Below are positions 1-64,000 of a DNA stretch of 64,000 nt, piece after piece. Position 1 is the stretch's first letter. Each line of letters opens with the position of its first letter. The notes below the pieces were generated by a model that was not told the origin of the DNA, ran no database searches, and worked only from the letters and a program-made list of their open reading frames with translations. The DNA comes from Gemmatimonas groenlandica (GTDB lineage Bacteria > Gemmatimonadota > Gemmatimonadetes > Gemmatimonadales > Gemmatimonadaceae): NCBI RefSeq assembly GCF_013004105.1, contig NZ_CP053085.1, forward strand, positions 620,001-684,000, given 5' to 3'. Both the position numbers and the translations under genes were made by a program.

Positions 1-99
1 GCTCGATCGACGATCACCGCACGCCGAGATCGTCGCCAGGGCCGCAAGCGCGAGCGCTGGTAGACCAACACGTCTGAAGGAAAGCGATAGTCTTGGCAC
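1..99 (-). CDS. Exported lipoprotein, N-terminus only (cut by window edge)
   Basis: A GTG at 99-97 opens a frame that stays open to base 1 (33 codons). It encodes a basic start (PRLSLSFRR), a hydrophobic core (VGLPALALAALATIS) and a Cys in ISAC followed by Gly-Asp, which reads as a lipoprotein signal peptide. The stop codon of the upstream gene lies one base before this GTG, so the two are probably one transcript. No Shine-Dalgarno is obvious, as is common in this window. The mature protein lies outside the window and its function cannot be told. Confidence 0.5.
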   Translation of the reverse strand, partial: MPRLSLSFRRVGLPALALAALATISACGDRRSS

Positions 100-100
100 G

Positions 101-820
101 TTACAGAGGATTGGCGAAACCGAGCAGCTTCGCGACTCCGTCGCGACGGATGACGCGATTCGCGATCCAGATCGTGTCCAAGCCAGCGGCACGCTTCAGG
201 ACGATGCCGCACGGCCCTTGAATCTGCGCTGCGCCATTGGCGACCTCGTTGCCATCGCACGCCACGCCTACTGCTGGCACGCTGCGCGCCGTTTCAGCGC
301 GGAGTCGGGCGCGACTGAGTCCGCGAACCGATGCCTCGTCCAGTACGAGCCATGCGATCGCGGGCTGCATTCCTGATCGGATCTCGGGGCTATCCGGAAG
401 ATACAGGTAGGCAAACTCCGCCTGATCCACGCTCAGCGCCCGGACCGCGCTCGTGTCAGCGGCCGTGAGCGCCACCCAGTAACGCCGGATCAAGCCGTCA
501 ACCGACGACGCTCCACCAGAAAGGCGAGTCGGTGCGCTCCCGGGAATGGTGGCGCGAAACCGGCGCATGGCCTCTTCTGGCGGGAAGACGCTGTCGACCA
601 CGTAACCTGGCGTCTTGCGTAATGAGTCGGCTGAGGCAATCAGCACTCCATCTTCGCGCCACTCGACCATGCGAGGATCGATTCCGGCCGGAATCGGCTG
701 ACGTGGGTTGGCCGAAGCCGCGCCCGCGGAATCGCCGGATCGTGGCGTGTCTGTCGAGCAGGCCGTGACTAGAGAACAGGCGAGGGCCACGCCGGCAAAT
801 CGAAGAATTGAACGTTGCAT
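101..820 (-). CDS. Putative lipoprotein of unknown function
   Basis: This 239-residue protein begins with a classical lipoprotein signal: MQRSILRF, a hydrophobic stretch and the lipobox LVTAC with Cys about residue 21. A Ser/Ala/Gly/Pro-rich linker follows, as expected for membrane-anchored lipoproteins. The mature part contains about four Cys-poor mixed segments and ends in GFANPL; I recognise no family. It is the third gene of a minus-strand run headed by a TonB-dependent receptor and a beta-helix-like lipoprotein, so a role in the same outer-membrane process is possible but is inference from context only. A stem-loop lies about 25 bases upstream of its start. Confidence 0.7.
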   Translation of the reverse strand: MQRSILRFAGVALACSLVTACSTDTPRSGDSAGAASANPRQPIPAGIDPRMVEWREDGVLIASADSLRKTPGYVVDSVFPPEEAMRRFRATIPGSAPTRLSGGASSVDGLIRRYWVALTAADTSAVRALSVDQAEFAYLYLPDSPEIRSGMQPAIAWLVLDEASVRGLSRARLRAETARSVPAVGVACDGNEVANGAAQIQGPCGIVLKRAAGLDTIWIANRVIRRDGVAKLLGFANPL

Positions 821-844
821 CGGCTGAAGTTGGGGAATGCAAGA

Positions 845-876
845 GGGTCGGATCTTCGTGACGACAGATCCGACCC
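845..876 (-). terminator. Intergenic stem-loop between two lipoprotein genes
   Basis: GGGTCGGATC at 845-854 pairs perfectly with GATCCGACCC at 867-876 around a 12-base loop. Read on the minus strand it follows the upstream lipoprotein gene and is followed by TCTTGCATTC, a weakly T-rich tail, and then the ATG at 820. It could be a partial terminator or an mRNA-stability hairpin. Confidence 0.5.
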
Positions 877-897
877 CGTTGATGCTACTCGCTACCG

Positions 898-2637
898 TTA
901 GTTACGGTAATACGCCGTCCAGCCGGTCCACCACTTGTCCGTGGCAGCCGGGTCGGCGGCGCCAACGAACGTGGTTCCCGCCATCGTGCCGCCGAAGAAG
1001 TTCGTCACGCGCGTCGGGACGCGGCCGGGCAACGTGGCGCCCGTGCCACCCGTCGTCAGCAGCGAGCCGGCGACTGGCGTCCAGTCGAGCGTTGCGTTGT
1101 TCGCGATTTCCGTAGCCGCTCCCGGGAGGGACAGGAACAAAGCGTTCGCGGTGGCGGCGGACGTGCGGATCGACGCCGTTGTGAACTTGTCCACGGTGCC
1201 AAAGCGGTTCGTGGCCCCCACCGCGTCATAGTCGCGATTGTTCTCGACGAACAGGAGATTGCGCAGGTTCAGCGAGTCTTCCGTCAGTCGCGTGTTCGTC
1301 TCGGGATCGAAGATCGAGAAGGCCGCTTCCGGCCAACGCGCGATCACGCCGTTCATCCACACGCCGCCAGTGCCGCGGCGAATGTTCGCGCCCAAACCGC
1401 CGTCGCCGCCAGCACGAACCGGCAGCACGCCAGCACCAGGCCCAACCATCGTGAAGTTCGCGAACACGGGCATGCTGTACGGCGTGGAGTTGAAGCCGGC
1501 GGCACAGGTGCCGGACGCCGATCCACAGCCATCCACTTCAAAGCCGCTCTGCTCGCCAGACAGTGCACCGGGGTTGCCGGCGCGCGGGGATACGCGCGGT
1601 CCGGTCTGCAGCGCAATCATGTACTGCAGGCGACCACGGAAGCCTTCGGCCGCGTCGAAATGATCGTCACCCGACTCGTAGGACACCAAGTACCGCGCGT
1701 CCACCGTGCCGCCGAAGAATTCGAACATGTCGTCGAGGCCGCGAATGGCCTGCACATACTCGACACGCGTACCGCGACCGACCGCGTAGAACGAGAAGGA
1801 GTTGAGCTCGACGTTCAACTGCGCTGCGGCGCCGGCAAACTCCACGCGAGTGTACACGTATGAGCCCGAGTTGTCCGCGTCGGCCGTGCCGCCGTTCCAG
1901 CTTACCGTGTCAGCAGGAGCCGGGCCTTCAACCACCGTGCGACCGGTACGGTTTGAAGAGGCATTCCCGACGATGATGAGTCCGCCCCAGTCGCCAGGTG
2001 CGCGGTTGCCCGCTGCGGCCGCCGACGTCATGATGATCGGCGCCGCTCGGGTTCCGATCGCGTTGACTCGCGCGCCGCGAAGCACCATGAGCGCTGAGAC
2101 CGCGGGCGCCTGGCCCGTCGTGATCGGCGCACCGATAACCAGCGTGCCGGGCTCAATCGTGAGGACCGCGCCGTTGGCGACCGAGATGATGCGTGTAAGC
2201 TGGTACGTGTTGCCCGCAGTCCACGTGGTATTCGTGGTGACGTCCGACGTGACCTGCACAACGGTGCGATTGCTCGTCCGAACCGTCACTTCGGTCGACG
2301 TGGCGCTGACCTCTGAGCCGCGGACGGCGATCACGCGATACCGATACGCGGTCTCGGGAAGCAACGCCGAGTCTACATATTCAGGCGTAGTGGGCGTACC
2401 GATCTGCGCGAACGTGCCGCCAACTTCCGGCGCGCGTTCCACGCGGTACCCAGTGGCCGAGCCGACCGCCAACCACGCGATACGGACGCTCGTCGGCGAG
2501 GGTGATGTACCGACTACGCCAGTTGGCGTGGTCAACGCCGCAGGTGTTGTTGGACCGTCGTCGCCACAGGCGGCGAGGGCGATCAGGCCGAGGATGGCGC
2601 CGGCGCGAGGTGCCCAGCGAGTCCAAATACGAGTCAT
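898..2637 (-). CDS. FN3-domain, beta-helix-like outer-membrane lipoprotein
   Basis: From the ATG at 2637 this gives 579 residues. The start is chosen because MTRIWTRWAPRAG leads straight into a lipoprotein signal (LIALAAC). A fibronectin type III domain follows (about residues 30-115, with the YRVERAPE and YRYRVIAVRG strands). The rest is a long Gly/Asn/Val-rich region with repeated strand motifs such as GAVLTIEPGT, GDWGGLIIVGNA and GLDDMFEFFGGTVDARYLV, which reads like a right-handed beta-helix. Similar proteins are found beside TonB-dependent receptors in Bacteroidota and relatives. Here it lies directly downstream of such a receptor, so it may be its surface substrate-binding partner (inference). 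The substrate is unknown. Confidence 0.75.
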   Translation of the reverse strand: MTRIWTRWAPRAGAILGLIALAACGDDGPTTPAALTTPTGVVGTSPSPTSVRIAWLAVGSATGYRVERAPEVGGTFAQIGTPTTPEYVDSALLPETAYRYRVIAVRGSEVSATSTEVTVRTSNRTVVQVTSDVTTNTTWTAGNTYQLTRIISVANGAVLTIEPGTLVIGAPITTGQAPAVSALMVLRGARVNAIGTRAAPIIMTSAAAAGNRAPGDWGGLIIVGNASSNRTGRTVVEGPAPADTVSWNGGTADADNSGSYVYTRVEFAGAAAQLNVELNSFSFYAVGRGTRVEYVQAIRGLDDMFEFFGGTVDARYLVSYESGDDHFDAAEGFRGRLQYMIALQTGPRVSPRAGNPGALSGEQSGFEVDGCGSASGTCAAGFNSTPYSMPVFANFTMVGPGAGVLPVRAGGDGGLGANIRRGTGGVWMNGVIARWPEAAFSIFDPETNTRLTEDSLNLRNLLFVENNRDYDAVGATNRFGTVDKFTTASIRTSAATANALFLSLPGAATEIANNATLDWTPVAGSLLTTGGTGATLPGRVPTRVTNFFGGTMAGTTFVGAADPAATDKWWTGWTAYYRN

Positions 2638-2666
2638 GACGACGGGGATAGTTGGTGAATACAAAG

Positions 2667-2695
2667 AGGGGGACCGACTCTGCGCCGGTCCCCCT
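2667..2695 (-). terminator. Stem-loop between receptor and lipoprotein genes
   Basis: AGGGGGACCG at 2667-2676 pairs with CGGTCCCCCT at 2686-2695 around a 9-base loop. On the minus strand it follows the receptor gene and is followed by CTTTGTATTC. Position and tail suggest an intercistronic terminator or attenuator that lowers expression of the lipoprotein relative to the receptor, or the reverse by stabilising the mRNA end. Confidence 0.55.
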
Positions 2696-2746
2696 AACTT
2701 TGTCCGTTCTTCGTCATGCTACAGCGACGGCTCCGTCACGATCGTG

Positions 2747-5533
2747 TCACCGACGCCACTGCGCTCCGACCGAGACTTGGCGCCCCATGCGGTACGACTC
2801 ACGCGTCACCGGACCCTGCGTGAGCTTGTACGGCGCGTCGAGCAGGTTGCGCGCGTCCAGCTTGAGCTGGAACAGCTGCGTCACCGGGAAGCGCACGGAG
2901 AAGTCCACTACGTGGCGCGTCTGTTCCTTCACGTCGGGGAAGGGAATCGTGCCAGCGGCGTAGATGCGCGGACCCACCGCCGAGTAGAGCAGCGTGGAGG
3001 AGATGCGTCCCGACTTGCTCGCCCACGACGAGCCAACGTTGGCCACCCACGGGGCCTGGCCCATCATCGGTCGATCGGCATTGGTGTTCGCCGAGGCGTC
3101 TCCGCCCACCTTGATGGTGCTCTGCATCAGCGTGAGGTTCGTGAATACGCTGAACGCTTCGAGCGCACTGGCCACGTTGCCGAGATTCTTGCGGGCCTCG
3201 AGCTCGACGCCGAGGTTGCTGGCCGACGCGGCGTTGAAGAACGAGACGATCGGGGCGCCGCCCGTGGCGATATCGATGCGCTCGATGGGGCGATCGAACT
3301 GCTTCGCGAACACGCCGATGCTGAACACTTCTTCGGCGTTCGGGAAGAGTTCGTACTTGAGATCGTAGTTCTGGATCAGTGTGCGTACCAGGTCACCATT
3401 GCCGCGCGTGATCTGGCCGCCGATCACCTCGAGGTACTGCACCGGCGAGAGTTCGCGATACTCAGGGCGCGCCAGCGTCTGCGAGGCCGAGGCGCGCAGC
3501 TGACCATTCTCGGACAGCTTGAAGTTCAGCACGGCGGCGGGCAGCACGTCGGTGTTCTTGAGCGTCGAGACAAACGTGTTGTTGTTCGTCAGCGACGTGT
3601 TCACCGTGATGTTGGCGTCTTCGAGACGAGCGCCGGCGATAAGCCGGAGGCGCGAACCGAACGGCAGCTCGAGCATGGCATAGCCCGCGGCCAGGCGTTC
3701 GGTCGCATCGTAAATGCCGTCTTCCGCCACGTTGATGACGTTGAACTGGTTCGCGTTCCCCGTCGTGTAGCGTCCGTCGAAGAGCGATTCCGCCGGCAGG
3801 TTGCGATCGGCGACCGGCACAGAATTGGAGACGATGCTGAACTGGCGGTTCACCGCGTCGCGCGCGGTGGTGCGGTACGAGCCACCCATCTTGAGCTTGA
3901 CAGCGTTCGGGCTGTCGCTGAAGGCGAGTCGGTAGTTCGCACCACCCGTCCAGTTGCTCTCATTGAGATCGCCGAACGTGCGACGCGCCACGTCAGGATT
4001 GCCGTCGCTCCAGGCGTACGGCCCTCCGGGAGTGAACTGCGCGTACACGAGGTCGGAGCGATCCGGCTCGCGGCGCGACACGCCGGACGACGACACGGTC
4101 CAGTCGAGATTCTGACGTCCGCCGATCGTATGCTCACCCTTGAGCTGAGACGAGCGGATTGTGCGCTCCACATACCGCAGCGTGTTACGCTGGATATTGA
4201 TACCGGAGAAACCGAACGACGCGCCTTCGTTCTGGCGAGCCTCGTTGTCCGCGCTGCGGGTGTACGTGTTGTTGAGCGCGATACGATTCTTGCTGCCGAG
4301 CATGGTGCTGGTGTTGAACATGCCGCCCCACAGCACGCCACGGCGACTGCCCGTGCCCTGCCACGACTCGAGCACCTGCGGCCGGCCATCACGCTGAATC
4401 GGATTGGCCTGGTAGTCGTCGGCCCGTACTTCCTGCGTCGTCGAGTACGTGAACGATGCGAGGTAACCGACACGCTGACCGAAGATCGGATCCTGACCAC
4501 CGACACTCAGGCCGAGCGAGCCATTCGGAGCACCTGCCTGCTGCACCGGCGTCCAAGCGTTGCGCAGCGAGTTCACCGCGCCGTTCATTGCTTCGCGAGT
4601 CGTGAGGTTCGCCACATCACGTGCCGTCGCCAACTGGGCCGGTACAGCGCGAGCCGCGCCAGCGCTGGCGCGCCACTCCGTGCCGACGGTGGGAGCGCTC
4701 GCGATCTGACGTCCGGTCGCCTGATCGTTCATGCCGATCGACGTCGAGAAGATGTACGTGCGGCGCAGCGGGAACTCGCGCGTTTCGATATCGACTGAGG
4801 CGCCTGAGAAGTCGCCGGCCAAGTCGGGGGTAAACGTTTTCGTGGTGTTGATGGACTGCAGCAGCGCCGACGGAAAGATGTCGAGCGGCACGAAGCGCTT
4901 TTCCGGCTCCGGGCTCGGCAGTCGGGCGCCGTTCAGGTTGGTCACGGTGTACCGCTCGCCGAGTCCGCGCACGAACACGCTGCGTCCGTCCTGCACGGTC
5001 ACGCCGCTGACACGCTGGATCGCCTGCGCCGCGTCACCATCGGGGCTCTTGGCGATCTGCTCGGCCGTGACCGAGTTCACGATACCGGTGGCGGTGCGCT
5101 GCTTGTCGAGCGCTTCGTTGACCGTGCCGCGCTCGCTGCTCGCAGTGACGCTCACCGCCGCCAGCTGGAGTTCGGCCGTGCTGAGCGAGATGTCCTGCGT
5201 GAGCGCACCGTTCGCCGGCACGATGATGCCCGTGACGGTTTTGGGTCCGTACCCGATACGCCGCACTTGAATCGTCACGGTGCCGGCAGGGACGCGGGCG
5301 ATGATGTATCTACCGTCGACGCCGGACTGCGTGCCGATGGTGGTGCCGACCACCTGCACGCCAGCGGCCGCGATGCCTTGGCCAGTGGTCGCGTCGATGA
5401 TGCGGCCGGTAATCCGGCCGACGGGAGCGTCAGCCCCCTGTGCTGCAATAGTAGAAGCGGGAACGACGGCAGCCGCAATCGCCAGCGTCAAATGACGCGC
5501 GAAACGGGAGAGCACGTGTGCGTAGGTCCGCAT
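2747..5533 (-). CDS. TonB-dependent outer-membrane receptor with carboxypeptidase-regulatory domain
   Basis: From the ATG at 5533 the protein has 928 residues. The start MRTYAHVLSRFARH precedes a signal peptide ending near ASTIAAQ. A CarboxypepD_reg-like domain follows (GRITGRIIDATTGQGIAAAGVQV, about residues 37-115). Then comes a plug domain (about 125-250: SPDGDAAQAIQRVSGVTV, FVRGLGERYTVTNLNGARLP), and the remainder is a beta-barrel ending RQVSVGAQWRR. The FVRGLGERYT and TKTFTPDLAGDFSGASVDIET segments place it in a TonB receptor clade without an attached SusD. It imports some substrate across the outer membrane using TonB energy. The adjacent lipoprotein is probably a partner. The substrate is not readable from the sequence. 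Confidence 0.93.
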   Translation of the reverse strand: MRTYAHVLSRFARHLTLAIAAAVVPASTIAAQGADAPVGRITGRIIDATTGQGIAAAGVQVVGTTIGTQSGVDGRYIIARVPAGTVTIQVRRIGYGPKTVTGIIVPANGALTQDISLSTAELQLAAVSVTASSERGTVNEALDKQRTATGIVNSVTAEQIAKSPDGDAAQAIQRVSGVTVQDGRSVFVRGLGERYTVTNLNGARLPSPEPEKRFVPLDIFPSALLQSINTTKTFTPDLAGDFSGASVDIETREFPLRRTYIFSTSIGMNDQATGRQIASAPTVGTEWRASAGAARAVPAQLATARDVANLTTREAMNGAVNSLRNAWTPVQQAGAPNGSLGLSVGGQDPIFGQRVGYLASFTYSTTQEVRADDYQANPIQRDGRPQVLESWQGTGSRRGVLWGGMFNTSTMLGSKNRIALNNTYTRSADNEARQNEGASFGFSGINIQRNTLRYVERTIRSSQLKGEHTIGGRQNLDWTVSSSGVSRREPDRSDLVYAQFTPGGPYAWSDGNPDVARRTFGDLNESNWTGGANYRLAFSDSPNAVKLKMGGSYRTTARDAVNRQFSIVSNSVPVADRNLPAESLFDGRYTTGNANQFNVINVAEDGIYDATERLAAGYAMLELPFGSRLRLIAGARLEDANITVNTSLTNNNTFVSTLKNTDVLPAAVLNFKLSENGQLRASASQTLARPEYRELSPVQYLEVIGGQITRGNGDLVRTLIQNYDLKYELFPNAEEVFSIGVFAKQFDRPIERIDIATGGAPIVSFFNAASASNLGVELEARKNLGNVASALEAFSVFTNLTLMQSTIKVGGDASANTNADRPMMGQAPWVANVGSSWASKSGRISSTLLYSAVGPRIYAAGTIPFPDVKEQTRHVVDFSVRFPVTQLFQLKLDARNLLDAPYKLTQGPVTRESYRMGRQVSVGAQWRR

Positions 5534-5546
5534 GGATGATCGGGTC

Positions 5547-5552
5547 TGTATA
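5547..5552 (-). promoter_or_regulatory. Candidate -10 element of the TonB receptor operon
   Basis: TATACA on the minus strand lies 13 bases upstream of the receptor ATG and predicts a very short leader. No convincing -35 was seen. A direct repeat of CGGTTGTG occurs further upstream near 5660-5680 and may be regulatory. Confidence 0.35.
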
Positions 5553-5766
5553 TGAAGACTGCGGAGACGCCCGTTCGGGCGCTCGTGGTTCCTGGCCTGC
5601 CGGACCGCGTGGGCTCCGGATGACCAGTAAGCTTCGTGACCCAGGTTTCGATCTCCGCACGGTTGTGCAACGGTTGTGTCACGGAGCACGGCATTGAGGC
5701 GACTTCGACTCACGCTCCGGAGGGGGCTGGTGCGGCGTGCCCTGTCGTGATATTCTCGCCCGCACA

Positions 5767-6708
5767 ATGGCTGCCTCTGATCCCCTGCTCGAGCGTCGAC
5801 GCGTCGCGTCGCCCCCTCCTACCGACCCGCAGACCCGCGCCGAGGCCCTCTCGGTCGCGGCCCGAGCCCTGCGCGCCGCGGAACACGTGTGCGTACTCTC
5901 CGGCGCTGGCGTGTCGGCCGAAAGCGGCATTCCCACCTTCCGCGATGCTCTGACCGGCCTCTGGGCGAAGTACAAGCCGCAGGAGCTGGCGACGCCTGAC
6001 GCCTTCGCGGCCCACCCGATTCGCGTGTGGCAGTGGTATGCGGCGCGCCGGTCGATGGTACGGTCGGCGCAGCCCAATCCGGCGCATCAGGCGTTGGTGA
6101 CCCTGGCGTCGCGCGTTGCGCACTGTACGCTGGTGACCCAGAACGTCGACGACCTGCACGAGCGCGCCGGCTCACGTGACGTGATCAGTCTGCACGGTTC
6201 GCTGATGCGCGCCCGCTGTAGCGCCGGGTGTCCGGGGACGATGGTGCCCACCGAAGACCAGGCGGCCGAGCCACCAAAGTGCGTCACCTGTGGCGCCCTC
6301 ATGCGTCCCGACGTGGTCTGGTTCGGTGAGCCGATGCCGATGGCCCAGTTCGAGGCCGCGCGCAACGCCGCCGTGGCCTGCGACGTGTTCCTTTCGGTCG
6401 GCACGTCGAACGTGGTCGAGCCGGCGGCGTCGCTGCCGTGGATTTCGGCCACGCACGGCGCCACGGTCATCGTGGTGAATCCGAACATGGACGGGCAGCG
6501 CCGCGGCCCTAGCATCCTCCCTATCGAGGGTCCGGCCGGGGTGATGTTGCCGCGCCTGATCGCCGAGGCGTTCGCCGGTCGGCGCGCCCGTCGACATGAG
6601 TCGAACGCTCCACCGATCCGTGAGCAGGCCGCCCCAGCTTCGGCCGCGGCTCAACTACCGATCGATCCGCCAGCGCCCATTCTCTCTTCGGATCAGCCTT
6701 CGGAGTAG
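5767..6708 (+). CDS. cobB: Sir2-family NAD-dependent protein deacetylase (sirtuin)
   Basis: It removes acetyl or acyl groups from protein lysines using NAD. Visible motifs are the NAD-binding LSGAGVSAESGIPTFRD, then TQNVDDLHERAG, the catalytic His in SLHGSLMRARC, and a complete Zn ribbon (CSAGC and CVTC). MRPDVVWFGEPMP and the late VGTSNVVEPAASLP complete the sirtuin core. The C-terminal tail of about 50 residues is Arg/Pro/Ala-rich and non-conserved. The ATG at 5767 is chosen because TATTCT lies 10 bases upstream. An in-frame GTG at 5737 has a good GGAGGGGG ribosome site 10 bases upstream and is the alternative start, adding 10 residues. Its 3' end overlaps the convergent histidine-kinase gene by 16 bases. 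Confidence 0.92.
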   Translation: MAASDPLLERRRVASPPPTDPQTRAEALSVAARALRAAEHVCVLSGAGVSAESGIPTFRDALTGLWAKYKPQELATPDAFAAHPIRVWQWYAARRSMVRSAQPNPAHQALVTLASRVAHCTLVTQNVDDLHERAGSRDVISLHGSLMRARCSAGCPGTMVPTEDQAAEPPKCVTCGALMRPDVVWFGEPMPMAQFEAARNAAVACDVFLSVGTSNVVEPAASLPWISATHGATVIVVNPNMDGQRRGPSILPIEGPAGVMLPRLIAEAFAGRRARRHESNAPPIREQAAPASAAAQLPIDPPAPILSSDQPSE

Positions 6709-8111
6709 TCCGTCGACGCGACGTCGCGAGGGATCCAGGCCGAGATCGTGGTCCCGACACCGGGCTGCGATTCGGCCTTCACGCTACCCCCATGTGACTC
6801 GGCCAGATGTCGCACGATGGCCAATCCGAGCCCGGTACCGCCGGCCTCGCGTGAGCGACCCGGGTCGGCTCTATAGAACCGTTCGAAAATGCGGGGCAGG
6901 TGCTCGGCCCCGATGCCGGTGCCGGTGTCGCGCACGCCGATCCGTGTTCCGCCCTCATCGATCTGCGAAAAGAGTACGACCTCGCCGGTGGTGGTGTGGC
7001 GCAGGGCATTCTCGGCGAGGTTGCTGAGAATCTGTCGCGCCGCTGTCGGGTCGATATGCAGGTGGCCGGCGTCGGCACCAATCTCGGTGCGCAATACGAC
7101 CCCCTTCGCCGTCGCGGCCGTCTGCAGCGGCGCGAACACCTCGGCGGCAACCGCCGCGATATCGAGATCGATGGGATTGGGCACCCACCCGCCGGATTCG
7201 ATGCGCGACAAGTCGAGCAGGTCGTCCACGATGCGCTGCATGCGACGCACGTTGCCTTCGCACATCGCCAGGAACTGACGTCGCAGCTCCGGGGGCAGCT
7301 CTTCGTCTTGCAGGGTCTCCACGAAGCCGCCGATTACGGTGAGCGGCGTACGCAGTTCGTGCGACACGTTCGCTACGAAATCCCGGCGCACCGCCTCGAG
7401 CCGGCGCACGGGGGTGAGATCGTACAGCGCAAGCACGGCACCACCTCCCGGGAGCGGACGCGCGGTGAGCGAGAGCGTGCGATCGTCAACGCGGACTTCA
7501 TCGGGTACGGCATCGCTGCCGGACAGCACGGCGGCCATGGCTTCGCGCAGGGTACGGTCGCGCGGCAGAAAGTCGGCGGGGAAGGGCACCGGTTCGCGAA
7601 GGCGCAGGAGCTGTCGCGCCGTCTCGTTGATGCGCACCACGCGCTGGCGGGCATCGACGGCGATCACGCCTTCGTTGAGCGATTCGGTGAGGGCCACGAG
7701 CAAGGCTTCTTCGCCGTGCAGGGCCTGCAAGCGGGCCTCGAGCTGTTCAGCCAACCGGCGAAGCGCCTCGGCCAGATCGCCCACTTCCCCACCGGCGATG
7801 GCACGCGACGGACGTTGCGTGAGATCACCGGCCGCGAGACCGCGCGCTACGTCGCGGAGCTCTTCGATAGGACGGGCGACGGGGGCGGCGAGGACCTGCG
7901 CAAGCGCCACACCGACCAGCAAGGCGGCGAGTCCGGCGATCACGATGTCGCGACGCACCTTGGCCAGAAACTCGTCGGCCGAGGCGGCCGCTGTGGGTTC
8001 CTCGGCGCGCACGCGCTCGGTGACGCGTCGTTCCACGGCGAAGAGCACAATGCCGACGAGCAGCGTCGCGACCACGAAGCTGTTCACGACGATGCGTTGC
8101 GCCAGTCTCAT
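6693..8111 (-). CDS. phoR: PhoR-like membrane sensor histidine kinase
   Basis: The protein has 472 residues. TM1 is about 8-26, a short periplasmic loop follows, and TM2 is about 57-76. A HAMP segment spans about 77-130 and a PAS-like domain about 135-235 (NEGVIAVDARQRVVRINETA). HisKA carries the phospho-acceptor H251 in VSHELRTPLT. The ATPase domain has the N box NLAENALRH and the glycine boxes DTGTGIG and GGTGLGLAIV. The short periplasmic part and the PAS domain resemble PhoR, which signals phosphate status through the Pst system. No pst or phoU gene is in the window, so phosphate sensing is a family-based guess. It follows its response regulator by 48 bases. Confidence 0.88.
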   Translation of the reverse strand: MRLAQRIVVNSFVVATLLVGIVLFAVERRVTERVRAEEPTAAASADEFLAKVRRDIVIAGLAALLVGVALAQVLAAPVARPIEELRDVARGLAAGDLTQRPSRAIAGGEVGDLAEALRRLAEQLEARLQALHGEEALLVALTESLNEGVIAVDARQRVVRINETARQLLRLREPVPFPADFLPRDRTLREAMAAVLSGSDAVPDEVRVDDRTLSLTARPLPGGGAVLALYDLTPVRRLEAVRRDFVANVSHELRTPLTVIGGFVETLQDEELPPELRRQFLAMCEGNVRRMQRIVDDLLDLSRIESGGWVPNPIDLDIAAVAAEVFAPLQTAATAKGVVLRTEIGADAGHLHIDPTAARQILSNLAENALRHTTTGEVVLFSQIDEGGTRIGVRDTGTGIGAEHLPRIFERFYRADPGRSREAGGTGLGLAIVRHLAESHGGSVKAESQPGVGTTISAWIPRDVASTDYSEG

Positions 8112-8159
8112 GGCGTGCTCACCGCGCGTTGGCGGCGTGCGTTCGCGGGTGCCGTGCGA

Positions 8160-8876
8160 TCACGCGCCGCGCGGCATCGCCGCACGGAAGCGATAGCCGA
8201 AGCCACGTACCGTCTCGATCATATCGCCGGCGGCGCCGAGCTTGGTGCGAAGACGCTGTACGTGCATGTCGACGGTACGCGTCTGAATATCAGGCGCGGC
8301 ATCCCACACCGTTTCGAGCAGCAGGCCGCGCCCCTGCACGCGCCCGCGACGTTCGACGAGCGTGAGCAGCAGCTTGAACTCGGTGGGCGTGAGCTCCACC
8401 TCCTGTCCTTCGACCTTGACCGCCATGGCGGCGCGGTCGACGTGCAGCGGGCCGATCACCAGCGTGTCCGCGTTCACGGGCGCAGCGTTACCGGTGCGGC
8501 GCAGGATCGCGCCGACGCGTAGCACGAGTTCCGCAGGGCTGAATGGCTTGGTGAGATAGTCATCGGCGCCCAGCGAGAGCCCGCGGATGCGATCGGGCTC
8601 TTCACGTCGCGCGGTGAGCATGAGCACCGCGATATCACGGGTGGATTCGTCGGCGCGGAGCTGCTCGAGCACGTCGAATCCCGAGATGCCGGGAAGCATG
8701 AGGTCGAGCACGATCAGCGAGGGGCGTTCGCGGCGCGCAAGCTCGAGCGCCTCTTGGCCGGTGGCGGACGTCGCAACGCGATAGCCGACTTTCGCGAGAT
8801 GGTACGTGACGAGCGCCACGATCTCCGGCTCGTCATCGACTACGAGGATGCGTTCAGTGGACGGCGCAGCTTGCAT
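8160..8876 (-). CDS. phoB: PhoB-like OmpR-family response regulator
   Basis: The protein has 238 residues. The receiver domain (about 8-122) shows the acidic pair in LVVDDEP and the phospho-acceptor D58 in LIVLDLMLPG; the conserved Thr/Lys region includes LTKPFSPAEL. The C-terminal OmpR-type winged helix (about 140-235) has LTPTEFKLLLTLV and the VDMHVQRLRTKLG recognition segment. It is a DNA-binding transcription factor activated by the kinase encoded downstream. Its start lies only 12 bases after the uridine kinase stop, so the three genes are probably one transcript. Confidence 0.92.
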   Translation of the reverse strand: MQAAPSTERILVVDDEPEIVALVTYHLAKVGYRVATSATGQEALELARRERPSLIVLDLMLPGISGFDVLEQLRADESTRDIAVLMLTARREEPDRIRGLSLGADDYLTKPFSPAELVLRVGAILRRTGNAAPVNADTLVIGPLHVDRAAMAVKVEGQEVELTPTEFKLLLTLVERRGRVQGRGLLLETVWDAAPDIQTRTVDMHVQRLRTKLGAAGDMIETVRGFGYRFRAAMPRGA

Positions 8877-8888
8877 GCTGTATCGGAC

Positions 8889-9557
8889 TCAGGCCGGTTC
8901 GGCCGTTGCGGGCACGGACAATGGGGTTCGCGCAGCTGCGCGCGAAATGAGCCGACGCTGGATCTTGGCCACGATCATCTCGATGGCAACCAGATTGTTG
9001 CCGCCTCTCGGGACGATCACGTCAGCGTAGCGTTTGCTGGGTTCGACGAACTGCAAATGCATCGGTTGCACGGTGTTCAGATACTGGTCGAGTACCGACT
9101 CGAGCGTCCGTCCGCGCACCGCCGTATCGCGGCGAATACGACGGATGAGCCGGATGTCGGGATCGGCGTCGACGAACACTTTTACATCGCACAACGCGCG
9201 GACGTTGGCGTCGGCCAGCAGCAGAATGCCGTCGATGACGACAACGTCCGCCGGCGCGATGCGTCGCGTGCGCTCGCTTCGGGAATGGGTCGCGAATTCG
9301 TAGACGGGCATATTCACCGGTTCGCCGCGCGAGAGCGCGTCGAGGTGCACGGTAAGCAATTCCACGTCGAAGGCATCGGGATGATCCCAATTCACTTGAT
9401 GCAACTGCGACAACGTGAGGTGCCGGAAGTCGCGATAGTACGCGTCCATCTCGAGAAAGGCGACCGAAGCGTCGGGCAGAGCTTCAGCGACTTTGCGCGC
9501 GACGGTGGACTTCCCCGAGCCGGTGCCGCCTGCGATCCCGATGATCAGCGGTTTCAT
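8889..9557 (-). CDS. udk: Uridine kinase
   Basis: It phosphorylates uridine and cytidine to UMP and CMP with ATP or GTP in the cytoplasm. The ATG at 9557 gives 222 residues, the usual family length, and GGAG lies 9 bases upstream. Walker A is at about 10-17 (GGTGSGKS). Family motifs follow: LEMDAYYRDF, NWDHPDAFD, PVYEFATHSR, VVIDGILLLAD and RRIRRDTAVRGR. It heads a minus-strand unit with a phoBR-like pair, and across a 174-base divergent region it faces a nucleotidase/nucleoside salvage operon. The context therefore fits pyrimidine nucleoside salvage. Confidence 0.95.
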   Translation of the reverse strand: MKPLIIGIAGGTGSGKSTVARKVAEALPDASVAFLEMDAYYRDFRHLTLSQLHQVNWDHPDAFDVELLTVHLDALSRGEPVNMPVYEFATHSRSERTRRIAPADVVVIDGILLLADANVRALCDVKVFVDADPDIRLIRRIRRDTAVRGRTLESVLDQYLNTVQPMHLQFVEPSKRYADVIVPRGGNNLVAIEMIVAKIQRRLISRAAARTPLSVPATAEPA

Positions 9558-9719
9558 GAGCGGCAACTCCGGTTCCGACACTGCACGATGACCAACCTGT
9601 CCCCTTGTCGTGACCGGACCGCCACGACGGTGTAACAGAAGCGTATCGGCGGCCGGAACCGATACGGGCAAGTTCGCGGGGGCCGAGAGGAGGGGCAAGC
9701 GTTTCGTGGTTGGAGCCGC

Positions 9720-9731
9720 TAGCTTCCCTCC
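9720..9731 (+). promoter_or_regulatory. Leaderless-type -10 element of the nucleotide salvage operon
   Basis: TAGCTT at 9720-9725 ends six bases before the ATG at 9732. That spacing puts transcription start at or next to the A of the start codon. No clear -35 hexamer is visible. Confidence 0.5.
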
Positions 9732-12700
9732 ATGGGACGCTTGCCTTCGCTCTTCACCGCGGCTGTGCTGACACTGGCCGCGGCTGCCCCGCTTCGGGCG
9801 CAATCCGGACGCTTCGATCTGGTCATTGCCGCCACCACCGACGTACACGGACGCCTGCGGGGCTGGGACTATTACGCCAACGCCCCCGATCCGGCCCGTA
9901 CGCTGGCCGGCGCGGCCACCATCGTAGATTCGGTCCGCACCGCCAACCCCGGCCGTGTGCTGCTGGTCGATGGCGGCGATATCCTTTCGGGGAATCCCCT
10001 GCTGTACGTCGCCGCCAAGGTGGCGCCGCCGCCAGTCCATCCGGTGATCGCGGCGATGAATGTGATGCGCTACGACGCCGCGGTGATCGGGAATCACGAG
10101 TTCAACTATGGCGTGCCGGCGCTGCGGGCAGCCATCTCAAAGGCGGCGTTCCCCTTTGTGGCGGCCAACGTGCGCGACGCGCAGGGGCGCCCGTTCGTGG
10201 CACCGTACACGCTGATCGACCGGCGCGGAGTACGCATCGCGGTCATCGGCGGGACCACGCCGGGGTCGATGCTGTGGGATCGCGACAATCTGCGCGAGGC
10301 CGGTCTCACGGTGACCGATATCGTGTCGTCGGTACGCACCGCGGTCGCTGAGGTGCGCCAGCGCAAAGCGGACGTGGTGGTCGTACTGCTGCACTCGGGG
10401 CTGGACGGCGCCGCGTCGTACGATACGGCCGCCACGGGGATCGCCTCAGAGAACGTGGCCGCGCGGGTGCCCCGCGAGATCGACGGGATCAACTTGGTCG
10501 TGTATGGCCATTCGCATGCCGAGCTGGTGGACTCGACGATCAACGGTGCGCTACTGGTGCAGCCGCGCAACTGGGCGGCCTCGGTGGCGCTGGCCACGCT
10601 GACCCTCGAGAAGATCAAGGGAAAATGGGCCGTGGTGAAGCACCGCGGCCAGTCGGTGAAGGTGGCGGGCCATGGCGAGTCGCCGGCCGTGCTGGCCGCG
10701 TCGGCGGCCACGCACAAGGCGACCGTGGCATGGGTAACCACGCCGGTGGGGCGCACGGCGGTGAAGTGGCGCGCGGATAGCGCGCGCGTGGTGGATGCAC
10801 CGATCACCGATCTGATCAACGAAGTCATGCGCCGCGAGTCGGGTGCCGAACTGGCGGCCACCGCCGCGTTCTCGCTCGACGCCACGTTGGACACGGGGGC
10901 GGTCACGCAGGCGGCCTTGTCGCGACTGTATCCCTACGAGAACACGCTGCGCGCCGTGCGCATTACCGGCGCCCAGTTGCGCGCCTTCCTGGAGCAGTCG
11001 GCGTTGTACTATCGCACGCTGGCGCCCGATGGGACGGCGCCGGCGGGCGGGTTGGTGGATCCCAAGATCCCTGGCTTCAACTTCGACGTGGTCAGCGGCG
11101 TGGACTACGTGATCGACGTGTCGAAGCCCGCTGGCTCGCGCATTACGACGCTCACGCGCAACGGTCGCGCGGTGCAGCCCAGCGACTCGTTCACGATGGC
11201 GTTGAACAATTATCGACAGAGCGGCGGTGGCGGCTACGCGATGCTGGCCAGCGCGCCGGTCGTATTTCAGAAGGACACCGATATCCGCTCGCTGATCATC
11301 GACGCTGTGACCAAGGCCGGCACGCTCGATCCGGCCAAGTACGCCACGGTGAACTGGCGCCTCGAGCCAGCCGCGGCACGAGCGATCGCGTATCGCGAGC
11401 AGAATCGTGGTCGGGCGGGTGAAGCCGCCGGCGGCGCACCGGCCGCTATTCCCCCCGCGGCCACCGCTGTCGCGCTTGCGGCTGCACCGCAGGGGCGCAC
11501 GTTGCGCGTGATCAGCATGAGTGATTTCCATGGCGCGCTCTCCAACCGCCCCGATGATCGTGGGCGTTCGCAGGGCGGTGCGGTGGCGCTATCGGCCGCC
11601 ATCGAAAAGGCGCAGCGCGAGTGCACGGGGCAGTGCCAAAGCGTCGTCGTCGACGCCGGCGATCTGTTCTCCGGTGCCGCGGCGTCCGATTGGGACGCGG
11701 GCAAGCCCACGGTGGCGGTGTTCAATCGCCTCCACGTGGCGGCCGGTGCGATCGGCAATCACGATTTCGATTTTGGGCAGGACACCCTCCGCATGCGTAT
11801 GCGCGAGCTCAAGTATGGGTTGCTCGGCGCCAACGTACGCGGGCCCGATGGTCGCCCGCTGCCCTGGCTACGCGCCGACACGGTAGTGGTACGCGGGGGC
11901 GTGCGCATCGGCATCATCGGTACGGCCGGCGAGCATACGGCGACGTCGACCAAAGTGCGCAACGTGCGTCAGCTCAAATTTCTCGACCCGGCGCCGATCA
12001 TCAGCGAGCGCGTGCGCGCTTTGCGTGCCGGCGGGGCGCAGGTCGTGATTGCGCTGGCGCATGATGGCGCGCGCTGCGATCGCGACAAGCCGGATGCCTG
12101 CACGGGTGGCGGCATCAGCATCATCGACAAGCTCACCGACAAGCCGGACCTGTTCGTCATGGGGCACGCGCACTGGAATGTCGCTTTGCGTCGCCGTGAT
12201 ATGCCCGTTGTGGAAACGTCGTCGAATGGCCGCGCGATCGCCGTGGTCGACATCCCGTTGGATGGCAGTCAGGCCAAGGCTGAAATTCGCACCGTATCGG
12301 GCGAAGAGCGCGCTGGTGCCGATCCGATCATCGATTCGATCGTAACGGCCGCCAATGCCAAAGTGCAGGTGCGCATCGATCGGCGGGTGGCCACGATTGC
12401 CGAGGCCTTCGTGCGGAACAGTGATCAGTACCCACTGGGAAACATTGTCGCCGATGCCGCGCGGGTGAAGGGTAACGCCGACTTCGGTGCCTGGAACAAC
12501 GGTGGTATCCGGACCGATATCCCGGCCGGTCCGATCAGCTTCGGCGGGGTGTATCAGATTTCTCCCTTCGGAAACGTCCTGGTGCGCGTGCGAATGCGCG
12601 GTCGCGACCTCGTGGCCAACGCCGAACGGTGGGTGTGGAATGGTCGGCCGAATACGCATGTGAGTGGACTCACCATCGAGTACGATCCGGCCAAGCCGCA

Positions 12701-12953
12701 GGGGCAGCGCGTGCTCCGCGTGCTCGGCGCCAATGGCGCGCCGCTCGATCCCGACCGGATCTACGCGTTGGTGGTGAACGACTTCATGATCGACGATGCC
12801 GAAGGCACGATGCTCGCCCGCACGATCTCGGTCGAGATTCTGGCCGTGCGCGACGTCGACATGCTAGCCAGCTATCTCGAGCAACTGCCGCAGCCGGTAC
12901 GCGGTGACACGACCGTACGTATTCGCGCCGTTGGCGCGGGAGCAGCAAAATGA
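9732..12953 (+). CDS. Double-headed periplasmic nucleotidase: CpdB-like plus UshA-like (YfkN-type)
   Basis: A 1073-residue exported protein with a signal peptide (to about LRAQ24) and two complete metallophosphatase/5'-nucleotidase units joined by an Ala/Pro/Gly linker near 555-585. Unit 1 has D37-x-H39, VDGGDILSG, GNHE at 120-123 and YGHSH. Its substrate domain has MALNNYRQSGGGGY, typical of 2',3'-cyclic-nucleotide 2'-phosphodiesterase/3'-nucleotidase (CpdB). Unit 2 has SDFHG, VDAGDLFSG, GNHD at 675-678, VMGHAH, and NNGGIR plus SPFGN, typical of 5'-nucleotidase (UshA). The protein should turn cyclic, 3'- and 5'-nucleotides into nucleosides outside the inner membrane. The next gene overlaps it by ATGA. 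Bacillus YfkN has the same domain order. Confidence 0.9.
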   Translation: MGRLPSLFTAAVLTLAAAAPLRAQSGRFDLVIAATTDVHGRLRGWDYYANAPDPARTLAGAATIVDSVRTANPGRVLLVDGGDILSGNPLLYVAAKVAPPPVHPVIAAMNVMRYDAAVIGNHEFNYGVPALRAAISKAAFPFVAANVRDAQGRPFVAPYTLIDRRGVRIAVIGGTTPGSMLWDRDNLREAGLTVTDIVSSVRTAVAEVRQRKADVVVVLLHSGLDGAASYDTAATGIASENVAARVPREIDGINLVVYGHSHAELVDSTINGALLVQPRNWAASVALATLTLEKIKGKWAVVKHRGQSVKVAGHGESPAVLAASAATHKATVAWVTTPVGRTAVKWRADSARVVDAPITDLINEVMRRESGAELAATAAFSLDATLDTGAVTQAALSRLYPYENTLRAVRITGAQLRAFLEQSALYYRTLAPDGTAPAGGLVDPKIPGFNFDVVSGVDYVIDVSKPAGSRITTLTRNGRAVQPSDSFTMALNNYRQSGGGGYAMLASAPVVFQKDTDIRSLIIDAVTKAGTLDPAKYATVNWRLEPAAARAIAYREQNRGRAGEAAGGAPAAIPPAATAVALAAAPQGRTLRVISMSDFHGALSNRPDDRGRSQGGAVALSAAIEKAQRECTGQCQSVVVDAGDLFSGAAASDWDAGKPTVAVFNRLHVAAGAIGNHDFDFGQDTLRMRMRELKYGLLGANVRGPDGRPLPWLRADTVVVRGGVRIGIIGTAGEHTATSTKVRNVRQLKFLDPAPIISERVRALRAGGAQVVIALAHDGARCDRDKPDACTGGGISIIDKLTDKPDLFVMGHAHWNVALRRRDMPVVETSSNGRAIAVVDIPLDGSQAKAEIRTVSGEERAGADPIIDSIVTAANAKVQVRIDRRVATIAEAFVRNSDQYPLGNIVADAARVKGNADFGAWNNGGIRTDIPAGPISFGGVYQISPFGNVLVRVRMRGRDLVANAERWVWNGRPNTHVSGLTIEYDPAKPQGQRVLRVLGANGAPLDPDRIYALVVNDFMIDDAEGTMLARTISVEILAVRDVDMLASYLEQLPQPVRGDTTVRIRAVGAGAAK

Positions 12954-13216
12954 GTGACGTCGTTTCTCCGGTGACCGGTCCCGACTCGCTTCGGGTGTAC
13001 GTGAACGAGCGCGGCGTGTCGGTGCCGCATGGGTCGGTCGCCGTCGATGCGGTGCGCGCGCTGTTTCCTGAACTCGCGGCCGACGTCGATGCCGGACGCC
13101 AGCGTCTCACCGATAGCCGCGGCTTGCCGGTGGAGGCGACGCAGGCGCTGGTGGGCGGTTTGATCTACCGGGTGGTGCCCGTGCGCGATCGACTCGACAG
13201 TGAGGCTGCGTCGTGA
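12950..13216 (+). CDS. Small conserved-looking protein, possible beta-grasp fold
   Basis: This 88-residue cytoplasmic protein sits between the nucleotidase and adenosine deaminase genes. It overlaps both by four bases (ATGA at 12950, GTGA at 13213), which argues that it is real and co-translated. RVYVNERGVSVPHGSVAVDAV followed by LTDSRGLPVE and GGLIYRVVP resembles the strand-turn-strand and helix pattern of MoaD/ThiS-like beta-grasp proteins. The usual C-terminal GG is absent, so a sulfur-carrier role is not supported. I cannot assign a function. Confidence 0.7.
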   Translation: MSDVVSPVTGPDSLRVYVNERGVSVPHGSVAVDAVRALFPELAADVDAGRQRLTDSRGLPVEATQALVGGLIYRVVPVRDRLDSEAAS

Positions 13217-14283
13217 GTACGGTGAATCCGGCGTTCATCGAGATCGTACAGCGCATGCCGAAGGCGGATCTACACTGTCACCTCGACGGTTCGTTGCGTC
13301 CGTCCACGCTGCTCGAGTTGTCGACCGAGCGTGGACTCGCGCTGCCCGTGCACACGGCATCGGCGCTCGGCGCATGGATGCTGGTGGATGACGCACGGAA
13401 TCTCGAAGATTACCTCGCGCGCTTCGAGGTGACGCTGGCGGTGATGCAGGATATCGTCGCCCTCGAGCGGATCGCGCATGAGTTCGTCCTCGATGCGGCG
13501 CTCGACGGCGTACGTTATATCGAAGCGCGATTCTGTCCGGCGCTCAACGTGCGCGGTGGACTTTCGCTGGACGATGTGATGCAGGCGGTGCTGCGCGGGC
13601 TGGCGCGTGGCGAGAAGGAAAGCGGAACGTTGGCTCGCGTGATCGTCTGTGCCTTGCGCAGCTTCCCGTGGCCGCACGCGCTCGAGATGGCGGAGCTCGC
13701 GGTGGCGTACAAGGGCAGAGGAGTGGTGGCGTTCGATCTGGCCGGCGGCGAGTCGGGCAACCCCGCGTCGGATCATGCGCTGGCCTTCGACTACGCGCGT
13801 CAGCATGATCTCGCTGTCACCGTGCACGCGGGTGAAGGCGATGGACCCACCAGCATCCGCGAAGCGCTGCATCGGTGCGGCGCCGATCGTATCGGCCATG
13901 GCACGCGGCTGCGCGAAGATCCGAGTCTGGAAGCGTACGTCATCGATCACCGCATCACGCTCGAGGTGTGCCCCACCAGCAATGTGCAGACGCGCGTGGT
14001 GTCCACCTTCGGCGAGCACCCGTTGGCGCGCTACGTGGTGATGGGCGCGGTGGTCACGATCAATACCGACAATCGCCTGATGAGCGGAGTCTCGCTCACC
14101 GATGAGTATGTGCGCTGTGCGCAACATCTCAACTTCGACATCGATACCTTGGCGATGCTGGCCATCACGTCGTTCGACTCGTCGTTCCTGCCGCATGTGG
14201 AACGGGAAGCGCTTCGCGAGTCGATTGCGATCGAGGTCGGCAACATTCTCGCCGACGCCGATGATGTAACGGTGATGCTATGA
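13213..14283 (+). CDS. add: Adenosine deaminase
   Basis: It deaminates adenosine (and deoxyadenosine) to inosine, using zinc. The protein has 356 residues, the family length. It shows the HxH metal site at H21/H23 in ADLHCHLDGSLRP, the third His in VTVHAGEGDGP, the catalytic IGHGTRL segment, and the Asp metal ligand in NTDNRLMSG. The GTG start overlaps the previous stop as GTGA. No signal peptide is seen, so it acts in the cytoplasm on adenosine taken up after periplasmic dephosphorylation. The next gene, a purine nucleoside phosphorylase, overlaps by ATGA and takes the product one step further. Confidence 0.95.
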   Translation: MSTVNPAFIEIVQRMPKADLHCHLDGSLRPSTLLELSTERGLALPVHTASALGAWMLVDDARNLEDYLARFEVTLAVMQDIVALERIAHEFVLDAALDGVRYIEARFCPALNVRGGLSLDDVMQAVLRGLARGEKESGTLARVIVCALRSFPWPHALEMAELAVAYKGRGVVAFDLAGGESGNPASDHALAFDYARQHDLAVTVHAGEGDGPTSIREALHRCGADRIGHGTRLREDPSLEAYVIDHRITLEVCPTSNVQTRVVSTFGEHPLARYVVMGAVVTINTDNRLMSGVSLTDEYVRCAQHLNFDIDTLAMLAITSFDSSFLPHVEREALRESIAIEVGNILADADDVTVML

Positions 14284-15155
14284 GCGAGCGCGCCTTCGAG
14301 ACGCAGTCGTTCGAATCGCAGCAGATGGTGCCGGGCGCGGCGGCCGCGAAGGTGGCCGCCGAGTACATCCGGCAGCGTCTCGGTCCCGACGCGCCGGTGC
14401 CGGTCTGCGGCATCGTGCTCGGGTCGGGGCTGGGTGGGCTAGCGGACCGTATCGAGCGCGCGGTTCGCATTCCGTTTTCGCACGTACCGGGCTTTCCTAC
14501 GGCCACCGTGGCCGGTCACGCCGGACAGCTGTTGGTCGGCATGCTGGGGGGCCGTCAGGTGATCGCGATGGCCGGTCGCTTTCACATGTACGAGGGGCAC
14601 GAGGCGGCGCTGGCGGCGTTTCCCGTGCGGGTGATGCACGCGCTTGGCGCTCGGGTCTATGTGGCCTCGAACGCGGCCGGCGGTGTGCGGCGCACGTTCA
14701 ATCCTGGCGATCTGATGGTGATCTCCGATCACATGAACCTGATGTTCCGCAATCCGCTGTTCGGTGCGGTCGAGCCGGGGGATGAACGCTTTCCCGACAT
14801 GTCCGACCCGTACGACGCCGAGCTGCGGGCGCTGTTGCACGAGTCGGCACGCACCACGGGCGTACCACTGCAGGACGGCGTGTACTGCGGCCTGTTAGGT
14901 CCCACCTACGAAACGCCGGCAGAAGTGCGGATGTTGGAGCGCCTCGGGGTCGATGCCGTGGGGATGTCGACGGTACCCGAGGTGATCGTGGCGCGCGCGC
15001 TCGGTATGCGCGTGGCCGCCGTGTCGTGCATTACGAACAAAGCGGCCGGACTCTCGCTCGAGAAGCTCAATCACGCTGAGGTGATGGAGGCGGGTCGGGC
15101 GGTCGCCGGACGCTTTGAAGCGCTGATTGCCGAGTTCGTAGGGCGCCTGCCGTAG
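14280..15155 (+). CDS. punA: Purine nucleoside phosphorylase
   Basis: It splits inosine or guanosine with phosphate into base plus (deoxy)ribose-1-phosphate. The protein has 291 residues and belongs to the trimeric PNP/MTAP class. Phosphate and sugar sites appear as IVLGSGLGGL, GRFHMYEGH and ASNAAGGVR. Base-binding segments are TYETPAEVRML, VGMSTVPEVIVA and the Asn in SCITNKAAGL. ATGA overlap with add makes it the last gene of the salvage operon. The length and SGLGG pattern fit PunA rather than hexameric DeoD. A convergent M48 protease gene starts its 3' end 24 bases away. Confidence 0.93.
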   Translation: MSERAFETQSFESQQMVPGAAAAKVAAEYIRQRLGPDAPVPVCGIVLGSGLGGLADRIERAVRIPFSHVPGFPTATVAGHAGQLLVGMLGGRQVIAMAGRFHMYEGHEAALAAFPVRVMHALGARVYVASNAAGGVRRTFNPGDLMVISDHMNLMFRNPLFGAVEPGDERFPDMSDPYDAELRALLHESARTTGVPLQDGVYCGLLGPTYETPAEVRMLERLGVDAVGMSTVPEVIVARALGMRVAAVSCITNKAAGLSLEKLNHAEVMEAGRAVAGRFEALIAEFVGRLP

Positions 15156-15179
15156 CAGGCGTCATCGCGTCTGCCACCG

Positions 15180-16001
15180 TTACCGTTTGGCGGGGGTACG
15201 CGGCAATCCTGCGAGGCGCGTCTTGAAGGTCTGAAAGGCGCGAGTGTCGCGGGTGAGCGACTTGAGCACCACCGGATTGATCTTCTGGATCTCGGCTTCG
15301 GTGTTGGCCACGCGGCTTTCTTCGATCGGGTGGGACGCGAAGAAGGCATCGACGCCACTCGGGTTGCGCTGGCGTTCGGCAATCAAGATGCGGAACATGC
15401 TCGGCATGCCACGCGGGTCGATACCGGCGCGCGTTACGTACGTCACGCCGAACTTGTCGGCCGACGCTTCGTCATCACGACTGAACTTGGCGAAGCCGGC
15501 CTGCGCGCCGACTTGCACGGCGGCTCCAGCCACGCCCTGACAGGCCGAGGGCACAAACAGGCATAAGCCCGTCAGGCCGATGTTGGCGCGCTGCGCCTTC
15601 GCCATCTGCTGCATGCTGTGGCGTTGCGTGACGTGCGCGATCTCGTGTCCGAGCACGCCGGCCAGCTCGGACATGTTGGTGGTCTTCTCGATGAGACCGC
15701 GATACACGTAGATATGGCCGCCGGGCACAGCGAAGGCGTTGATCTCCCCTTGGTCGACCACGTTGAAGCGCCACGTCAGGCTTCGGTCGTCGGAGACGCG
15801 CGCTATGGAGTCGCCCAGCACGTTGAGGTAGCGTACGACATCGGGGTCGCGGATCATGGGCAACTCGCGCTCGACCTGCTGCGCGTAGTCGTTGCCCATC
15901 GCCACCTCTTCCTGGGTGGCGGGCACACAGGCCGCTAGCCCGAATGCGGCCGCGAGGCCGATGATCGCCAACTTGTTGTTCCGTCGTGTATTCTCACGCA
16001 T
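15180..16001 (-). CDS. M48-family metalloprotease lipoprotein
   Basis: From the ATG at 16001 it has 273 residues. A lipoprotein signal ends at LAAC25. The zinc site HEIAH (119-123) lies in GVLGHEIAHVTQRH, and the downstream Glu ligand is in DDEASADKFG. NAFAVPGGHIYVYRGLI is the usual substrate-strand segment of M48 proteases of the BepA/LoiP type, which degrade misassembled outer-membrane proteins. A periplasmic, membrane-anchored quality-control protease is therefore likely. It is a single gene, convergent with the purine nucleoside phosphorylase gene and divergent from an rRNA methylase gene. Confidence 0.92.
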   Translation of the reverse strand: MRENTRRNNKLAIIGLAAAFGLAACVPATQEEVAMGNDYAQQVERELPMIRDPDVVRYLNVLGDSIARVSDDRSLTWRFNVVDQGEINAFAVPGGHIYVYRGLIEKTTNMSELAGVLGHEIAHVTQRHSMQQMAKAQRANIGLTGLCLFVPSACQGVAGAAVQVGAQAGFAKFSRDDEASADKFGVTYVTRAGIDPRGMPSMFRILIAERQRNPSGVDAFFASHPIEESRVANTEAEIQKINPVVLKSLTRDTRAFQTFKTRLAGLPRTPAKR

Positions 16002-16081
16002 GGCTGTCGCCTGTCCGAAATGCTGGTGTGTTCTGAAGGTGCTTCCCGTCCAACGGATGGCATAGCGCGTGCCAGCCCCTG

Positions 16082-16879
16082 ATGCATACCCCACTCGCCA
16101 CTGTTTGCCCCGTGAAGCTACTGAGTCTGGCTCGTGACCTGCAGCGCCGCAAAGCGCGTGAGCGGCAGCACCGATTCGTCGCCGAAGGCGTGCGTACGGT
16201 CGAGGCGTTGCTGGCCTCGGGGCTGCCGGTGGACGGGATGCTGGTGACGGCCGCCCTCCGTGAGCAGGCGCGCGGGCGGGCGCTGATGGAGGCCGCCGAA
16301 GGCCGCGGAATCGCCGTGGCCGACGTGAGCGACGCGGAACTGGAGAGCGCGGCGGACACCGACACCCCGCAAGGCGTTCTGGCGGTAGCGCCCATCCCTG
16401 AGCGGTCATTGCGGGCCCCGGAGGGTGCCGCCAGTCGATTTCTGGTGCTGGATGCTCTCCAGGACCCAGGCAACGTGGGCACGGTCATCAGAACGGCGGC
16501 GGCGCTGGGCGTGACGGCGACCGTGGCTTTGCCGGGAACCGTTGACCTCTGGAACGCTAAAGTCGTCCGTAGCACGATGGGCGCACTCTTCGTGCATCCG
16601 GCGCTACCGATGTCGTGGGAGGCGTTCGCGGACTTTGCCGCGACGCACGCTGTGCCCGTGTGGGCGGCGGACACCGATGGTGTTCCTCTCGATCAGGTCA
16701 CGACGGCCTCACTGCCGGCGCATCTGGCGCTGGTGGTCAGCAACGAAGGGGCCGGATTGTCGGCACAGCTCTCTGCGGCGGTCACGTCGCGGGTGGCGAT
16801 CCGGATGGCGCCCGGTATCGAATCGCTGAACGTGGCGGTGGCAACGGGGATCCTGTTGCACGCGCTCCGCGTCGAGTAA
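16082..16879 (+). CDS. SpoU/TrmH-family RNA 2'-O-methyltransferase
   Basis: A 265-residue AdoMet-dependent RNA ribose methylase. The N-terminal substrate-binding part (about 1-100) begins SLARDLQRRKARERQHRFVAEG. The SPOUT knot domain carries the three family motifs: LDALQDPGNVGTVIRTAAALG, VVSNEGAGLS and IRMAPGIESLNVAVATGILL. The domain order fits the RlmB/TsnR-like group that methylates 23S rRNA, but the exact target cannot be read. Alternative starts exist within the first 11 codons, including a GTG at 16112. Confidence 0.9.
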   Translation: MHTPLATVCPVKLLSLARDLQRRKARERQHRFVAEGVRTVEALLASGLPVDGMLVTAALREQARGRALMEAAEGRGIAVADVSDAELESAADTDTPQGVLAVAPIPERSLRAPEGAASRFLVLDALQDPGNVGTVIRTAAALGVTATVALPGTVDLWNAKVVRSTMGALFVHPALPMSWEAFADFAATHAVPVWAADTDGVPLDQVTTASLPAHLALVVSNEGAGLSAQLSAAVTSRVAIRMAPGIESLNVAVATGILLHALRVE

Positions 16880-16931
16880 TCGCTGCATCGTCGCCGTTTC
16901 GCTGGTCGCCGTTTCGCCTTCGCCCAACTCC

Positions 16932-17777
16932 GTGCTGCCCATTACTGCTGATTTCGTCACGCTCGTTCTGCTGCCGGTGTTCGTGCTCGGCGCGTCGATC
17001 GGGTCGTTCCTGAACGTCTGCATTTCACGCTGGCCGGCCGAACTCAGCGTCGTGCGCCCGCGCTCGCGATGCCCCAAGTGCGAGCGCGCCATCGCCTGGC
17101 ACGAGAATATTCCCCTGCTCAGCTGGGTCCTGTTACGTGGCAAGTGCCGCGGTTGCAGCTTGCCGATCTCGATTCAGTATCCGGCGGTCGAGCTGCTTGT
17201 CGCGCTGGGGTGGGTGGCAAGCTTCGTGGCGTTCGGGTTGACCTTCGAGGCGCTGCGGGTGGCGGTGTTCGGCACGGTTCTGTTCGGCATCGCGGTGACC
17301 GATGCCATGACGTATCTGATTCCCGACGGCTTCACCATCAGCGGGCTGGTGATGGTGTTCGCCGCGTCGATCGCGAACTTCTTCATCGGTGAGAGCTCGC
17401 ATTTCGCGTCGCCCTGGGCGGCGTTCATCGGCGCCTGTGCCGGAGCGGGTGCGATCACGATCATCGGCTGGCTGGCCGAAGTGATCATGAAGCGTGAAGC
17501 GATGGGATTCGGTGACACGACGCTCATGGCCGTGGTCGGTGCGGCCCTCGGGGCTGAGCGGTCGCTGCTCACGATCATCGTGGGCGCGTTCGTGGGGGCG
17601 GCGGTCTTTCTGCTCATCGTGGGGCCGATCGTCAAATGGCGCACGCGCGGCACGGACGCCGAGTTCGAGTTCCCGGATGTGCCATTCGGAGTGTTCCTTG
17701 CGCCTGCCGCGATGCTCGTCTTGCTTTGGGGAGAACCCCTTATCGCGTGGTATCTGCAGCGCGCGTTCCCGACCTGA
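16932..17777 (+). CDS. pilD: Type IV prepilin peptidase / N-methyltransferase
   Basis: A 281-residue inner-membrane aspartic protease that cleaves the leader from type IV pilins or pseudopilins and methylates the new N-terminus. It shows GSFLNVCISRWP, two CxxC pairs (CPKC and CRGC) in the cytoplasmic loop at about 50-80, and NIPLLSWVLLRGKC. The catalytic Asp residues lie in TDAMTYLIPD and MGFGDTTLMAVVG (the GxGD motif). About seven to eight hydrophobic segments are visible. It starts with GTG. No pilin gene is nearby. The metallopeptidase-like lipoprotein gene follows after 11 bases. Confidence 0.93.
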   Translation: MLPITADFVTLVLLPVFVLGASIGSFLNVCISRWPAELSVVRPRSRCPKCERAIAWHENIPLLSWVLLRGKCRGCSLPISIQYPAVELLVALGWVASFVAFGLTFEALRVAVFGTVLFGIAVTDAMTYLIPDGFTISGLVMVFAASIANFFIGESSHFASPWAAFIGACAGAGAITIIGWLAEVIMKREAMGFGDTTLMAVVGAALGAERSLLTIIVGAFVGAAVFLLIVGPIVKWRTRGTDAEFEFPDVPFGVFLAPAAMLVLLWGEPLIAWYLQRAFPT

Positions 17778-17788
17778 TATCGAATCTG

Positions 17789-19117
17789 ATGCGAGCCCTC
17801 CTTTCCGCTTCGACACGTCGTCGCACCGTTCGTGTTGCCTGCCTGCTGGGCGCCGGCGTGACGCTCACGACGATCGCCGGCTGCGGTGAGAAGAAGGCGA
17901 AGGGGGAAGGGCCGTACGCCGAACTCGTCGCCGAGTTCGTCCCGAAGATCGAAAAAGAAACGGGACTCCCGTTCAAGACGCCTCCCAAGATCGAGTCGCG
18001 CACGCGCGACGAAGTCGGGAAGTTCGTGCGGCAGCAGCTAGAGAGTGAGCGCGCGCGCGCGCAGCTGGCTGGACAGGAGTCGGCGTACAAGCTGTTGGGC
18101 ATGGTGCCCGACACCATGAACCTGCTGGCGCTCCTGCAGAAGCTGCTCGAGGAGCAGATCGTGGGCTACTACGATCCCGCCACGAAGGTGTTGTACGTCG
18201 TCGATGGTGCCGCGCCGGCGCTGCTGCGACAGACGGTGTCGCACGAACTGGTGCACGCGCTGCAGGACCAGTACGTGAAGATCGACTCGGTGCAGGCGCA
18301 GGTGGATAACGCCGATCGTCAGGCGGCGGCGCAGGCCGTGCTTGAAGGCGAGGCGGTCTTCCTGCAGCTGCGCATGGATCCGAATGCCGGACCGATGCTG
18401 AAAATGCCCGGCGGTTGGGATCGCATCCGCGATGCGATGAAGGATGCACAGACGGGTATGCCCGTGTTCTCGGCCGCTCCGCGCGCCGTGCGCGAAGGGC
18501 TGCTGTTCCCGTATCTCGGCGGCGCGGATTTCGTCCGGCGATTCATCGAGAAGCGGCCGGAGAAGGAGCTGCTGCTGGACCTGCCGATCTCCACCAAGCA
18601 GATCCTGAACGACGCGGCGTACTTCACCGACTCCAAAGCCACGCGCGATCTGCCGGTCGCGGTCACCCTACCCGCGCCGCGCACGGGCACGGTGGTGTAC
18701 AGCAACAGCTTCGGCGAATTCGAAACGCGGTTGATGCTAGTTCAGCATCTCAAGGACGAGGCGCTGGCCCGCCGCGGTGCCGGTGGTGGCGATGGCGACA
18801 AGTTTGCGGTGATCCGCACGGCGGACGGTGATGCGTTGGTGTGGGCCACGGCGTGGGATTCGGCGGTGGATGCGGCTGACTTTCTCGATTTGATGGGTGA
18901 CGCTGCGCGTCGCCGGTACGAGTTGGCACGCATCGCATTCCCGGCCGGCGCGACGTCGCGGCAGTACGATGTGCCGGCCAAGGGCACGCGCCCGGCGCGT
19001 ACCGTGTCGCTCAAGTTGGAACAGGTGAACGGCCAGCCCGTAGTGATCTACATGGACACTCCCGCAAAGATCGGCACCACGCTGATCGACCTGGCCGGCA
19101 TCACCGTCGCCCGCTAA
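17789..19117 (+). CDS. Putative zinc metallopeptidase lipoprotein
   Basis: From the ATG at 17789 it has 442 residues. A signal peptide ends at the lipobox TIAGC32, followed by a Lys-rich stretch. A zinc-type HELVH at 152-156 lies in TVSHELVHALQDQYVKID, preceded by IVGYYDPATKVLYVV, a layout seen in uncharacterised neutral metallopeptidases. E in AQAVLEGEAVFLQ about 35 residues on could be the third ligand. The C-terminal half has no recognised domain. It lies between the prepilin peptidase and a DUF445 gene (4 bases downstream), probably as one transcript. Its substrate is unknown. Confidence 0.8.
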   Translation: MRALLSASTRRRTVRVACLLGAGVTLTTIAGCGEKKAKGEGPYAELVAEFVPKIEKETGLPFKTPPKIESRTRDEVGKFVRQQLESERARAQLAGQESAYKLLGMVPDTMNLLALLQKLLEEQIVGYYDPATKVLYVVDGAAPALLRQTVSHELVHALQDQYVKIDSVQAQVDNADRQAAAQAVLEGEAVFLQLRMDPNAGPMLKMPGGWDRIRDAMKDAQTGMPVFSAAPRAVREGLLFPYLGGADFVRRFIEKRPEKELLLDLPISTKQILNDAAYFTDSKATRDLPVAVTLPAPRTGTVVYSNSFGEFETRLMLVQHLKDEALARRGAGGGDGDKFAVIRTADGDALVWATAWDSAVDAADFLDLMGDAARRRYELARIAFPAGATSRQYDVPAKGTRPARTVSLKLEQVNGQPVVIYMDTPAKIGTTLIDLAGITVAR

Positions 19118-19121
19118 CCGC

Positions 19122-20444
19122 ATGGCGATCGAGCCGGTCACGGATTCGGCCGCGGTGCAGCCGGCGGCAGTGCCGGCCGCGCTGCAGATCACGCCCGACG
19201 ACGAACTCAAGCGCGTCCGGCTGGTCAAAATGAAGCGCGTGGCCACGCTCATGCTGGTCGTCGTCGCCTTGGTGTTTGTCGTCGCGCGGTGGTTCGAGTC
19301 GCAGTATCCGTGGCTGGGCTTCGTGCGGGCGTTCGCCGAGGCGGCCATGGTGGGTGGCATCGCCGACTGGTTCGCCGTGACGGCCCTGTTCAGGCATCCA
19401 CTTGGCATCCCGATTCCGCACACGGCTATCGTGGCGTCGCGGAAGGACCGGATCGGCACGGCGCTCGGCAACTTCGTGCAGCGCAACTTCCTCACGCGCG
19501 AAGTGGTGGCCGGCAAGATCGCGGCGATGAAGTTGGGCGACCGCGCCGCGCAGTGGTTGGCGCGACCGGAGAACAGCCGACGTCTGGCGCGTCACGCGGC
19601 GCACGGCTTGTCCGGAGCGGTGGGCGTGATGCGCGACGAAGACGTGCAAGAGATGGTCGATCGTGGCATCGTGTCGCGGTTGCGACGCATGCAGGCGGCT
19701 CCACTCATGGCGCGCCTCTTCGAGCTGATGACCACCGGCGGACGTCACCAGGCGCTGCTCGACGACGCCCTGCGCCTGGCGGCCAAGTTCCTGTTCGAGA
19801 ACGAGGCGATGATCCGCGAGAAGGTAAAGGCGGAGAGCCCGTGGTGGGTACCGGGCGCGGTGGACAGCCGCGTGGGTGACAAGATCGTCAGCGGCGTGGA
19901 AAAGACGCTGGTGGCCGTCGCGGCCGATCCCGATCATCCGCTGCGCCAGCGCTACGATGAAGCCGTTGATCGGTTCGTGCTCTCGCTGCGCGAGAATCCG
20001 GAAACGATCGCGCGCTTCGAGCTGATCAAGCTCGATGTGCTGGCGCATCCCGGCGTGGCGGACTTCTCGCGTGAAGTGTGGGGCGACGTGAAGGAGAAGC
20101 TCGCCAACTACGCCGAGCGGCTGGCCGACGACGCGGAGAAAGAGCCGGATCAACTCGAGCAGTGGCTGGCCGGACTGGGCCAGAAGGTGCTCGAGGACCC
20201 CGTGCTGTCGGCCAAGGTGAACGGCTGGATCGTGGAGATCGTGTCGTACTCGGTGGAGCAGGCGCGTGAGGAAGTCGCGAAGCTCATATCGGCGACCGTG
20301 GCGGCGTGGGACGCCGATGCGACCTCCCGCAAAATCGAACTGCAGATCGGGCGCGATCTGCAGTTCATTCGAATCAACGGAACGATTGTGGGCGGACTGG
20401 TGGGACTGATCCTGTATTCGGTTGGGCTGCTGCTGAACCGTTAG
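19122..20444 (+). CDS. DUF445 family membrane protein
   Basis: A 440-residue protein of the DUF445/YjiN type. One TM helix at about 40-60 (VATLMLVVVALVFVVARWF) and one at the extreme C-terminus (about 418-436) bracket a long, mostly helical soluble part. The signature AAMVGGIADWFAVTALFRHP with IPHTAIVASRKDRIG directly after TM1 is characteristic. The molecular function of the family is unknown, though it is often tied to the cell envelope. It is the last gene of a plus-strand run, and only 10 bases separate it from the convergent lon gene. Confidence 0.9.
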   Translation: MAIEPVTDSAAVQPAAVPAALQITPDDELKRVRLVKMKRVATLMLVVVALVFVVARWFESQYPWLGFVRAFAEAAMVGGIADWFAVTALFRHPLGIPIPHTAIVASRKDRIGTALGNFVQRNFLTREVVAGKIAAMKLGDRAAQWLARPENSRRLARHAAHGLSGAVGVMRDEDVQEMVDRGIVSRLRRMQAAPLMARLFELMTTGGRHQALLDDALRLAAKFLFENEAMIREKVKAESPWWVPGAVDSRVGDKIVSGVEKTLVAVAADPDHPLRQRYDEAVDRFVLSLRENPETIARFELIKLDVLAHPGVADFSREVWGDVKEKLANYAERLADDAEKEPDQLEQWLAGLGQKVLEDPVLSAKVNGWIVEIVSYSVEQAREEVAKLISATVAAWDADATSRKIELQIGRDLQFIRINGTIVGGLVGLILYSVGLLLNR

Positions 20445-20454
20445 GCTTGGTGCG

Positions 20455-22950
20455 TCACCAGGTATCGGCCGCTGTCACCGCCGGACCGTCGCTCTCCACG
20501 ACCGCACTGCTGGAGTTGAGCGGCATCGCGTCGGCCGGATGCGCATCGGCGTGCGGCAGCAGTGCGAGGTGCAGCACTTCGTCCATGGTCGCGGCGAAGG
20601 TGAACGCCATCTTGTCTCGCACTTCCTGCGGCACGTCGCGCACGTCCTTCTCGTTGCCCTTGGGCATGATGACTTCGCGCAGACCGGCGCGATACGCCGC
20701 GAGTACCTTCTCCTTCACGCCGCCGATCTCGAGCACGCGGCCGCGCAGCGTGACCTCGCCGGTGAGGGCGAGATCGCGACGCACGGGGCGACGTGACAGC
20801 GCGCTGGCGAGGGCCAGCGTGACCGCGATGCCGGCCGATGGGCCGTCCTTCGGGATGGAGCCGGCGGGGAAGTGCAGGTGCATGTCGGACTCGCGGAACT
20901 CGCTGTCCTCGATGCCGAGCGTGGTCGCGCGTGACCGCACGAACGAATACGCGGCGTCCACCGATTCGCGCATCACGTCGCCGAGCTGACCGGTCACGGT
21001 GAGCTTGCCGTTGCCCGGCATGCGCAACGCTTCGATGGTCATGATGTCACCGCCGGTGCTGGTCCAGGCGAGGCCGGTCACAGCGCCGATCTCCGGCTCC
21101 ATCTCGGCTTCTTCCATGGAGAAGCGCGGCGTGCCAAGAATCTCCTCGGCGCGATCGATGCCGATCTCCCACGCGCTCATGTCGCCGTCGGCCTTGGCGC
21201 GGGCGCGCTTGCGCAGCAGCGACGCGAGCGAACGCTCGAAGGTGCGCAGTCCAGCTTCACGCGAGTAGCGGCTGGTGATGAACCCCAGCGTGGCCTCCGG
21301 CACGTGAATATCGTCGGAGGTGAGGCCGTGATCTTCGAGCAAGCGCGGCATGAGATACCGCTGTGCGATCTCGACCTTTTCTTCGATCGTGTAGCCGGCG
21401 ATGCGGATCACTTCCATGCGATCGCGCAACGGGCCGGGGATGTCATAGAGATTGTTGGCCGTGCAGATGAACAAGACGCTCGACAGGTCGAACGGCAGGT
21501 TCAGATAGTGATCGACGAACGTGGTGTTCTGCGATGGGTCGAGCACTTCGAGCATGGCGGCGGTGGGATCGCCCGCGTTGCCGCCGTTGCTCATCTTGTC
21601 GATCTCGTCGATCATGATGACGGGATCGCGCACTTCCACGCGACGCAGCGCCTGGATGAGCAGGCCGGGCATGGCGCCCACGTAGGTGCGACGGTGGCCG
21701 CGGATTTCGGCTTCGTCGCGAACGCCACCCACCGAGATTCGATAGAACTCGCGTCCGATGGAGTTGGCGATCGCTTCACCGAGTGAGGTCTTGCCGGTGC
21801 CCGGCGGTCCAACGAAGCAGAGAATGGGACCGGTGGGATCGCCACCGCGCAGTTTCCGCACGGCGAGGTATTCGATGATGCGCTCCTTGGCTTCATCGAG
21901 TCCGTAGTGCCGATCGCCGAGCGCATCTTCGACTTTGGCGAGCACGATCTCCTGATCGTCGGCGCTGCGCTGGTGCCAAGGGAGCGCGAGCACCCAGTCG
22001 AGATACGTGCGCAGCACGTGATACTCGCTGGAAGCCGGCGAGAGCATACGCAACCGTTCTGTTTCGCGGCGGGCTTCGGTGGCCACCTTCTCGGGAAGAT
22101 GCGCCTCTTCGATGCGCCTCAGCAGATCGACCGATTCCTTTTCATTGGGATCGGCTTCGCCCAACTCGGACTGAATCGCACGCAGCTGCTGACGGAGATA
22201 GAACTCCCTTTGATGCTGCTCGATCTTCACTTCGGTCTGCTTCTTCACGTCTTCCATCACGCGGGCGCGGGCGACTTCGCGCTCGAGGCGTGAGAGGATG
22301 AAACGGATGCGATGACCGATGTCGAGACGCTGCAGCACCTCCTCTTTGTCGGAGATGCGCAAATTCATGTTCGTAGCCGCAAGATCGGCGAAGCGTCCGG
22401 GATCGGACACATTCATCTTGAGGATCTGCGGCACTTCGTTCGGAATACGGTCCACCAACTCGGCCAACGTTTCGGCAGCGGACACGGTGCGCGCCACGAG
22501 CTCGTCGAGCTCAATCGGGTCAGCAGGCGTTTCCTTGGCGCCCTGGATCTGCGCGATCGCGAACGGATTCACCTGATCGATCGCGTCGATCGTGATGCGG
22601 CGAAGTCCCTGCAGCGTGATCTGGACGGTGTCACCGGGCAGATTGATCCGCTCGTGCACGCGGGCGGCTACACCGACGCGTCCGATGAAGTTGTGCGGAT
22701 CGATGGCGTCATCGCCATCACCGGAGGCGACGACCAAGGCGACGACCAAGCCGGACTCCTCGTGCGCGCGGAGCAGCGCGAGGTTCTCCGGGGCGCCCAT
22801 CTGCACCGCGATCGTTCCCAAGGGGTACACGATCGTGGAGCGCAGCGCCATCAAGGGCAGCGTCGGGGGCAGCTCGGCGCGAAGAATTTCTTCCTTGCGC
22901 TGGCCGCGAGGCATCGGGATGCCGGGAAACCGCGGATTCGATCGTGACAC
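20455..22950 (-). CDS. lon: ATP-dependent Lon protease
   Basis: This 831-residue cytoplasmic protease degrades misfolded and regulatory proteins. The N-terminal LAN domain begins LPLMALRSTIVYPLGT. A coiled-coil linker (EFYLRQQLRAIQSELGE) leads to the AAA+ domain with Walker A at 381-388 (GPPGTGKT), GGVRDEAEIRGHRRTYVG and Walker B VIMIDEIDK. The protease domain has catalytic S705 (PKDGPSAG) and K748 (GGVKEK), spaced 43 residues as in E. coli Lon. The start is a GTG; an in-frame ATG 12 codons later (MPRGQRKEE) is an alternative. The C-terminal tail is Ala/Ser-rich and unconserved. Confidence 0.97.
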   Translation of the reverse strand: MSRSNPRFPGIPMPRGQRKEEILRAELPPTLPLMALRSTIVYPLGTIAVQMGAPENLALLRAHEESGLVVALVVASGDGDDAIDPHNFIGRVGVAARVHERINLPGDTVQITLQGLRRITIDAIDQVNPFAIAQIQGAKETPADPIELDELVARTVSAAETLAELVDRIPNEVPQILKMNVSDPGRFADLAATNMNLRISDKEEVLQRLDIGHRIRFILSRLEREVARARVMEDVKKQTEVKIEQHQREFYLRQQLRAIQSELGEADPNEKESVDLLRRIEEAHLPEKVATEARRETERLRMLSPASSEYHVLRTYLDWVLALPWHQRSADDQEIVLAKVEDALGDRHYGLDEAKERIIEYLAVRKLRGGDPTGPILCFVGPPGTGKTSLGEAIANSIGREFYRISVGGVRDEAEIRGHRRTYVGAMPGLLIQALRRVEVRDPVIMIDEIDKMSNGGNAGDPTAAMLEVLDPSQNTTFVDHYLNLPFDLSSVLFICTANNLYDIPGPLRDRMEVIRIAGYTIEEKVEIAQRYLMPRLLEDHGLTSDDIHVPEATLGFITSRYSREAGLRTFERSLASLLRKRARAKADGDMSAWEIGIDRAEEILGTPRFSMEEAEMEPEIGAVTGLAWTSTGGDIMTIEALRMPGNGKLTVTGQLGDVMRESVDAAYSFVRSRATTLGIEDSEFRESDMHLHFPAGSIPKDGPSAGIAVTLALASALSRRPVRRDLALTGEVTLRGRVLEIGGVKEKVLAAYRAGLREVIMPKGNEKDVRDVPQEVRDKMAFTFAATMDEVLHLALLPHADAHPADAMPLNSSSAVVESDGPAVTAADTW

Positions 22951-22991
22951 GTGACGGGCGAAGAAAGTGACAGCGTGATCCGAACACAGCC

Positions 22992-23019
22992 AATCTAGGA
23001 TGGGCTGAAAGGCTTACAA
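22992..23019 (-). promoter_or_regulatory. Candidate lon promoter
   Basis: On the minus strand TTGTAA (23019-23014), a 16-base spacer and TAGATT (22997-22992) form a sigma-70-like promoter. It would start transcription about 35 bases before the GTG of lon. Confidence 0.5.
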
Positions 23020-23030
23020 CGCGTGATTCC

Positions 23031-23045
23031 GACGCAAGTTGCGTC
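23031..23045. promoter_or_regulatory. Perfect dyad between lon and ffh promoters
   Basis: GACGCAA-G-TTGCGTC is a perfect 7-1-7 inverted repeat. It sits just upstream of the candidate lon -35 and about 40 bases upstream of the candidate ffh -35, as an operator would. It does not match CIRCE or HAIR heat-shock operators. Confidence 0.35.
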
Positions 23046-23084
23046 ATGGGTGGCCTGTTCCGTCACCCCCCTGGCACGAAACAG

Positions 23085-23113
23085 TTGTACGGCGCGACCC
23101 GGTCCGTTAGCCT
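23085..23113 (+). promoter_or_regulatory. Candidate ffh promoter
   Basis: TTGTAC (23085-23090), a 17-base spacer and TAGCCT (23108-23113) precede the ATG at 23123 by nine bases. The mRNA would have almost no leader. Confidence 0.5.
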
Positions 23114-23122
23114 TTCAGGTCT

Positions 23123-24628
23123 ATGTTTGACGAGCTCTCAGACAAACTCGGGAACGTCTTCGCGAAGCTTCGCGGACGTGGCGTTCTCACCGATGCCGAC
23201 ATCAAGGAAGGGCTGCGCGAGGTTCGCCGCGTCCTCCTCGAAGCCGACGTGAATTTCTCGCTTACCCGTGAGTTCCTCGAACGGGTGGAGAAGAAGGCCG
23301 TCGGCGTGTTGCAGATCAAGACGATCCAGCCAGCTCAGCAGTTGGTGAAGATTGTCCACGACGAGCTCACCGCGATGCTCGGCGAACGGCGCGAGGGGCT
23401 CAAGATGAGCACCGTGCCGCCGACAATCATCATGATGGTCGGCCTGCAGGGGTCGGGTAAGACGACCACCGCCGGCAAGCTCGCCCGCAAGTTGATGCTC
23501 GAGAATCGGTCGACGCGACTGGTGGCGGCCGACGTCTACCGCCCTGCCGCTATTGATCAGCTCGAGACACTGGGCAAGGCGTTGAACGTGCCGGTGTACG
23601 CCGATCGCGACACAAAGGACGTGGTCAAGATCGCGAAGGCCGGTATCGACCAGGGCGTGCGCGCGCGCGATCGCGTGGTCATTATCGACACCGCGGGTCG
23701 TCTGCAGATCGACGCCGATATGATGGACGAGCTCAAGAAGCTCAAGGCCGCGATCAAGCCCGACGAAATCCTGTTCGTGGCCGACGGGATGACGGGTCAG
23801 GAAGCGGTGAAGATCGCGCAGGGCTTCGATGAAGCGCTCAACGTGACCGGCGTGATCCTGACCAAGCTCGATGGCGACGCGCGCGGTGGTGCGGCGCTCT
23901 CGATCTACGGCGTGCTCAAGAAGCCGATCAAGTACATCGGTGTCGGCGAGAAGCCGGATGCGCTCGAGGAGTTCCATCCGGAGCGCATGGCGGGTCGTAT
24001 CCTGCAGATGGGCGACATCGTGTCGCTCGTGGAGAAGGCGCAGGAAACGTTCGATGCCACCGAAGCGAAGAAGCTCGAGAAGAAGGTCCGCAAGGAAGGC
24101 ATGGACCTCGAGGACTTCCTCACGGCCATGCGTCAGATGCAGAAGCTCGGACCGCTCGAGAATCTGCTGAAGCTGCTGCCGGGCGTGAACTCGAAGATGC
24201 TGAAGGACGTCAAGATGGACCCGAAGCGCATGAAGCACATCGAGGCCATCGTGTTGTCCATGACGCCGCAGGAGCGCAAGAAGCCGGAGATCCTGAACGG
24301 CTCACGTCGTGCGCGCATCGCAAAGGGCTGCGGTCGCCCGGTGAGCGAGGTGAACAAGCTGCTCGAGCAGTTCCGCGAAATGCAGAAGATGATGAAGAAG
24401 ATGGGCGGCGGCCCGGGCGGCGCCGGTGGCAAGGGGGGCGGTGGGATGCCCCCGGATGCCATTCGGCGGCGGTGGCGGGATGTTCGGCGGAATGCGGTGA
24501 ACGAAACGGCGAGCGTTAGCTCGCCGTTTCTGTTTTCGCCAGCTCGGTATCGAGCCCTGGCCACGACGGCAGATTGTACACCACGAGGGTGCGCAGGTAG
24601 TGCCGTCCTTCGTCTCCGTGCTGCGTGA
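23123..24628 (+). CDS. ffh: Signal recognition particle GTPase Ffh, with apparent frameshift in its C-terminal tail
   Basis: It binds signal sequences of nascent membrane proteins together with 4.5S RNA. The N domain (about 1-85) is followed by a G domain with GLQGSGKTTTAGKLARKL, DVYRPAAIDQL, DTAGRLQID, TKLDGDARGGAALS and GVGEKPDALEEFHPERMAGRILQMGD. The M domain is about 330-435 (FLTAMRQMQKLGPLENLLKLLPG). The tail should be Gly/Met-rich and end at the TGA 24498-24500, where the frame one base over reads MPFGGGGGMFGGMR. The written frame instead leaves this tail at the C5 run 24449-24453 and runs through the terminator to 24628, yielding an Arg/Cys-rich end without family precedent. A base error or a recent frameshift is likely. 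Confidence 0.93.
   Translation: MFDELSDKLGNVFAKLRGRGVLTDADIKEGLREVRRVLLEADVNFSLTREFLERVEKKAVGVLQIKTIQPAQQLVKIVHDELTAMLGERREGLKMSTVPPTIIMMVGLQGSGKTTTAGKLARKLMLENRSTRLVAADVYRPAAIDQLETLGKALNVPVYADRDTKDVVKIAKAGIDQGVRARDRVVIIDTAGRLQIDADMMDELKKLKAAIKPDEILFVADGMTGQEAVKIAQGFDEALNVTGVILTKLDGDARGGAALSIYGVLKKPIKYIGVGEKPDALEEFHPERMAGRILQMGDIVSLVEKAQETFDATEAKKLEKKVRKEGMDLEDFLTAMRQMQKLGPLENLLKLLPGVNSKMLKDVKMDPKRMKHIEAIVLSMTPQERKKPEILNGSRRARIAKGCGRPVSEVNKLLEQFREMQKMMKKMGGGPGGAGGKGGGGMPPDAIRRRWRDVRRNAVNETASVSSPFLFSPARYRALATTADCTPRGCAGSAVLRLRAA
24504..24536 (+). terminator. Rho-independent terminator of ffh
   Basis: AAACGGCGAGC (24504-24514), the loop GTTA, and GCTCGCCGTTT (24519-24529) form a perfect 11-bp stem followed by CTGTTTT. 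It begins four bases after the expected ffh stop at 24500, and it contains the stop codon of the convergent gene. Confidence 0.85.
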
Positions 24629-25007
24629 GCACGGCCGCGGCGCCGCGGGCGACCGCCTCGGCGTCGGCATACGGCGGCTCGAGATCTTCCGGGATCACAC
24701 CGGCTTCGTGCTTCACGCCGGCGGTATCGAGGAAGGTGATCTGGATCTGCGGCTCGAGATCGACATAGAGCAGCTGCAGCAGTTCCAGCTCGTCCTGCGG
24801 CGTCTGCGCATTGAGGCGCACGAATTCACGGGCGAGCTTGTCGACCGGCCACGACATGAGCGTGGCGGCGCGGAACCCGCCGCCCTTGGAGGCGAGGCGC
24901 TGCGAGTACAGGGTGCGCGCGCCCTTGTGCTTGGCGAGGGCGGACGTGACGAGCGACAAGCGCCGCTCGGGCGTCAGTGCGCGATAGGGAGTAGGTGACT
25001 TGGCCAT
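24516..25007 (-). CDS. Hypothetical protein of 163 residues
   Basis: The protein starts MAKSPTPYRALTPERRLSLVTSALAK and has no signal peptide or membrane segment, so it is probably cytoplasmic. Its N-terminal third is basic. The middle is acidic and amphipathic (PQDELELLQLLYVDLEPQIQITFLDTAGV), and a Tyr/His segment (GDEGRHYLRTLVVYNLPSWPG) lies near the end. I recognise no family. Support for its reality comes from a leaderless-type -10 (TAGGTT) six bases before its ATG and from good codon structure. Its stop lies inside the ffh terminator loop. Confidence 0.75.
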   Translation of the reverse strand: MAKSPTPYRALTPERRLSLVTSALAKHKGARTLYSQRLASKGGGFRAATLMSWPVDKLAREFVRLNAQTPQDELELLQLLYVDLEPQIQITFLDTAGVKHEAGVIPEDLEPPYADAEAVARGAAAVLTQHGDEGRHYLRTLVVYNLPSWPGLDTELAKTETAS

Positions 25008-25013
25008 AGTCGC

Positions 25014-25019
25014 AACCTA
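25014..25019 (-). promoter_or_regulatory. Leaderless-type -10 of the 163-aa gene
   Basis: TAGGTT on the minus strand is followed by GCGACT and then the ATG at 25007. The six-base gap predicts an mRNA that begins at the start codon. Confidence 0.55.
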
Positions 25020-25088
25020 GCGGGACGGGGGGCGCCGAGGGAAATCCCGTGAACCGGGCGAATGGTTCCGGCGGGCGCCCGAAACGCG

Positions 25089-25094
25089 TAACCT
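25089..25094 (+). promoter_or_regulatory. Leaderless-type -10 of the amidohydrolase pair
   Basis: TAACCT is followed by CCCCAT and the ATG at 25101. It mirrors the divergent TAGGTT element on the other strand with the same six-base gap. Confidence 0.5.
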
Positions 25095-25100
25095 CCCCAT

Positions 25101-26789
25101 ATGACCCGTTGCATCCACTTTTTTCGCGTCGCCCATCACGTGGCGACCCTCCTGCTCCTGGCCGCCTGCGCGGCCACGTCCGAGTATGACGTCGTGATTC
25201 GTGGCGGTACCGTCTACGACGGTTCCGGTGGCGTGCCGATGACGGGAGACGTGGCCATTCGTGGCGATTCCATCGTCGCCATCGGAACGGTGAGCGGGCG
25301 CGGTCAGCTCGAGGTAAAGGCCGAGGGACTGGCCGTGGCGCCAGGCTTCATCAACATGCTGAGCTGGGCCACCGAATCGCTCATCGAAGACGGACGGAGC
25401 CAGAGCGATATCCGGCAGGGCGTTACGCTGGAAGTCATGGGCGAAGGCGACTCGATGGGGCCGCTTTCGGATACGCTGCGGGCGGACATGCTGTCGCAGC
25501 AGGGGGACATCACCTTCCCGATCACGTGGCGCACGTTGCGCGGCTATCAGGACACGCTCGTGAAGAAGGGGATCAGCACCAACATCGCGTCATTCATCGG
25601 CGCGACGACGGTGCGGATCAATCACGTCGGCTGGGATGATCGCGCGCCAACGGCGTCGGAGCTCGAGGCGATGCAGGCTGAAGTGCGCACGGCTATGGAA
25701 GAAGGGGCGCTGGGGGTGGGATCGAGCTTGATCTACGCTCCGGCTTTCTATGCGAAGACGCCGGAGTTGGTGGCGCTCATGAAAGCCGCCGCGCCGTTTG
25801 GCGGGATGTACATCTCGCACATGCGCAGCGAAGGCGCGCGTCTGGAACAAGCCGTCGAGGAGCTGATCACCATCGCGCGTGAGGCGGGTGTACGCGCGGA
25901 GATCTATCATTTGAAGGCGGCGGGTGAGAGCAACTGGCCGAAGATGGACAAGGTGCTCGCGCGCATCGAAGCGGCGCGCGCCGAAGGGCTGGAGATTACC
26001 GCCGACATTTACCCGTATACGGCTGGTGCAACCGGACTCGACGCGGCGATGCCGCCGTGGGTGCAGGAGGGTGGCTACGCGGCGTGGGCGAAGCGCTTGC
26101 AGGACCCCGCTACCCGTAAGCAAGTCGCGGAGGAAATGCGCGCGCCCACCGACAAGTGGGAGAGCCTGCTGCTGGCGGCGGGTTCGCCGGAACGCGTCGT
26201 GCTCTCAGGCTTCAAGGCCGATTCGCTCAAGCAGTACACGGGCATGACGCTCGCCGCGGTCGCGAAGCTGCGGAATACCACGCCGGAAGAAACGGCGATG
26301 GACTTGGTAGTGAAAGACGGCACGCGCGTCGGGACGATCTACTTCATCATCGACGAAGACAACATCGCGAAGGAACTGAAGAAGCCGTGGGTGAGCATCG
26401 GCTCCGATGCCGGTTCACTGGCGTCGGAAGGCAAGTTTCTGAAGAGCAGTCCGCATCCGCGGGCGTACGGCAGCTTCGCCCGCGTGCTCGGCAAGTACAC
26501 TCGCGACGAACAGGTGCTCACGCTACAGGAAGCGGTGCGACGCATGTCGGCGCTGCCCGCGAGCAATTTGCGACTGGCGCGCCGCGGTATGCTCAAGCCG
26601 GGCTACTTCGCCGACGTGGTGCTGTTCGATCCTGCCACCATTCGCGACAACGCGACCTTCGAGCAGCCGCACCAGTACGCGAGCGGCATGCGTCACGTGT
26701 TCGTGAATGGCGTACAGGTGCTGAAGGACGGTGAGCATACCGGCGCAAAGCCGGGACGCGTGGTGCTCGGTGCGGGAGCGAAGCGATGA
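25101..26789 (+). CDS. N-acyl-D-amino-acid deacylase-like amidohydrolase lacking the HxH motif
   Basis: A 562-residue exported lipoprotein (LLLAACAATSE; Cys about 23) of the amidohydrolase superfamily. The composite beta-sandwich strand DVVIRGGTVYDGSGGVPMTGDVAI is typical of D-aminoacylase. Where the family has HSHDD (first metal pair), this protein reads INMLSWATES at 84-93, so both His are missing. The other expected ligands appear present: SHMRSE, IYHLKAAGE and the Asp in SIGSDAGSL. The subfamily with FINMLSWA occurs in other bacteria, so this is not simple decay. It may hydrolyse N-acyl-D-amino acids or peptide-like substrates in the periplasm. ATGA overlap couples it to its paralogue. 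Confidence 0.85.
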   Translation: MTRCIHFFRVAHHVATLLLLAACAATSEYDVVIRGGTVYDGSGGVPMTGDVAIRGDSIVAIGTVSGRGQLEVKAEGLAVAPGFINMLSWATESLIEDGRSQSDIRQGVTLEVMGEGDSMGPLSDTLRADMLSQQGDITFPITWRTLRGYQDTLVKKGISTNIASFIGATTVRINHVGWDDRAPTASELEAMQAEVRTAMEEGALGVGSSLIYAPAFYAKTPELVALMKAAAPFGGMYISHMRSEGARLEQAVEELITIAREAGVRAEIYHLKAAGESNWPKMDKVLARIEAARAEGLEITADIYPYTAGATGLDAAMPPWVQEGGYAAWAKRLQDPATRKQVAEEMRAPTDKWESLLLAAGSPERVVLSGFKADSLKQYTGMTLAAVAKLRNTTPEETAMDLVVKDGTRVGTIYFIIDEDNIAKELKKPWVSIGSDAGSLASEGKFLKSSPHPRAYGSFARVLGKYTRDEQVLTLQEAVRRMSALPASNLRLARRGMLKPGYFADVVLFDPATIRDNATFEQPHQYASGMRHVFVNGVQVLKDGEHTGAKPGRVVLGAGAKR

Positions 26790-28411
26790 GCACCCGCCGG
26801 GAATTCCTGCAGGCGGCCGGTATCGTCGCGGCGGTCGCGACCAACGACGCGCGCTTCGGACTCAATGTGCGCCCGGGACGCCCCGCGCACGATCTCGTAA
26901 TTCGCGGTGGCACCATCTACGACGGCAGCGGCGGCGACCCGCGCGTGGCCGACATCGCGATCAGTGCCGGTCGTATCGCCGAGATTGCCCCGCGCATCGT
27001 GGGCGCTGGTGAGGAGGAGATCGACGCACGCGGCCTTGCCGTGGCACCGGGCTTCGTCGATATCCATTCGCATGGAGACGGGTCGTTGCTGGACGACCCG
27101 CGGGCCGAGTCGTTAGTGCGTCAGGGGATCACGACCATCGTGGCGGGGGCCGATGGGAGTTCGCGCTTTCAAGGGGATGGCGCGCGCAGCTTCACGGCGT
27201 GGGCTGCCTCGCTCGAGGCGGCGCGCCCGGCGGTGAATGTGGCCGCGATGATCGGCCTGGGCAGCGTACGCGGCGCCGTAGTGGGCGATGATGATCGCAA
27301 GGCCTCCGCCGACGAACTGCAGCGGATGGTGCGCATGGTGGAGCAAGCCCTCGCCGCCGGCGCCTGCGGCGCGTCCACCGGTCTTGAATACACGCCGGGC
27401 GCCTTTGCGACTCCCGAGGAGCTGGTCGCGCTCTGTCGTCCACTGGCGGCAAAGCGGTTGCCGTACGCCACGCATATGCGCAACGAAGACGACCGCGTGC
27501 TCGAGTCGATCGACGAGTCGATTGCGGTCGCGCGCGGCGCCGGTTGCCCGTTGCAGATCTCGCACTTGAAGATGCAGGGTACGCGCAACTGGCCGAAACT
27601 CGATACCGCGTTGGCCCGTATCGCTTCCGCGCGCACGGCCGGCATCGATGTCCAGTTCGACGTGTATCCGTACGAGGCCTATTCCACCGGACTCACGAAC
27701 CTGTTCCCGGTGTGGAGTCGCGACGGCGGGACCACCGCGTTTCTTGCTCGGCTCAAGGATGCGGCTGTTGCCGCGCGCGTTCGTACCGAAGCGTTGGCCA
27801 AGGTGGAGCTGATCGGCGGCTGGGACAACGTGCAGATCTCACGGGTGGCCGAGGCGGTCGACCGCGACGCCGAGGGCAAGCGTATGGGCGCCTACGCGGC
27901 GGCCAAGGGAGTTGACCCGTATCTGGCCGCCGTCGGGCTGCTGGAGCGCAACCGCGCCGAAGTTGGCATGCTCGGCTTCGCCATGAGCGAGGACACCATC
28001 GACCGCCTGCTGGCGCACGAGTTCAGCATGGTCTGCTCAGACGGCGGCGCCTTCGCGATCGATGGGCCCACCCGACGCGGCAGCCCGCACCCGCGCGGTG
28101 CCGGCACCTTCCCGCGCGTCCTCGGCCGCTATGTGCGCGAGCGGAAGGCACTCTCGCTGGCCAGTGCCATCCGCAAGATGACGGCGGTGCCGGCGGCGCG
28201 GGTGCATCTGGCCGATCGCGGCAGGCTCGCCACCGGTCTGGCCGGTGATGTCGTGGTATTCGACGTGGCTCGGGTGGCCGATACTGCCACCTTCGCGAAT
28301 CCCTTTCAGTACCCGCTCGGTATAGCGGCCGTCGTGGTGAACGGCGTGATCTCCGTCCGGGACGGTCAACGGCCGTCGGCCGGGGCCGGGCAGGTGCTTC
28401 GTCCCGCGTAG
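26786..28411 (+). CDS. Tat-exported D-aminoacylase-like amidohydrolase
   Basis: The protein has 541 residues and starts with a twin-arginine signal (STRREFLQAAG), so it is exported folded, probably with metal bound. The amidohydrolase core shows LVIRGGTIYDGSGGDPRVAD and the intact HxH in VDIHSHGDGSL. It also shows THMRNEDDRV, LQISHLKMQG and the Asp in MVCSDGGAFAI, plus SPHPRGAGTFPRVLGRYVRE near the C-terminus as in N-acyl-D-amino-acid deacylases. It overlaps the upstream paralogue by ATGA. The pair probably shares substrates such as N-acyl-D-amino acids or cell-wall-derived D-peptides (inference). Confidence 0.88.
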   Translation: MSTRREFLQAAGIVAAVATNDARFGLNVRPGRPAHDLVIRGGTIYDGSGGDPRVADIAISAGRIAEIAPRIVGAGEEEIDARGLAVAPGFVDIHSHGDGSLLDDPRAESLVRQGITTIVAGADGSSRFQGDGARSFTAWAASLEAARPAVNVAAMIGLGSVRGAVVGDDDRKASADELQRMVRMVEQALAAGACGASTGLEYTPGAFATPEELVALCRPLAAKRLPYATHMRNEDDRVLESIDESIAVARGAGCPLQISHLKMQGTRNWPKLDTALARIASARTAGIDVQFDVYPYEAYSTGLTNLFPVWSRDGGTTAFLARLKDAAVAARVRTEALAKVELIGGWDNVQISRVAEAVDRDAEGKRMGAYAAAKGVDPYLAAVGLLERNRAEVGMLGFAMSEDTIDRLLAHEFSMVCSDGGAFAIDGPTRRGSPHPRGAGTFPRVLGRYVRERKALSLASAIRKMTAVPAARVHLADRGRLATGLAGDVVVFDVARVADTATFANPFQYPLGIAAVVVNGVISVRDGQRPSAGAGQVLRPA

Positions 28412-28450
28412 TCACACGCTCCACCCCTCAACGTCTGCCGCCGCTGGGCG

Positions 28451-28456
28451 TAGCTT
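28451..28456 (+). promoter_or_regulatory. -10 element upstream of the first BNR/sortilin-like gene
   Basis: TAGCTT, identical to the element before the nucleotidase operon, ends five bases before an ATG at 28462. That ATG is in frame with the signal-peptide ATG at 28498. Confidence 0.45.
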
Positions 28457-28497
28457 TTCTGATGGCCTCTGTCCCGCCCCTCCTCGAGCTCCCTGAG

Positions 28498-31400
28498 ATG
28501 ATTCGCCGTACACTCTTCCTCTCGATTTCGGCCGCCTGCGCCACGCTTCCACTGGGGCTTTCCGTTGGCGCCCAGGCCAAGCCGGCCGCAGCGCCGGCCC
28601 GGGCCGTTGCCAAGGTCCCAGCGGCGGCGATGATGGCCGCCGCCGACCCGGCCCTGTTCAAGGGTCTCAGCTACCGCCAAGTCGGCCATTCGCGCGGCGG
28701 CCGCGTCACCACCGTGACCGGTGTGCCATCGCAGCCGAAGACGTTCTATGCCGGTGTCGCCAGCGGTGGCGTGATGCGCACCACCAACGGCGGTGAGTCG
28801 TGGGATTTCATCACCGACAACAAGATCCCGCTCGGCTCGACCGGTTCGATCGCGGTGGCGGAGTCGAACCCGAACATCATCTACGTGGGCACCGGCTCGG
28901 ACGGCGTGCGCAGCAACGTGTCCACGGGCCGTGGGGTGTACAAGAGCGTCGACAACGGTGCCACCTGGCAGTTCGCCGGCCTGTACAACGCCGGACAGAT
29001 CGGCGCGGTGCGGATTCACCCCACGAACCCGGACATCGTCTGGGTCGCGGCATACGGCGACATCTTCAAGCCGAACAACGAGCGCGGCATCTTCAAGACC
29101 ACCGACGGCGGCAAGTCGTGGAAGAAGACGCTGTACGTGAGCGACAGCACGGGCGCGATGGATGTGGAGTTGCAGCCCGGCAATCCGAACGTGGTGTACG
29201 CGTGGATGAATCGCATCGAGCGCAAGCCGTGGTCGATCATCTCCGGCTCGCGCGAAGGCGGTTTCTACAAGAGCACGAACGGCGGTGACAGCTTCACCAA
29301 GATGGTGGGTGGCCTGCCGAATCAGATCACCGGCAAGGGCAACCTGGCTGTCACGGCGGCCAACCCGAATCGCATTTACGCGCTGGTCGAAGCGATGCCG
29401 GGCGGTGGTCTGTATCGCTCCGATGATGCCGGTGCGAGCTGGGCGCTCATGAACAGCACGCCGGGGCTGATCACGCGTCCGTTCTACTACACGTCGCTGG
29501 GCGCCGATCCGTCGAATGCCGATGTGGTGTACGGTGGCGCCGAAACGTTCTACAAGAGCACCGACGGCGGCAAGACGGTCGCACCGTTCCGCACACCGCA
29601 CGGTGACAATCACGACATCTGGATCAATCCGACGAACAGCAACACGATGGTGCAGTCGAACGACGGTGGCGCGAACGTGTCGTACGACGGCGGCAAGACG
29701 TGGAGCTCGCAGGATGTGCAGCCGACGGCCGAGTTCTACGGCGTGTGGCTGGACAACGCGTTCCCGTACAAGCTGTACATGGCGCAGCAGGACAACAGCA
29801 CGTACATCGTGCCGAGCAACAACGACCTGTTCAACATGAGCACCGTGCGCACGGGTCCGGGCTGTGAGACGGGTCCGATCATTCCGCATCCGAGCGACCG
29901 GAACCTCATTCACGGCAACTGCAAGGGGCAGTACTCGCTGATGAACGTGGACGCCGGCGTGACGAAGAACTACTGGATCGGCGCGCAGTCGCTGTACGGA
30001 AACGACGGTGGTGATCTCGACTACCGCATGCAGCGCACGACGCCGATGGCGCTGTCGCCGCATGACCCGAAGGTGCTGTACTACGGCTCGCAGTTCCTGC
30101 ATCGCACCCGTAACAACGGCGCGACGTGGGAGAAGATTTCGCCCGACCTCACCTGGTTCCCGAAGTGCTGTCAGGGCGGCAGCGGCGAGCCGATCACGCG
30201 TGACGTGACGGGTGAAGAGTTCTACAGCACGCTGTACGCGATTACCGAATCGTCCCTGGAGAAGGGCGTGATCTGGACGGGTTCGAACGACGGTCCGTTC
30301 TCGGTCACGCGTGACGATGGCAAGACGTGGAAGCGCGTGACGCCGAAGGAGCTGGGTGAAGGCGGCCGTGTGGCATGGATCGAATCGTCGCCGCACCGCA
30401 AGGGCTCGGCCTACTTCGCGACGTATCGCTACCTGCTCGGCGACTACAAGCCGTACATCTACCTCACGAACGATTACGGCAACACGTGGAAGCTGCTCAC
30501 CGATGGCACGAATGGTATTCCCGCCGACGCGCCCACGCGTGTGGTGCGTGAAGATCCCGTGCGCGAAGGACTGCTGTACGCCGGTACCGAGTTCGGCATG
30601 TACATCTCGTTCGACAACGGTGGGCACTGGCAGCCGTTCAACCTGAACATGCCGCAGATCCCGATCAACGATATCAAGGTGTACCGTGGTGACCTGGTGG
30701 TCGCGACGCAGGGTCGCGCCGCCTGGATCATGGACAACATCGCGGCGTTGCAGCAGATCGGCCCGACCACGCAGAGCGAGTCGTTCGTGCTCTTCAAGCC
30801 GCGTGACGGCTACCGTACGACGACCACGCCGCAGCTGCTCGGCCCGACGGTGGACTACTTCCTGGCCAGTGCACCGAACGACACCGTCCGTATCGACATC
30901 GTCGATGCGGCGGGCAAGGTCGTGAACACGTACAAGAGCGGCATCATTCCGCAGGCACCGCGTCCGCGCTTCGGCGGCGGCGAGGATGACCCCGATGAGG
31001 CGATGATGGCGGGACGTGGTGCGCGCCCGACGCTGGTGGCGCCGACGGTGAACCTCGTGACCAAGAACGCCGGTATGAACCGCTTCGTGTGGGGCGTGCA
31101 GCACTCCAACGGACTTGGCTCACCGCCGGGCACCTACACCGCGAAGGTGACGGCCGGTGGCGTCACGAAGTCGGTGCCGCTGCGCGTGCGCATCGACCCG
31201 CGCCTGGCGGCCGACGGTACGACGGAAGCCGACCTGCAGGCGCAGTACACGCACAATCTGAAGATGCGTGAGATGGTGGCCGACGTGAACGCGCTGCTGG
31301 CCCGGGTGCGTACGGCGGAAGCCAAGTACAAGGGCGCCACCGGCGCGGCGGCCGACACGGCCACGAAGGTGAAGGAAGTGAGCGAGATCGTGAACACGCA

Positions 31401-31581
31401 GCCCATTCGCTACGGCAAGCCGGGGCTGCAGGCGCACATCCAGTATCTCGCCGGCATGACGGCGCGGGCTGACCAGAAGGTGGGTCAGGACGCGTACGAG
31501 CGGTACACGTTCCTGCGCAAGGAACTGGAAGCCGCGAAGGCCAAGCTCGATCGCGCGATCGGGCCGGCCACGCGCATGTAA
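28498..31581 (+). CDS. Exported sortilin/VPS10-like BNR-repeat protein
   Basis: From the ATG at 28498 (MIRRTLFLSISAACATLPLG) the protein has 1027 residues with a signal peptide ending near GAQA. An in-frame ATG at 28462 is the alternative start. The bulk is repeated BNR/Asp-box strands (TNGGESWDF, SVDNGATWQF, TDGGKSWKK, SNDGGANVSYDGGKTW, NDYGNTWKL), which form sortilin-type beta-propellers. The C-terminal part (about 800-1000) has a DTVRIDIVDAAGKVV strand region and helices. Proteins of this type are often labelled glycosyl hydrolase, but I see no catalytic motif that proves it. It is extracytoplasmic with unknown ligand. The TerB-like gene follows nine bases later. Confidence 0.85.
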   Translation: MIRRTLFLSISAACATLPLGLSVGAQAKPAAAPARAVAKVPAAAMMAAADPALFKGLSYRQVGHSRGGRVTTVTGVPSQPKTFYAGVASGGVMRTTNGGESWDFITDNKIPLGSTGSIAVAESNPNIIYVGTGSDGVRSNVSTGRGVYKSVDNGATWQFAGLYNAGQIGAVRIHPTNPDIVWVAAYGDIFKPNNERGIFKTTDGGKSWKKTLYVSDSTGAMDVELQPGNPNVVYAWMNRIERKPWSIISGSREGGFYKSTNGGDSFTKMVGGLPNQITGKGNLAVTAANPNRIYALVEAMPGGGLYRSDDAGASWALMNSTPGLITRPFYYTSLGADPSNADVVYGGAETFYKSTDGGKTVAPFRTPHGDNHDIWINPTNSNTMVQSNDGGANVSYDGGKTWSSQDVQPTAEFYGVWLDNAFPYKLYMAQQDNSTYIVPSNNDLFNMSTVRTGPGCETGPIIPHPSDRNLIHGNCKGQYSLMNVDAGVTKNYWIGAQSLYGNDGGDLDYRMQRTTPMALSPHDPKVLYYGSQFLHRTRNNGATWEKISPDLTWFPKCCQGGSGEPITRDVTGEEFYSTLYAITESSLEKGVIWTGSNDGPFSVTRDDGKTWKRVTPKELGEGGRVAWIESSPHRKGSAYFATYRYLLGDYKPYIYLTNDYGNTWKLLTDGTNGIPADAPTRVVREDPVREGLLYAGTEFGMYISFDNGGHWQPFNLNMPQIPINDIKVYRGDLVVATQGRAAWIMDNIAALQQIGPTTQSESFVLFKPRDGYRTTTTPQLLGPTVDYFLASAPNDTVRIDIVDAAGKVVNTYKSGIIPQAPRPRFGGGEDDPDEAMMAGRGARPTLVAPTVNLVTKNAGMNRFVWGVQHSNGLGSPPGTYTAKVTAGGVTKSVPLRVRIDPRLAADGTTEADLQAQYTHNLKMREMVADVNALLARVRTAEAKYKGATGAAADTATKVKEVSEIVNTQPIRYGKPGLQAHIQYLAGMTARADQKVGQDAYERYTFLRKELEAAKAKLDRAIGPATRM

Positions 31582-31590
31582 TCGCGAGTC

Positions 31591-32040
31591 ATGCTCGACG
31601 CGATTCGTAAGTTGATCGGAGACAGCGTGCCGGGGACTCCCGGCACGCACTCCCGGGTGCAGGTGAACGACGTGCGGGTGGCGGCGTGCGCCCTGTTGGT
31701 GGAACTGGCGTGCGCCGATGGCGAGTTCAGTGAGGCCGAGCAGGCGCGGATCATGGACATTTTGCAGCGGCACTTCGGCGTGGACGACGCCGGTGCGAAG
31801 CAGATGCTGGCCGAAGCGGCGGCGGCCAATCACGACGCGGTAGACCACTTCGTGTTCACGCGGCAGGTGGTGAAGGACTACGACGTCGCGCAGCGCATTG
31901 TCTTGGCAGAATTGATGTGGCAGGTGGCGCTGGCCGACGGCTCTCTGGATAGTCAGGAGTCGTATCTCATGCGGAAGCTGGCCAGCCTGTTGCAGCTGGA
32001 GCCGGCGTTCCTGGCCCAGGCCCGGAAGAAGGCGGAGTAG
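31591..32040 (+). CDS. TerB-like domain protein
   Basis: This 149-residue all-helical cytoplasmic protein has the two TerB half-motifs: ALLVELACADGEFSEAEQARIMDIL and ELMWQVALADGSLDSQESYLMRKL. Both carry the acidic DGEFSEAE/DGSLDSQE loops thought to bind metal. No other ter gene is present, so tellurite resistance should not be assumed. Stand-alone TerB-like proteins occur widely and their role is unclear. It lies directly behind the BNR protein gene, probably on the same transcript. Confidence 0.85.
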   Translation: MLDAIRKLIGDSVPGTPGTHSRVQVNDVRVAACALLVELACADGEFSEAEQARIMDILQRHFGVDDAGAKQMLAEAAAANHDAVDHFVFTRQVVKDYDVAQRIVLAELMWQVALADGSLDSQESYLMRKLASLLQLEPAFLAQARKKAE

Positions 32041-32081
32041 GGGAAGCGTCGGCGTCGGGAACCCTTCCGGCGCCGATTGGG

Positions 32082-32087
32082 TAAATT
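32082..32087 (+). promoter_or_regulatory. -10 element upstream of DUF2911
   Basis: TAAATT lies three bases before an ATG at 32091 and about 60 bases before the signal-peptide ATG at 32148. Transcription would start just inside the 32091 ATG, favouring 32148 as the real start. Confidence 0.4.
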
Positions 32088-32147
32088 CCCATGCTGTCTG
32101 TTCCGCTTTTCTTTCCATTCCCGACCATACCAACCCTTCTCAACACT

Positions 32148-32711
32148 ATGTCGCTTACCCGTACACTTCGTCGCGGCGCTTACGCCGTGGCTGCTCTTTC
32201 CCTGATGACGGTGTCCGCTTCTGCTCAGGGTGGCATGAAGATGGATCCCAAAGCGCCGGCGTCGCCGCGCGATTCCGTAGTTACCACGGTTGCTGGTGCG
32301 AATATCAACGTGAACTACGGCCGTCCGTCCAAGCGTGGTCGCGTGCTGTTCAACGGACTCGGCGACATGAAGTGGGGCATGGTGTGGCGCACGGGCGCCA
32401 ACGAAGCCACGCACTTCACCACGAGCAAGCCGCTGCAGTTCGGTGCGACCCTGGTGCCGGCGGGTACCTACACGCTGTTCACGAAGATCGTCGAGAACGG
32501 CAAGTGGGAGCTGGTGGTGAACAAGCAGACGAAGCAGTGGGGCACGGATTACGACGAGAAGCAGGATCTTGCGCGCATTCCGATGACGGTAACGAGCAAC
32601 AACGCGGTGGTCGAGAAGATGGAGATCATGGTGAAGCCGGCGGGCAAGGGCGGCGAGATCATTGTGGCGTGGGACAATTACAAGGCCGTGGCGGGATTTA
32701 CGGCGAAGTAG
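32148..32711 (+). CDS. DUF2911 exported protein (intact copy)
   Basis: The protein has 187 residues from ATG 32148 (MSLTRTLRRGAYAVAALSLM) with a signal peptide ending at SASAQ. The DUF2911 core is evident: ANINVNYGRPSKRGR, MVWRTGANEATHFTTSKPL, LVPAGTYTLFTKI and MTVTSNNAVVEKMEI. The family is exported, abundant in Bacteroidota and Gemmatimonadota, and of unknown function. The 3' two thirds of this gene and its downstream hairpin recur as a direct repeat at 37410-37859. Confidence 0.92.
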   Translation: MSLTRTLRRGAYAVAALSLMTVSASAQGGMKMDPKAPASPRDSVVTTVAGANINVNYGRPSKRGRVLFNGLGDMKWGMVWRTGANEATHFTTSKPLQFGATLVPAGTYTLFTKIVENGKWELVVNKQTKQWGTDYDEKQDLARIPMTVTSNNAVVEKMEIMVKPAGKGGEIIVAWDNYKAVAGFTAK

Positions 32712-32771
32712 GCGGTAGGGGGTAGGGAGTACGGAGTACGGGGTACGGAGCGAGATCGCTTCGTACCCCGT
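32322..32771 (+). repeat. Direct repeat, left copy (3' part of DUF2911 plus hairpin)
   Basis: From CGTCCGTCCAAGCG at 32322 to the end of the hairpin at 32771 this matches 37410-37859. I count about nine differences in the 390 coding bases. The non-coding tail is more diverged but keeps the same hairpin. The left copy continues upstream into the intact gene. Confidence 0.9.
32738..32771. terminator. Hairpin downstream of DUF2911, left copy
   Basis: ACGGGGTACGGAGCG (32738-32752) pairs with CGCTTCGTACCCCGT (32757-32771) with one G-T pair around AGAT. It is preceded by tandem GTACGGA-like units. The tail TCTGCGTTTC is only weakly T-rich. Confidence 0.6.
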
Positions 32772-32925
32772 TCTGCGTTTCTACTTGGTGCGCGGCAGCA
32801 TTCCTTCCACGGCAGCAGCCGACGGCGATTGGCGCTCCGATGGAAAGCACTGAGTTGCTAGGCTGGCGTTCGCGCCGCATGATATGGCGAGCTCACCCCT
32901 CGCCACGCACTCCGTACAGGTATCC

Positions 32926-33822
32926 ATGTCGCTCCGCATTGAAGGAATCGCGAAGACGTATCCGAACGGCGTACGCGCGCTTCAGGACATCTCTCTTTCC
33001 ATCGCGCCCGGTATGTTCGGGTTGCTTGGCCCCAATGGCGCGGGTAAGTCGTCGTTGATGCGCACGATTGCCACGCTGCAGCCTCCCGATAGTGGATCCA
33101 TTCACTTTCGCAACATCGATGTGCTGAAGGAACCGGAGAAATTGCGGGCGCAGCTCGGGTATCTGCCGCAGGAGTTTGGGCTCTACCCGAACATGCCGGC
33201 CGAGGCCATTCTCGATCATTTTGCAACCCTCAAGGGCGTGGTGCACGCTGGCGAACGAAAGGAACTCGTGGCCGCCCTGCTGAATCAGGTCAACCTGTAC
33301 GACGTTCGTAAAAAGAGTGCCGGCGGCTACTCGGGCGGCATGAAGCAACGGCTTGGCATTGCTATCGCGCTGGCCGGTAGCCCCCAGCTGTTGATCGTGG
33401 ATGAGCCGACCGCGGGCCTTGATCCCACCGAGCGAAACCGGTTTTTGAACCTGCTCGCCGATATCGGGGAGAAGGTCGTCGTCATTCTCTCCACACACAT
33501 TGTCGAAGATGTGCGCGAGCTGTGCTCGCAGATGGCCATCATCAACAAGGGCCAGGTGATCGTCCACGGTGAGCCGGAACGAATCATCGACGAGGTGCGC
33601 GGGCGCATCTGGCGTCGGACGGTGCCCCGTGCTCAGGCCGACGCCTACAAGGCGCGCTACGAGGTCATCTCGACTCGCATGGCGGCGGGCAACACCGTGT
33701 TGCATGCCTACGCCGAGACTGATCCTGGGGACGGGTTCATTGCGATTGAACCCGATCTGGAAGATGTCTACTTCCATCGCCTTGCGGCGGCATCGGGCGG
33801 CCGTGTGCCGGTGGAGGCCTGA
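32926..33822 (+). CDS. ABC transporter ATP-binding protein
   Basis: From ATG 32926 (MSLRIEGIAKTYPNGVRA) it has 298 residues; ATG 32884 in the same frame is an alternative, and TAGGCT at 32859-32864 could be its -10. It shows Walker A GPNGAGKSS, a Q-loop in LGYLPQEFGLYP, the signature YSGGMKQRLG, Walker B LLIVDEP and the switch His in LSTHIVED. The C-terminal 70 residues are a family-specific extension. Its stop overlaps the start of the permease gene as TGATG, so the two proteins form one transporter. The direction, substrate and role are not readable. Gene content between the flanking repeats suggests the pair was acquired together. Confidence 0.93.
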   Translation: MSLRIEGIAKTYPNGVRALQDISLSIAPGMFGLLGPNGAGKSSLMRTIATLQPPDSGSIHFRNIDVLKEPEKLRAQLGYLPQEFGLYPNMPAEAILDHFATLKGVVHAGERKELVAALLNQVNLYDVRKKSAGGYSGGMKQRLGIAIALAGSPQLLIVDEPTAGLDPTERNRFLNLLADIGEKVVVILSTHIVEDVRELCSQMAIINKGQVIVHGEPERIIDEVRGRIWRRTVPRAQADAYKARYEVISTRMAAGNTVLHAYAETDPGDGFIAIEPDLEDVYFHRLAAASGGRVPVEA

Positions 33823-36800
33823 TGTTCGGCACGCTCTTCGCCTTTGAACTGCGAGGCCATTTTCGGCGACCAGCGACGTGGCTGTACGTCGCGATTGTGT
33901 TCCTGTTGGCGTTCTTTGCGATCAGCACCGATGCGGTGCTTGTGGGCCCGGCGCTTGGTAAAGTGAAACGCAATAGCCCGTATGCGCTCGCACAGATGTA
34001 TGCCATCATGCTGGCGATCGGTCAGATCATCACCAGCGCGTTGGTGGGCACCACCGTATTGCGCGACTACGAGGCGGGCGTCCACGAATTGCTCTTCACC
34101 ACGCGCATCACGCGCGCGGGGTATTTGGCGGCCAAGTACGTCGCGGCTTTGATCGCCATGCTGTTGGTGTTCTCCGCGTTGCCGGTCGGCGCGCTGTTGG
34201 GCACCCTGATGCCATGGATCGACGGGAGCACGGTCCAAAGCATCGTACTCTGGCACTACATCCAACCGTTCCTTGCCGTCGGCGTTCCCGGTGTGTTCTT
34301 CATCAGTAGTATGCTGTTTGCCGTGGGCTCACTGACGCGCAGCAGTTTCGCGGTGTACGTCTGTGGCATTCTGCTCTTGGTTGGCTACTCAGTGGCTGGC
34401 CGATTGGTGCAAACGCTCGATCGTGATCAGCTGGCGAACCTCATCGACCCGTTCGCGCTCCGCTCGATCGATCTGGTGACGCGCTATTGGACACCGGTAG
34501 AAAAGAACGCGCGCACATTGCCGCTTGATTCGTTTTTGGGGGCCAATCGGCTGCTGTGGGTTGCAGTCGGTGTCGTGCTGTTGGTAGCGGCATTCCGCTT
34601 CATGCGCCTCGAGAAGGAGGCGCCGGTGACGTCACGGCGAAAAGCGATCAAGGCGGCCGAAAGGGAACGTGTCATGCCAAAGAGCGGCTGGCGACCTCGC
34701 GAGACCTATGCGCCGCCCAGCGCCATCGTCGGCTGGTGGGGTGTGACCACCTTTCATATTCGGTCACTGATTCGTTCCGTGCCGTTTCTCGCGATCGCCG
34801 CGATCGGATTCATCAACGTGCTAATGAGCGCGTGGTTCGCGGACCAGAATGGTCAGAACCGCAGCTGGCCCATGAGCTGGCTCATGGCGGAAACATCGGT
34901 TGGTTCGGCCGCACTGTTCATGGTCGTGTTGTTGACGTTTTACGCCGGTGAGTTGGTCTGGCGCGAGCGGCAAGTGCGGCTCGATCAGGTACTCGATGCA
35001 AGTCCGGTGCGTACTGTCAGCGTCTTGGCAGGAAAGTTCACGGCGATGATGGCGCTCCTGTTCGCGTTCGGCACCGTCGCCATGCTAGGTAGTATGACCG
35101 TGCAGGTGCTCAAGGGGTATCCGGTCATCAACCTTGGCGTGTACGCATTGTACGTGTACGGCACGGACTTTCCAGGCTGGTTCGTGATGGTTGCGCTCGC
35201 GTTTCTCGTACAGTCCCTCGTGCCGCGCAAGCCCATCGGACACGTGATCGTGATCCTGATCTGGGTCGCCAATATCGCGACGGCGAATCTCGGCTATGAC
35301 TACCGACTGCTGCAGATCGCGGCATCTCCGGCCATGCGTTGGTCCGATCTCAACGCCACGGGTCCGTATCTGCAGTCGTTTCTGGCGGTGCATGGCTTCA
35401 ATCTAAGTGTCGCCGCGATCCTGCTGGCGGTCACTTATGTGGTCTGGCATCGGGGAACGGCGATGGCGTCCTTGCGCGATCGGTTGGCCCCCCGGCTTCG
35501 TGGTGGCGTGTCGGCCCTGGCGGCGGGCGGCGCGGTCGGGGCAACCGCGTTTGGCGGCCTGTTTTACTACAACGCGAGCATCGTCAACCCGTACTTCACG
35601 CGGAAGGAAGGGGAGCGCCGGCAAGTCGCATATGAACGCACGTGGCGGCCGCTCGAAACGCTCACGCCGCCAAAGGTCGTGGCCACGTCCATCACCGTGG
35701 ACCTTCAGCCGACGGCCGGCACGGCGCGCACGGCCACCAGTTACACGATGGTCAATCGCTTATCACGAGCGATTGACAGCGTCCTGGTCAATGTTGCGAG
35801 CGATCTACCAGGCCTCGGGGTGACGCTCGATACCCTGCGTTTTGATCGTCCGCATACCGTGCTCAAGGCCGACACCGCCTTCGGTGTTCAACTCGTTCGG
35901 CTCGCCACACCGCTCGCGCCCGGCGACTCGCTGCGCCTTCGGGTCGTGCAACACTATGCCAGGCGCGGCTTCCCGAGCGGGGAGCCAGACCGCTCACTGG
36001 TGGAGAACGGCACGTTCTTCAACCGCGACAAGTTTCCGACGCTCGGGTACGGTCAGGACCAAGAGCTGCAGAGCGACGAGTTGCGCAGGAAGTACAAGCT
36101 TCCGCTGCAGCGCCGCGGAAAGCCGCGCACCGATGTCGTCGCCCTGCAACGGCAATCGTTTTCTCAGGATGCCGACTTCGTTTCGTTCGAGGCAACGGTC
36201 AGCACGGACCCCGACCAGATTGCGATGGCGCCGGGGTACCTGCAGAAAGAGTGGGCAAGCAACGGCCGCCGCTATTTTCACTATGTGATGGACAAGCCGA
36301 TGCCGAATTTCTTCTCGGTACTCTCGGCGCGCTGGACCGTGACGAAGACGATGTGGCGCGACGTGCCCGTCGAGGTGTACCACTATGCAGGGCACACGTT
36401 CAACGTCGCACGCATGCTCGAGGCGTCGAAGGCCTCGCTGGAGTTCTTCTCCAATGAGTTCGGTGTGTATCCGCATCGGCAGCTGCGCATTCTCGAGTTC
36501 CCACGGTACGCGGGTTTCGCGCAATCGTTCCCGAACACCGTCCCATACTCGGAAGCCATCGGCTTCGTGGCCCGCGTCGATTCATCCGATGTGGAGGACA
36601 CCGACTTGCCGTACTTCGTGACCGCGCACGAGATCGCGCACCAGTGGTTTCCGTATCAACGCATGCCGGCCGACGTGGAAGGCGCGCAGATGCTTTCCGA
36701 GTCGCTATCCGAGTACGCTGCGCTCGTGGTCACGGACCGTCTTCACGGGCGCGCCTTTACGCAGAAGTTTCTTCGCGCCGAGCTCGAGCGCTATCTGCGT

Positions 36801-37409
36801 GGCCGTGCGGGTGAGACCAAGGGTGAGCACCCGCTCACCCGCGTGGACCTGCAAGCATACATCTGGTACCAGAAGGGGTCCCTGGCGCTGTTCGCGCTTC
36901 GAGATCTGATTGGCGAGAGTGCACTGCACGGCGCACTGCGCGCGTACCTCGATGAAGGCCGGTTCGCGGGGCCGCCGTATGCCACGACGCTCGACCTCAT
37001 GAAACACATTCGTGCGGCGACGCCAGACTCAATGCAAATGGCGGTCGACGACTATTTCGAGACGATCACGCTGTGGGACGTGAAGACCGATAGCGTGCTG
37101 ACCGCCAAGCAGGCCAATGGGCAGTACAAGGTCACGGTCGTAGGAACCGCCACGAAGTTTCGCGCAGACTCGCTGGGCACCGAGGCACCGGCACCCCTGA
37201 ACGATTATATCGACGTCGGCGTCTTTGCTGCGCCCAAAGCCGGCGCGCGCATTGGCGCGCCGCTGGCAGTTCGCAAGATCAAGGTGACCAGTGGCGTGGT
37301 GCGCGCGGAATTCATCGTCAAGAGCACGCCAGCCCGCGCAGGTATCGATCCGTACAATCTGCTGATTGACCGAGTGCCGTCGGACAACAGTCGCGAGGTG
37401 CGACCATAG
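33822..37409 (+). CDS. ABC-2 permease fused to an M1-type aminopeptidase
   Basis: This 1195-residue inner-membrane protein has an N-terminal half (to about 580) with at least twelve hydrophobic segments in two ABC-2-like sets, the second starting near FHIRSLIRSVPFLAIAA. The C-terminal half is a gluzincin peptidase with HEIAH at 936-940 and a Glu about 20 residues on (E960 in MLSESLSEY). The peptidase part presumably faces the periplasm. The fusion is known in Bacteroidota and relatives as an ABC permease/M1 peptidase family of unknown substrate. Its stop codon TAG (37407-37409) abuts the truncated DUF2911 copy exactly, and that fragment continues in the same reading frame. Confidence 0.9.
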   Translation: MFGTLFAFELRGHFRRPATWLYVAIVFLLAFFAISTDAVLVGPALGKVKRNSPYALAQMYAIMLAIGQIITSALVGTTVLRDYEAGVHELLFTTRITRAGYLAAKYVAALIAMLLVFSALPVGALLGTLMPWIDGSTVQSIVLWHYIQPFLAVGVPGVFFISSMLFAVGSLTRSSFAVYVCGILLLVGYSVAGRLVQTLDRDQLANLIDPFALRSIDLVTRYWTPVEKNARTLPLDSFLGANRLLWVAVGVVLLVAAFRFMRLEKEAPVTSRRKAIKAAERERVMPKSGWRPRETYAPPSAIVGWWGVTTFHIRSLIRSVPFLAIAAIGFINVLMSAWFADQNGQNRSWPMSWLMAETSVGSAALFMVVLLTFYAGELVWRERQVRLDQVLDASPVRTVSVLAGKFTAMMALLFAFGTVAMLGSMTVQVLKGYPVINLGVYALYVYGTDFPGWFVMVALAFLVQSLVPRKPIGHVIVILIWVANIATANLGYDYRLLQIAASPAMRWSDLNATGPYLQSFLAVHGFNLSVAAILLAVTYVVWHRGTAMASLRDRLAPRLRGGVSALAAGGAVGATAFGGLFYYNASIVNPYFTRKEGERRQVAYERTWRPLETLTPPKVVATSITVDLQPTAGTARTATSYTMVNRLSRAIDSVLVNVASDLPGLGVTLDTLRFDRPHTVLKADTAFGVQLVRLATPLAPGDSLRLRVVQHYARRGFPSGEPDRSLVENGTFFNRDKFPTLGYGQDQELQSDELRRKYKLPLQRRGKPRTDVVALQRQSFSQDADFVSFEATVSTDPDQIAMAPGYLQKEWASNGRRYFHYVMDKPMPNFFSVLSARWTVTKTMWRDVPVEVYHYAGHTFNVARMLEASKASLEFFSNEFGVYPHRQLRILEFPRYAGFAQSFPNTVPYSEAIGFVARVDSSDVEDTDLPYFVTAHEIAHQWFPYQRMPADVEGAQMLSESLSEYAALVVTDRLHGRAFTQKFLRAELERYLRGRAGETKGEHPLTRVDLQAYIWYQKGSLALFALRDLIGESALHGALRAYLDEGRFAGPPYATTLDLMKHIRAATPDSMQMAVDDYFETITLWDVKTDSVLTAKQANGQYKVTVVGTATKFRADSLGTEAPAPLNDYIDVGVFAAPKAGARIGAPLAVRKIKVTSGVVRAEFIVKSTPARAGIDPYNLLIDRVPSDNSREVRP

Positions 37410-37799
37410 CGTCCGTCCAAGCGTGGTCGCGTGCTGTTCAACGGACTCGGCGACATGAAGTGGGGCATGGTGTGGCGCACAGGGGCCAACGAAGCCACGC
37501 ACTTCACCACGAGCAAGCCGCTGCAGTTCGGTGCGACCCTGGTGCCGGCGGGTACCTACACGCTGTTCACGAAGATCGTCGAGAACGGCAAGTGGGAGCT
37601 GGTGGTGAACAAGCAGACCAAGCAGTGGGGCACGGACTACGACGAGAAGCAGGATCTTGCGCGCATTCCGATGACGGTAACGAGCAACAACGCGGTGGTC
37701 GAGAAGATGGAGATCATGGTGAAGCCGGCGGGTAAGGGCGGCGAGCTCATTGTGGCGTGGGACAATTACAAGGCCGTGGCGGTGTTTACGGCGAAGTAA
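37410..37799 (+). pseudogene. Beheaded DUF2911 copy
   Basis: The frame from 37410 reads RPSKRGRVLFNGLG onward and is about 98% identical to the intact gene at 32148, but lacks the signal peptide and about the first 58 residues. It begins directly after the ABC/M1 gene stop codon and has no start of its own, although an internal GTG (37431) keeps a frame of 122 residues. Without a signal peptide an exported domain would be misplaced, so I treat it as a remnant. Substitutions such as ATC to CTC and GGA to GTG separate it from the intact copy. Confidence 0.8.
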
Positions 37800-37825
37800 G
37801 CGGTACGAAGTACGGGGTACGAAGC

Positions 37826-37859
37826 ACGGGGTACGGAGCGCAATCGCTTCGTACCCCGT
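37826..37859. terminator. Hairpin, right copy, between DUF2911 remnant and carbonic anhydrase
   Basis: ACGGGGTACGGAGCG (37826-37840) pairs with CGCTTCGTACCCCGT (37845-37859) around CAAT. It could end transcription from both sides, since the carbonic anhydrase gene on the minus strand stops at 37881. Confidence 0.6.
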
Positions 37860-37880
37860 ATCTGTCCACGCGATGCGTGC

Positions 37881-38514
<634 letters not shown>

Positions 38515-38528
<14 letters not shown>

Positions 38529-40239
38529 TGGTCCGTCTCCGCTTCCGGTAGTTTTGCGACTTGTTGTGGAACTGCTTGAACTCGATCGCGATCTGCTTGT
38601 GGGGCGCTCCCTCCTGGAAGTCCGCAATCACGTCGTACAGGTCGCTGTCGATGAAGCTGGCCCGCGTGCCGTCGACGATCAGACTCGACTGTGTGGGTAG
38701 GGAGGCGAGTTTGGCCTTGAGCTCAGACTTGTTGACGAACGACGCATCCTTGTTGAAGCGCAGCAGATACATCGACTCCTGATGCACCAGTGTGAACGCC
38801 GAATGGTGATTCGTCCGGATCACGAAGATCACGCCGAACACCACGCCAATCAGCACGCCGATCAGCAGATCAGTGAAGACGATTGCAATGACCGTCACGA
38901 TGAACGGGAGGAACTGATCAACGCCCGCCTTCCATGAATCGCGGTACAACGCGGGTTTGGTAAGCTTGTAGCCCACCATCAGAAGCACCGCAGCCAGACT
39001 GGCCAGCGGGATGCGATTGAGGAGGCTCGGTATCGCAACAACGCACACGAGCAGGAGGACTCCGTGAATGAAGGCGGACCACCGCGATCGGGCTCCGGCG
39101 TATACGTTGGCCGAACTCCGCACAATCACCGCGGTGACCGGAAGACCGCCAATCAGTCCGGCCGCGATATTTCCCACACCTTGGGCCATTAGTTCACGGT
39201 CCGGATTGGAGATCCGTCGCTGCGGATCCAGCTTGTCGGAGGCTTCGAGCGAGAGCAAGGATTCGATACTCGCCACAATGGCGAGCGTCAGGCCGGTGGA
39301 GTAGATCCGGCGGTCCGTCCACCGGGACCAGTCAGGACCGGATAATTGCGCAAGCAGGTCAGTCGGCCCCCCTGCCGGTAGCGTCACCAGATGGCCGTCT
39401 TCGGCGCGCAGGAAGAAGTCGGGCGAGATGGTGCGGAACAACTCGTTCAGCAGGATGCCAACCGCCACGACGATGAGCGCGCCGGGGACCATCGCGAGCG
39501 ACTTGCGTGACTTAATCCACGGGGACTCCCACGCGAGAAGGATCGCGAGGGAGACGACCGAAATGAGAATAGCCTCTCCGTTCGCGGATACGACGGCATC
39601 CGCCACATCGGAGAGCGTTGTTGACGCTCCATCCGCCGAGCGGAAGAAGTCGAAATCTCCCTCGTAACTGGTGTCACGACCGAGCGCATGCGGAATCTGC
39701 TTGAGGATGATGACCACGCCGATCGCGGCCAGCATCCCCTTGATCACCGCGTTGGGCACATAGTTGGCAATGCGACCCGCACGCAGAAACCCGAAGCCCA
39801 CTTGCGCCACGCCTGCCACCAGCACCGCCAGCAGAAAGGCGGGGAAGGAACCGAGCGATTGAATGGCCGTTGCCACGATTACGGCGAGGCCTGCGGCCGG
39901 TCCACTCACGCTCACCGATGATGCGGAAAGCATCGAGACGATGAGTCCGCCAATGATGCCCGAAATGACGCCGGAGAAGAGCGGCGCTCCGGAGGCGAGC
40001 GCGATGCCGAGGCAGAGCGGTAGCGCCACGAGGAAGACGACGAGTCCGGCTGGCGCGTCGTGCGACCACGACACCTTCCCGCTATAGGACGAGACTACCG
40101 ATTCACGAGGTGATGTCATTGAGTGAGGAGAAGATGGTCGCGAGCTGGCAGACAAACCGCCGAGGCCTACCGCTTGGCCCATGGCGTTCGGTGCGCCTAC
40201 GGCATCCGGTGGCGTACCGTTGTGCTCTGGAGTGGTCAC
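38515..40239 (-). CDS. SulP-family anion transporter with STAS domain, probable bicarbonate importer
   Basis: A 574-residue inner-membrane protein. After a Ser/Pro-rich N-terminal tail of about 55 residues come ten or more hydrophobic segments from [22 protein letters not shown] onward, with the SulP signature [16 protein letters not shown]. The C-terminal STAS domain (about 475-550) has [21 protein letters not shown]. SulP proteins carry sulfate, bicarbonate or dicarboxylates. The overlapping carbonic anhydrase gene points to bicarbonate or CO2 supply (inference). GTG 40239 gives the full frame; ATG 40119 (MTSPRES) is a credible shorter start. The C-terminus is unusually basic (YRKRRRTNG). 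Confidence 0.9.
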
Positions 40240-40314
40240 GCTGAGTCGCTACCGCTAACGCCGCCCCCGCGCGATCTCGGTGCTCTTTGGTACGTACAAG
40301 TCATTCACGATGAT

Positions 40315-40347
40315 CCCCAATATATTGGGGCACTGAGGCGCAGCCAA
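40315..40347 (-). promoter_or_regulatory. SulP-carbonic anhydrase promoter with -10 inside a perfect palindrome
   Basis: On the minus strand TTGGCT (40347-40342), a 17-base spacer and TATATT (40324-40319) form a strong sigma-70-like promoter. The -10 sits in the perfect 16-base palindrome CCCCAATATATTGGGG (40315-40330), so a bound regulator would block polymerase. A second GTACGTAC palindrome lies near 40291-40298. Confidence 0.55.
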
Positions 40348-40378
40348 TTCGTCATAGCCCCGACTCCCGACTTCGCTG

Positions 40379-42103
<1,725 letters not shown>

Positions 42104-42303
42104 GGATCGGCGGGGTTGGGGAGGCTGGACCGGGCGAATCTACCTTTTCCTCCCATCCCTGACTATGCTTCAAGGCTCCCCGGAAACGGGGACCCGGGTG
42201 CGGGTCGGAAACGCCGACTTCGCGACGAGCCCGGAACGCTGGCGGCCCCGCAACGGGCATCACGCTGGCGAGCTGTCCAAACTGTCTGAACTGAGATCAG
42301 AAC

Positions 42304-42612
42304 ATGGCCGTCAAGATTCGTCTCCGCCGCGAAGGCCGGAAGAAGACCCCGATGTACCGTATCGTCATTGCTGATTCGAAGGCGCCGCGCGACGGCCGTT
42401 TCATCGAGATCATCGGACAGTACCAGCCGCAGCTCGGCGAGAACGCGATCAACCTCAAGCATGATCGCGTGGAATACTGGATGAACGTCGGCGCCCTGCC
42501 GACCGACACGGTCCGCTCGCTCCTCCGCCGCGCCGGCATCCTCAAGTCGCGCCACGAAGCGCGTCTCGCGGCCAAGCTGCAGGCCAACGCGGTCGCCCTC
42601 CCCGAGGCGTGA
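42304..42612 (+). CDS. rpsP: 30S ribosomal protein S16
   Basis: A 102-residue ribosomal protein with MAVKIRLRREGRKKTPMYRI, VIADSKAPRDGRFIEIIGQY and DRVEYWMNVGALPTDTVRSLL, the standard S16 sequence. It heads the conserved rpsP-rimM-trmD cluster for 30S assembly. The 190-base region upstream carries GC-rich hairpins but no clear -10. rimM follows after 13 bases. Confidence 0.97.
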   Translation: MAVKIRLRREGRKKTPMYRIVIADSKAPRDGRFIEIIGQYQPQLGENAINLKHDRVEYWMNVGALPTDTVRSLLRRAGILKSRHEARLAAKLQANAVALPEA

Positions 42613-42625
42613 TCTGCCGGACTAT

Positions 42626-43147
42626 GTGATTGTCGGCAAGGTGCGTCGCGCGCATGGTGTGCGCGGCGCCTGGGCCGTCGAGTCGCTATCTGCGGCGCCG
42701 GACGTGATTTTCACGTCCGGCGCTGTCATTTATGCGGGCGACCGGAAGGGTGAAATCAGCGGCGACGCCACGGCGTCCATGCTACACATCGAAGACGGCC
42801 GTCCGATGAACAAGGACTGGCTCGTGCGCGTCACGGAAGTGACCGACCGCGATGTGGCCGAGACGTGGCGCGGCCGGTACCTGCTGGCCGACACCGCCGA
42901 CATGCCCGAGCCGGACGACGATGAGATGTACATCTTCGCGCTCATCGGCATGCAGGTCGAAGTGGATGGTCAGGGCCACGTGGGCGAAGTGCGCGACGTA
43001 TACGAAGCGCCGCAGGGGCTGATTCTCGAAGTGGAGACCGCGACTGGTCGTCCGCTGGTTCCGTGGCGCCCCGAAATCGTCGAGCGCGTGGACGAAGAGC
43101 GCAACACGATCGTGCTCAAGCCGCTCGACGGCTTGCTCGACGACTAG
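42626..43147 (+). CDS. rimM: Ribosome maturation factor RimM
   Basis: A 173-residue 16S rRNA processing factor that binds S19 and helps 30S maturation. The N-terminal beta-barrel begins IVGKVRRAHGVRGAWAVE, and the C-terminal PRC barrel includes EMYIFALIGMQVEVDGQGHVGEV and LVPWRPEIVERVD. It starts with GTG (VIVGKV), since the in-frame codons just before (PDY) contain no ATG. It lies between rpsP and trmD as in most bacteria. Confidence 0.95.
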   Translation: MIVGKVRRAHGVRGAWAVESLSAAPDVIFTSGAVIYAGDRKGEISGDATASMLHIEDGRPMNKDWLVRVTEVTDRDVAETWRGRYLLADTADMPEPDDDEMYIFALIGMQVEVDGQGHVGEVRDVYEAPQGLILEVETATGRPLVPWRPEIVERVDEERNTIVLKPLDGLLDD

Positions 43148-43168
43148 CGCGGCCACGAGACCACAGCC

Positions 43169-44005
43169 GTGCTGCGCATCAACGTCGTGACGATCTTCCC
43201 CGATTTCTTCGCAGGGCCGCTTTCCATCAGCATTCCGGCCAAGGCGGCGGGTACTGGTGGCGTGTCGTACAACCTGATCGATCTACGCACGTTCACGTAC
43301 GACCGGCATCGCACTGTCGACGACTATCCGTTCGGTGGCGGACCCGGCATGGTGATGAAGCCCGGGCCGTTCTTCGAAGCGGTGGAGTCGGTGCAGGCCA
43401 GAGCGCCGATCGTGCTGCTGTCGCCGCGCGGTCGCCGCTTCTCGCACGCCGACGCGGTGCGCTTCGCCGCCGGCACCGAGCTCACGCTGCTCTGCGGTCA
43501 TTACAAGGACGTCGACGAGCGCGTGGCGACGCACTTGGCCACCGAAGAACTTTCACTCGGCGATTTTGTGCTGAGCGGCGGCGAGCCGGCGGCGTTGGCC
43601 ATCATCGATGCCACCGTGCGTTTGCTGCCTGGCGCGATGAGCGACCTGGAAAGCGCGCGCACCGATTCGTTCTACGATCGCGGCATCAGCGCGCCCAGCT
43701 ACACGCGGCCGGCGGAGTATCGCGGCTTCACGGTACCCGAGGTGCTGGTGGGTGGCGACCACGCGAAGCAGGTGGCGTGGCGCGATGAGCAGAGCCTGCA
43801 GCGCACGCGCGATGCCGAGGCGCGTGATCGCGCCGAATGGACCGCGCGCGAGCAAATGATCGCCACGCGCGAGGCGGCCATTGCGGCCGTGGAGCGTGTG
43901 CAGGCGGCGAAGGCGTTGAAGAAGGCGAAGGAAAAGGCGGCGAAGGAACGCGCCCGTGCGCGGGCAGCGCGGAAGAGTGCCGCTGACGCTGCGGAGTCCG
44001 AATGA
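43169..44005 (+). CDS. trmD: tRNA (guanine37-N1)-methyltransferase with charged C-terminal tail
   Basis: This AdoMet-dependent enzyme methylates G37 of tRNAs reading CNN/CGG codons, preventing +1 frameshifting. It shows IFPDFFAGPLSISI, DRHRTVDDYPFGGGPGMVMKPGPFF (split here by residues 48-72), LLSPRGRRFSHADA and LLCGHYKDVDERV. It also shows DFVLSGGEPAALAIIDATVRLLPG in segments, the trefoil-knot cofactor region. The K in GHYKDVD replaces the Glu of the common GRYEGID, as in Bacteroidota versions. Residues about 222-278 are a Lys/Ala/Arg-rich, probably coiled tail absent from most TrmD. It starts with GTG. The next gene overlaps by ATGA; rplS does not follow. Confidence 0.94.
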   Translation: MLRINVVTIFPDFFAGPLSISIPAKAAGTGGVSYNLIDLRTFTYDRHRTVDDYPFGGGPGMVMKPGPFFEAVESVQARAPIVLLSPRGRRFSHADAVRFAAGTELTLLCGHYKDVDERVATHLATEELSLGDFVLSGGEPAALAIIDATVRLLPGAMSDLESARTDSFYDRGISAPSYTRPAEYRGFTVPEVLVGGDHAKQVAWRDEQSLQRTRDAEARDRAEWTAREQMIATREAAIAAVERVQAAKALKKAKEKAAKERARARAARKSAADAAESE

Positions 44006-44496
44006 GCCTGCGCGTGTTCGTCACCGGCGGCACGTTCGACAAGGAGTACGACGAGCTCACGGGCACGTTGCACTTCGAGGCCACGCATGTCGAAGAGATG
44101 CTGCGTCGCGGTCGGTGCATGCTCGATGTGAACGTCGAAGTACTGATGATGATCGATAGTCTCGAGATGAAGGAGTCGCATCGACATCGCATCGTGGATG
44201 CCTGCGTCGCCTGCACGGAAACGCAGATCGTGATCACGCACGGCACCGACACGATGGTGGAAACGGCCACCGTGATCGCTGCCGCCGTGACCACCAAGAC
44301 CATCGTGCTCACGGGCGCGATGGTACCCTATGCCTTCGGCAGCTCCGACGGCCTGTTCAACCTGGGCAGCGCGCTCAGTTTCGTGCAGGCGCTCGCGCCC
44401 GGTGTGTACGTGGCCATGAACGGCCGCTGCTTTCGCTGGGATGACGTGCGAAAAAACAGGGACGTAGGCGTGTTCGAGCCGCTGGGCGAGGCGTAG
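44002..44496 (+). CDS. Half-length asparaginase-like protein
   Basis: This 164-residue protein corresponds only to the N-terminal domain of type I/II L-asparaginases. The nucleophile region reads [12 protein letters not shown] (family GGTIA), and the second active-site motif is [12 protein letters not shown] with the Thr-Asp pair intact. The C-terminal domain that completes the dimer site is missing, yet the frame ends cleanly and overlaps trmD by ATGA, so it seems a stable short family rather than a fresh truncation. Whether it has asparaginase activity is unclear. It may act on another amide. Confidence 0.85.
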
Positions 44497-44570
44497 CAGG
44501 AGCCCTCGGCGGCGGCTATTCTTCGGGATTGCTTCCCACTCCCCTCTCCGAACTTCTTCGGTACCCCGGC

Positions 44571-45788
44571 ATGGCCAAGATCAAGGTTGTGAACCCCGTC
44601 GTCGAGATGGACGGCGACGAGATGACGCGCATCATCTGGCAGTTCATCAAGGACAAGCTCATCCTGCCGTATCTCGACGTCGAACTCGAGTACTACGACC
44701 TCGGGATCGAGCACCGCGATGCGACCAACGACCAGGTCACGATCGACTCGGCCGAAGCCACCAAGAAGCATGGCGTGGCGGTGAAGTGCGCGACGATCAC
44801 CCCTGATGAAGCCCGAGTGAAGGAGTTCGGGCTCAAGAAGATGTGGAAGAGCCCCAACGGCACGATCCGCAACATCCTGGGCGGCGTGATCTTCCGCGAG
44901 CCGATCATCATCTCGAATATCCCGCGTCTGGTGCCGGGGTGGACGAAGCCGATCGTGGTGGGCCGTCATGCGCACGGCGACCAGTACAAGGCGACGGACT
45001 TCAAGGCGCCCGGTGCCGGCACCGTGACCATGACGTACACGCCGGCCGATGGCAGTGCGCCGATGGAGTTCGAAGTGGTGAAGTTCGGCGCCGACGGTGG
45101 TGTGGCGATGGGCATGTACAACTTCAACGACTCGATCCGCGACTTCGCCCGCTCCAGCCTCACCTACGGCCTGCAGCGCAACTACCCGGTGTACCTCAGC
45201 ACCAAGAACACGATCCTCAAGGCGTACGACGGCCAGTTCAAGGATCTGTTCGAGGAAGTGTTCAACACCGAGTTCAAGGCCGAGTTCGACGCGAAGGGTC
45301 TCACGTATGAGCACCGCCTGATCGACGACATGGTCGCGTCGGCGCTCAAGTGGGAAGGTGGCTACGTGTGGGCGTGCAAGAACTACGACGGCGACGTGCA
45401 ATCGGACATCGTGGCGCAGGGCTTCGGCTCGCTCGGTCTCATGACGAGCGTGCTGCTCTCGCCCGACGGCAAGACGATGGAAGCCGAAGCGGCGCATGGC
45501 ACAGTGACGCGTCACTACCGCGAGCACCAGAAGGGCAACAAGACGTCGACCAATCCGATTGCGTCGATCTTCGCCTGGACGCGCGGGCTCGCGCATCGCG
45601 GCAAGCTCGATGGCACGCCGGCGGTCACGGCATTCGCCGACACGCTCGAGCAGGTGTGCATCGAAGCGGTGGAAGCGGGCGAGATGACGAAGGATCTCGC
45701 GATTCTCATTTCGAAGGACACGCCGTATCTGCATACGGAGGCGTTCCTCGACGCCATCGATCGCCGACTGCAGGCGAAGATGGCGTGA
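44571..45788 (+). CDS. icd: NADP-dependent isocitrate dehydrogenase, eukaryote-like type II
   Basis: This TCA-cycle enzyme oxidises isocitrate to 2-oxoglutarate and CO2 and makes NADPH. From ATG 44571 ([20 protein letters not shown]) it has 405 residues. Substrate and metal segments are seen as [58 protein letters not shown] and [17 protein letters not shown]. The sequence is of the homodimeric mitochondrial-like subfamily rather than the E. coli type. TATTCT near 44518-44523 may be its -10, giving a leader of about 40 bases. A strong hairpin follows the stop. Confidence 0.96.
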
Positions 45789-45796
45789 GGACGCGG

Positions 45797-45824
45797 GCGC
45801 TCGCCTTACTTGGCGAGCGCTTTC
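45797..45824 (+). terminator. Terminator-like hairpin between icd and the LVIVD gene
   Basis: GCGCTCGCC (45797-45805) pairs with GGCGAGCGC (45812-45820) around TTACTT and is followed by TTTC. The stop codon of the convergent LVIVD gene (45806-45808) lies in the loop, the same arrangement as at the ffh terminator. Confidence 0.6.
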
Positions 45825-47584
45825 ACGACGGCGCTGAGAGCCGTCACCCGCTTGGCCTCAGGGCTGGCGGCGGCATCGGTGTCGAGCTGTGCAGCGAGCG
45901 TGTTCAACGCCGCCGCACGCTTGGCACCGTTTGCTTTTTCGGCGGTCGCCAGCTGGGCCAGCACGCCGGTGAGCCACGCCTTTGGTACCGCGCTATTGCG
46001 GGCCAGCTGGTCGGTGTAGGCCCGTGCCACGACGAACGCGGCGGGCCACACGGCCTGCGGCTGTTCCTGCGCGTTGAAGTACGCGTACTTCACGAGCTTG
46101 GCGGCGTCGAGTTCGTTCTTCGTGATGAACTCACTGGGGGTAAGCTCCCACACGTCGAGCCCACGGGCGATCTCCGAGCCGTAGATCAAGCCGTTGTACC
46201 AGTAGGCCGACCACGTTCCGGCACTCACCAGCGCGGTGGAATCCATCGGGCCGCGATCGAAGAAGCCGATCTCGAACGCGTGATCGGGGTCGGTCCAGTC
46301 GAACACGTTGATGCCGCCCTGATACCACGACTGCACCATGACTTCGCGGCCGGGAATCGGGATCAGTGAGCCGTTGTGCGCTACGCAGTTCTCCTGATTG
46401 CTCTGCGCGGCGGGCAGCTTGAAGTAGCTCTTGAAATCGAGCTTGTCGCCGTTGCGCACGAAGATCGCGTCGGCGCCCCATTCCTTCTTGTCGGTCGCAC
46501 GGCAGCGTGGAGCCGTGCCACCGCCCCATTCGTCGGAGAAGAGGACCTTGCTGCCATCGTTGCTGAAGGTGGCCGAATGCCACGCCGACATGTTGGTGTC
46601 AGCGGCGGCGTAGATACGCTTCGGGTTCTTGATGTCGCGAATGTCGAGCAGAATGCCGTAGCCGCTGCATGCACCACCGGCCAGACCAACCGCCGGATAC
46701 GTGGTGATGTCATGGCACTGCGTGGGACCACCGCGTCCGGCCACCGAAGGGCGCGCCGGCGCACCAGCCGGCCGCTCGCGCCGATCGGCGGCGGCGTCGG
46801 CGTGACGCACGGCTTCACCGAGTCCTTCGAAGATGCGCGGCGAGCTCACGATGGCGGCTGCCGCCGGGTTCTTCACCGGCACCTTGATGACTTCAATACG
46901 AAACAGCGACGAGTTCGGATCGATGTCGGGATTGGCCGCCGAACATCCTGCCAGCTCTTCATTTGAGCGTACGCCCGCTGAGCCGGAAACATAGATGTAT
47001 ACGTTTTCTGGATCCTTCGGGTCGGTGACCAGCGTATTGGTGTGCGAGCCACGGCACGTCTGCACGGTCGTGATCGAGCGTGGATGCTCGATGTCGCTGA
47101 TGTCGATGATGCGGATGCCACGCGCGCGATCTTTGCTGACTTCATCCTGCACGCCGCCCAGTCCGCAGTCCACGCGACCGCTCACGGCTTCGGCCGACAC
47201 GAAGAGCAAATTGCCGTACACCGTAACGTCGCTCTGCGAACCGGGGCACACAAAGGCGGCGCGCAACTTCGGCTTGCGCGGATTGCCGATGTCCCACACC
47301 TGCCAGCCGCTGTAGTTACCCTGGAAAACCAGATTCCCGCTGAAAGCGAGGTCGGAGTTCTTGAGTCGCGCGTCGCCGGGGGTGCTGAGATTGAGAAACG
47401 CCTCTGAATTCTTCGTGTTCGAGACGAGTTTGAGGTTCCACGAGGCTTCGCCAGCGTCGAACCAACCGGCCTTGAGGCCGACGCGCGGGTCGGGCGTGGG
47501 CTGCGCGTAGGCAACCGGTATGGCCGCCGTACTGCCGGCCACCAGCAGGGCGCCGCCAAGCAGCGATCGAAAGGGCGTTCGCAT
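45806..47584 (-). CDS. Exported LVIVD-repeat protein
   Basis: A 592-residue protein with a signal peptide ending at AYAQ. It contains beta-propeller-like LVIVD repeats: LVFQGNYSGWQVWDIGNPRKP, NLLFVSAEA, IRIIDISDIEHPRSI, GYGILLDIRDIKNPKRI, GINVFDWTDPDHAFEI and YGSEIARGLDVWELTPSEF. Cys residues are frequent in the mature part (FVCPGSQ, VDCGLGG, VQTCRGS, AGCSAANP), which suggests disulfides outside the cytoplasm. A helical C-terminal domain of about 90 residues follows. Function is unknown. It is the last gene of a BNR protein / DUF305 / LVIVD run. Confidence 0.88.
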   Translation of the reverse strand: MRTPFRSLLGGALLVAGSTAAIPVAYAQPTPDPRVGLKAGWFDAGEASWNLKLVSNTKNSEAFLNLSTPGDARLKNSDLAFSGNLVFQGNYSGWQVWDIGNPRKPKLRAAFVCPGSQSDVTVYGNLLFVSAEAVSGRVDCGLGGVQDEVSKDRARGIRIIDISDIEHPRSITTVQTCRGSHTNTLVTDPKDPENVYIYVSGSAGVRSNEELAGCSAANPDIDPNSSLFRIEVIKVPVKNPAAAAIVSSPRIFEGLGEAVRHADAAADRRERPAGAPARPSVAGRGGPTQCHDITTYPAVGLAGGACSGYGILLDIRDIKNPKRIYAAADTNMSAWHSATFSNDGSKVLFSDEWGGGTAPRCRATDKKEWGADAIFVRNGDKLDFKSYFKLPAAQSNQENCVAHNGSLIPIPGREVMVQSWYQGGINVFDWTDPDHAFEIGFFDRGPMDSTALVSAGTWSAYWYNGLIYGSEIARGLDVWELTPSEFITKNELDAAKLVKYAYFNAQEQPQAVWPAAFVVARAYTDQLARNSAVPKAWLTGVLAQLATAEKANGAKRAAALNTLAAQLDTDAAASPEAKRVTALSAVVKALAK

Positions 47585-47659
47585 GGGAAGAGTGGGAGAG
47601 TGGGGAAAGGACGGACTGCTGCGATGTCGGTGTGTGACGCCGGTGCGTGTTGTCGGTGC

Positions 47660-48358
47660 TTACGGACGCGAGCGAGTTTTGAGCATCAGCTCCATGCGAT
47701 CGATTTCGGTGCTCTGATCGGCCACGACATCGGAGACGAACTTGAAGACGTCATCATCGTTGGCGGCGCCCTTGGCGCTCATGAGCTCATCCACCATGCT
47801 GATGGCGCCGCGATGGTGCTGGATCATGAAAGTGAGGAAGTACCAATCGAAGGCCGGCCCTTTGGCCGTCTTGAGCGTATCCATCTGCGCCGTGGTGAGC
47901 ATGCCGGGCATCATGCCGCCCGCGCTCGCCCTCGTGCCGGCACCACTCATGTTCGACATATCCATGCCGGCGTGAGGCGCATGCGCCATCGCTTCCATGT
48001 CGCCGGCCGGCACGGCCTGTTTGCGCTTGCCGAGCCACGTTTTCATGAAGGCGATTTCGTCGGTCTGCGCGACGGTGATCCGGCCGGCGAGCACACGCAC
48101 TTCGGACGTCGCGCCGTTCGCGTCGGCGAACGACGACATCGTCACGGCCTGCGCGTGATGGTTGATCATGCCCTGCATGAAGGCGACGTCCGCCTTGGTG
48201 TAGGGGGGAATGCCGCCGTCCTGCGCCGCCAGTTGCGCGGGTGTAAGCGGACGTGTGCTGCGTGCGCCGCCGCTGCCCGACGCACAGGCGCCGAACAGGG
48301 AAGCCGTCACGGTGACCGAGGCGACGACAGCGACGCGAAGACGTGCGCGTGCAGACAT
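47660..48358 (-). CDS. DUF305 exported protein
   Basis: A 232-residue protein with a signal that ends at FGACASGSG, probably a lipoprotein. It has the two His-rich DUF305 half-motifs: FMQGMINHHAQAVTMS and FLTFMIQHHRGAISMV, separated by a Met/His-rich stretch (MAHAPHAGMDMSNMSG) that could bind copper or another soft metal. DUF305 proteins are ferritin-like four-helix bundles often linked to copper stress. It starts three bases after the BNR gene stops, so it is co-transcribed with it. Metal binding here is inference from His/Met content. Confidence 0.9.
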   Translation of the reverse strand: MSARARLRVAVVASVTVTASLFGACASGSGGARSTRPLTPAQLAAQDGGIPPYTKADVAFMQGMINHHAQAVTMSSFADANGATSEVRVLAGRITVAQTDEIAFMKTWLGKRKQAVPAGDMEAMAHAPHAGMDMSNMSGAGTRASAGGMMPGMLTTAQMDTLKTAKGPAFDWYFLTFMIQHHRGAISMVDELMSAKGAANDDDVFKFVSDVVADQSTEIDRMELMLKTRSRP

Positions 48359-48361
48359 GGA

Positions 48362-51300
48362 TCAGGGGAGCGTGAGAGTGGGGAGCCCGGCCGCTTTGCG
48401 TTTGGCGTTGAAGGCGGCGATGCCGGTGGTGCGCAGCGCGTTCCACTTGGGTAATACGTCGACCCCCATGGCGCGCGCTGCGGAGCAGGCTGCCACCTGC
48501 GTGGAGGTGGGGGCCACGTCGGCGTTGTGCATCGCCATGGCGGCGGCCAGCATCGCCGTGCTGGCGCTTTCGAGTGAGGCCGCGGTGGTGGTGGCGCCGC
48601 GACGACGGAAGCCTCGGATATTGCGGGCGGTGGCCGACGACGGCGCGACCGCTTCGAGCTGCGCTTTGAGGGCATCGACATCGGCCCCGCTCATGGCGTT
48701 CAGCTGCGTGACGACGGCACGGGCGCTCACGAAGGCGCGGTGGGTCTCCACGGCGCCGCGGTACATCTCGGTGCTTAGCGCGTGCAGGCGCGCGAGGCCG
48801 GCGGCCGGCGTCTTCACGCGCGGATCGAGCCGAAGCGTGAGCGGCTGCTCGTACGTCGTGCCGTTGGCGGTGAGACGCACGGTGTACCGGCCGGGCGGGG
48901 CCCACGGGGCGTTCACGACGGGGAGCGTGCGGCCCGGCACGGCGCCGGTGGCGTCATCGTCGCCTTGCGGAATGGCGTCTTCCGGGGTGACCGGATCGAA
49001 GTGGAGATCCCACGTGAAGCGGTGGAGACCCGCATCGTCGGACAACGCCTGCGGCGGGCCAGGCCAGTAGAGCGGCAGTCCGCAATACGGCGCCGTCGGC
49101 GTCTTCTTGCACACCTCGTTGTAGCGAGCACGATCGATGTACGGATGTGGATCGAGCGCCTTCTGCGCGCTGGAGTACGAGCGCACCAGCTTCCCCGTGG
49201 CATCGAGAATTTCGAGCGCGATGGGCGAGGAGGCCTTGGCGGCGAGCATGTAGTCGATGAACACGCCCGATGGCGCGCTCTCGCCCGACGGCATCTCCGG
49301 CGGCCACGGCGTGGGATCGTTGGTGGCAAAGCGGACGCGTACCGCGGTGGCCGGCTTGAAGAGATACGCGTTGCGAGCAGCGACGGCCGCGCGCGAGGCG
49401 GCCATCTGACGCAGCGGAGTGATGTTGTCGAGAATGTAGAAGCCGCGGCCATGCGTGCCGGCGATCAAGTCGCTGCACAGGCACGTGCTGTCGTCCTTGA
49501 CCTGAAGGTCGCGCACCGCAATGGCCGGCATGTCGATGCGCAGCGACTCCCAGTGGTCACCGTCATCGTACGACACCCACACCTGCGTATCGGTGGCGCC
49601 GTACAGCAGCCCCTTCACCTTGGGATCTTCACGGATGGCATTCGCCGGCGCATTGCCCGGCAGTCCGTTGCTGATTTCCGTCCATGTCGCACCAGCGTCG
49701 TGCGTGCGATAGAAATGCGGACGCAAGTCATCAAGACGGAAGGTGTTCGCGGCGATGTACGCCGTGCCGGCGTCGAAGTGCCCGGCGTCGATGTTATAAA
49801 TGCGCGTCCACGCCTTGAGAGCGCTCGGGGTCACGTTCTTCCACGACGTGCCACCATTGGTGGTGACCTGCACCTGTCCGTCGTCGGTGCCGGCCCACAG
49901 CACGCTGGCGCTGCGCGGCGACGGTGACAACGCGGTGATCGCACCGGCCGGTGCCGGGGTCACGGCGCTGCTGTACTTGCCGGCCGTGGCGGGAACGTCC
50001 CACGTCTGCCGCGCGAGATCGGGGCTGATGCGCGTCCAGCTCTGGCCGCGATCGAGCGTCTTCCACACGACGTTCGACGCGTAGTACAGCACGTCAGGAT
50101 TCACCGGCGAGAAGTGCAACGGCATCGTGCGCACGTTGCGGCCGAAGTTCTCGCCCTTGGGGCCGCGTACCGACAGGTCGGGGCCCACCAGCACGGTTTG
50201 TCCCGTGCGACGATCGTACTTCGACACGTTCGTTCGCTGGCTACCGAACACCACATCGGGATCACGCGGATCCGGCGCGGCGATACCGTACTCCTGGATG
50301 TTGACCGGATGCCAGTCGTGGAACGTGATGCGGCCGTCGTCGGAGCGGCTGTTCACGCACGCCGAACCGGAGTCTTGCTGGCCGCTGCAGACACGATACG
50401 GAAACGCGTTGTCTGTGGTCACGTGATACATCGCCGCCGTGGGCTGCGTGTACCAATTGCTCCACGACGCGCCGCGATTACCCGACACCACCGCACCCTG
50501 GTCGGCCACGGCGAAGATGAGATCGGGATTGTTGGGATTTACCCAGATCTTCTGATAGTCGTCACCGCCCGGCGCGCCGCGTACGGCCGACCAGGTGAGG
50601 CCGCCGTCTTCGGTGCGCCACATGACCGTCGACGCGCTATACACCACGTTCTCGTCGCTCGGGTCGACCGTGATCGTGGGCAGGTCACCACCGCCGATGC
50701 GCGCCAACGGACGATTGTCCACGAACTTGGGCGCGGCGCCCACGGTCGAACCGGGACCATTCACCGCGAGGAACCAATGCTCGCCGGCGTCGGTGGACTT
50801 GTAGAATCCGATCGGCCCCGATGCACCGGCGGCAGACCCGGCCGGTGGCGCCGCGGCGACCATGGCGTACAGCACCTTCGAGTTGCCGGGCGCGAACGCA
50901 ATGTTCGCCTGCAGCACCGACGGCAGTCCTACCGTGAGTTGCTTCCAGGTAGTGCCACCGTCGGTCGACTTGAAGATGCCGTTGCCGCCACCGCCGAAGC
51001 CTTGTCCTTCGATGAAGCTCTGTTGCTGCTGCCAGAGCGTGGCGTACACGATGTCGGGATTCTGCGGATCGATGCGCACGTCATTCGCGCTCGTGTACTC
51101 GTCCTTGTACAGCACGCGCTGAAACGACGCGCCACCATCGAGCGACCGGAACACGCCGCGTTCCGTGTTCGGTCCGTAGGGATGTCCGAGTGCGGCCACG
51201 AACAACCGGTCGGGATTTTTCGGGTCGACATCGACCATCGCGATCATCTGCGACTCGCGCAGGCCGAGATGCGCCCAGGTTTTACCGTTGTCGATCGACT

Positions 51301-51688
51301 TGTACATGCCATCACCGACCGCGAGATCGGGACGGATGATGCCGGCGCCGCTGCCCACGTAGATGACGTTCGGATTCGACGGGGCGACCGCGATCGCCCC
51401 GATGGAGCCGGTGGGCTGGTCGTCGAATAACGGCACCCAGTTCGAGCCGTAGTCGGTGCTGCGCCACACGCCGCCGTTGTCAAAGCCGGCGTAGAACACA
51501 CTCGGCTGCGAGGGCACTCCGGATAGGGCGCGCGCACGGCCGGCTCGGAGGGGACCGATAGCGCGCCAATGCAGCGCGCTCAAGCCCGAATCAGTTTGCG
51601 CGGGGAGCACGCGCGCGATCGGTGAGAGCGCCGTCGCGAGAGAAAGCGCGAACGAGCAGCGGGCCTGCAGAGAGCGCGGGATACGCAC
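48362..51688 (-). CDS. Exported sortilin/VPS10-like BNR-repeat protein (second copy)
   Basis: A 1108-residue protein starting with GTG at 51688 and a signal peptide ending near RVLPAQT. The BNR/Asp-box strands are frequent (STDYGSNWVP, SIDNGKTWAHL, SLDGGASFQRV, STDGGTTWKQL, TEDGGLTWSAV, SGNRGASWSNW, TNGGTSWKNV). A C-terminal part (about 820-1000) has a carbohydrate-module-like region, with RFTWDLHF and GRYTVRLTANGTTYEQPLTLRLDPR, and then a helical tail. The overall plan equals the protein at 28498 but the sequences are clearly different. It heads the operon with DUF305 and LVIVD genes. No hydrolase catalytic site is evident. Confidence 0.85.
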   Translation of the reverse strand: MRIPRSLQARCSFALSLATALSPIARVLPAQTDSGLSALHWRAIGPLRAGRARALSGVPSQPSVFYAGFDNGGVWRSTDYGSNWVPLFDDQPTGSIGAIAVAPSNPNVIYVGSGAGIIRPDLAVGDGMYKSIDNGKTWAHLGLRESQMIAMVDVDPKNPDRLFVAALGHPYGPNTERGVFRSLDGGASFQRVLYKDEYTSANDVRIDPQNPDIVYATLWQQQQSFIEGQGFGGGGNGIFKSTDGGTTWKQLTVGLPSVLQANIAFAPGNSKVLYAMVAAAPPAGSAAGASGPIGFYKSTDAGEHWFLAVNGPGSTVGAAPKFVDNRPLARIGGGDLPTITVDPSDENVVYSASTVMWRTEDGGLTWSAVRGAPGGDDYQKIWVNPNNPDLIFAVADQGAVVSGNRGASWSNWYTQPTAAMYHVTTDNAFPYRVCSGQQDSGSACVNSRSDDGRITFHDWHPVNIQEYGIAAPDPRDPDVVFGSQRTNVSKYDRRTGQTVLVGPDLSVRGPKGENFGRNVRTMPLHFSPVNPDVLYYASNVVWKTLDRGQSWTRISPDLARQTWDVPATAGKYSSAVTPAPAGAITALSPSPRSASVLWAGTDDGQVQVTTNGGTSWKNVTPSALKAWTRIYNIDAGHFDAGTAYIAANTFRLDDLRPHFYRTHDAGATWTEISNGLPGNAPANAIREDPKVKGLLYGATDTQVWVSYDDGDHWESLRIDMPAIAVRDLQVKDDSTCLCSDLIAGTHGRGFYILDNITPLRQMAASRAAVAARNAYLFKPATAVRVRFATNDPTPWPPEMPSGESAPSGVFIDYMLAAKASSPIALEILDATGKLVRSYSSAQKALDPHPYIDRARYNEVCKKTPTAPYCGLPLYWPGPPQALSDDAGLHRFTWDLHFDPVTPEDAIPQGDDDATGAVPGRTLPVVNAPWAPPGRYTVRLTANGTTYEQPLTLRLDPRVKTPAAGLARLHALSTEMYRGAVETHRAFVSARAVVTQLNAMSGADVDALKAQLEAVAPSSATARNIRGFRRRGATTTAASLESASTAMLAAAMAMHNADVAPTSTQVAACSAARAMGVDVLPKWNALRTTGIAAFNAKRKAAGLPTLTLP

Positions 51689-51768
51689 GGGGAGCCTGAG
51701 CCGAGGAAGAGGGTGCGGGACCCGATGAAGGGGACCCGTTCAACATGGGGCGGACCGGCAACGGCTGC

Positions 51769-51774
51769 TAGATT
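51769..51774 (+). promoter_or_regulatory. Leaderless-type -10 of the EamA gene
   Basis: TAGATT is followed by CCGCGCG and then the ATG at 51782, a seven-base gap. The same hexamer serves lon and ggt on the other strand. Confidence 0.55.
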
Positions 51775-51781
51775 CCGCGCG

Positions 51782-52693
51782 ATGACAGCCCAGTCCCCCG
51801 CCACCATTCGATACGGCACGATCGCCATTCTGTTGGCGGTGCTCTGTTGGGGTCTGCTGGGCGTCATGTCGCGCGTGGCCATGGCCGACGGCTCGCCACC
51901 CCTCACGGTGGCCTTCTGGCGGGCCGCGATCGCCGCTGTGCTGTTCACGGTTCACGCCGCGTTTACGCGTGCTGAGCCCATGCACAGCGCCGATCGCCCC
52001 GCCGCCGTGTTTCTCGGTGTGGCCGGCGTCGCCGTCCTGTACTACTCGTATCTGAACGCGATCGAGCAGGGCGGCGTGGCGTTGTCGTCGATCCTGATGT
52101 ATTCGGCGCCGATCTGGGTGGCGATCGGCGGACGGATCTTCTTTCACGAACGGGTCAGCGCGCGGGCCGCCGCGGCGCTTTCGCTCACCCTGGTCGGCGT
52201 CGCCATCGTAGCGCTGGCCAGCGGCACCGGCGAGGTGCGCTGGTCGCCGGGTGCGGTGGGGTGGGGTTTGCTCTCGGGCGCGATGTACGCGCTCTACTTT
52301 CTGGTGGGGCGTCGGCTCTTTTCGCGCAACGCCTCGTCGCGCGTGATGGCGTGGGCGTTGGGCGTCGGCGCCGCCACCATGCTGCCGTTCGTGCAGTTTC
52401 AGTCGCTCTCGCGCTCGGCCTGGGGCGGCGTGGCGTTCCTGGCCGTCGTGTGCACGTATGCGGCGTATCTCGCCTACGCCGAGGGGGTGAAGCGACTGCC
52501 CTCGGCGCGCGCTGCCACGATTGCGACGCTGGAGCCGGTGATTGCGGTGGTGGCCGCGTACGTGGTGTGGGGGGAACGACTCTCGCCGCTGGGGCTGGCG
52601 GGAGCGGCGCTCGTGATCGCCGGTGTCTTGCTCAGCGCGGCTGGGGAGTCGCGCAGAGGTGCCGCATCGCCACGTCAGCCAGCGAGCCTTTGA
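51782..52693 (+). CDS. EamA/DMT-family transporter
   Basis: A 303-residue inner-membrane protein with ten hydrophobic segments in two EamA repeats. The first repeat begins YGTIAILLAVLCWGLLGVMSRVA and includes SSILMYSAPIWVAIGGRIFF. The second begins GAVGWGLLSGAMYALYFLVGRRLF and ends VAAYVVWGERLSPLGLAGAALVIAG. DMT carriers export amino acids, nucleobases or other metabolites; the substrate cannot be told. Its start is set by the leaderless -10. Its 3' end overlaps the convergent adhesin-E-like gene by 62 bases, covering its Ser/Arg/Pro-rich tail. Confidence 0.92.
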   Translation: MTAQSPATIRYGTIAILLAVLCWGLLGVMSRVAMADGSPPLTVAFWRAAIAAVLFTVHAAFTRAEPMHSADRPAAVFLGVAGVAVLYYSYLNAIEQGGVALSSILMYSAPIWVAIGGRIFFHERVSARAAAALSLTLVGVAIVALASGTGEVRWSPGAVGWGLLSGAMYALYFLVGRRLFSRNASSRVMAWALGVGAATMLPFVQFQSLSRSAWGGVAFLAVVCTYAAYLAYAEGVKRLPSARAATIATLEPVIAVVAAYVVWGERLSPLGLAGAALVIAGVLLSAAGESRRGAASPRQPASL

Positions 52694-53036
52694 ACGACGG
52701 ACCGAAGCCAGGGATCTTCACCTCTTTGTGCATGCCGACTTTCTTCCCCGCGTCGTCGAGGTAATACCAGCTCTCTTTCGTCGCCACGGTCTGCTTGGCG
52801 CAGTCGACCATCGCGATCGTGCGCGAGCTGCGCAGATCACCCAGGGCATGTTTGAGTGGCGGCTGCAGGCGCACCCGCACCGTGGCGGTCGTAATTCCGT
52901 TGGCGCGTCGCACCGAATTGGCCTCGAGAAATACCGGCGTGCCCACCGACGTCTTGCCGATCTCGACCAGTTTCTGTGCGGCGGCCGGCGATGCCAACAG
53001 CACCGATCCGATCACGACGAGCATTGAGGCTTTCAT
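52632..53036 (-). CDS. Surface-adhesin-E-like exported protein
   Basis: From ATG 53036 it has 134 residues: signal MKASMLVVIGSVLLASPAAAQ, then KLVEIGKTSVGTPVFLEANSV, ATVRVRLQP and SRTIAMVDCAKQTVATKESWYYLDD. This pattern of a short beta-sandwich with one disulfide (VDCAK to RHLCATP) matches the surface-adhesin protein E-like family seen in many diderms. Its start lies one base after the stop of the TonB_C fusion gene, so both are made together. Function here is unknown; the family name comes from a Haemophilus adhesin and should not be over-read. Confidence 0.85.
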   Translation of the reverse strand: MKASMLVVIGSVLLASPAAAQKLVEIGKTSVGTPVFLEANSVRRANGITTATVRVRLQPPLKHALGDLRSSRTIAMVDCAKQTVATKESWYYLDDAGKKVGMHKEVKIPGFGPSFKGSLADVAMRHLCATPQPR

Positions 53037-53037
53037 G

Positions 53038-54222
53038 TCAGCGGCGTCGGCGGGCGGTGGAGTCGGGAACGAACGTGAACGGCAGCTGCATGACCTGCTG
53101 CACGACGCGTCCCTTACGCACCGCGGGCACGAAGCGCTGCTCGCGCACGGCACGGCGCACCGGCTCGACCAACGCACGATGCGTGGTCGTGATCGAGTTG
53201 AACGTCTCCATCACCGCTTCACCGTTGGTACCGACCACGAACTCGGCGATCAGTTCGCCGGCCACCTGCGCATCGAATAGGGAGTCGGGATAGATCGGCC
53301 GCACGAGCATGGACGAATCGACACGCGCGCCGGCGTCGACATCAGTGGCCGTGAATACCGTGGCCTCCTCGAGCAACTGCGCGATGCGCGCGGCCGGCGT
53401 GACCTCGCCTTTCTTGAGCTTCTTCTCGCGATACTCGCCGCGGCGCGACCACAGGACGATCGTGCCACAGCTACTGCTCATGCGCTGGTTGCCCTGGAAC
53501 TCCATCGGCACGCTGGCCGGGCCGCTGTACACCTCGATCCCTTCGAACGATCGCGGGTCGACGGCATCAAGATCGAATTCGGCGGCAAACAAGCCTTGGC
53601 CGTCGATCCACACCAAGGGAGAACACCGGGCGCCTCGAATGCGCACTTTGTTCTCGAGGCCACGTGACTCGATGCGGATCCCCGGCACCGAGCGTAGGAG
53701 GTCCGACATCCTGTTCGGCTGACGCTTTTCGATGTCGGCCTGCGTGAAGTAGCGTCCGCCGCCCGCCTGCAGTCGCTTGTAGAAGCCCGCCATCGGCCCA
53801 GTCATGTCGCGTCGGCCGATCACTTTCACCGCTGCGATATTCTGGGCGATCTGGCTCATCGTCACGGTCGGCTCGATCGACTGTCCGGCCACGACGGTGA
53901 CGAGGAGCGATTCCGGTCGGTAGCCAATGCGGCGTACGCGTAGCCACATCGCGCCTGCACTCACTTTGGCGGCGGTGAACTGGCCGGCATCGTCGGATTC
54001 GGCGAAGTCGACGGCGCTACCGAACCGGATCTGTGCACCGACCAGCGGCCGTCGTAACTCGGTCAGGACGGTGCCTTTCACGAGCCCGGTAAGGACCGGC
54101 GTGGCGACTTGCGCGGCGAGGTCGGTGCAGGGCAGAAGCGCCGTGGCAGCGCATGCGGCCAATGCGACGCGCCAGCGTCGGGTTGCGCGCAGATTCTTCA
54201 GGTGGGACGAGCAGTGCGGCAT
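53038..54222 (-). CDS. CarboxypepD_reg - TonB plug - TonB C-terminal fusion protein
   Basis: From ATG 54222 it has 394 residues. After a signal sequence (ending near DLAAQ) come a carboxypeptidase-regulatory-like domain (about 45-120, LTGLVKGTVLTELRRPLVGAQI and VRRIGYRPESLLV) and a plug-like domain (about 150-265). The plug part has RMSDLLRSVPGIRIE, KVRIRGARCSPLVWIDG and FEGIEVYSGPASVP. The C-terminal domain (about 305-390) resembles the TonB energy transducer: RPIYPDSLFDAQVAGELIAEF, then VEPVRRAVREQRFVPAVRKG. There is no beta-barrel. Receptor and transducer parts are therefore joined in one periplasmic protein. Similar short plug proteins occur in Gemmatimonadota; a role is not known to me. 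Confidence 0.8.
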   Translation of the reverse strand: MPHCSSHLKNLRATRRWRVALAACAATALLPCTDLAAQVATPVLTGLVKGTVLTELRRPLVGAQIRFGSAVDFAESDDAGQFTAAKVSAGAMWLRVRRIGYRPESLLVTVVAGQSIEPTVTMSQIAQNIAAVKVIGRRDMTGPMAGFYKRLQAGGGRYFTQADIEKRQPNRMSDLLRSVPGIRIESRGLENKVRIRGARCSPLVWIDGQGLFAAEFDLDAVDPRSFEGIEVYSGPASVPMEFQGNQRMSSSCGTIVLWSRRGEYREKKLKKGEVTPAARIAQLLEEATVFTATDVDAGARVDSSMLVRPIYPDSLFDAQVAGELIAEFVVGTNGEAVMETFNSITTTHRALVEPVRRAVREQRFVPAVRKGRVVQQVMQLPFTFVPDSTARRRR

Positions 54223-54241
54223 AGGAGACCGAGCGGTGGGC

Positions 54242-54269
54242 TTGTGTGGTCCTCCCGTCAGGGTAGCAT
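54242..54269 (+). promoter_or_regulatory. Leaderless-type promoter overlapping a divergent -10
   Basis: TTGTGT (54242-54247), a 16-base spacer and TAGCAT (54264-54269) end seven bases before the ATG at 54277. On the minus strand TACCCT (54265-54260) overlaps it and could serve the divergent fusion gene at 54222. Use of one would exclude the other. Confidence 0.5.
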
Positions 54270-54276
54270 GTGAATC

Positions 54277-56094
54277 ATGCACAGCGCCACCCGCCTCATC
54301 AAGACGACCGTCTTTCACCTGCTTTTATTCCCGCTGGCCGTTGCCTGTGTCCCCTGGCGTCGGGCCCCGCCGCGCGAGCCGCCGGTAGCCAACAGGCTCG
54401 TCCTTGCGCTCGACGGGGTGGACTACCGGGATGTCGTGGAGGCGCGTGCCAGGGGACTGTTCGCCGGGTTCCGGGAGCCGAGTCGCCTGATTTCGACCTT
54501 CCCGTCGATCAGCGACGTGTCGTGGCACGACATCATGGGTGTGCAGCCACCCCCGGGATACCAGCGGATTTTTTACAGCGCGCGACAGAACGCGGTGGTG
54601 GGCGAGTTGTTCGACGCGATCAAACCGATCGAGTACGAGCATCGTATGGACTTCGCTTTCGGCACGAAGTTTCATCACCTCGGGGCGTATCTGCTCTCGA
54701 ATCAGGTGGCGCGGAAGGAAGTCGACGTCGACGTGAAAGAGTTCCTGAAGCGCGGCGGTCGGCCCACGATCTATGCGTACAATGTCGGGCCCGACGCGCT
54801 GCAGCACACGCGCGGGGATCTCGACAGATATCTCGCGCATCTCGACCGCAAACTGGCGGAGTTGCAGCGGACGTATCGTGCGCGTACCGGTCGCGATCTC
54901 GAGATCCTGATACTGTCCGATCATGGACACAACCGCGCCATCTCGGCCGACTTTCTCCCGGTGGTCGAGGCGCTGGAGCAACAGGGCTTTCACACCGCGC
55001 GCACGCTGCGCGATCCCCGTGACGTGGCATTCAGCGTCGATGGCGTGACGACCGGCTTTGGCGTCTTCGCGAACCCCGACTCGGTGGAGCGCGTGGCATC
55101 GCTGTTGGCCGCGCTCGACGGCGTGGCGGTGGTGACGACACGCGAGAGCGCCGGGCGCTTCCTCGTGCGCGCCGATAGCGCGTTGGCCGAGGTGACGACG
55201 CGCGGCCGCGGTGATTCCGCCGTGTACCGTTATCGCCCCGTGCGCGGCGACCCGTTGCGCTATGCCGCCGTGCTCACGCGCATGCAGCACGATCGTGAGG
55301 TATCGCCGGACGGCTACGCCACGGCAGCGACGTGGCTCCGTTACACGGCGTCCGAGCCGTTTCCGGCCGCGCCGCCCCGCATCGTTCGTGGGCACACTGC
55401 GATCACACTCAATCCGGCGCCGATTCTCGTGTCACTCGACGACAAGATGCGGGTGGGACTCGGCGCGGTCTCGGTGGCGAACCGCATGCGTCCGCTGGGC
55501 GGGACTCATGGTGCCCTGAGCGCCACGAATTCGCTTGGCGTGCTGATGGCCAACTTCGTGGATACGCACGACGACCTCACCGCGTCGGTTCGGCACCAGT
55601 TCGGCGGGTTCGACGATCTGCCCGATAAGGCCCCGCACGCGTCATCGCTGCGGCTCGCGACCACCGCGATGGTGCGGGCCGATCGCTGGAGCAGCTTCAG
55701 CGGCGACGCCGTGCCAGCGGCCCTGTCGGCACTCCCCGACACCGAGCCGGTCCTTCTGCTGTCGCTCTCCGATGCGGATCGCCGCTGGGCTGGTGCTGCC
55801 GCGCGCGTGTTGGTCGACGTCCGCAAGAAGGATCGCGGGGCCGACGGAGGAACGGCCGTGTCCAACAGCTACTGGGCCTTGGCAAAATGGACGGCCTCGG
55901 CCGATGGTCGGGCCTTCGCGATGACAGCCTCGCGGCTGGCCCTGTCCAGACTGGCGCCGTCATCCGCGTTCGTGGTGCGCGTGGTGCTTGACCGCGTTGC
56001 CGATCCTGGCGTGAAGACGCGCGGCGCGGACTCAAAGGTCGTGGCGTCGCTAGTCGTACGCACCGACGCCCATGGTGCGGTCGCGATCTACTAG
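54277..56094 (+). CDS. Alkaline-phosphatase superfamily phosphodiesterase-like lipoprotein
   Basis: A 605-residue exported protein with a lipoprotein-like signal (FPLAVAC27). The N-terminal 400 residues are a type I phosphodiesterase/nucleotide pyrophosphatase-like domain. It has VLALDGVDY (first Asp ligand), STFPSISDVSWHDIMG (nucleophile region), ILILSDHGHNRA (Asp-His metal site) and GGTHGALSATN (third His). The last 180 residues lack a clear family. It probably cleaves phosphomonoesters or diesters in the periplasm, but the substrate is unknown. The start is set by the -10 seven bases upstream. It is divergent from the TonB_C fusion gene with only 54 bases between. Confidence 0.85.
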   Translation: MHSATRLIKTTVFHLLLFPLAVACVPWRRAPPREPPVANRLVLALDGVDYRDVVEARARGLFAGFREPSRLISTFPSISDVSWHDIMGVQPPPGYQRIFYSARQNAVVGELFDAIKPIEYEHRMDFAFGTKFHHLGAYLLSNQVARKEVDVDVKEFLKRGGRPTIYAYNVGPDALQHTRGDLDRYLAHLDRKLAELQRTYRARTGRDLEILILSDHGHNRAISADFLPVVEALEQQGFHTARTLRDPRDVAFSVDGVTTGFGVFANPDSVERVASLLAALDGVAVVTTRESAGRFLVRADSALAEVTTRGRGDSAVYRYRPVRGDPLRYAAVLTRMQHDREVSPDGYATAATWLRYTASEPFPAAPPRIVRGHTAITLNPAPILVSLDDKMRVGLGAVSVANRMRPLGGTHGALSATNSLGVLMANFVDTHDDLTASVRHQFGGFDDLPDKAPHASSLRLATTAMVRADRWSSFSGDAVPAALSALPDTEPVLLLSLSDADRRWAGAAARVLVDVRKKDRGADGGTAVSNSYWALAKWTASADGRAFAMTASRLALSRLAPSSAFVVRVVLDRVADPGVKTRGADSKVVASLVVRTDAHGAVAIY

Positions 56095-56103
56095 GCCAAG
56101 GTG

Positions 56104-56109
56104 TAAGAT
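56104..56109 (+). promoter_or_regulatory. Leaderless-type -10 upstream of a leader mini-ORF and the tricorn-like gene
   Basis: TAAGAT is followed by AGGAAGG and an ATG at 56117, a seven-base gap. That ATG opens a short frame, not the protease frame. AGGAAGG could also act as a ribosome site. Confidence 0.4.
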
Positions 56110-56116
56110 AGGAAGG

Positions 56117-56179
56117 ATGTGCTCGGTGTGTTCCCTCCCGATCTCGCGGCCCCCTCTGGCGTCCCTATGTCTCGATTGA
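56117..56179 (+). CDS. Possible 20-residue leader peptide
   Basis: ATG 56117 begins a 20-codon frame (starts MCSVCSLPIS, ends SLCLD, stop TGA 56177-56179) that overlaps the protease start at 56167 in another frame. If the mRNA begins at 56117, ribosomes would first read this frame and stop 10 bases past the protease ATG. This is speculative; three Cys codons are the only compositional oddity. Confidence 0.25.
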   Translation: MCSVCSLPISRPPLASLCLD

Positions 56180-59100
56180 TCGCCCGCTCGTGGGCAGCGC
56201 TTCCAGCGCTCGCCTTGCTCGCCGCTTCAGCGGCTTCTGCCTCCGCACAGTCCGGCACGCGACTGCTGCGCACGCCAAGTGTGAGCGCGCAGCACATCGC
56301 GTTCGCCTACGCCAACAATATCTGGGTGGTCGAGCGCGCTGGTGGCGCGGCACGCCGCCTGACGAGCTTTCAGGGGCAGACGCAGAACCCCAAGCTCTCG
56401 CCTGACGGCGCGCTGATTGCCTTCAGTGCCGAATACGCCGGCAACACCGACGTGTACACGGTGCCGGTGGGTGGTGGTCAGCCCAAGCGCCTCACGTGGC
56501 ATCCGTCGGCCGACATGGTGCAGGGCTGGACGCCAGATGGAAAGTCGGTGATGTTCGCGAGCCCGCGCGCGTCGTGGGCGCCGTCGGCCGCGCAGCGGTT
56601 CTGGACGGTGCCGGTAACCGGTGGTGTGGAAACACCGATGCCGATGCCGCGCGCGTATCAGGGCAAGCTCTCGGCCGACGGCAATCGCGTGGCGTATCGC
56701 ATGCCGAGTTCGTGGGATGAAGAGCGCCGCAACTATCGCGGTGGACAGAACAAGCCGATCTGGATTCTCGATCTCAAGAGTTTCGTGCTCGACTCGACGC
56801 CGTTCACGAACTCGAAGGAAATGGACCCGGTGTGGGTGAACGACGCTGTGTACTTCCTGTCGGATCGCGATGGTGTGTCGAACGTATTCTCGTACGACAC
56901 GAAGTCGAAGCAGTTGGCGCAGATCACGAAGTTCCGTGACTTCGACGTGAAGTCGCTCGATGCGTCGGCGGGCACGGTCGTGTTCGAGCAGGCCGGCTAT
57001 GTGCACGAACTCGATGCCAAGACGGGTCGCGAGCACGTGGTGAACATCACGGCCGCCGGCGACTTCCCGTGGATGATGGCGTCGTGGAAGGATGTGTCGT
57101 CGCGTATCACGAGTCTCGCGATTTCAGCGACCGGCAAACGGGCCGCGGTGGAAGCGCGCGGCGAGATCTTCACGATCCCCGCCGAGAAGGGCGATGTGCG
57201 CAACATGACCAACACGAGCGGCGCGGCCGAGATCGCGCCGGTCTGGTCGCCCGATGGCAAGTCGCTGGCGTTCTTCAGCGATGCCAGCGGTGAGTACAAG
57301 CTGGTGATCGCACCGCAGGATGGACTCGGCGCGCGTCGCGAGATCACGCTGCCCGAGCCGAGCCGTCCGTACTCGCCAAGCTGGTCGCCGAACGGCCGCA
57401 GCATCGCGTTTCAGGATACGCACTTCCGCATCTGGATGGTGGACGTCGCGAGCGGGCAGGCCAAGGTGGCCGACACTGATCCGTATTTCATGGCCGACCG
57501 TTCGATCGTGCCGGTCTGGAGCCCCGATTCGCGCTACATGGCGTATCCGAAACGACTCAAGTCGCTGTTCCGCGCGATCTTCGTGTACGACGCGGAGACG
57601 GGTGCGGTGAAGCAGATCACCGACGGCCTCGCCGATGCGACGGCACCGGCGTGGGACGCCGGCGGCAAGTATCTGTGGTTCCTGGCGTCGACGAACTTCG
57701 CTCTGAACTCGTCGCTGCTCGACATGTCGAAGTACGACCGTCCGGAAACGCGCTCGCTGTATCTCACGGTCCTGAGCAAAGCTGACGCGTCGCCGTTGCT
57801 GCCGGAGAGCGACGAAGAGGCGGCGCGCACGCGGGGCGACAGCGCGGCGGCACCGGCGGCGGCGCCGGCACGCGCCGACAGCACGCGACCGGCGGCAGCC
57901 CCCGCGCCGCGAGCGGTGCGCATTGATTTCGACGGCATTCAGCAGCGCATCATTGCGGTGCAGGGTGTGGCTGAACGCGACTACGGCGACCTGCGCGCGG
58001 GGCCGGCTGGTACCGTGTTCTTCCTCGAGCCGGTGCCGGTAACGGGCACTGGTGGCGCCAGTGCTCCGGGTGGAGGCAACACGCTGCATCGCTTCCAGCT
58101 GTCTACGCGCCGCGCCGCGCAATTCGTGACGGGTGTGGCGCAGTACGTGGTGAGTGCCGATGGCCGCAAGCTGCTGTATCGCACGGGTGGTGCGCAGGGC
58201 GGGTTGTATCTGGTCGACGCCGACCGCACTGTGCCGACGGCCGGCACTGGTCGTCTTACGGCGACGCTACGTGCGTACATCGATCCGCGCGAAGAGTTCC
58301 GGCAGATCTTCAACGAAGGCTGGCGGAATCAGCGTAACAATCTGTACGTGAAGAACGCGCATGGCGCCGACTGGCCGGCGGTGAAGCAGATGTATGAGCC
58401 ACTGCTGGCGCATGTGAATCACCGTGCCGATCTGAATTATCTGATCGACAACATGGGCGCCGAGATCGCGATCGGGCACTCGTACGTGCGCGGTGGCGAC
58501 ATCCCCGACGTGCCGGCCAACACGGGCGGCCTGCTGGGCGCCGACTTCACGATCGAGAACGGGCGCTATCGTCTGTCTCGCATCTACGACGCGGAGAGTT
58601 GGAATCCGGAGCTGCGGGCGCCGCTCGCGGTGCCGGGTGTGAACGTGAGCACCGGCGACTATGTGCTCGCCATCAACGGCGTGGAGCTGCGCGCGCCGGA
58701 TAACATGTTCCGCTTGCTCGACGGCACCGCGAACCGGCAGACCGTGCTGACGGTGAACTCGCGTCCCGAGATGCAGGGCGCGCGCAGCGTGACCGTGCTG
58801 CCGATCGCCAACGAGCAGGGTCTCCGTACCCGGGCGTGGGTGGAGTCGAACCGGCGCAAGGTGGATTCGCTGTCGCAGGGCAAGCTGGCTTATGTGTATC
58901 TGCCGAACACCGGTCAGCCGGGTTACACCAGCTTCAATCGCTACTACTTCGCCCAGCAGGACCGGTTGGGCGTGGTGGTCGACGAGCGGTACAACGGCGG
59001 CGGCTCGGCGGCCGACTACATCGTCGATCTGCTCGGCCGCGACTACGACGGCTACTTCAACAACCCCGTCGGCGAGCGCTATCCGTTTACCAGCCCTGCC

Positions 59101-59502
59101 AATGGGATCTGGGGACCGAAGGTGATGATCATCAACGAAATGGCGGGATCGGGCGGTGACCTGATGCCGTACATGTTCAAGCGCCGCAAACTTGGCCCAT
59201 TGGTTGGTGCACGCACGTGGGGCGGACTGGTGGCCACCACCGACACGCCGAACTTCGTGGACGGCGGCTCGATGATCGCGCCGCGTTTCGGTTTCTTCTC
59301 GCGCGACGACAAGTTCGCGGTCGAGAACGAAGGCGTCGCACCGGATATCGATGTCGAGAATTTCCCGAAGGACGTGATCGCCGGTCGCGACCCCCAGCTC
59401 GAGCGGGCGGTGCAGGAAGCGATGCGGCTGCTCTCCACGTGGAAGAACGATCGCGCCACGAAGGAGCCTTTGCCCCCGGTGTGGGGCAAGCGGAAGCCGT
59501 GA
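56167..59502 (+). CDS. Tricorn-like S41 serine protease
   Basis: From ATG 56167 (MSRLIARSWAALPALALLAA) it has 1111 residues with a signal peptide ending at SASAQ. PD40/WD40-like propeller repeats fill the first half (LSPDGALIAFSAEYAG, WTPDGKSVMFAS, WSPDGKSLAFFSDASG, WSPNGRSIAFQD, WSPDSRYMAYP). An Ala/Pro linker at about 560-590 leads to a second propeller part, a PDZ region (about 810-880, GDYVLAINGVELRAPDN) and an S41 domain. The nucleophile Ser is in NEMAGSGGDLMPYMF, with a preceding DERYNGGGSAADY. The architecture is that of tricorn protease homologues, here exported. It probably degrades peptides in the periplasm. The next gene overlaps by GTGA. Confidence 0.93.
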   Translation: MSRLIARSWAALPALALLAASAASASAQSGTRLLRTPSVSAQHIAFAYANNIWVVERAGGAARRLTSFQGQTQNPKLSPDGALIAFSAEYAGNTDVYTVPVGGGQPKRLTWHPSADMVQGWTPDGKSVMFASPRASWAPSAAQRFWTVPVTGGVETPMPMPRAYQGKLSADGNRVAYRMPSSWDEERRNYRGGQNKPIWILDLKSFVLDSTPFTNSKEMDPVWVNDAVYFLSDRDGVSNVFSYDTKSKQLAQITKFRDFDVKSLDASAGTVVFEQAGYVHELDAKTGREHVVNITAAGDFPWMMASWKDVSSRITSLAISATGKRAAVEARGEIFTIPAEKGDVRNMTNTSGAAEIAPVWSPDGKSLAFFSDASGEYKLVIAPQDGLGARREITLPEPSRPYSPSWSPNGRSIAFQDTHFRIWMVDVASGQAKVADTDPYFMADRSIVPVWSPDSRYMAYPKRLKSLFRAIFVYDAETGAVKQITDGLADATAPAWDAGGKYLWFLASTNFALNSSLLDMSKYDRPETRSLYLTVLSKADASPLLPESDEEAARTRGDSAAAPAAAPARADSTRPAAAPAPRAVRIDFDGIQQRIIAVQGVAERDYGDLRAGPAGTVFFLEPVPVTGTGGASAPGGGNTLHRFQLSTRRAAQFVTGVAQYVVSADGRKLLYRTGGAQGGLYLVDADRTVPTAGTGRLTATLRAYIDPREEFRQIFNEGWRNQRNNLYVKNAHGADWPAVKQMYEPLLAHVNHRADLNYLIDNMGAEIAIGHSYVRGGDIPDVPANTGGLLGADFTIENGRYRLSRIYDAESWNPELRAPLAVPGVNVSTGDYVLAINGVELRAPDNMFRLLDGTANRQTVLTVNSRPEMQGARSVTVLPIANEQGLRTRAWVESNRRKVDSLSQGKLAYVYLPNTGQPGYTSFNRYYFAQQDRLGVVVDERYNGGGSAADYIVDLLGRDYDGYFNNPVGERYPFTSPANGIWGPKVMIINEMAGSGGDLMPYMFKRRKLGPLVGARTWGGLVATTDTPNFVDGGSMIAPRFGFFSRDDKFAVENEGVAPDIDVENFPKDVIAGRDPQLERAVQEAMRLLSTWKNDRATKEPLPPVWGKRKP

Positions 59503-60047
59503 CGACATTCAATCCGCGTATCTGGAATCGGAAGCTGCACCGCTGGGGCTCGATCGGCGTTGCGCTGCCGTTCGTTATCGTTCTCTGTAGCGGACTGCTC
59601 TTGCAGCTCAAGAAGCAGCTCGCCTGGGTGCAGCCGCCCGAGGAGAAAACGTCAGTGCGCGTGCCCACGGTCACGATGGAGCAGATTCTCGCCACCGCGC
59701 AGTCGGTGCCCGAGGCGAAGGTGTCGAGCTGGGCGGACATCGATCGACTCGATGTCCGCCCGGGCAAGGGGATCGTGAAGGTCGCGACGATTACCAATTG
59801 GGAGATCCAGATGGAGCTCGCCACCGGCGCGCTGTTGCAGTCGGCGTATCGGCGGTCGGATCTCATCGAGACCATTCATGACGGGTCGTTCTTTCATCCG
59901 CTCATGAAGCTCTGGGTCTTCTTTCCCGCGGCCGTGATCGTGCTCGGGCTCTGGATCACGGGGATGTATCTGTTCATCCTGCCGTTCCGTGCGCGGGCCA
60001 ACAAGCGACGCGTGGTGCCGTCGTCCGTGGGGCCGTCGGCGGAGTGA
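59499..60047 (+). CDS. PepSY-associated TM protein
   Basis: A 182-residue membrane protein starting with GTG that overlaps the protease stop (GTGA). TM1 is about 19-38 (GSIGVALPFVIVLCSGLLLQL), preceded by RKLHRWGSI, the typical PepSY_TM entry with its His. A periplasmic PepSY-like part (about 55-120) follows, and TM2 is about 137-158 (LWVFFPAAVIVLGLWITGMYL). PepSY membrane proteins are linked to iron reductases or protease inhibition. The coupling to a secreted S41 protease fits either as an accessory role. Residues after TM2 are basic. Confidence 0.88.
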   Translation: MTTFNPRIWNRKLHRWGSIGVALPFVIVLCSGLLLQLKKQLAWVQPPEEKTSVRVPTVTMEQILATAQSVPEAKVSSWADIDRLDVRPGKGIVKVATITNWEIQMELATGALLQSAYRRSDLIETIHDGSFFHPLMKLWVFFPAAVIVLGLWITGMYLFILPFRARANKRRVVPSSVGPSAE

Positions 60048-61060
60048 GCACACCCGCCGGACCGCCGTACTCCAATCGCTCCGGCGTCAACGTGGATGGT
60101 GCCGGCGCGGCGACGTGGATGGTGCAGCGGGCGCGCGACCGACTCCCGCGTCCGCCCGCGCATCCCATCGTCGGCGTCGCGCCGGATCTTGCATTCATTC
60201 ATGGCAACCGCGGTGAGCCGGCGCTCACGTGGATCGGCCATTCATCGTTGCTGCTGCAGATCGACGGCGTGAACGTGCTGATCGATCCCGTGTTCAGTTC
60301 GCGGGCCTCACCATTTCGGTTCGCCGGCCCCAAGCGTCACCAGCCTCCTGGCCTGCGCGCCGACCAGCTCCCGCGCATCGATGTGGTGGTGTTGTCGCAC
60401 AACCACTACGATCATCTCGATCGGCGCTCGATGCGCGACGTGGCGGTGCAGCGTGGTGGCACTCCGGCGTTCATCGTGCCGCGTGGCACGGAATCGTGGT
60501 TTGCCACGAATCTGCCGCGCGCGGCGCAGGATGCCCGCGTGATCGGCTGCGCGTGGGATGACGTGGTGCGATGGCCCGGCCTCACGCGGGAACTCGAGCT
60601 GCATTTCTTATCGGTGCAGCATTGGTCGAATCGCACGATGCTCGATCGCAATCTGTCGCTATGGGGCAGCTGGGCCATCGTGCACCCCGACTTCCGCTTC
60701 TGGTACTCCGGTGACCTCGGTTACTCGAACGAACCGCGCGAGATCGGCGCGCGCTTCGGTCACTTCGATGCCGCCGCGATCGCGATCGGTGCCTACGAGC
60801 CGCGGTGGTTCATGCGCACGCAGCACGTGAACCCCGAGGAAGCGGTGCAGGTGATGCTCGATGTGAATGCGCACGAAGCTGTTGGTGTGCATTGGGGCAC
60901 GTTCGCGCTCACCGACGAGCCGCTCGATCAGCCGCCGCGCGATCTGGCGGCCGCGCTTACGGCGCGCGGGTTACCGCCCGATCGGTTCCGGGTGCTGCGC
61001 CATGGCGAGACGCGTCGCTACCGGTGGCCAGATACACCAGCAGGGGCGGACACCCCATGA
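60044..61060 (+). CDS. Metallo-beta-lactamase-fold hydrolase, NAPE-PLD/UlaG-like
   Basis: This 338-residue protein begins with GTG overlapping the PepSY stop. It has LTWIGHSSLLLQIDGVNVLID and DPVFSSRASPFRFAGPKRHQP, then the binuclear site SHNHYDHLD. Further ligands appear as YSGDLGYSNEPREIG and AVGVHWGTFALTDEPLD. This layout matches the NAPE-phospholipase D / UlaG branch of the fold. No signal peptide is seen, so it is probably cytoplasmic. The three genes with two GTGA overlaps form one operon. Its substrate is unknown. Its last 104 bases overlap a convergent membrane-protein gene. Confidence 0.9.
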   Translation: MSTPAGPPYSNRSGVNVDGAGAATWMVQRARDRLPRPPAHPIVGVAPDLAFIHGNRGEPALTWIGHSSLLLQIDGVNVLIDPVFSSRASPFRFAGPKRHQPPGLRADQLPRIDVVVLSHNHYDHLDRRSMRDVAVQRGGTPAFIVPRGTESWFATNLPRAAQDARVIGCAWDDVVRWPGLTRELELHFLSVQHWSNRTMLDRNLSLWGSWAIVHPDFRFWYSGDLGYSNEPREIGARFGHFDAAAIAIGAYEPRWFMRTQHVNPEEAVQVMLDVNAHEAVGVHWGTFALTDEPLDQPPRDLAAALTARGLPPDRFRVLRHGETRRYRWPDTPAGADTP

Positions 61061-61313
61061 TGAGTGTGGCCGGCCACCACCAGATGGCGCGGCCGCGAGC
61101 CCGCAGATCACGCGCCAGCCACACGAGGACGATGGCGGTAAACACGCCCATGTCGTTCCAAGCCATGAACACCATGGGATCCTGCCGGAGTGTGGCCCAC
61201 GCGTAGGCGAGCCCGACCGTGGCCGAGCCGTGCAGCTGCATCCACGTATAGAACGACCACTGTTCGTAGGCGAAGAAGAGCGCCGCGAACGCGAAGAGTG
61301 CGACGCGTCGCAT
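60957..61313 (-). CDS. Small membrane protein, DUF2834-like
   Basis: From ATG 61313 it has 118 residues with three hydrophobic segments: ALFAFAALFFAYEQWSFYTW, VFMAWNDMGVFTAIVLVWLA and AIWWWPATLIMGCPPLLVYLA. The spacing and the WND turn resemble DUF2834 proteins. The C-terminal 20 residues (SDASRHGAAPGTDRAV) are non-conserved and are encoded within the overlap with the convergent hydrolase gene. Its ATG overlaps the flavoprotein stop as TGATG, so it is translationally coupled to that gene. A membrane partner of the flavoprotein is possible but unproven. Confidence 0.72.
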   Translation of the reverse strand: MRRVALFAFAALFFAYEQWSFYTWMQLHGSATVGLAYAWATLRQDPMVFMAWNDMGVFTAIVLVWLARDLRARGRAIWWWPATLIMGCPPLLVYLATGSDASRHGAAPGTDRAVTRAP

Positions 61314-62776
61314 CAACCGGGCGGCTTCTCGTATTCTTCGGTGGGTAGCTTGAACGCCGCCACGAGCTTCGGTTCTCCGTTGATACCCAGAACGCGCTGC
61401 GCGACGTACTCGCCAACCACGGGTCCGAATTTGAATCCCTCGGCCTGACCGACACCGGCGATCCAGGCGTTCGACGTGCCTGGCACGTGATCGATGATGA
61501 AGTTGCCGTTCACGCTCGATTCGTAGTGACAGGCGCGCGTTTCGAGCAGCGGGGCGTTGGCCAGCAGCGGAAAGCGCGCGGCGAGGAAGCGACGGGATCC
61601 ATCGATGCGATCCTGACTGGCCCAGCGACCGCTGGTGTCGGGGTCTTGCTGGAGCGGATCGGCCGCCACGGGTGCACCCGCGGCGGGTCCCACGGCAGCC
61701 GGGGTCGCGGGCGCCGTGCCAGCCGGTGGCGCCGGCGGTGCGATCGCGCCGCGCACGCGGAAGCCGCGCGAGTCGACGGGCAACACGGGCCAGCCGGTGA
61801 CACCCGGAAAGTTGAAACTGGGAAGATTGGGGAACGTGAATCGTGAATCGCCGACCGGCACCCCGAAGTAACAGGCGACGCCGATGGGTACGCGCATCCT
61901 GTTCTCCATATATGGAAAGAGTTTGCGCAGCCACGGTCCACAGGCGAACACATAGGAATCGCCGCGTACGGTGGTGCCGTCTTCGAGGATCACGCCATCC
62001 ATCGAGCCGTTCACGATCGGGCCGGGACGTACTCGGCTGATGACGAGCTTCACTCCCATCTTTTGGCCAACGGCGGCCACCGCCTGCGTCGCGGCCCGAC
62101 AGCGCACGACGCCGGCATCGGGCTCCGTGATGGCGATGGTCATGTCATCGGCCTTGATGACCGGATACCGTTTGCGCAGTTCGGCGCCGTTGAGCACCTC
62201 ATGCGGCACGTTGTTCGCCTTCCAGAGCTCGAGCGTCTTCGTGATGAAGGGCTCGGCCGTCGCCCGCATGATCACATCGCCCGTTTGGTGGAAATACGAC
62301 GTGCGGAAGACGGGCGCCCATTCCTTCTCGAAGAGCCGCCAGCGCTCGATCGCGGCACGTGCCCACGGGGTCCAGAGCTCACCGGTCGCGCGATCGCCGT
62401 ACGACGAGCGGATGCCCCGCGTCTCGTCGCCGCTGGTGGAGCGCGAGTTACCGGGGCCGTAGGCGTCGATGAGGGTGACGCGGGCGCCACGCTCGCGGAG
62501 ATGGTAGGCGGTCCATCCGCCCCAGGCGCCGGCACCGATCACGACGACATGCCCGACGCCGCCGTCCTTCGCTCGACCGCGCTCGATGCCGCGCACCGGG
62601 GCGGCTGATGCAAAGGCCCCAGCGGAGGCGCAACCTGAGGCGAGCAAGGCGCCCGCGCCGACACCGGCGATCCGGAGGAAGTCGCGACGGGGCAGGGCCG
62701 AGGGCTCGTGCGCGGGATCCTCCATGGGATCCTCAGCGGGATTCAAACGTTCGTGGTCAGGCGGGGTAAGCGTCAT
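61313..62776 (-). CDS. Tat-exported sarcosine-oxidase-like FAD oxidoreductase
   Basis: From ATG 62776 it has 487 residues. A twin-arginine signal (LPRRDFLRIAGVGAG) ends near LLASGCA, so it is exported folded with FAD. The dinucleotide site VVVIGAGAWGGWTAYHLRERG is followed by the sarcosine/N-methyltryptophan oxidase-like segment GPGNSRSTSGDETRGIRSSYGD (in two halves). Near the C-terminus, RACHYESSVNGNFIIDHVPG carries the Cys that binds FAD covalently in monomeric sarcosine oxidase. It probably oxidises a secondary or primary amine; the substrate is unknown. A Pro/Ala-rich insert lies at about 365-390. A cytochrome c gene is divergent from it. Confidence 0.9.
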   Translation of the reverse strand: MTLTPPDHERLNPAEDPMEDPAHEPSALPRRDFLRIAGVGAGALLASGCASAGAFASAAPVRGIERGRAKDGGVGHVVVIGAGAWGGWTAYHLRERGARVTLIDAYGPGNSRSTSGDETRGIRSSYGDRATGELWTPWARAAIERWRLFEKEWAPVFRTSYFHQTGDVIMRATAEPFITKTLELWKANNVPHEVLNGAELRKRYPVIKADDMTIAITEPDAGVVRCRAATQAVAAVGQKMGVKLVISRVRPGPIVNGSMDGVILEDGTTVRGDSYVFACGPWLRKLFPYMENRMRVPIGVACYFGVPVGDSRFTFPNLPSFNFPGVTGWPVLPVDSRGFRVRGAIAPPAPPAGTAPATPAAVGPAAGAPVAADPLQQDPDTSGRWASQDRIDGSRRFLAARFPLLANAPLLETRACHYESSVNGNFIIDHVPGTSNAWIAGVGQAEGFKFGPVVGEYVAQRVLGINGEPKLVAAFKLPTEEYEKPPG

Positions 62777-62892
62777 GGGGCGAAAATGTCCACAAGCCCG
62801 CACAATCGCAATCGACTTTTACGAAAGGATCACGAGATGCCGCGCACGTCACACCTTGTCAGCGTTCTGCCCGCGACGCACGTTGATCGGCC

Positions 62893-63369
62893 ATGACGAT
62901 CAGCAACGTTCTTCCCAGCGCATTTCTCGCGACGGTGGTCGCCGCCAGCGTTTTCGGTGGTAGCCGGATGTCCGCGCAGCGCCCTCTGGCCGTACCTCCG
63001 CTGCGCGCCGCGATGTTCGTAGCCGACAGCGCCAAGTTGTATACCGAAGCCCAGGCGGTCGAGGGGGCGAAGGTGTGGACCGCCACATGCTCGGGCTGTC
63101 ACGAATCGAAAGATGTCACCAGCGCCGACTTCAAGACGAAATGGGTCGGTCGTTCGTTGTTCGAGCTGTATGAGCAGATCCGGACGACCATGCCCGACGA
63201 TGCGCCTGGCACGTTGACGCCGGAGCAGTACCTGACCTCCGTTACATACATTCTGAAGCTCAATGGGCTGCCGGCGGGCGAGACGGCCCTCGTGTCCGAT
63301 TCGGCAACCATGTCGACGCTGAAGTTCGAGTTGCCGGCACCACCGCCGACATCACCGTTGGTACCGTAA
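62893..63369 (+). CDS. Exported monohaem cytochrome c
   Basis: A 158-residue periplasmic protein. A signal region of about 28 residues ends near RMSAQ. One haem motif CSGCH (C66, C69, H70) is seen in VWTATCSGCHES, and the axial Met is likely in TTMPDDAPGTLT, as in class I cytochromes. YLTSVTYILKLNGLPAGE forms the C-terminal helix, a pattern common in cytochromes that accept electrons from periplasmic dehydrogenases. Its neighbour across 116 bases is an exported flavin amine oxidase-like enzyme, so electron transfer between them is plausible (inference). Confidence 0.92.
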   Translation: MTISNVLPSAFLATVVAASVFGGSRMSAQRPLAVPPLRAAMFVADSAKLYTEAQAVEGAKVWTATCSGCHESKDVTSADFKTKWVGRSLFELYEQIRTTMPDDAPGTLTPEQYLTSVTYILKLNGLPAGETALVSDSATMSTLKFELPAPPPTSPLVP

Positions 63370-63414
63370 TTCCCGTCGTCCCCGTCGGCGGACGTTTCGT
63401 CCGTCGACGGGAAT
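63369..63414 (+). terminator. Large hairpin after the cytochrome c gene
   Basis: ATTCCCGTCG (63369-63378) pairs with CGACGGGAAT (63405-63414). A second small stem, CGGACG-TTT-CGTCCG, lies inside. It starts at the stop codon. The tail GCGATTGTTG is only modestly T-rich, so termination strength is uncertain. Confidence 0.5.
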
Positions 63415-63826
63415 GCGATTGTTGTATTCAGAGCACGCTTAATGCCGTTCGATATTGACAGGGGATGTACCGCGCCGTACCCTCTCGCGGTCCTACTGTA
63501 TCAGTCCTACACCAGTTCGATAGCGGCGCGACCGATTTTCGCAGCCCTCGGTGACGGATTGTCAGTTCGGACTGTTGTCCCGCGTAGTGCCGCTCATCCC
63601 CTTGTAGTTCCCACCGCGTGCGTGTCACGTACCCGGGAGCGTCGCGCGATTTCCGCAGCGTCCTTCCGTTCCCCTCGCGCCTATCGGGTGTTTCGACGCC
63701 CGTGCACCGTAGTGGCATGGCCAACTGGATTGCCCGCCGTCAGGCGAGCGATGGATGTTGGCCGTGGCCATGTTCGGCCACACTGGGTGGCCGTTGAGTG
63801 ATCCAGCTCTCTGAGGGAGTCACGAG
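63415..63826. other. Non-coding stretch upstream of an exported-protein gene
   Basis: About 410 bases without a supported gene; codon structure in all frames is poor and base composition is less GC-rich than the coding regions. It contains a GTGGCC-ATGTTC-GGCCAC hairpin near 63763-63780, about 50 bases before the next ATG, which could act in the 5' leader. I see no RNA family or clear promoter. Confidence 0.5.
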
Positions 63827-64000
63827 ATGCGATTGTTCGGACCCGTCGCGACTGATCGTGGCGAGCGAATCCGCTCGCCACATCATTCCGTTTATCGCCG
63901 CCCACTGGCCGCTGTATGCGCCCGCCTTGCCCTGTTTGCCGGGCTCGTCGGCGCCTCCTTGCTTGCGGCTCCGCGCCTCGAAGCGCAGGCTGCCGGCGGA
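63827..64000 (+). CDS. Exported protein, N-terminus only (cut by window edge)
   Basis: ATG 63827 follows a strong Shine-Dalgarno (GAGGGAG, about seven bases upstream), unusual for this window. The 58 visible residues start MRLFGPVATDRGERIRSPHH, followed by a hydrophobic stretch ALFAGLVGASLLAAPRLEAQ and AAGG. This is a long signal peptide with an AxA-type cleavage site. Such long basic signals ending LEAQ are common before SusC-like TonB receptors and other exported proteins in Gemmatimonadota, so a receptor is a reasonable guess. No domain is visible yet. Confidence 0.6.
   Translation, partial: MRLFGPVATDRGERIRSPHHSVYRRPLAAVCARLALFAGLVGASLLAAPRLEAQAAGG

Follow-up and report, generated by a model that had tools for sequence, protein, structure and literature searches.

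A barrel-less protein of Gemmatimonas groenlandica joining a SusC-type plug to a TonB C-terminal domain, a probable part of the TonB/SusC uptake machinery

In descriptions of TonB-dependent transport, TonB contacts the TonB box of a receptor directly and in a single step. In a 64,000-nucleotide stretch of the genome of Gemmatimonas groenlandica (hereafter, the window), a dweller of soil and lake, one gene appeared to encode both halves of this contact in a single exported protein. A preliminary description of the gene named a soluble decoy, an adaptor between transducers and receptors, and a self-engaging scaffold as its possible roles. Here, we address whether the protein is real, how widely it occurs, and which of these roles fits it best. 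The protein and its full-length homologues are designated PT (plug-TonB).

Domain order and predicted structure

The open reading frame runs on the minus strand from an ATG at 54222 to a TGA at 53040-53038 (Table 1). No lipobox cysteine was seen in its N-terminal region (residues 1-38). Pfam searches placed CarboxypepD_reg at residues 48-122 (40.6 bits), Plug at 159-238 (49.6 bits), and TonB_C at 308-385 (25.5 bits against a cut-off of 24.6), so that each of the three families read from the sequence earlier scored above its gathering cut-off. From the window sequence taken singly, the TonB_C assignment is marginal, and the NCBIfam model tonB_Cterm gave 13 bits, under its cut-off; all three Pfam families were matched by 20 of the 20 aligned homologues, TonB_C at values as low as 2.8e-13. 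The linker between the plug and TonB_C comprises about 40 residues and is Lys/Glu-rich. The 22-stranded outer-membrane barrel (PF00593) was absent from the 394-aa protein in both the Pfam search and the AlphaFold2 model.

Table 1. Features of the PT locus (window coordinates)
Feature	Residues	Coordinates	Strand	Basis
Whole PT gene: exported NTE - TonB-box-like strand - plug - linker - TonB_C	394 aa	53038..54222	minus	
Signal peptide region (...LAAQ)	1-38	54109..54222	minus	sequence, fast evolution, pLDDT <50
NTE / CarboxypepD_reg domain	44-128	53839..54093	minus	Pfam PF13620, SusC NTE fold
TonB-box-like segment (AAVKVIGRR region)	129-138	53809..53838	minus	SusC TonB-box alignment, model strand
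Plug domain, Cys200 and Cys252 co-conserved	151-264	53431..53772	minus	Pfam PF07715, SusC plug fold
Conserved linker with short helix (TPAARIAQLLEE...)	265-303	53314..53430	minus	homologue alignment; helix 276-285 (model)
TonB C-terminal domain	304-388	53059..53313	minus	Pfam PF03544, TonB CTD fold
Exported Adhesin_E-like partner	134 aa	52632..53036	minus	Pfam PF16747, 27.3 bits (cut-off 23.7)

The AlphaFold2 model, built on 35 family members, had a mean pLDDT of 78 and a pTM of 0.58. In fold comparisons, residues 44-129 resembled the SusC NTE 9hfj (Z 13.6, rmsd 2.3, 80 residues aligned), residues 151-264 the plug of the SusC protein BT1763, 6z9a (Z 10.7, rmsd 3.0, 104 aligned), and residues 296-388 the TonB CTD of P. 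aeruginosa, 6i97_D (Z 10.9, rmsd 1.6, 89 aligned); the TonB_C region also resembled E. coli TonB 1u07 (Z 9.8). A profile search against solved structures was concordant, its matches including TonB and homologues of SusC. The plug fold expected at about 150-265 and the TonB_C fold expected at about 305-390 were thus both recovered, and neither part turned out to be another fold. Domains and fold matches together bear out the central claim of the preliminary description, namely a covalent link between the parts of a receptor and those of a transducer in one protein without a barrel.

The protein has the N-terminal order of SusC/RagA and Oar receptors, namely a PF13620/PF13715 NTE, a TonB box, and a PF07715 plug. 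Unlike these receptors, it lacks the barrel, carries an appended TonB_C domain, adds a GFYxR...GRFFT segment before the plug as well as a pair of plug cysteines, and falls in a separate clade of the plug tree. All five receptor architectures of a published survey have a barrel, by the survey's own definition (PMC6434023). The PF03544 domain is common to PT and TonB transducers; however, PT has a signal peptide and neither a membrane anchor nor a Pro-rich spacer, whereas the organism's real TonB, the gene of which adjoins ExbB- and ExbD-like genes (identified by eye from sequence), has both. Since the barrel is missing in one case and the anchor and spacer in the other, the protein is a member of neither the receptor nor the transducer family, and is a variant within the TonB/SusCD kind.

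A TonB_C domain outside a transducer was also found in a BlaR1-type M56 peptidase of the same genome (L053:1144-2778; G000:C1:4489708). That membrane protein has two TonB_C domains and, unlike PT, no plug; the M56 domain PF05569 in turn had no Pfam match in the window protein. The small gene preceding the peptidase gene may encode a BlaI-like regulator. M56 proteins with plug domains exist in Bacteroidota.

In an alignment of 68 full-length PT homologues with 22 neighbouring receptors, a PT segment of the form Lxx[VI]x[VI], following the NTE, fell at the position of the SusC TonB box LxEVVVTG. The Glu that is conserved in EVVVTG was missing from it. Residues 132-135 of this segment form a strand in the full model (block mean pLDDT 66) and were disordered when residues 39-290 were modelled without TonB_C (block mean pLDDT 46). 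No other strand of at least three residues was lost from the NTE-plug part upon removal of TonB_C. Because the strand vanishes in the shorter model, the difference in secondary structure between the two models suggests that the TonB-box strand pairs with TonB_C.

Cys200 and Cys252 were both present in 53 homologues and both absent from 15, and no homologue had only one of them. As the two residues never occur singly, their joint presence and absence points to a Cys200-Cys252 disulfide, which probably allows the plug to stay folded without a barrel around it.

Distribution, selection, and origin of the fusion

Strong matches were found in 29 of 30 genomes of the window's genus, and the single miss was an incomplete genome; in two further genomes of the genus, the sole copy was 37-39% identical. 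Among 298 Gemmatimonadota genomes (E <= 1e-40), the protein was full-length in 57, counted by hand from the listed rows as matches reaching the model end, with two more copies cut by contig ends, all of them in the window's family. In Gemmatimonadota outside this family, matches in the same search ended after the plug. A scan of 84,980 species, using strict patterns that distant relatives in other phyla could escape, returned 34 loci, almost all of them with Gemmatimonadota titles. A Gemmatimonas-type copy on a contig with the label Candidatus Kuenenia stuttgartiensis (L075) probably reflects a binning error.

Comparison with five orthologues (L058-L062) that were 79-82% identical gave pN/pS values of about 0.09-0.13 for TonB_C, the most constrained domain, 0.15-0.17 for the plug, 0.19-0.25 for the NTE, and 0.26-0.38 for the linker. 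The signal peptide evolved fast (about 0.56-0.83). The groove residues of TonB_C were conserved in the homologue alignment. These ratios indicate that purifying selection acts on every domain.

Barrel-less relatives that end after the plug occur throughout the class, whereas the TonB_C fusion is limited to one family. These plug-only proteins (NTE-box-plug) have the same NTE-plug part, a GFxxRR...GxF segment, and the cysteines, and form a separate group neighbouring the fusion proteins on the plug tree. The window's genome encodes at least seven of them (L002-L008; G000:C1:2256365, 3960504, 4072500, 1652324, 3793888, 2227297, and 32736), two of which adjoin SusC-SusD pairs, one convergent (L135) and one divergent (L137). 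The fusion proteins formed one group (support 0.825) in a FastTree phylogeny built on the NTE-plug part, apart from plug-only and SusC proteins; the sole exception was a contig-cut copy, L073. Since the fusion proteins group together, TonB_C was probably joined once, onto a long-standing barrel-less family. Judged by this tree and by the genome survey, the fusion is a single-origin family confined, within our sample, to Gemmatimonadaceae. The TonB_C domain of the window protein was 41% identical to the CTD of the organism's own TonB and 43% identical to the M56-TonB_C-TonB_C protein.

The many plug-only paralogues might suggest that PT is a decaying receptor remnant or a chance fusion. We rejected this barely conceivable reading: pN/pS is low in all domains, the fusion has a single origin and a family-wide spread, and the cysteines are co-conserved. 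Conservation together with low domain pN/pS also excludes chance or artefact. A phage or plasmid origin was rejected as well, as viral contigs held no relatives and the only other traces were one weak plug-only match on a Gemmatirosa plasmid and one weak PHROG match.

Every part of the protein belongs to a known family. The open-access literature searched contained no report of their combination, and no description of the plug-only proteins or of a Gemmatimonas SusD.

Gene neighbourhood and linkage to SusC-SusD

In the window, the small exported Adhesin_E-like gene begins at 53036, one base past the PT stop codon ending at 53038, as noted before. An adhesin function for its product was set aside, as nothing other than the Pfam name backs it. 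The clade of the window keeps the order protease - phosphodiesterase-like - PT - Adhesin_E-like gene, often followed by EamA, and in the genus clade the gap between PT and the Adhesin_E-like gene is frequently just a few bases. The expectation that this putatively co-transcribed gene always follows PT failed: the arrangement is confined to a genus-level clade, and SusC-SusD or other genes take its place elsewhere. Neither SusC nor SusD adjoins the window gene, and ExbB and ExbD are not among its neighbours. The 3' ends of the Adhesin_E-like (minus) and EamA transporter (plus) genes overlap by 62 bases (52632-52693).

Outside the Adhesin_E-like arrangement, PT lies immediately upstream of a SusC-like receptor on the same strand, usually with SusD next, at 21 of about 55 distinct loci by our own count, a type of count that common descent inflates; the tree labelled by neighbour type requires at least four changes. 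The remaining 34 loci have no SusC directly downstream. Among the 21 are second copies from the genus of the window that follow a GDSL-lipase gene (L041, L043, L044). With 10-50 receptor barrels per genome, chance adjacency would be expected at about one percent of loci or less. The gap between PT and SusC is often 200-350 bp, so that their co-transcription is putative. One neighbouring SusC scored 417 bits to TIGR04056, above the cut-off. The SusD-like neighbours, to which Pfam and NCBIfam gave no name, were confirmed by PDB profile matches.

The PT proteins of loci L087 and L118 are 52% identical and adjoin SusCs that are only 25% identical; the SusCs at L086 and L087 are 68% identical. Because sister PTs thus adjoin dissimilar SusCs, comparison of the sequences indicates that adjacency to SusC persists through partner exchange. 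Such adjacency could also mean that PT supplies its plug in trans to a plug-less barrel. This very improbable split receptor was rejected, since the adjoining SusCs retain their own NTE, TonB box, plug, and barrel.

A GDSL-lipase/TPR gene stands immediately before PT-SusC at L041, L043, L044, L112, L113, L116, L125, L126, and L128, and may also belong to the cassette. At L042, another second copy in the genus, a 413-aa transposase-like ORF (1143-2384, opposite strand) separates the lipase gene from PT. In one species, the order is alanine dehydrogenase-like - PT - SusC - SusD - PT - MreB-like (L097, L098, L102, L104, L105; the two flanking names were read by eye from sequence), and at the same site in others PT is kept and SusCD is absent.

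Loci of the last kind (L102, L104, L105) would suit a self-engaged sensor or scaffold. In this reading, the TonB_C domain takes hold of a PT box, either within one molecule or head to tail between molecules, the resulting assembly is what functions, and a ligand or partner, e.g., the Adhesin_E-like protein, alters it. The fixed partner gene of the genus clade, often a few bases away, fits this reading too, as does the box strand, which is modelled solely with TonB_C present. However, AlphaFold modelling of a monomer would bring matching parts together in cis also where the real contact is in trans, and recurrent SusCD linkage with partner exchange is not what such a scaffold predicts. We consider this reading unlikely.

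Possible role in TonB-dependent transport

Since relatives of PT sit directly before nutrient-gate genes elsewhere in Gemmatimonadaceae, the gene is probably an undescribed part of the TonB/SusC nutrient-uptake machinery. Among decoy, adaptor, and self-engaging scaffold, the SusC-SusD linkage of homologues and the comparison of models favour an adaptor or regulator. Specifically, PT may be a soluble periplasmic adaptor/regulator of TonB/SusCD transport, its own TonB domain gripping TonB boxes, a proposal to which we assign roughly even probability. The box gripped by TonB_C would belong either to PT itself (closed form) or to a SusC receptor, and the NTE-box-plug part would make a second box available to TonB-ExbB-ExbD at the inner membrane. 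Placed between motor and receptor, the protein could act as a gate, a relay, or a limit on their contact. The gripping would take place in cis at rest and on the box of SusC in the active state, with TonB holding the NTE-box-plug part; the most likely form is closed and paired with itself, opening to swap onto SusC or TonB. A periplasmic relay is doubtful; in it, inner-membrane TonB would pull the PT box and the TonB domain of PT would hold the SusC box, in series coupling through the detachable, disulfide-locked plug.

We infer the adaptor from the domains and their folds, selection, the position of the box, the dependence of the modelled box strand on TonB_C, the similarity of TonB_C to the organism's own TonB CTD, the SusC linkage at 21 of about 55 loci, the complete SusCs found there, partner exchange, and the single fusion. 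Against it stand the window locus itself, which has the Adhesin_E-like partner instead of adjoining SusCD genes, the 34 of about 55 loci without SusC next downstream, the often wide gaps between PT and SusC, and the box without the Glu of EVVVTG. Published experiments bear on the parts of the proposal: two-hybrid work reportedly showed an Oar NTE-plug fragment without a barrel to bind a TonB CTD (PMC6434023), and deletion of the BT1763 NTE, the role of which is unknown, abolished growth, with a choice among TonB paralogues being suggested (PMC7782687).

A tentative alternative, possible though rather improbable, is a decoy or brake that transmits no force and lowers futile or excess transport, the soluble TonB_C capping SusC TonB boxes or the plug part occupying TonB. 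Having no membrane anchor or Pro-rich spacer, PT is not itself energisable, its gene adjoins SusC in other lineages, and the conserved groove and strong constraint of TonB_C would be expected of such a cap. For a pure brake, however, TonB_C alone would suffice, leaving purifying selection on the NTE, TonB box, and plug unexplained.

If the adaptor proposal is true, a soluble protein with both contact halves, tracking SusC-SusD, would represent an added intermediate or control layer in TonB-dependent transport. In addition, PT is a natural plug outside a barrel, probably stabilised by a disulfide. The isolated plug of FepA behaved as unfolded (review PMC11658791). With a soluble protein, whether the plug moves in a folded or an unfolded state becomes testable.

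Other parts of the window were also inspected. A regulatory RNA was rejected, as the window held no Rfam match or tRNA, and a promoter/terminator scan, which says little for this phylum, found nothing. A receptor-sized TonB-dependent gene (2747-5767, minus) is followed by a 588-aa lipoprotein-like gene (898-2664, minus). Two large sortilin/VPS10-type proteins are encoded at 28462-31581 (plus) and 48362-51688 (minus), the latter assigned by Pfam and the former 40% similar to it by BLAST.
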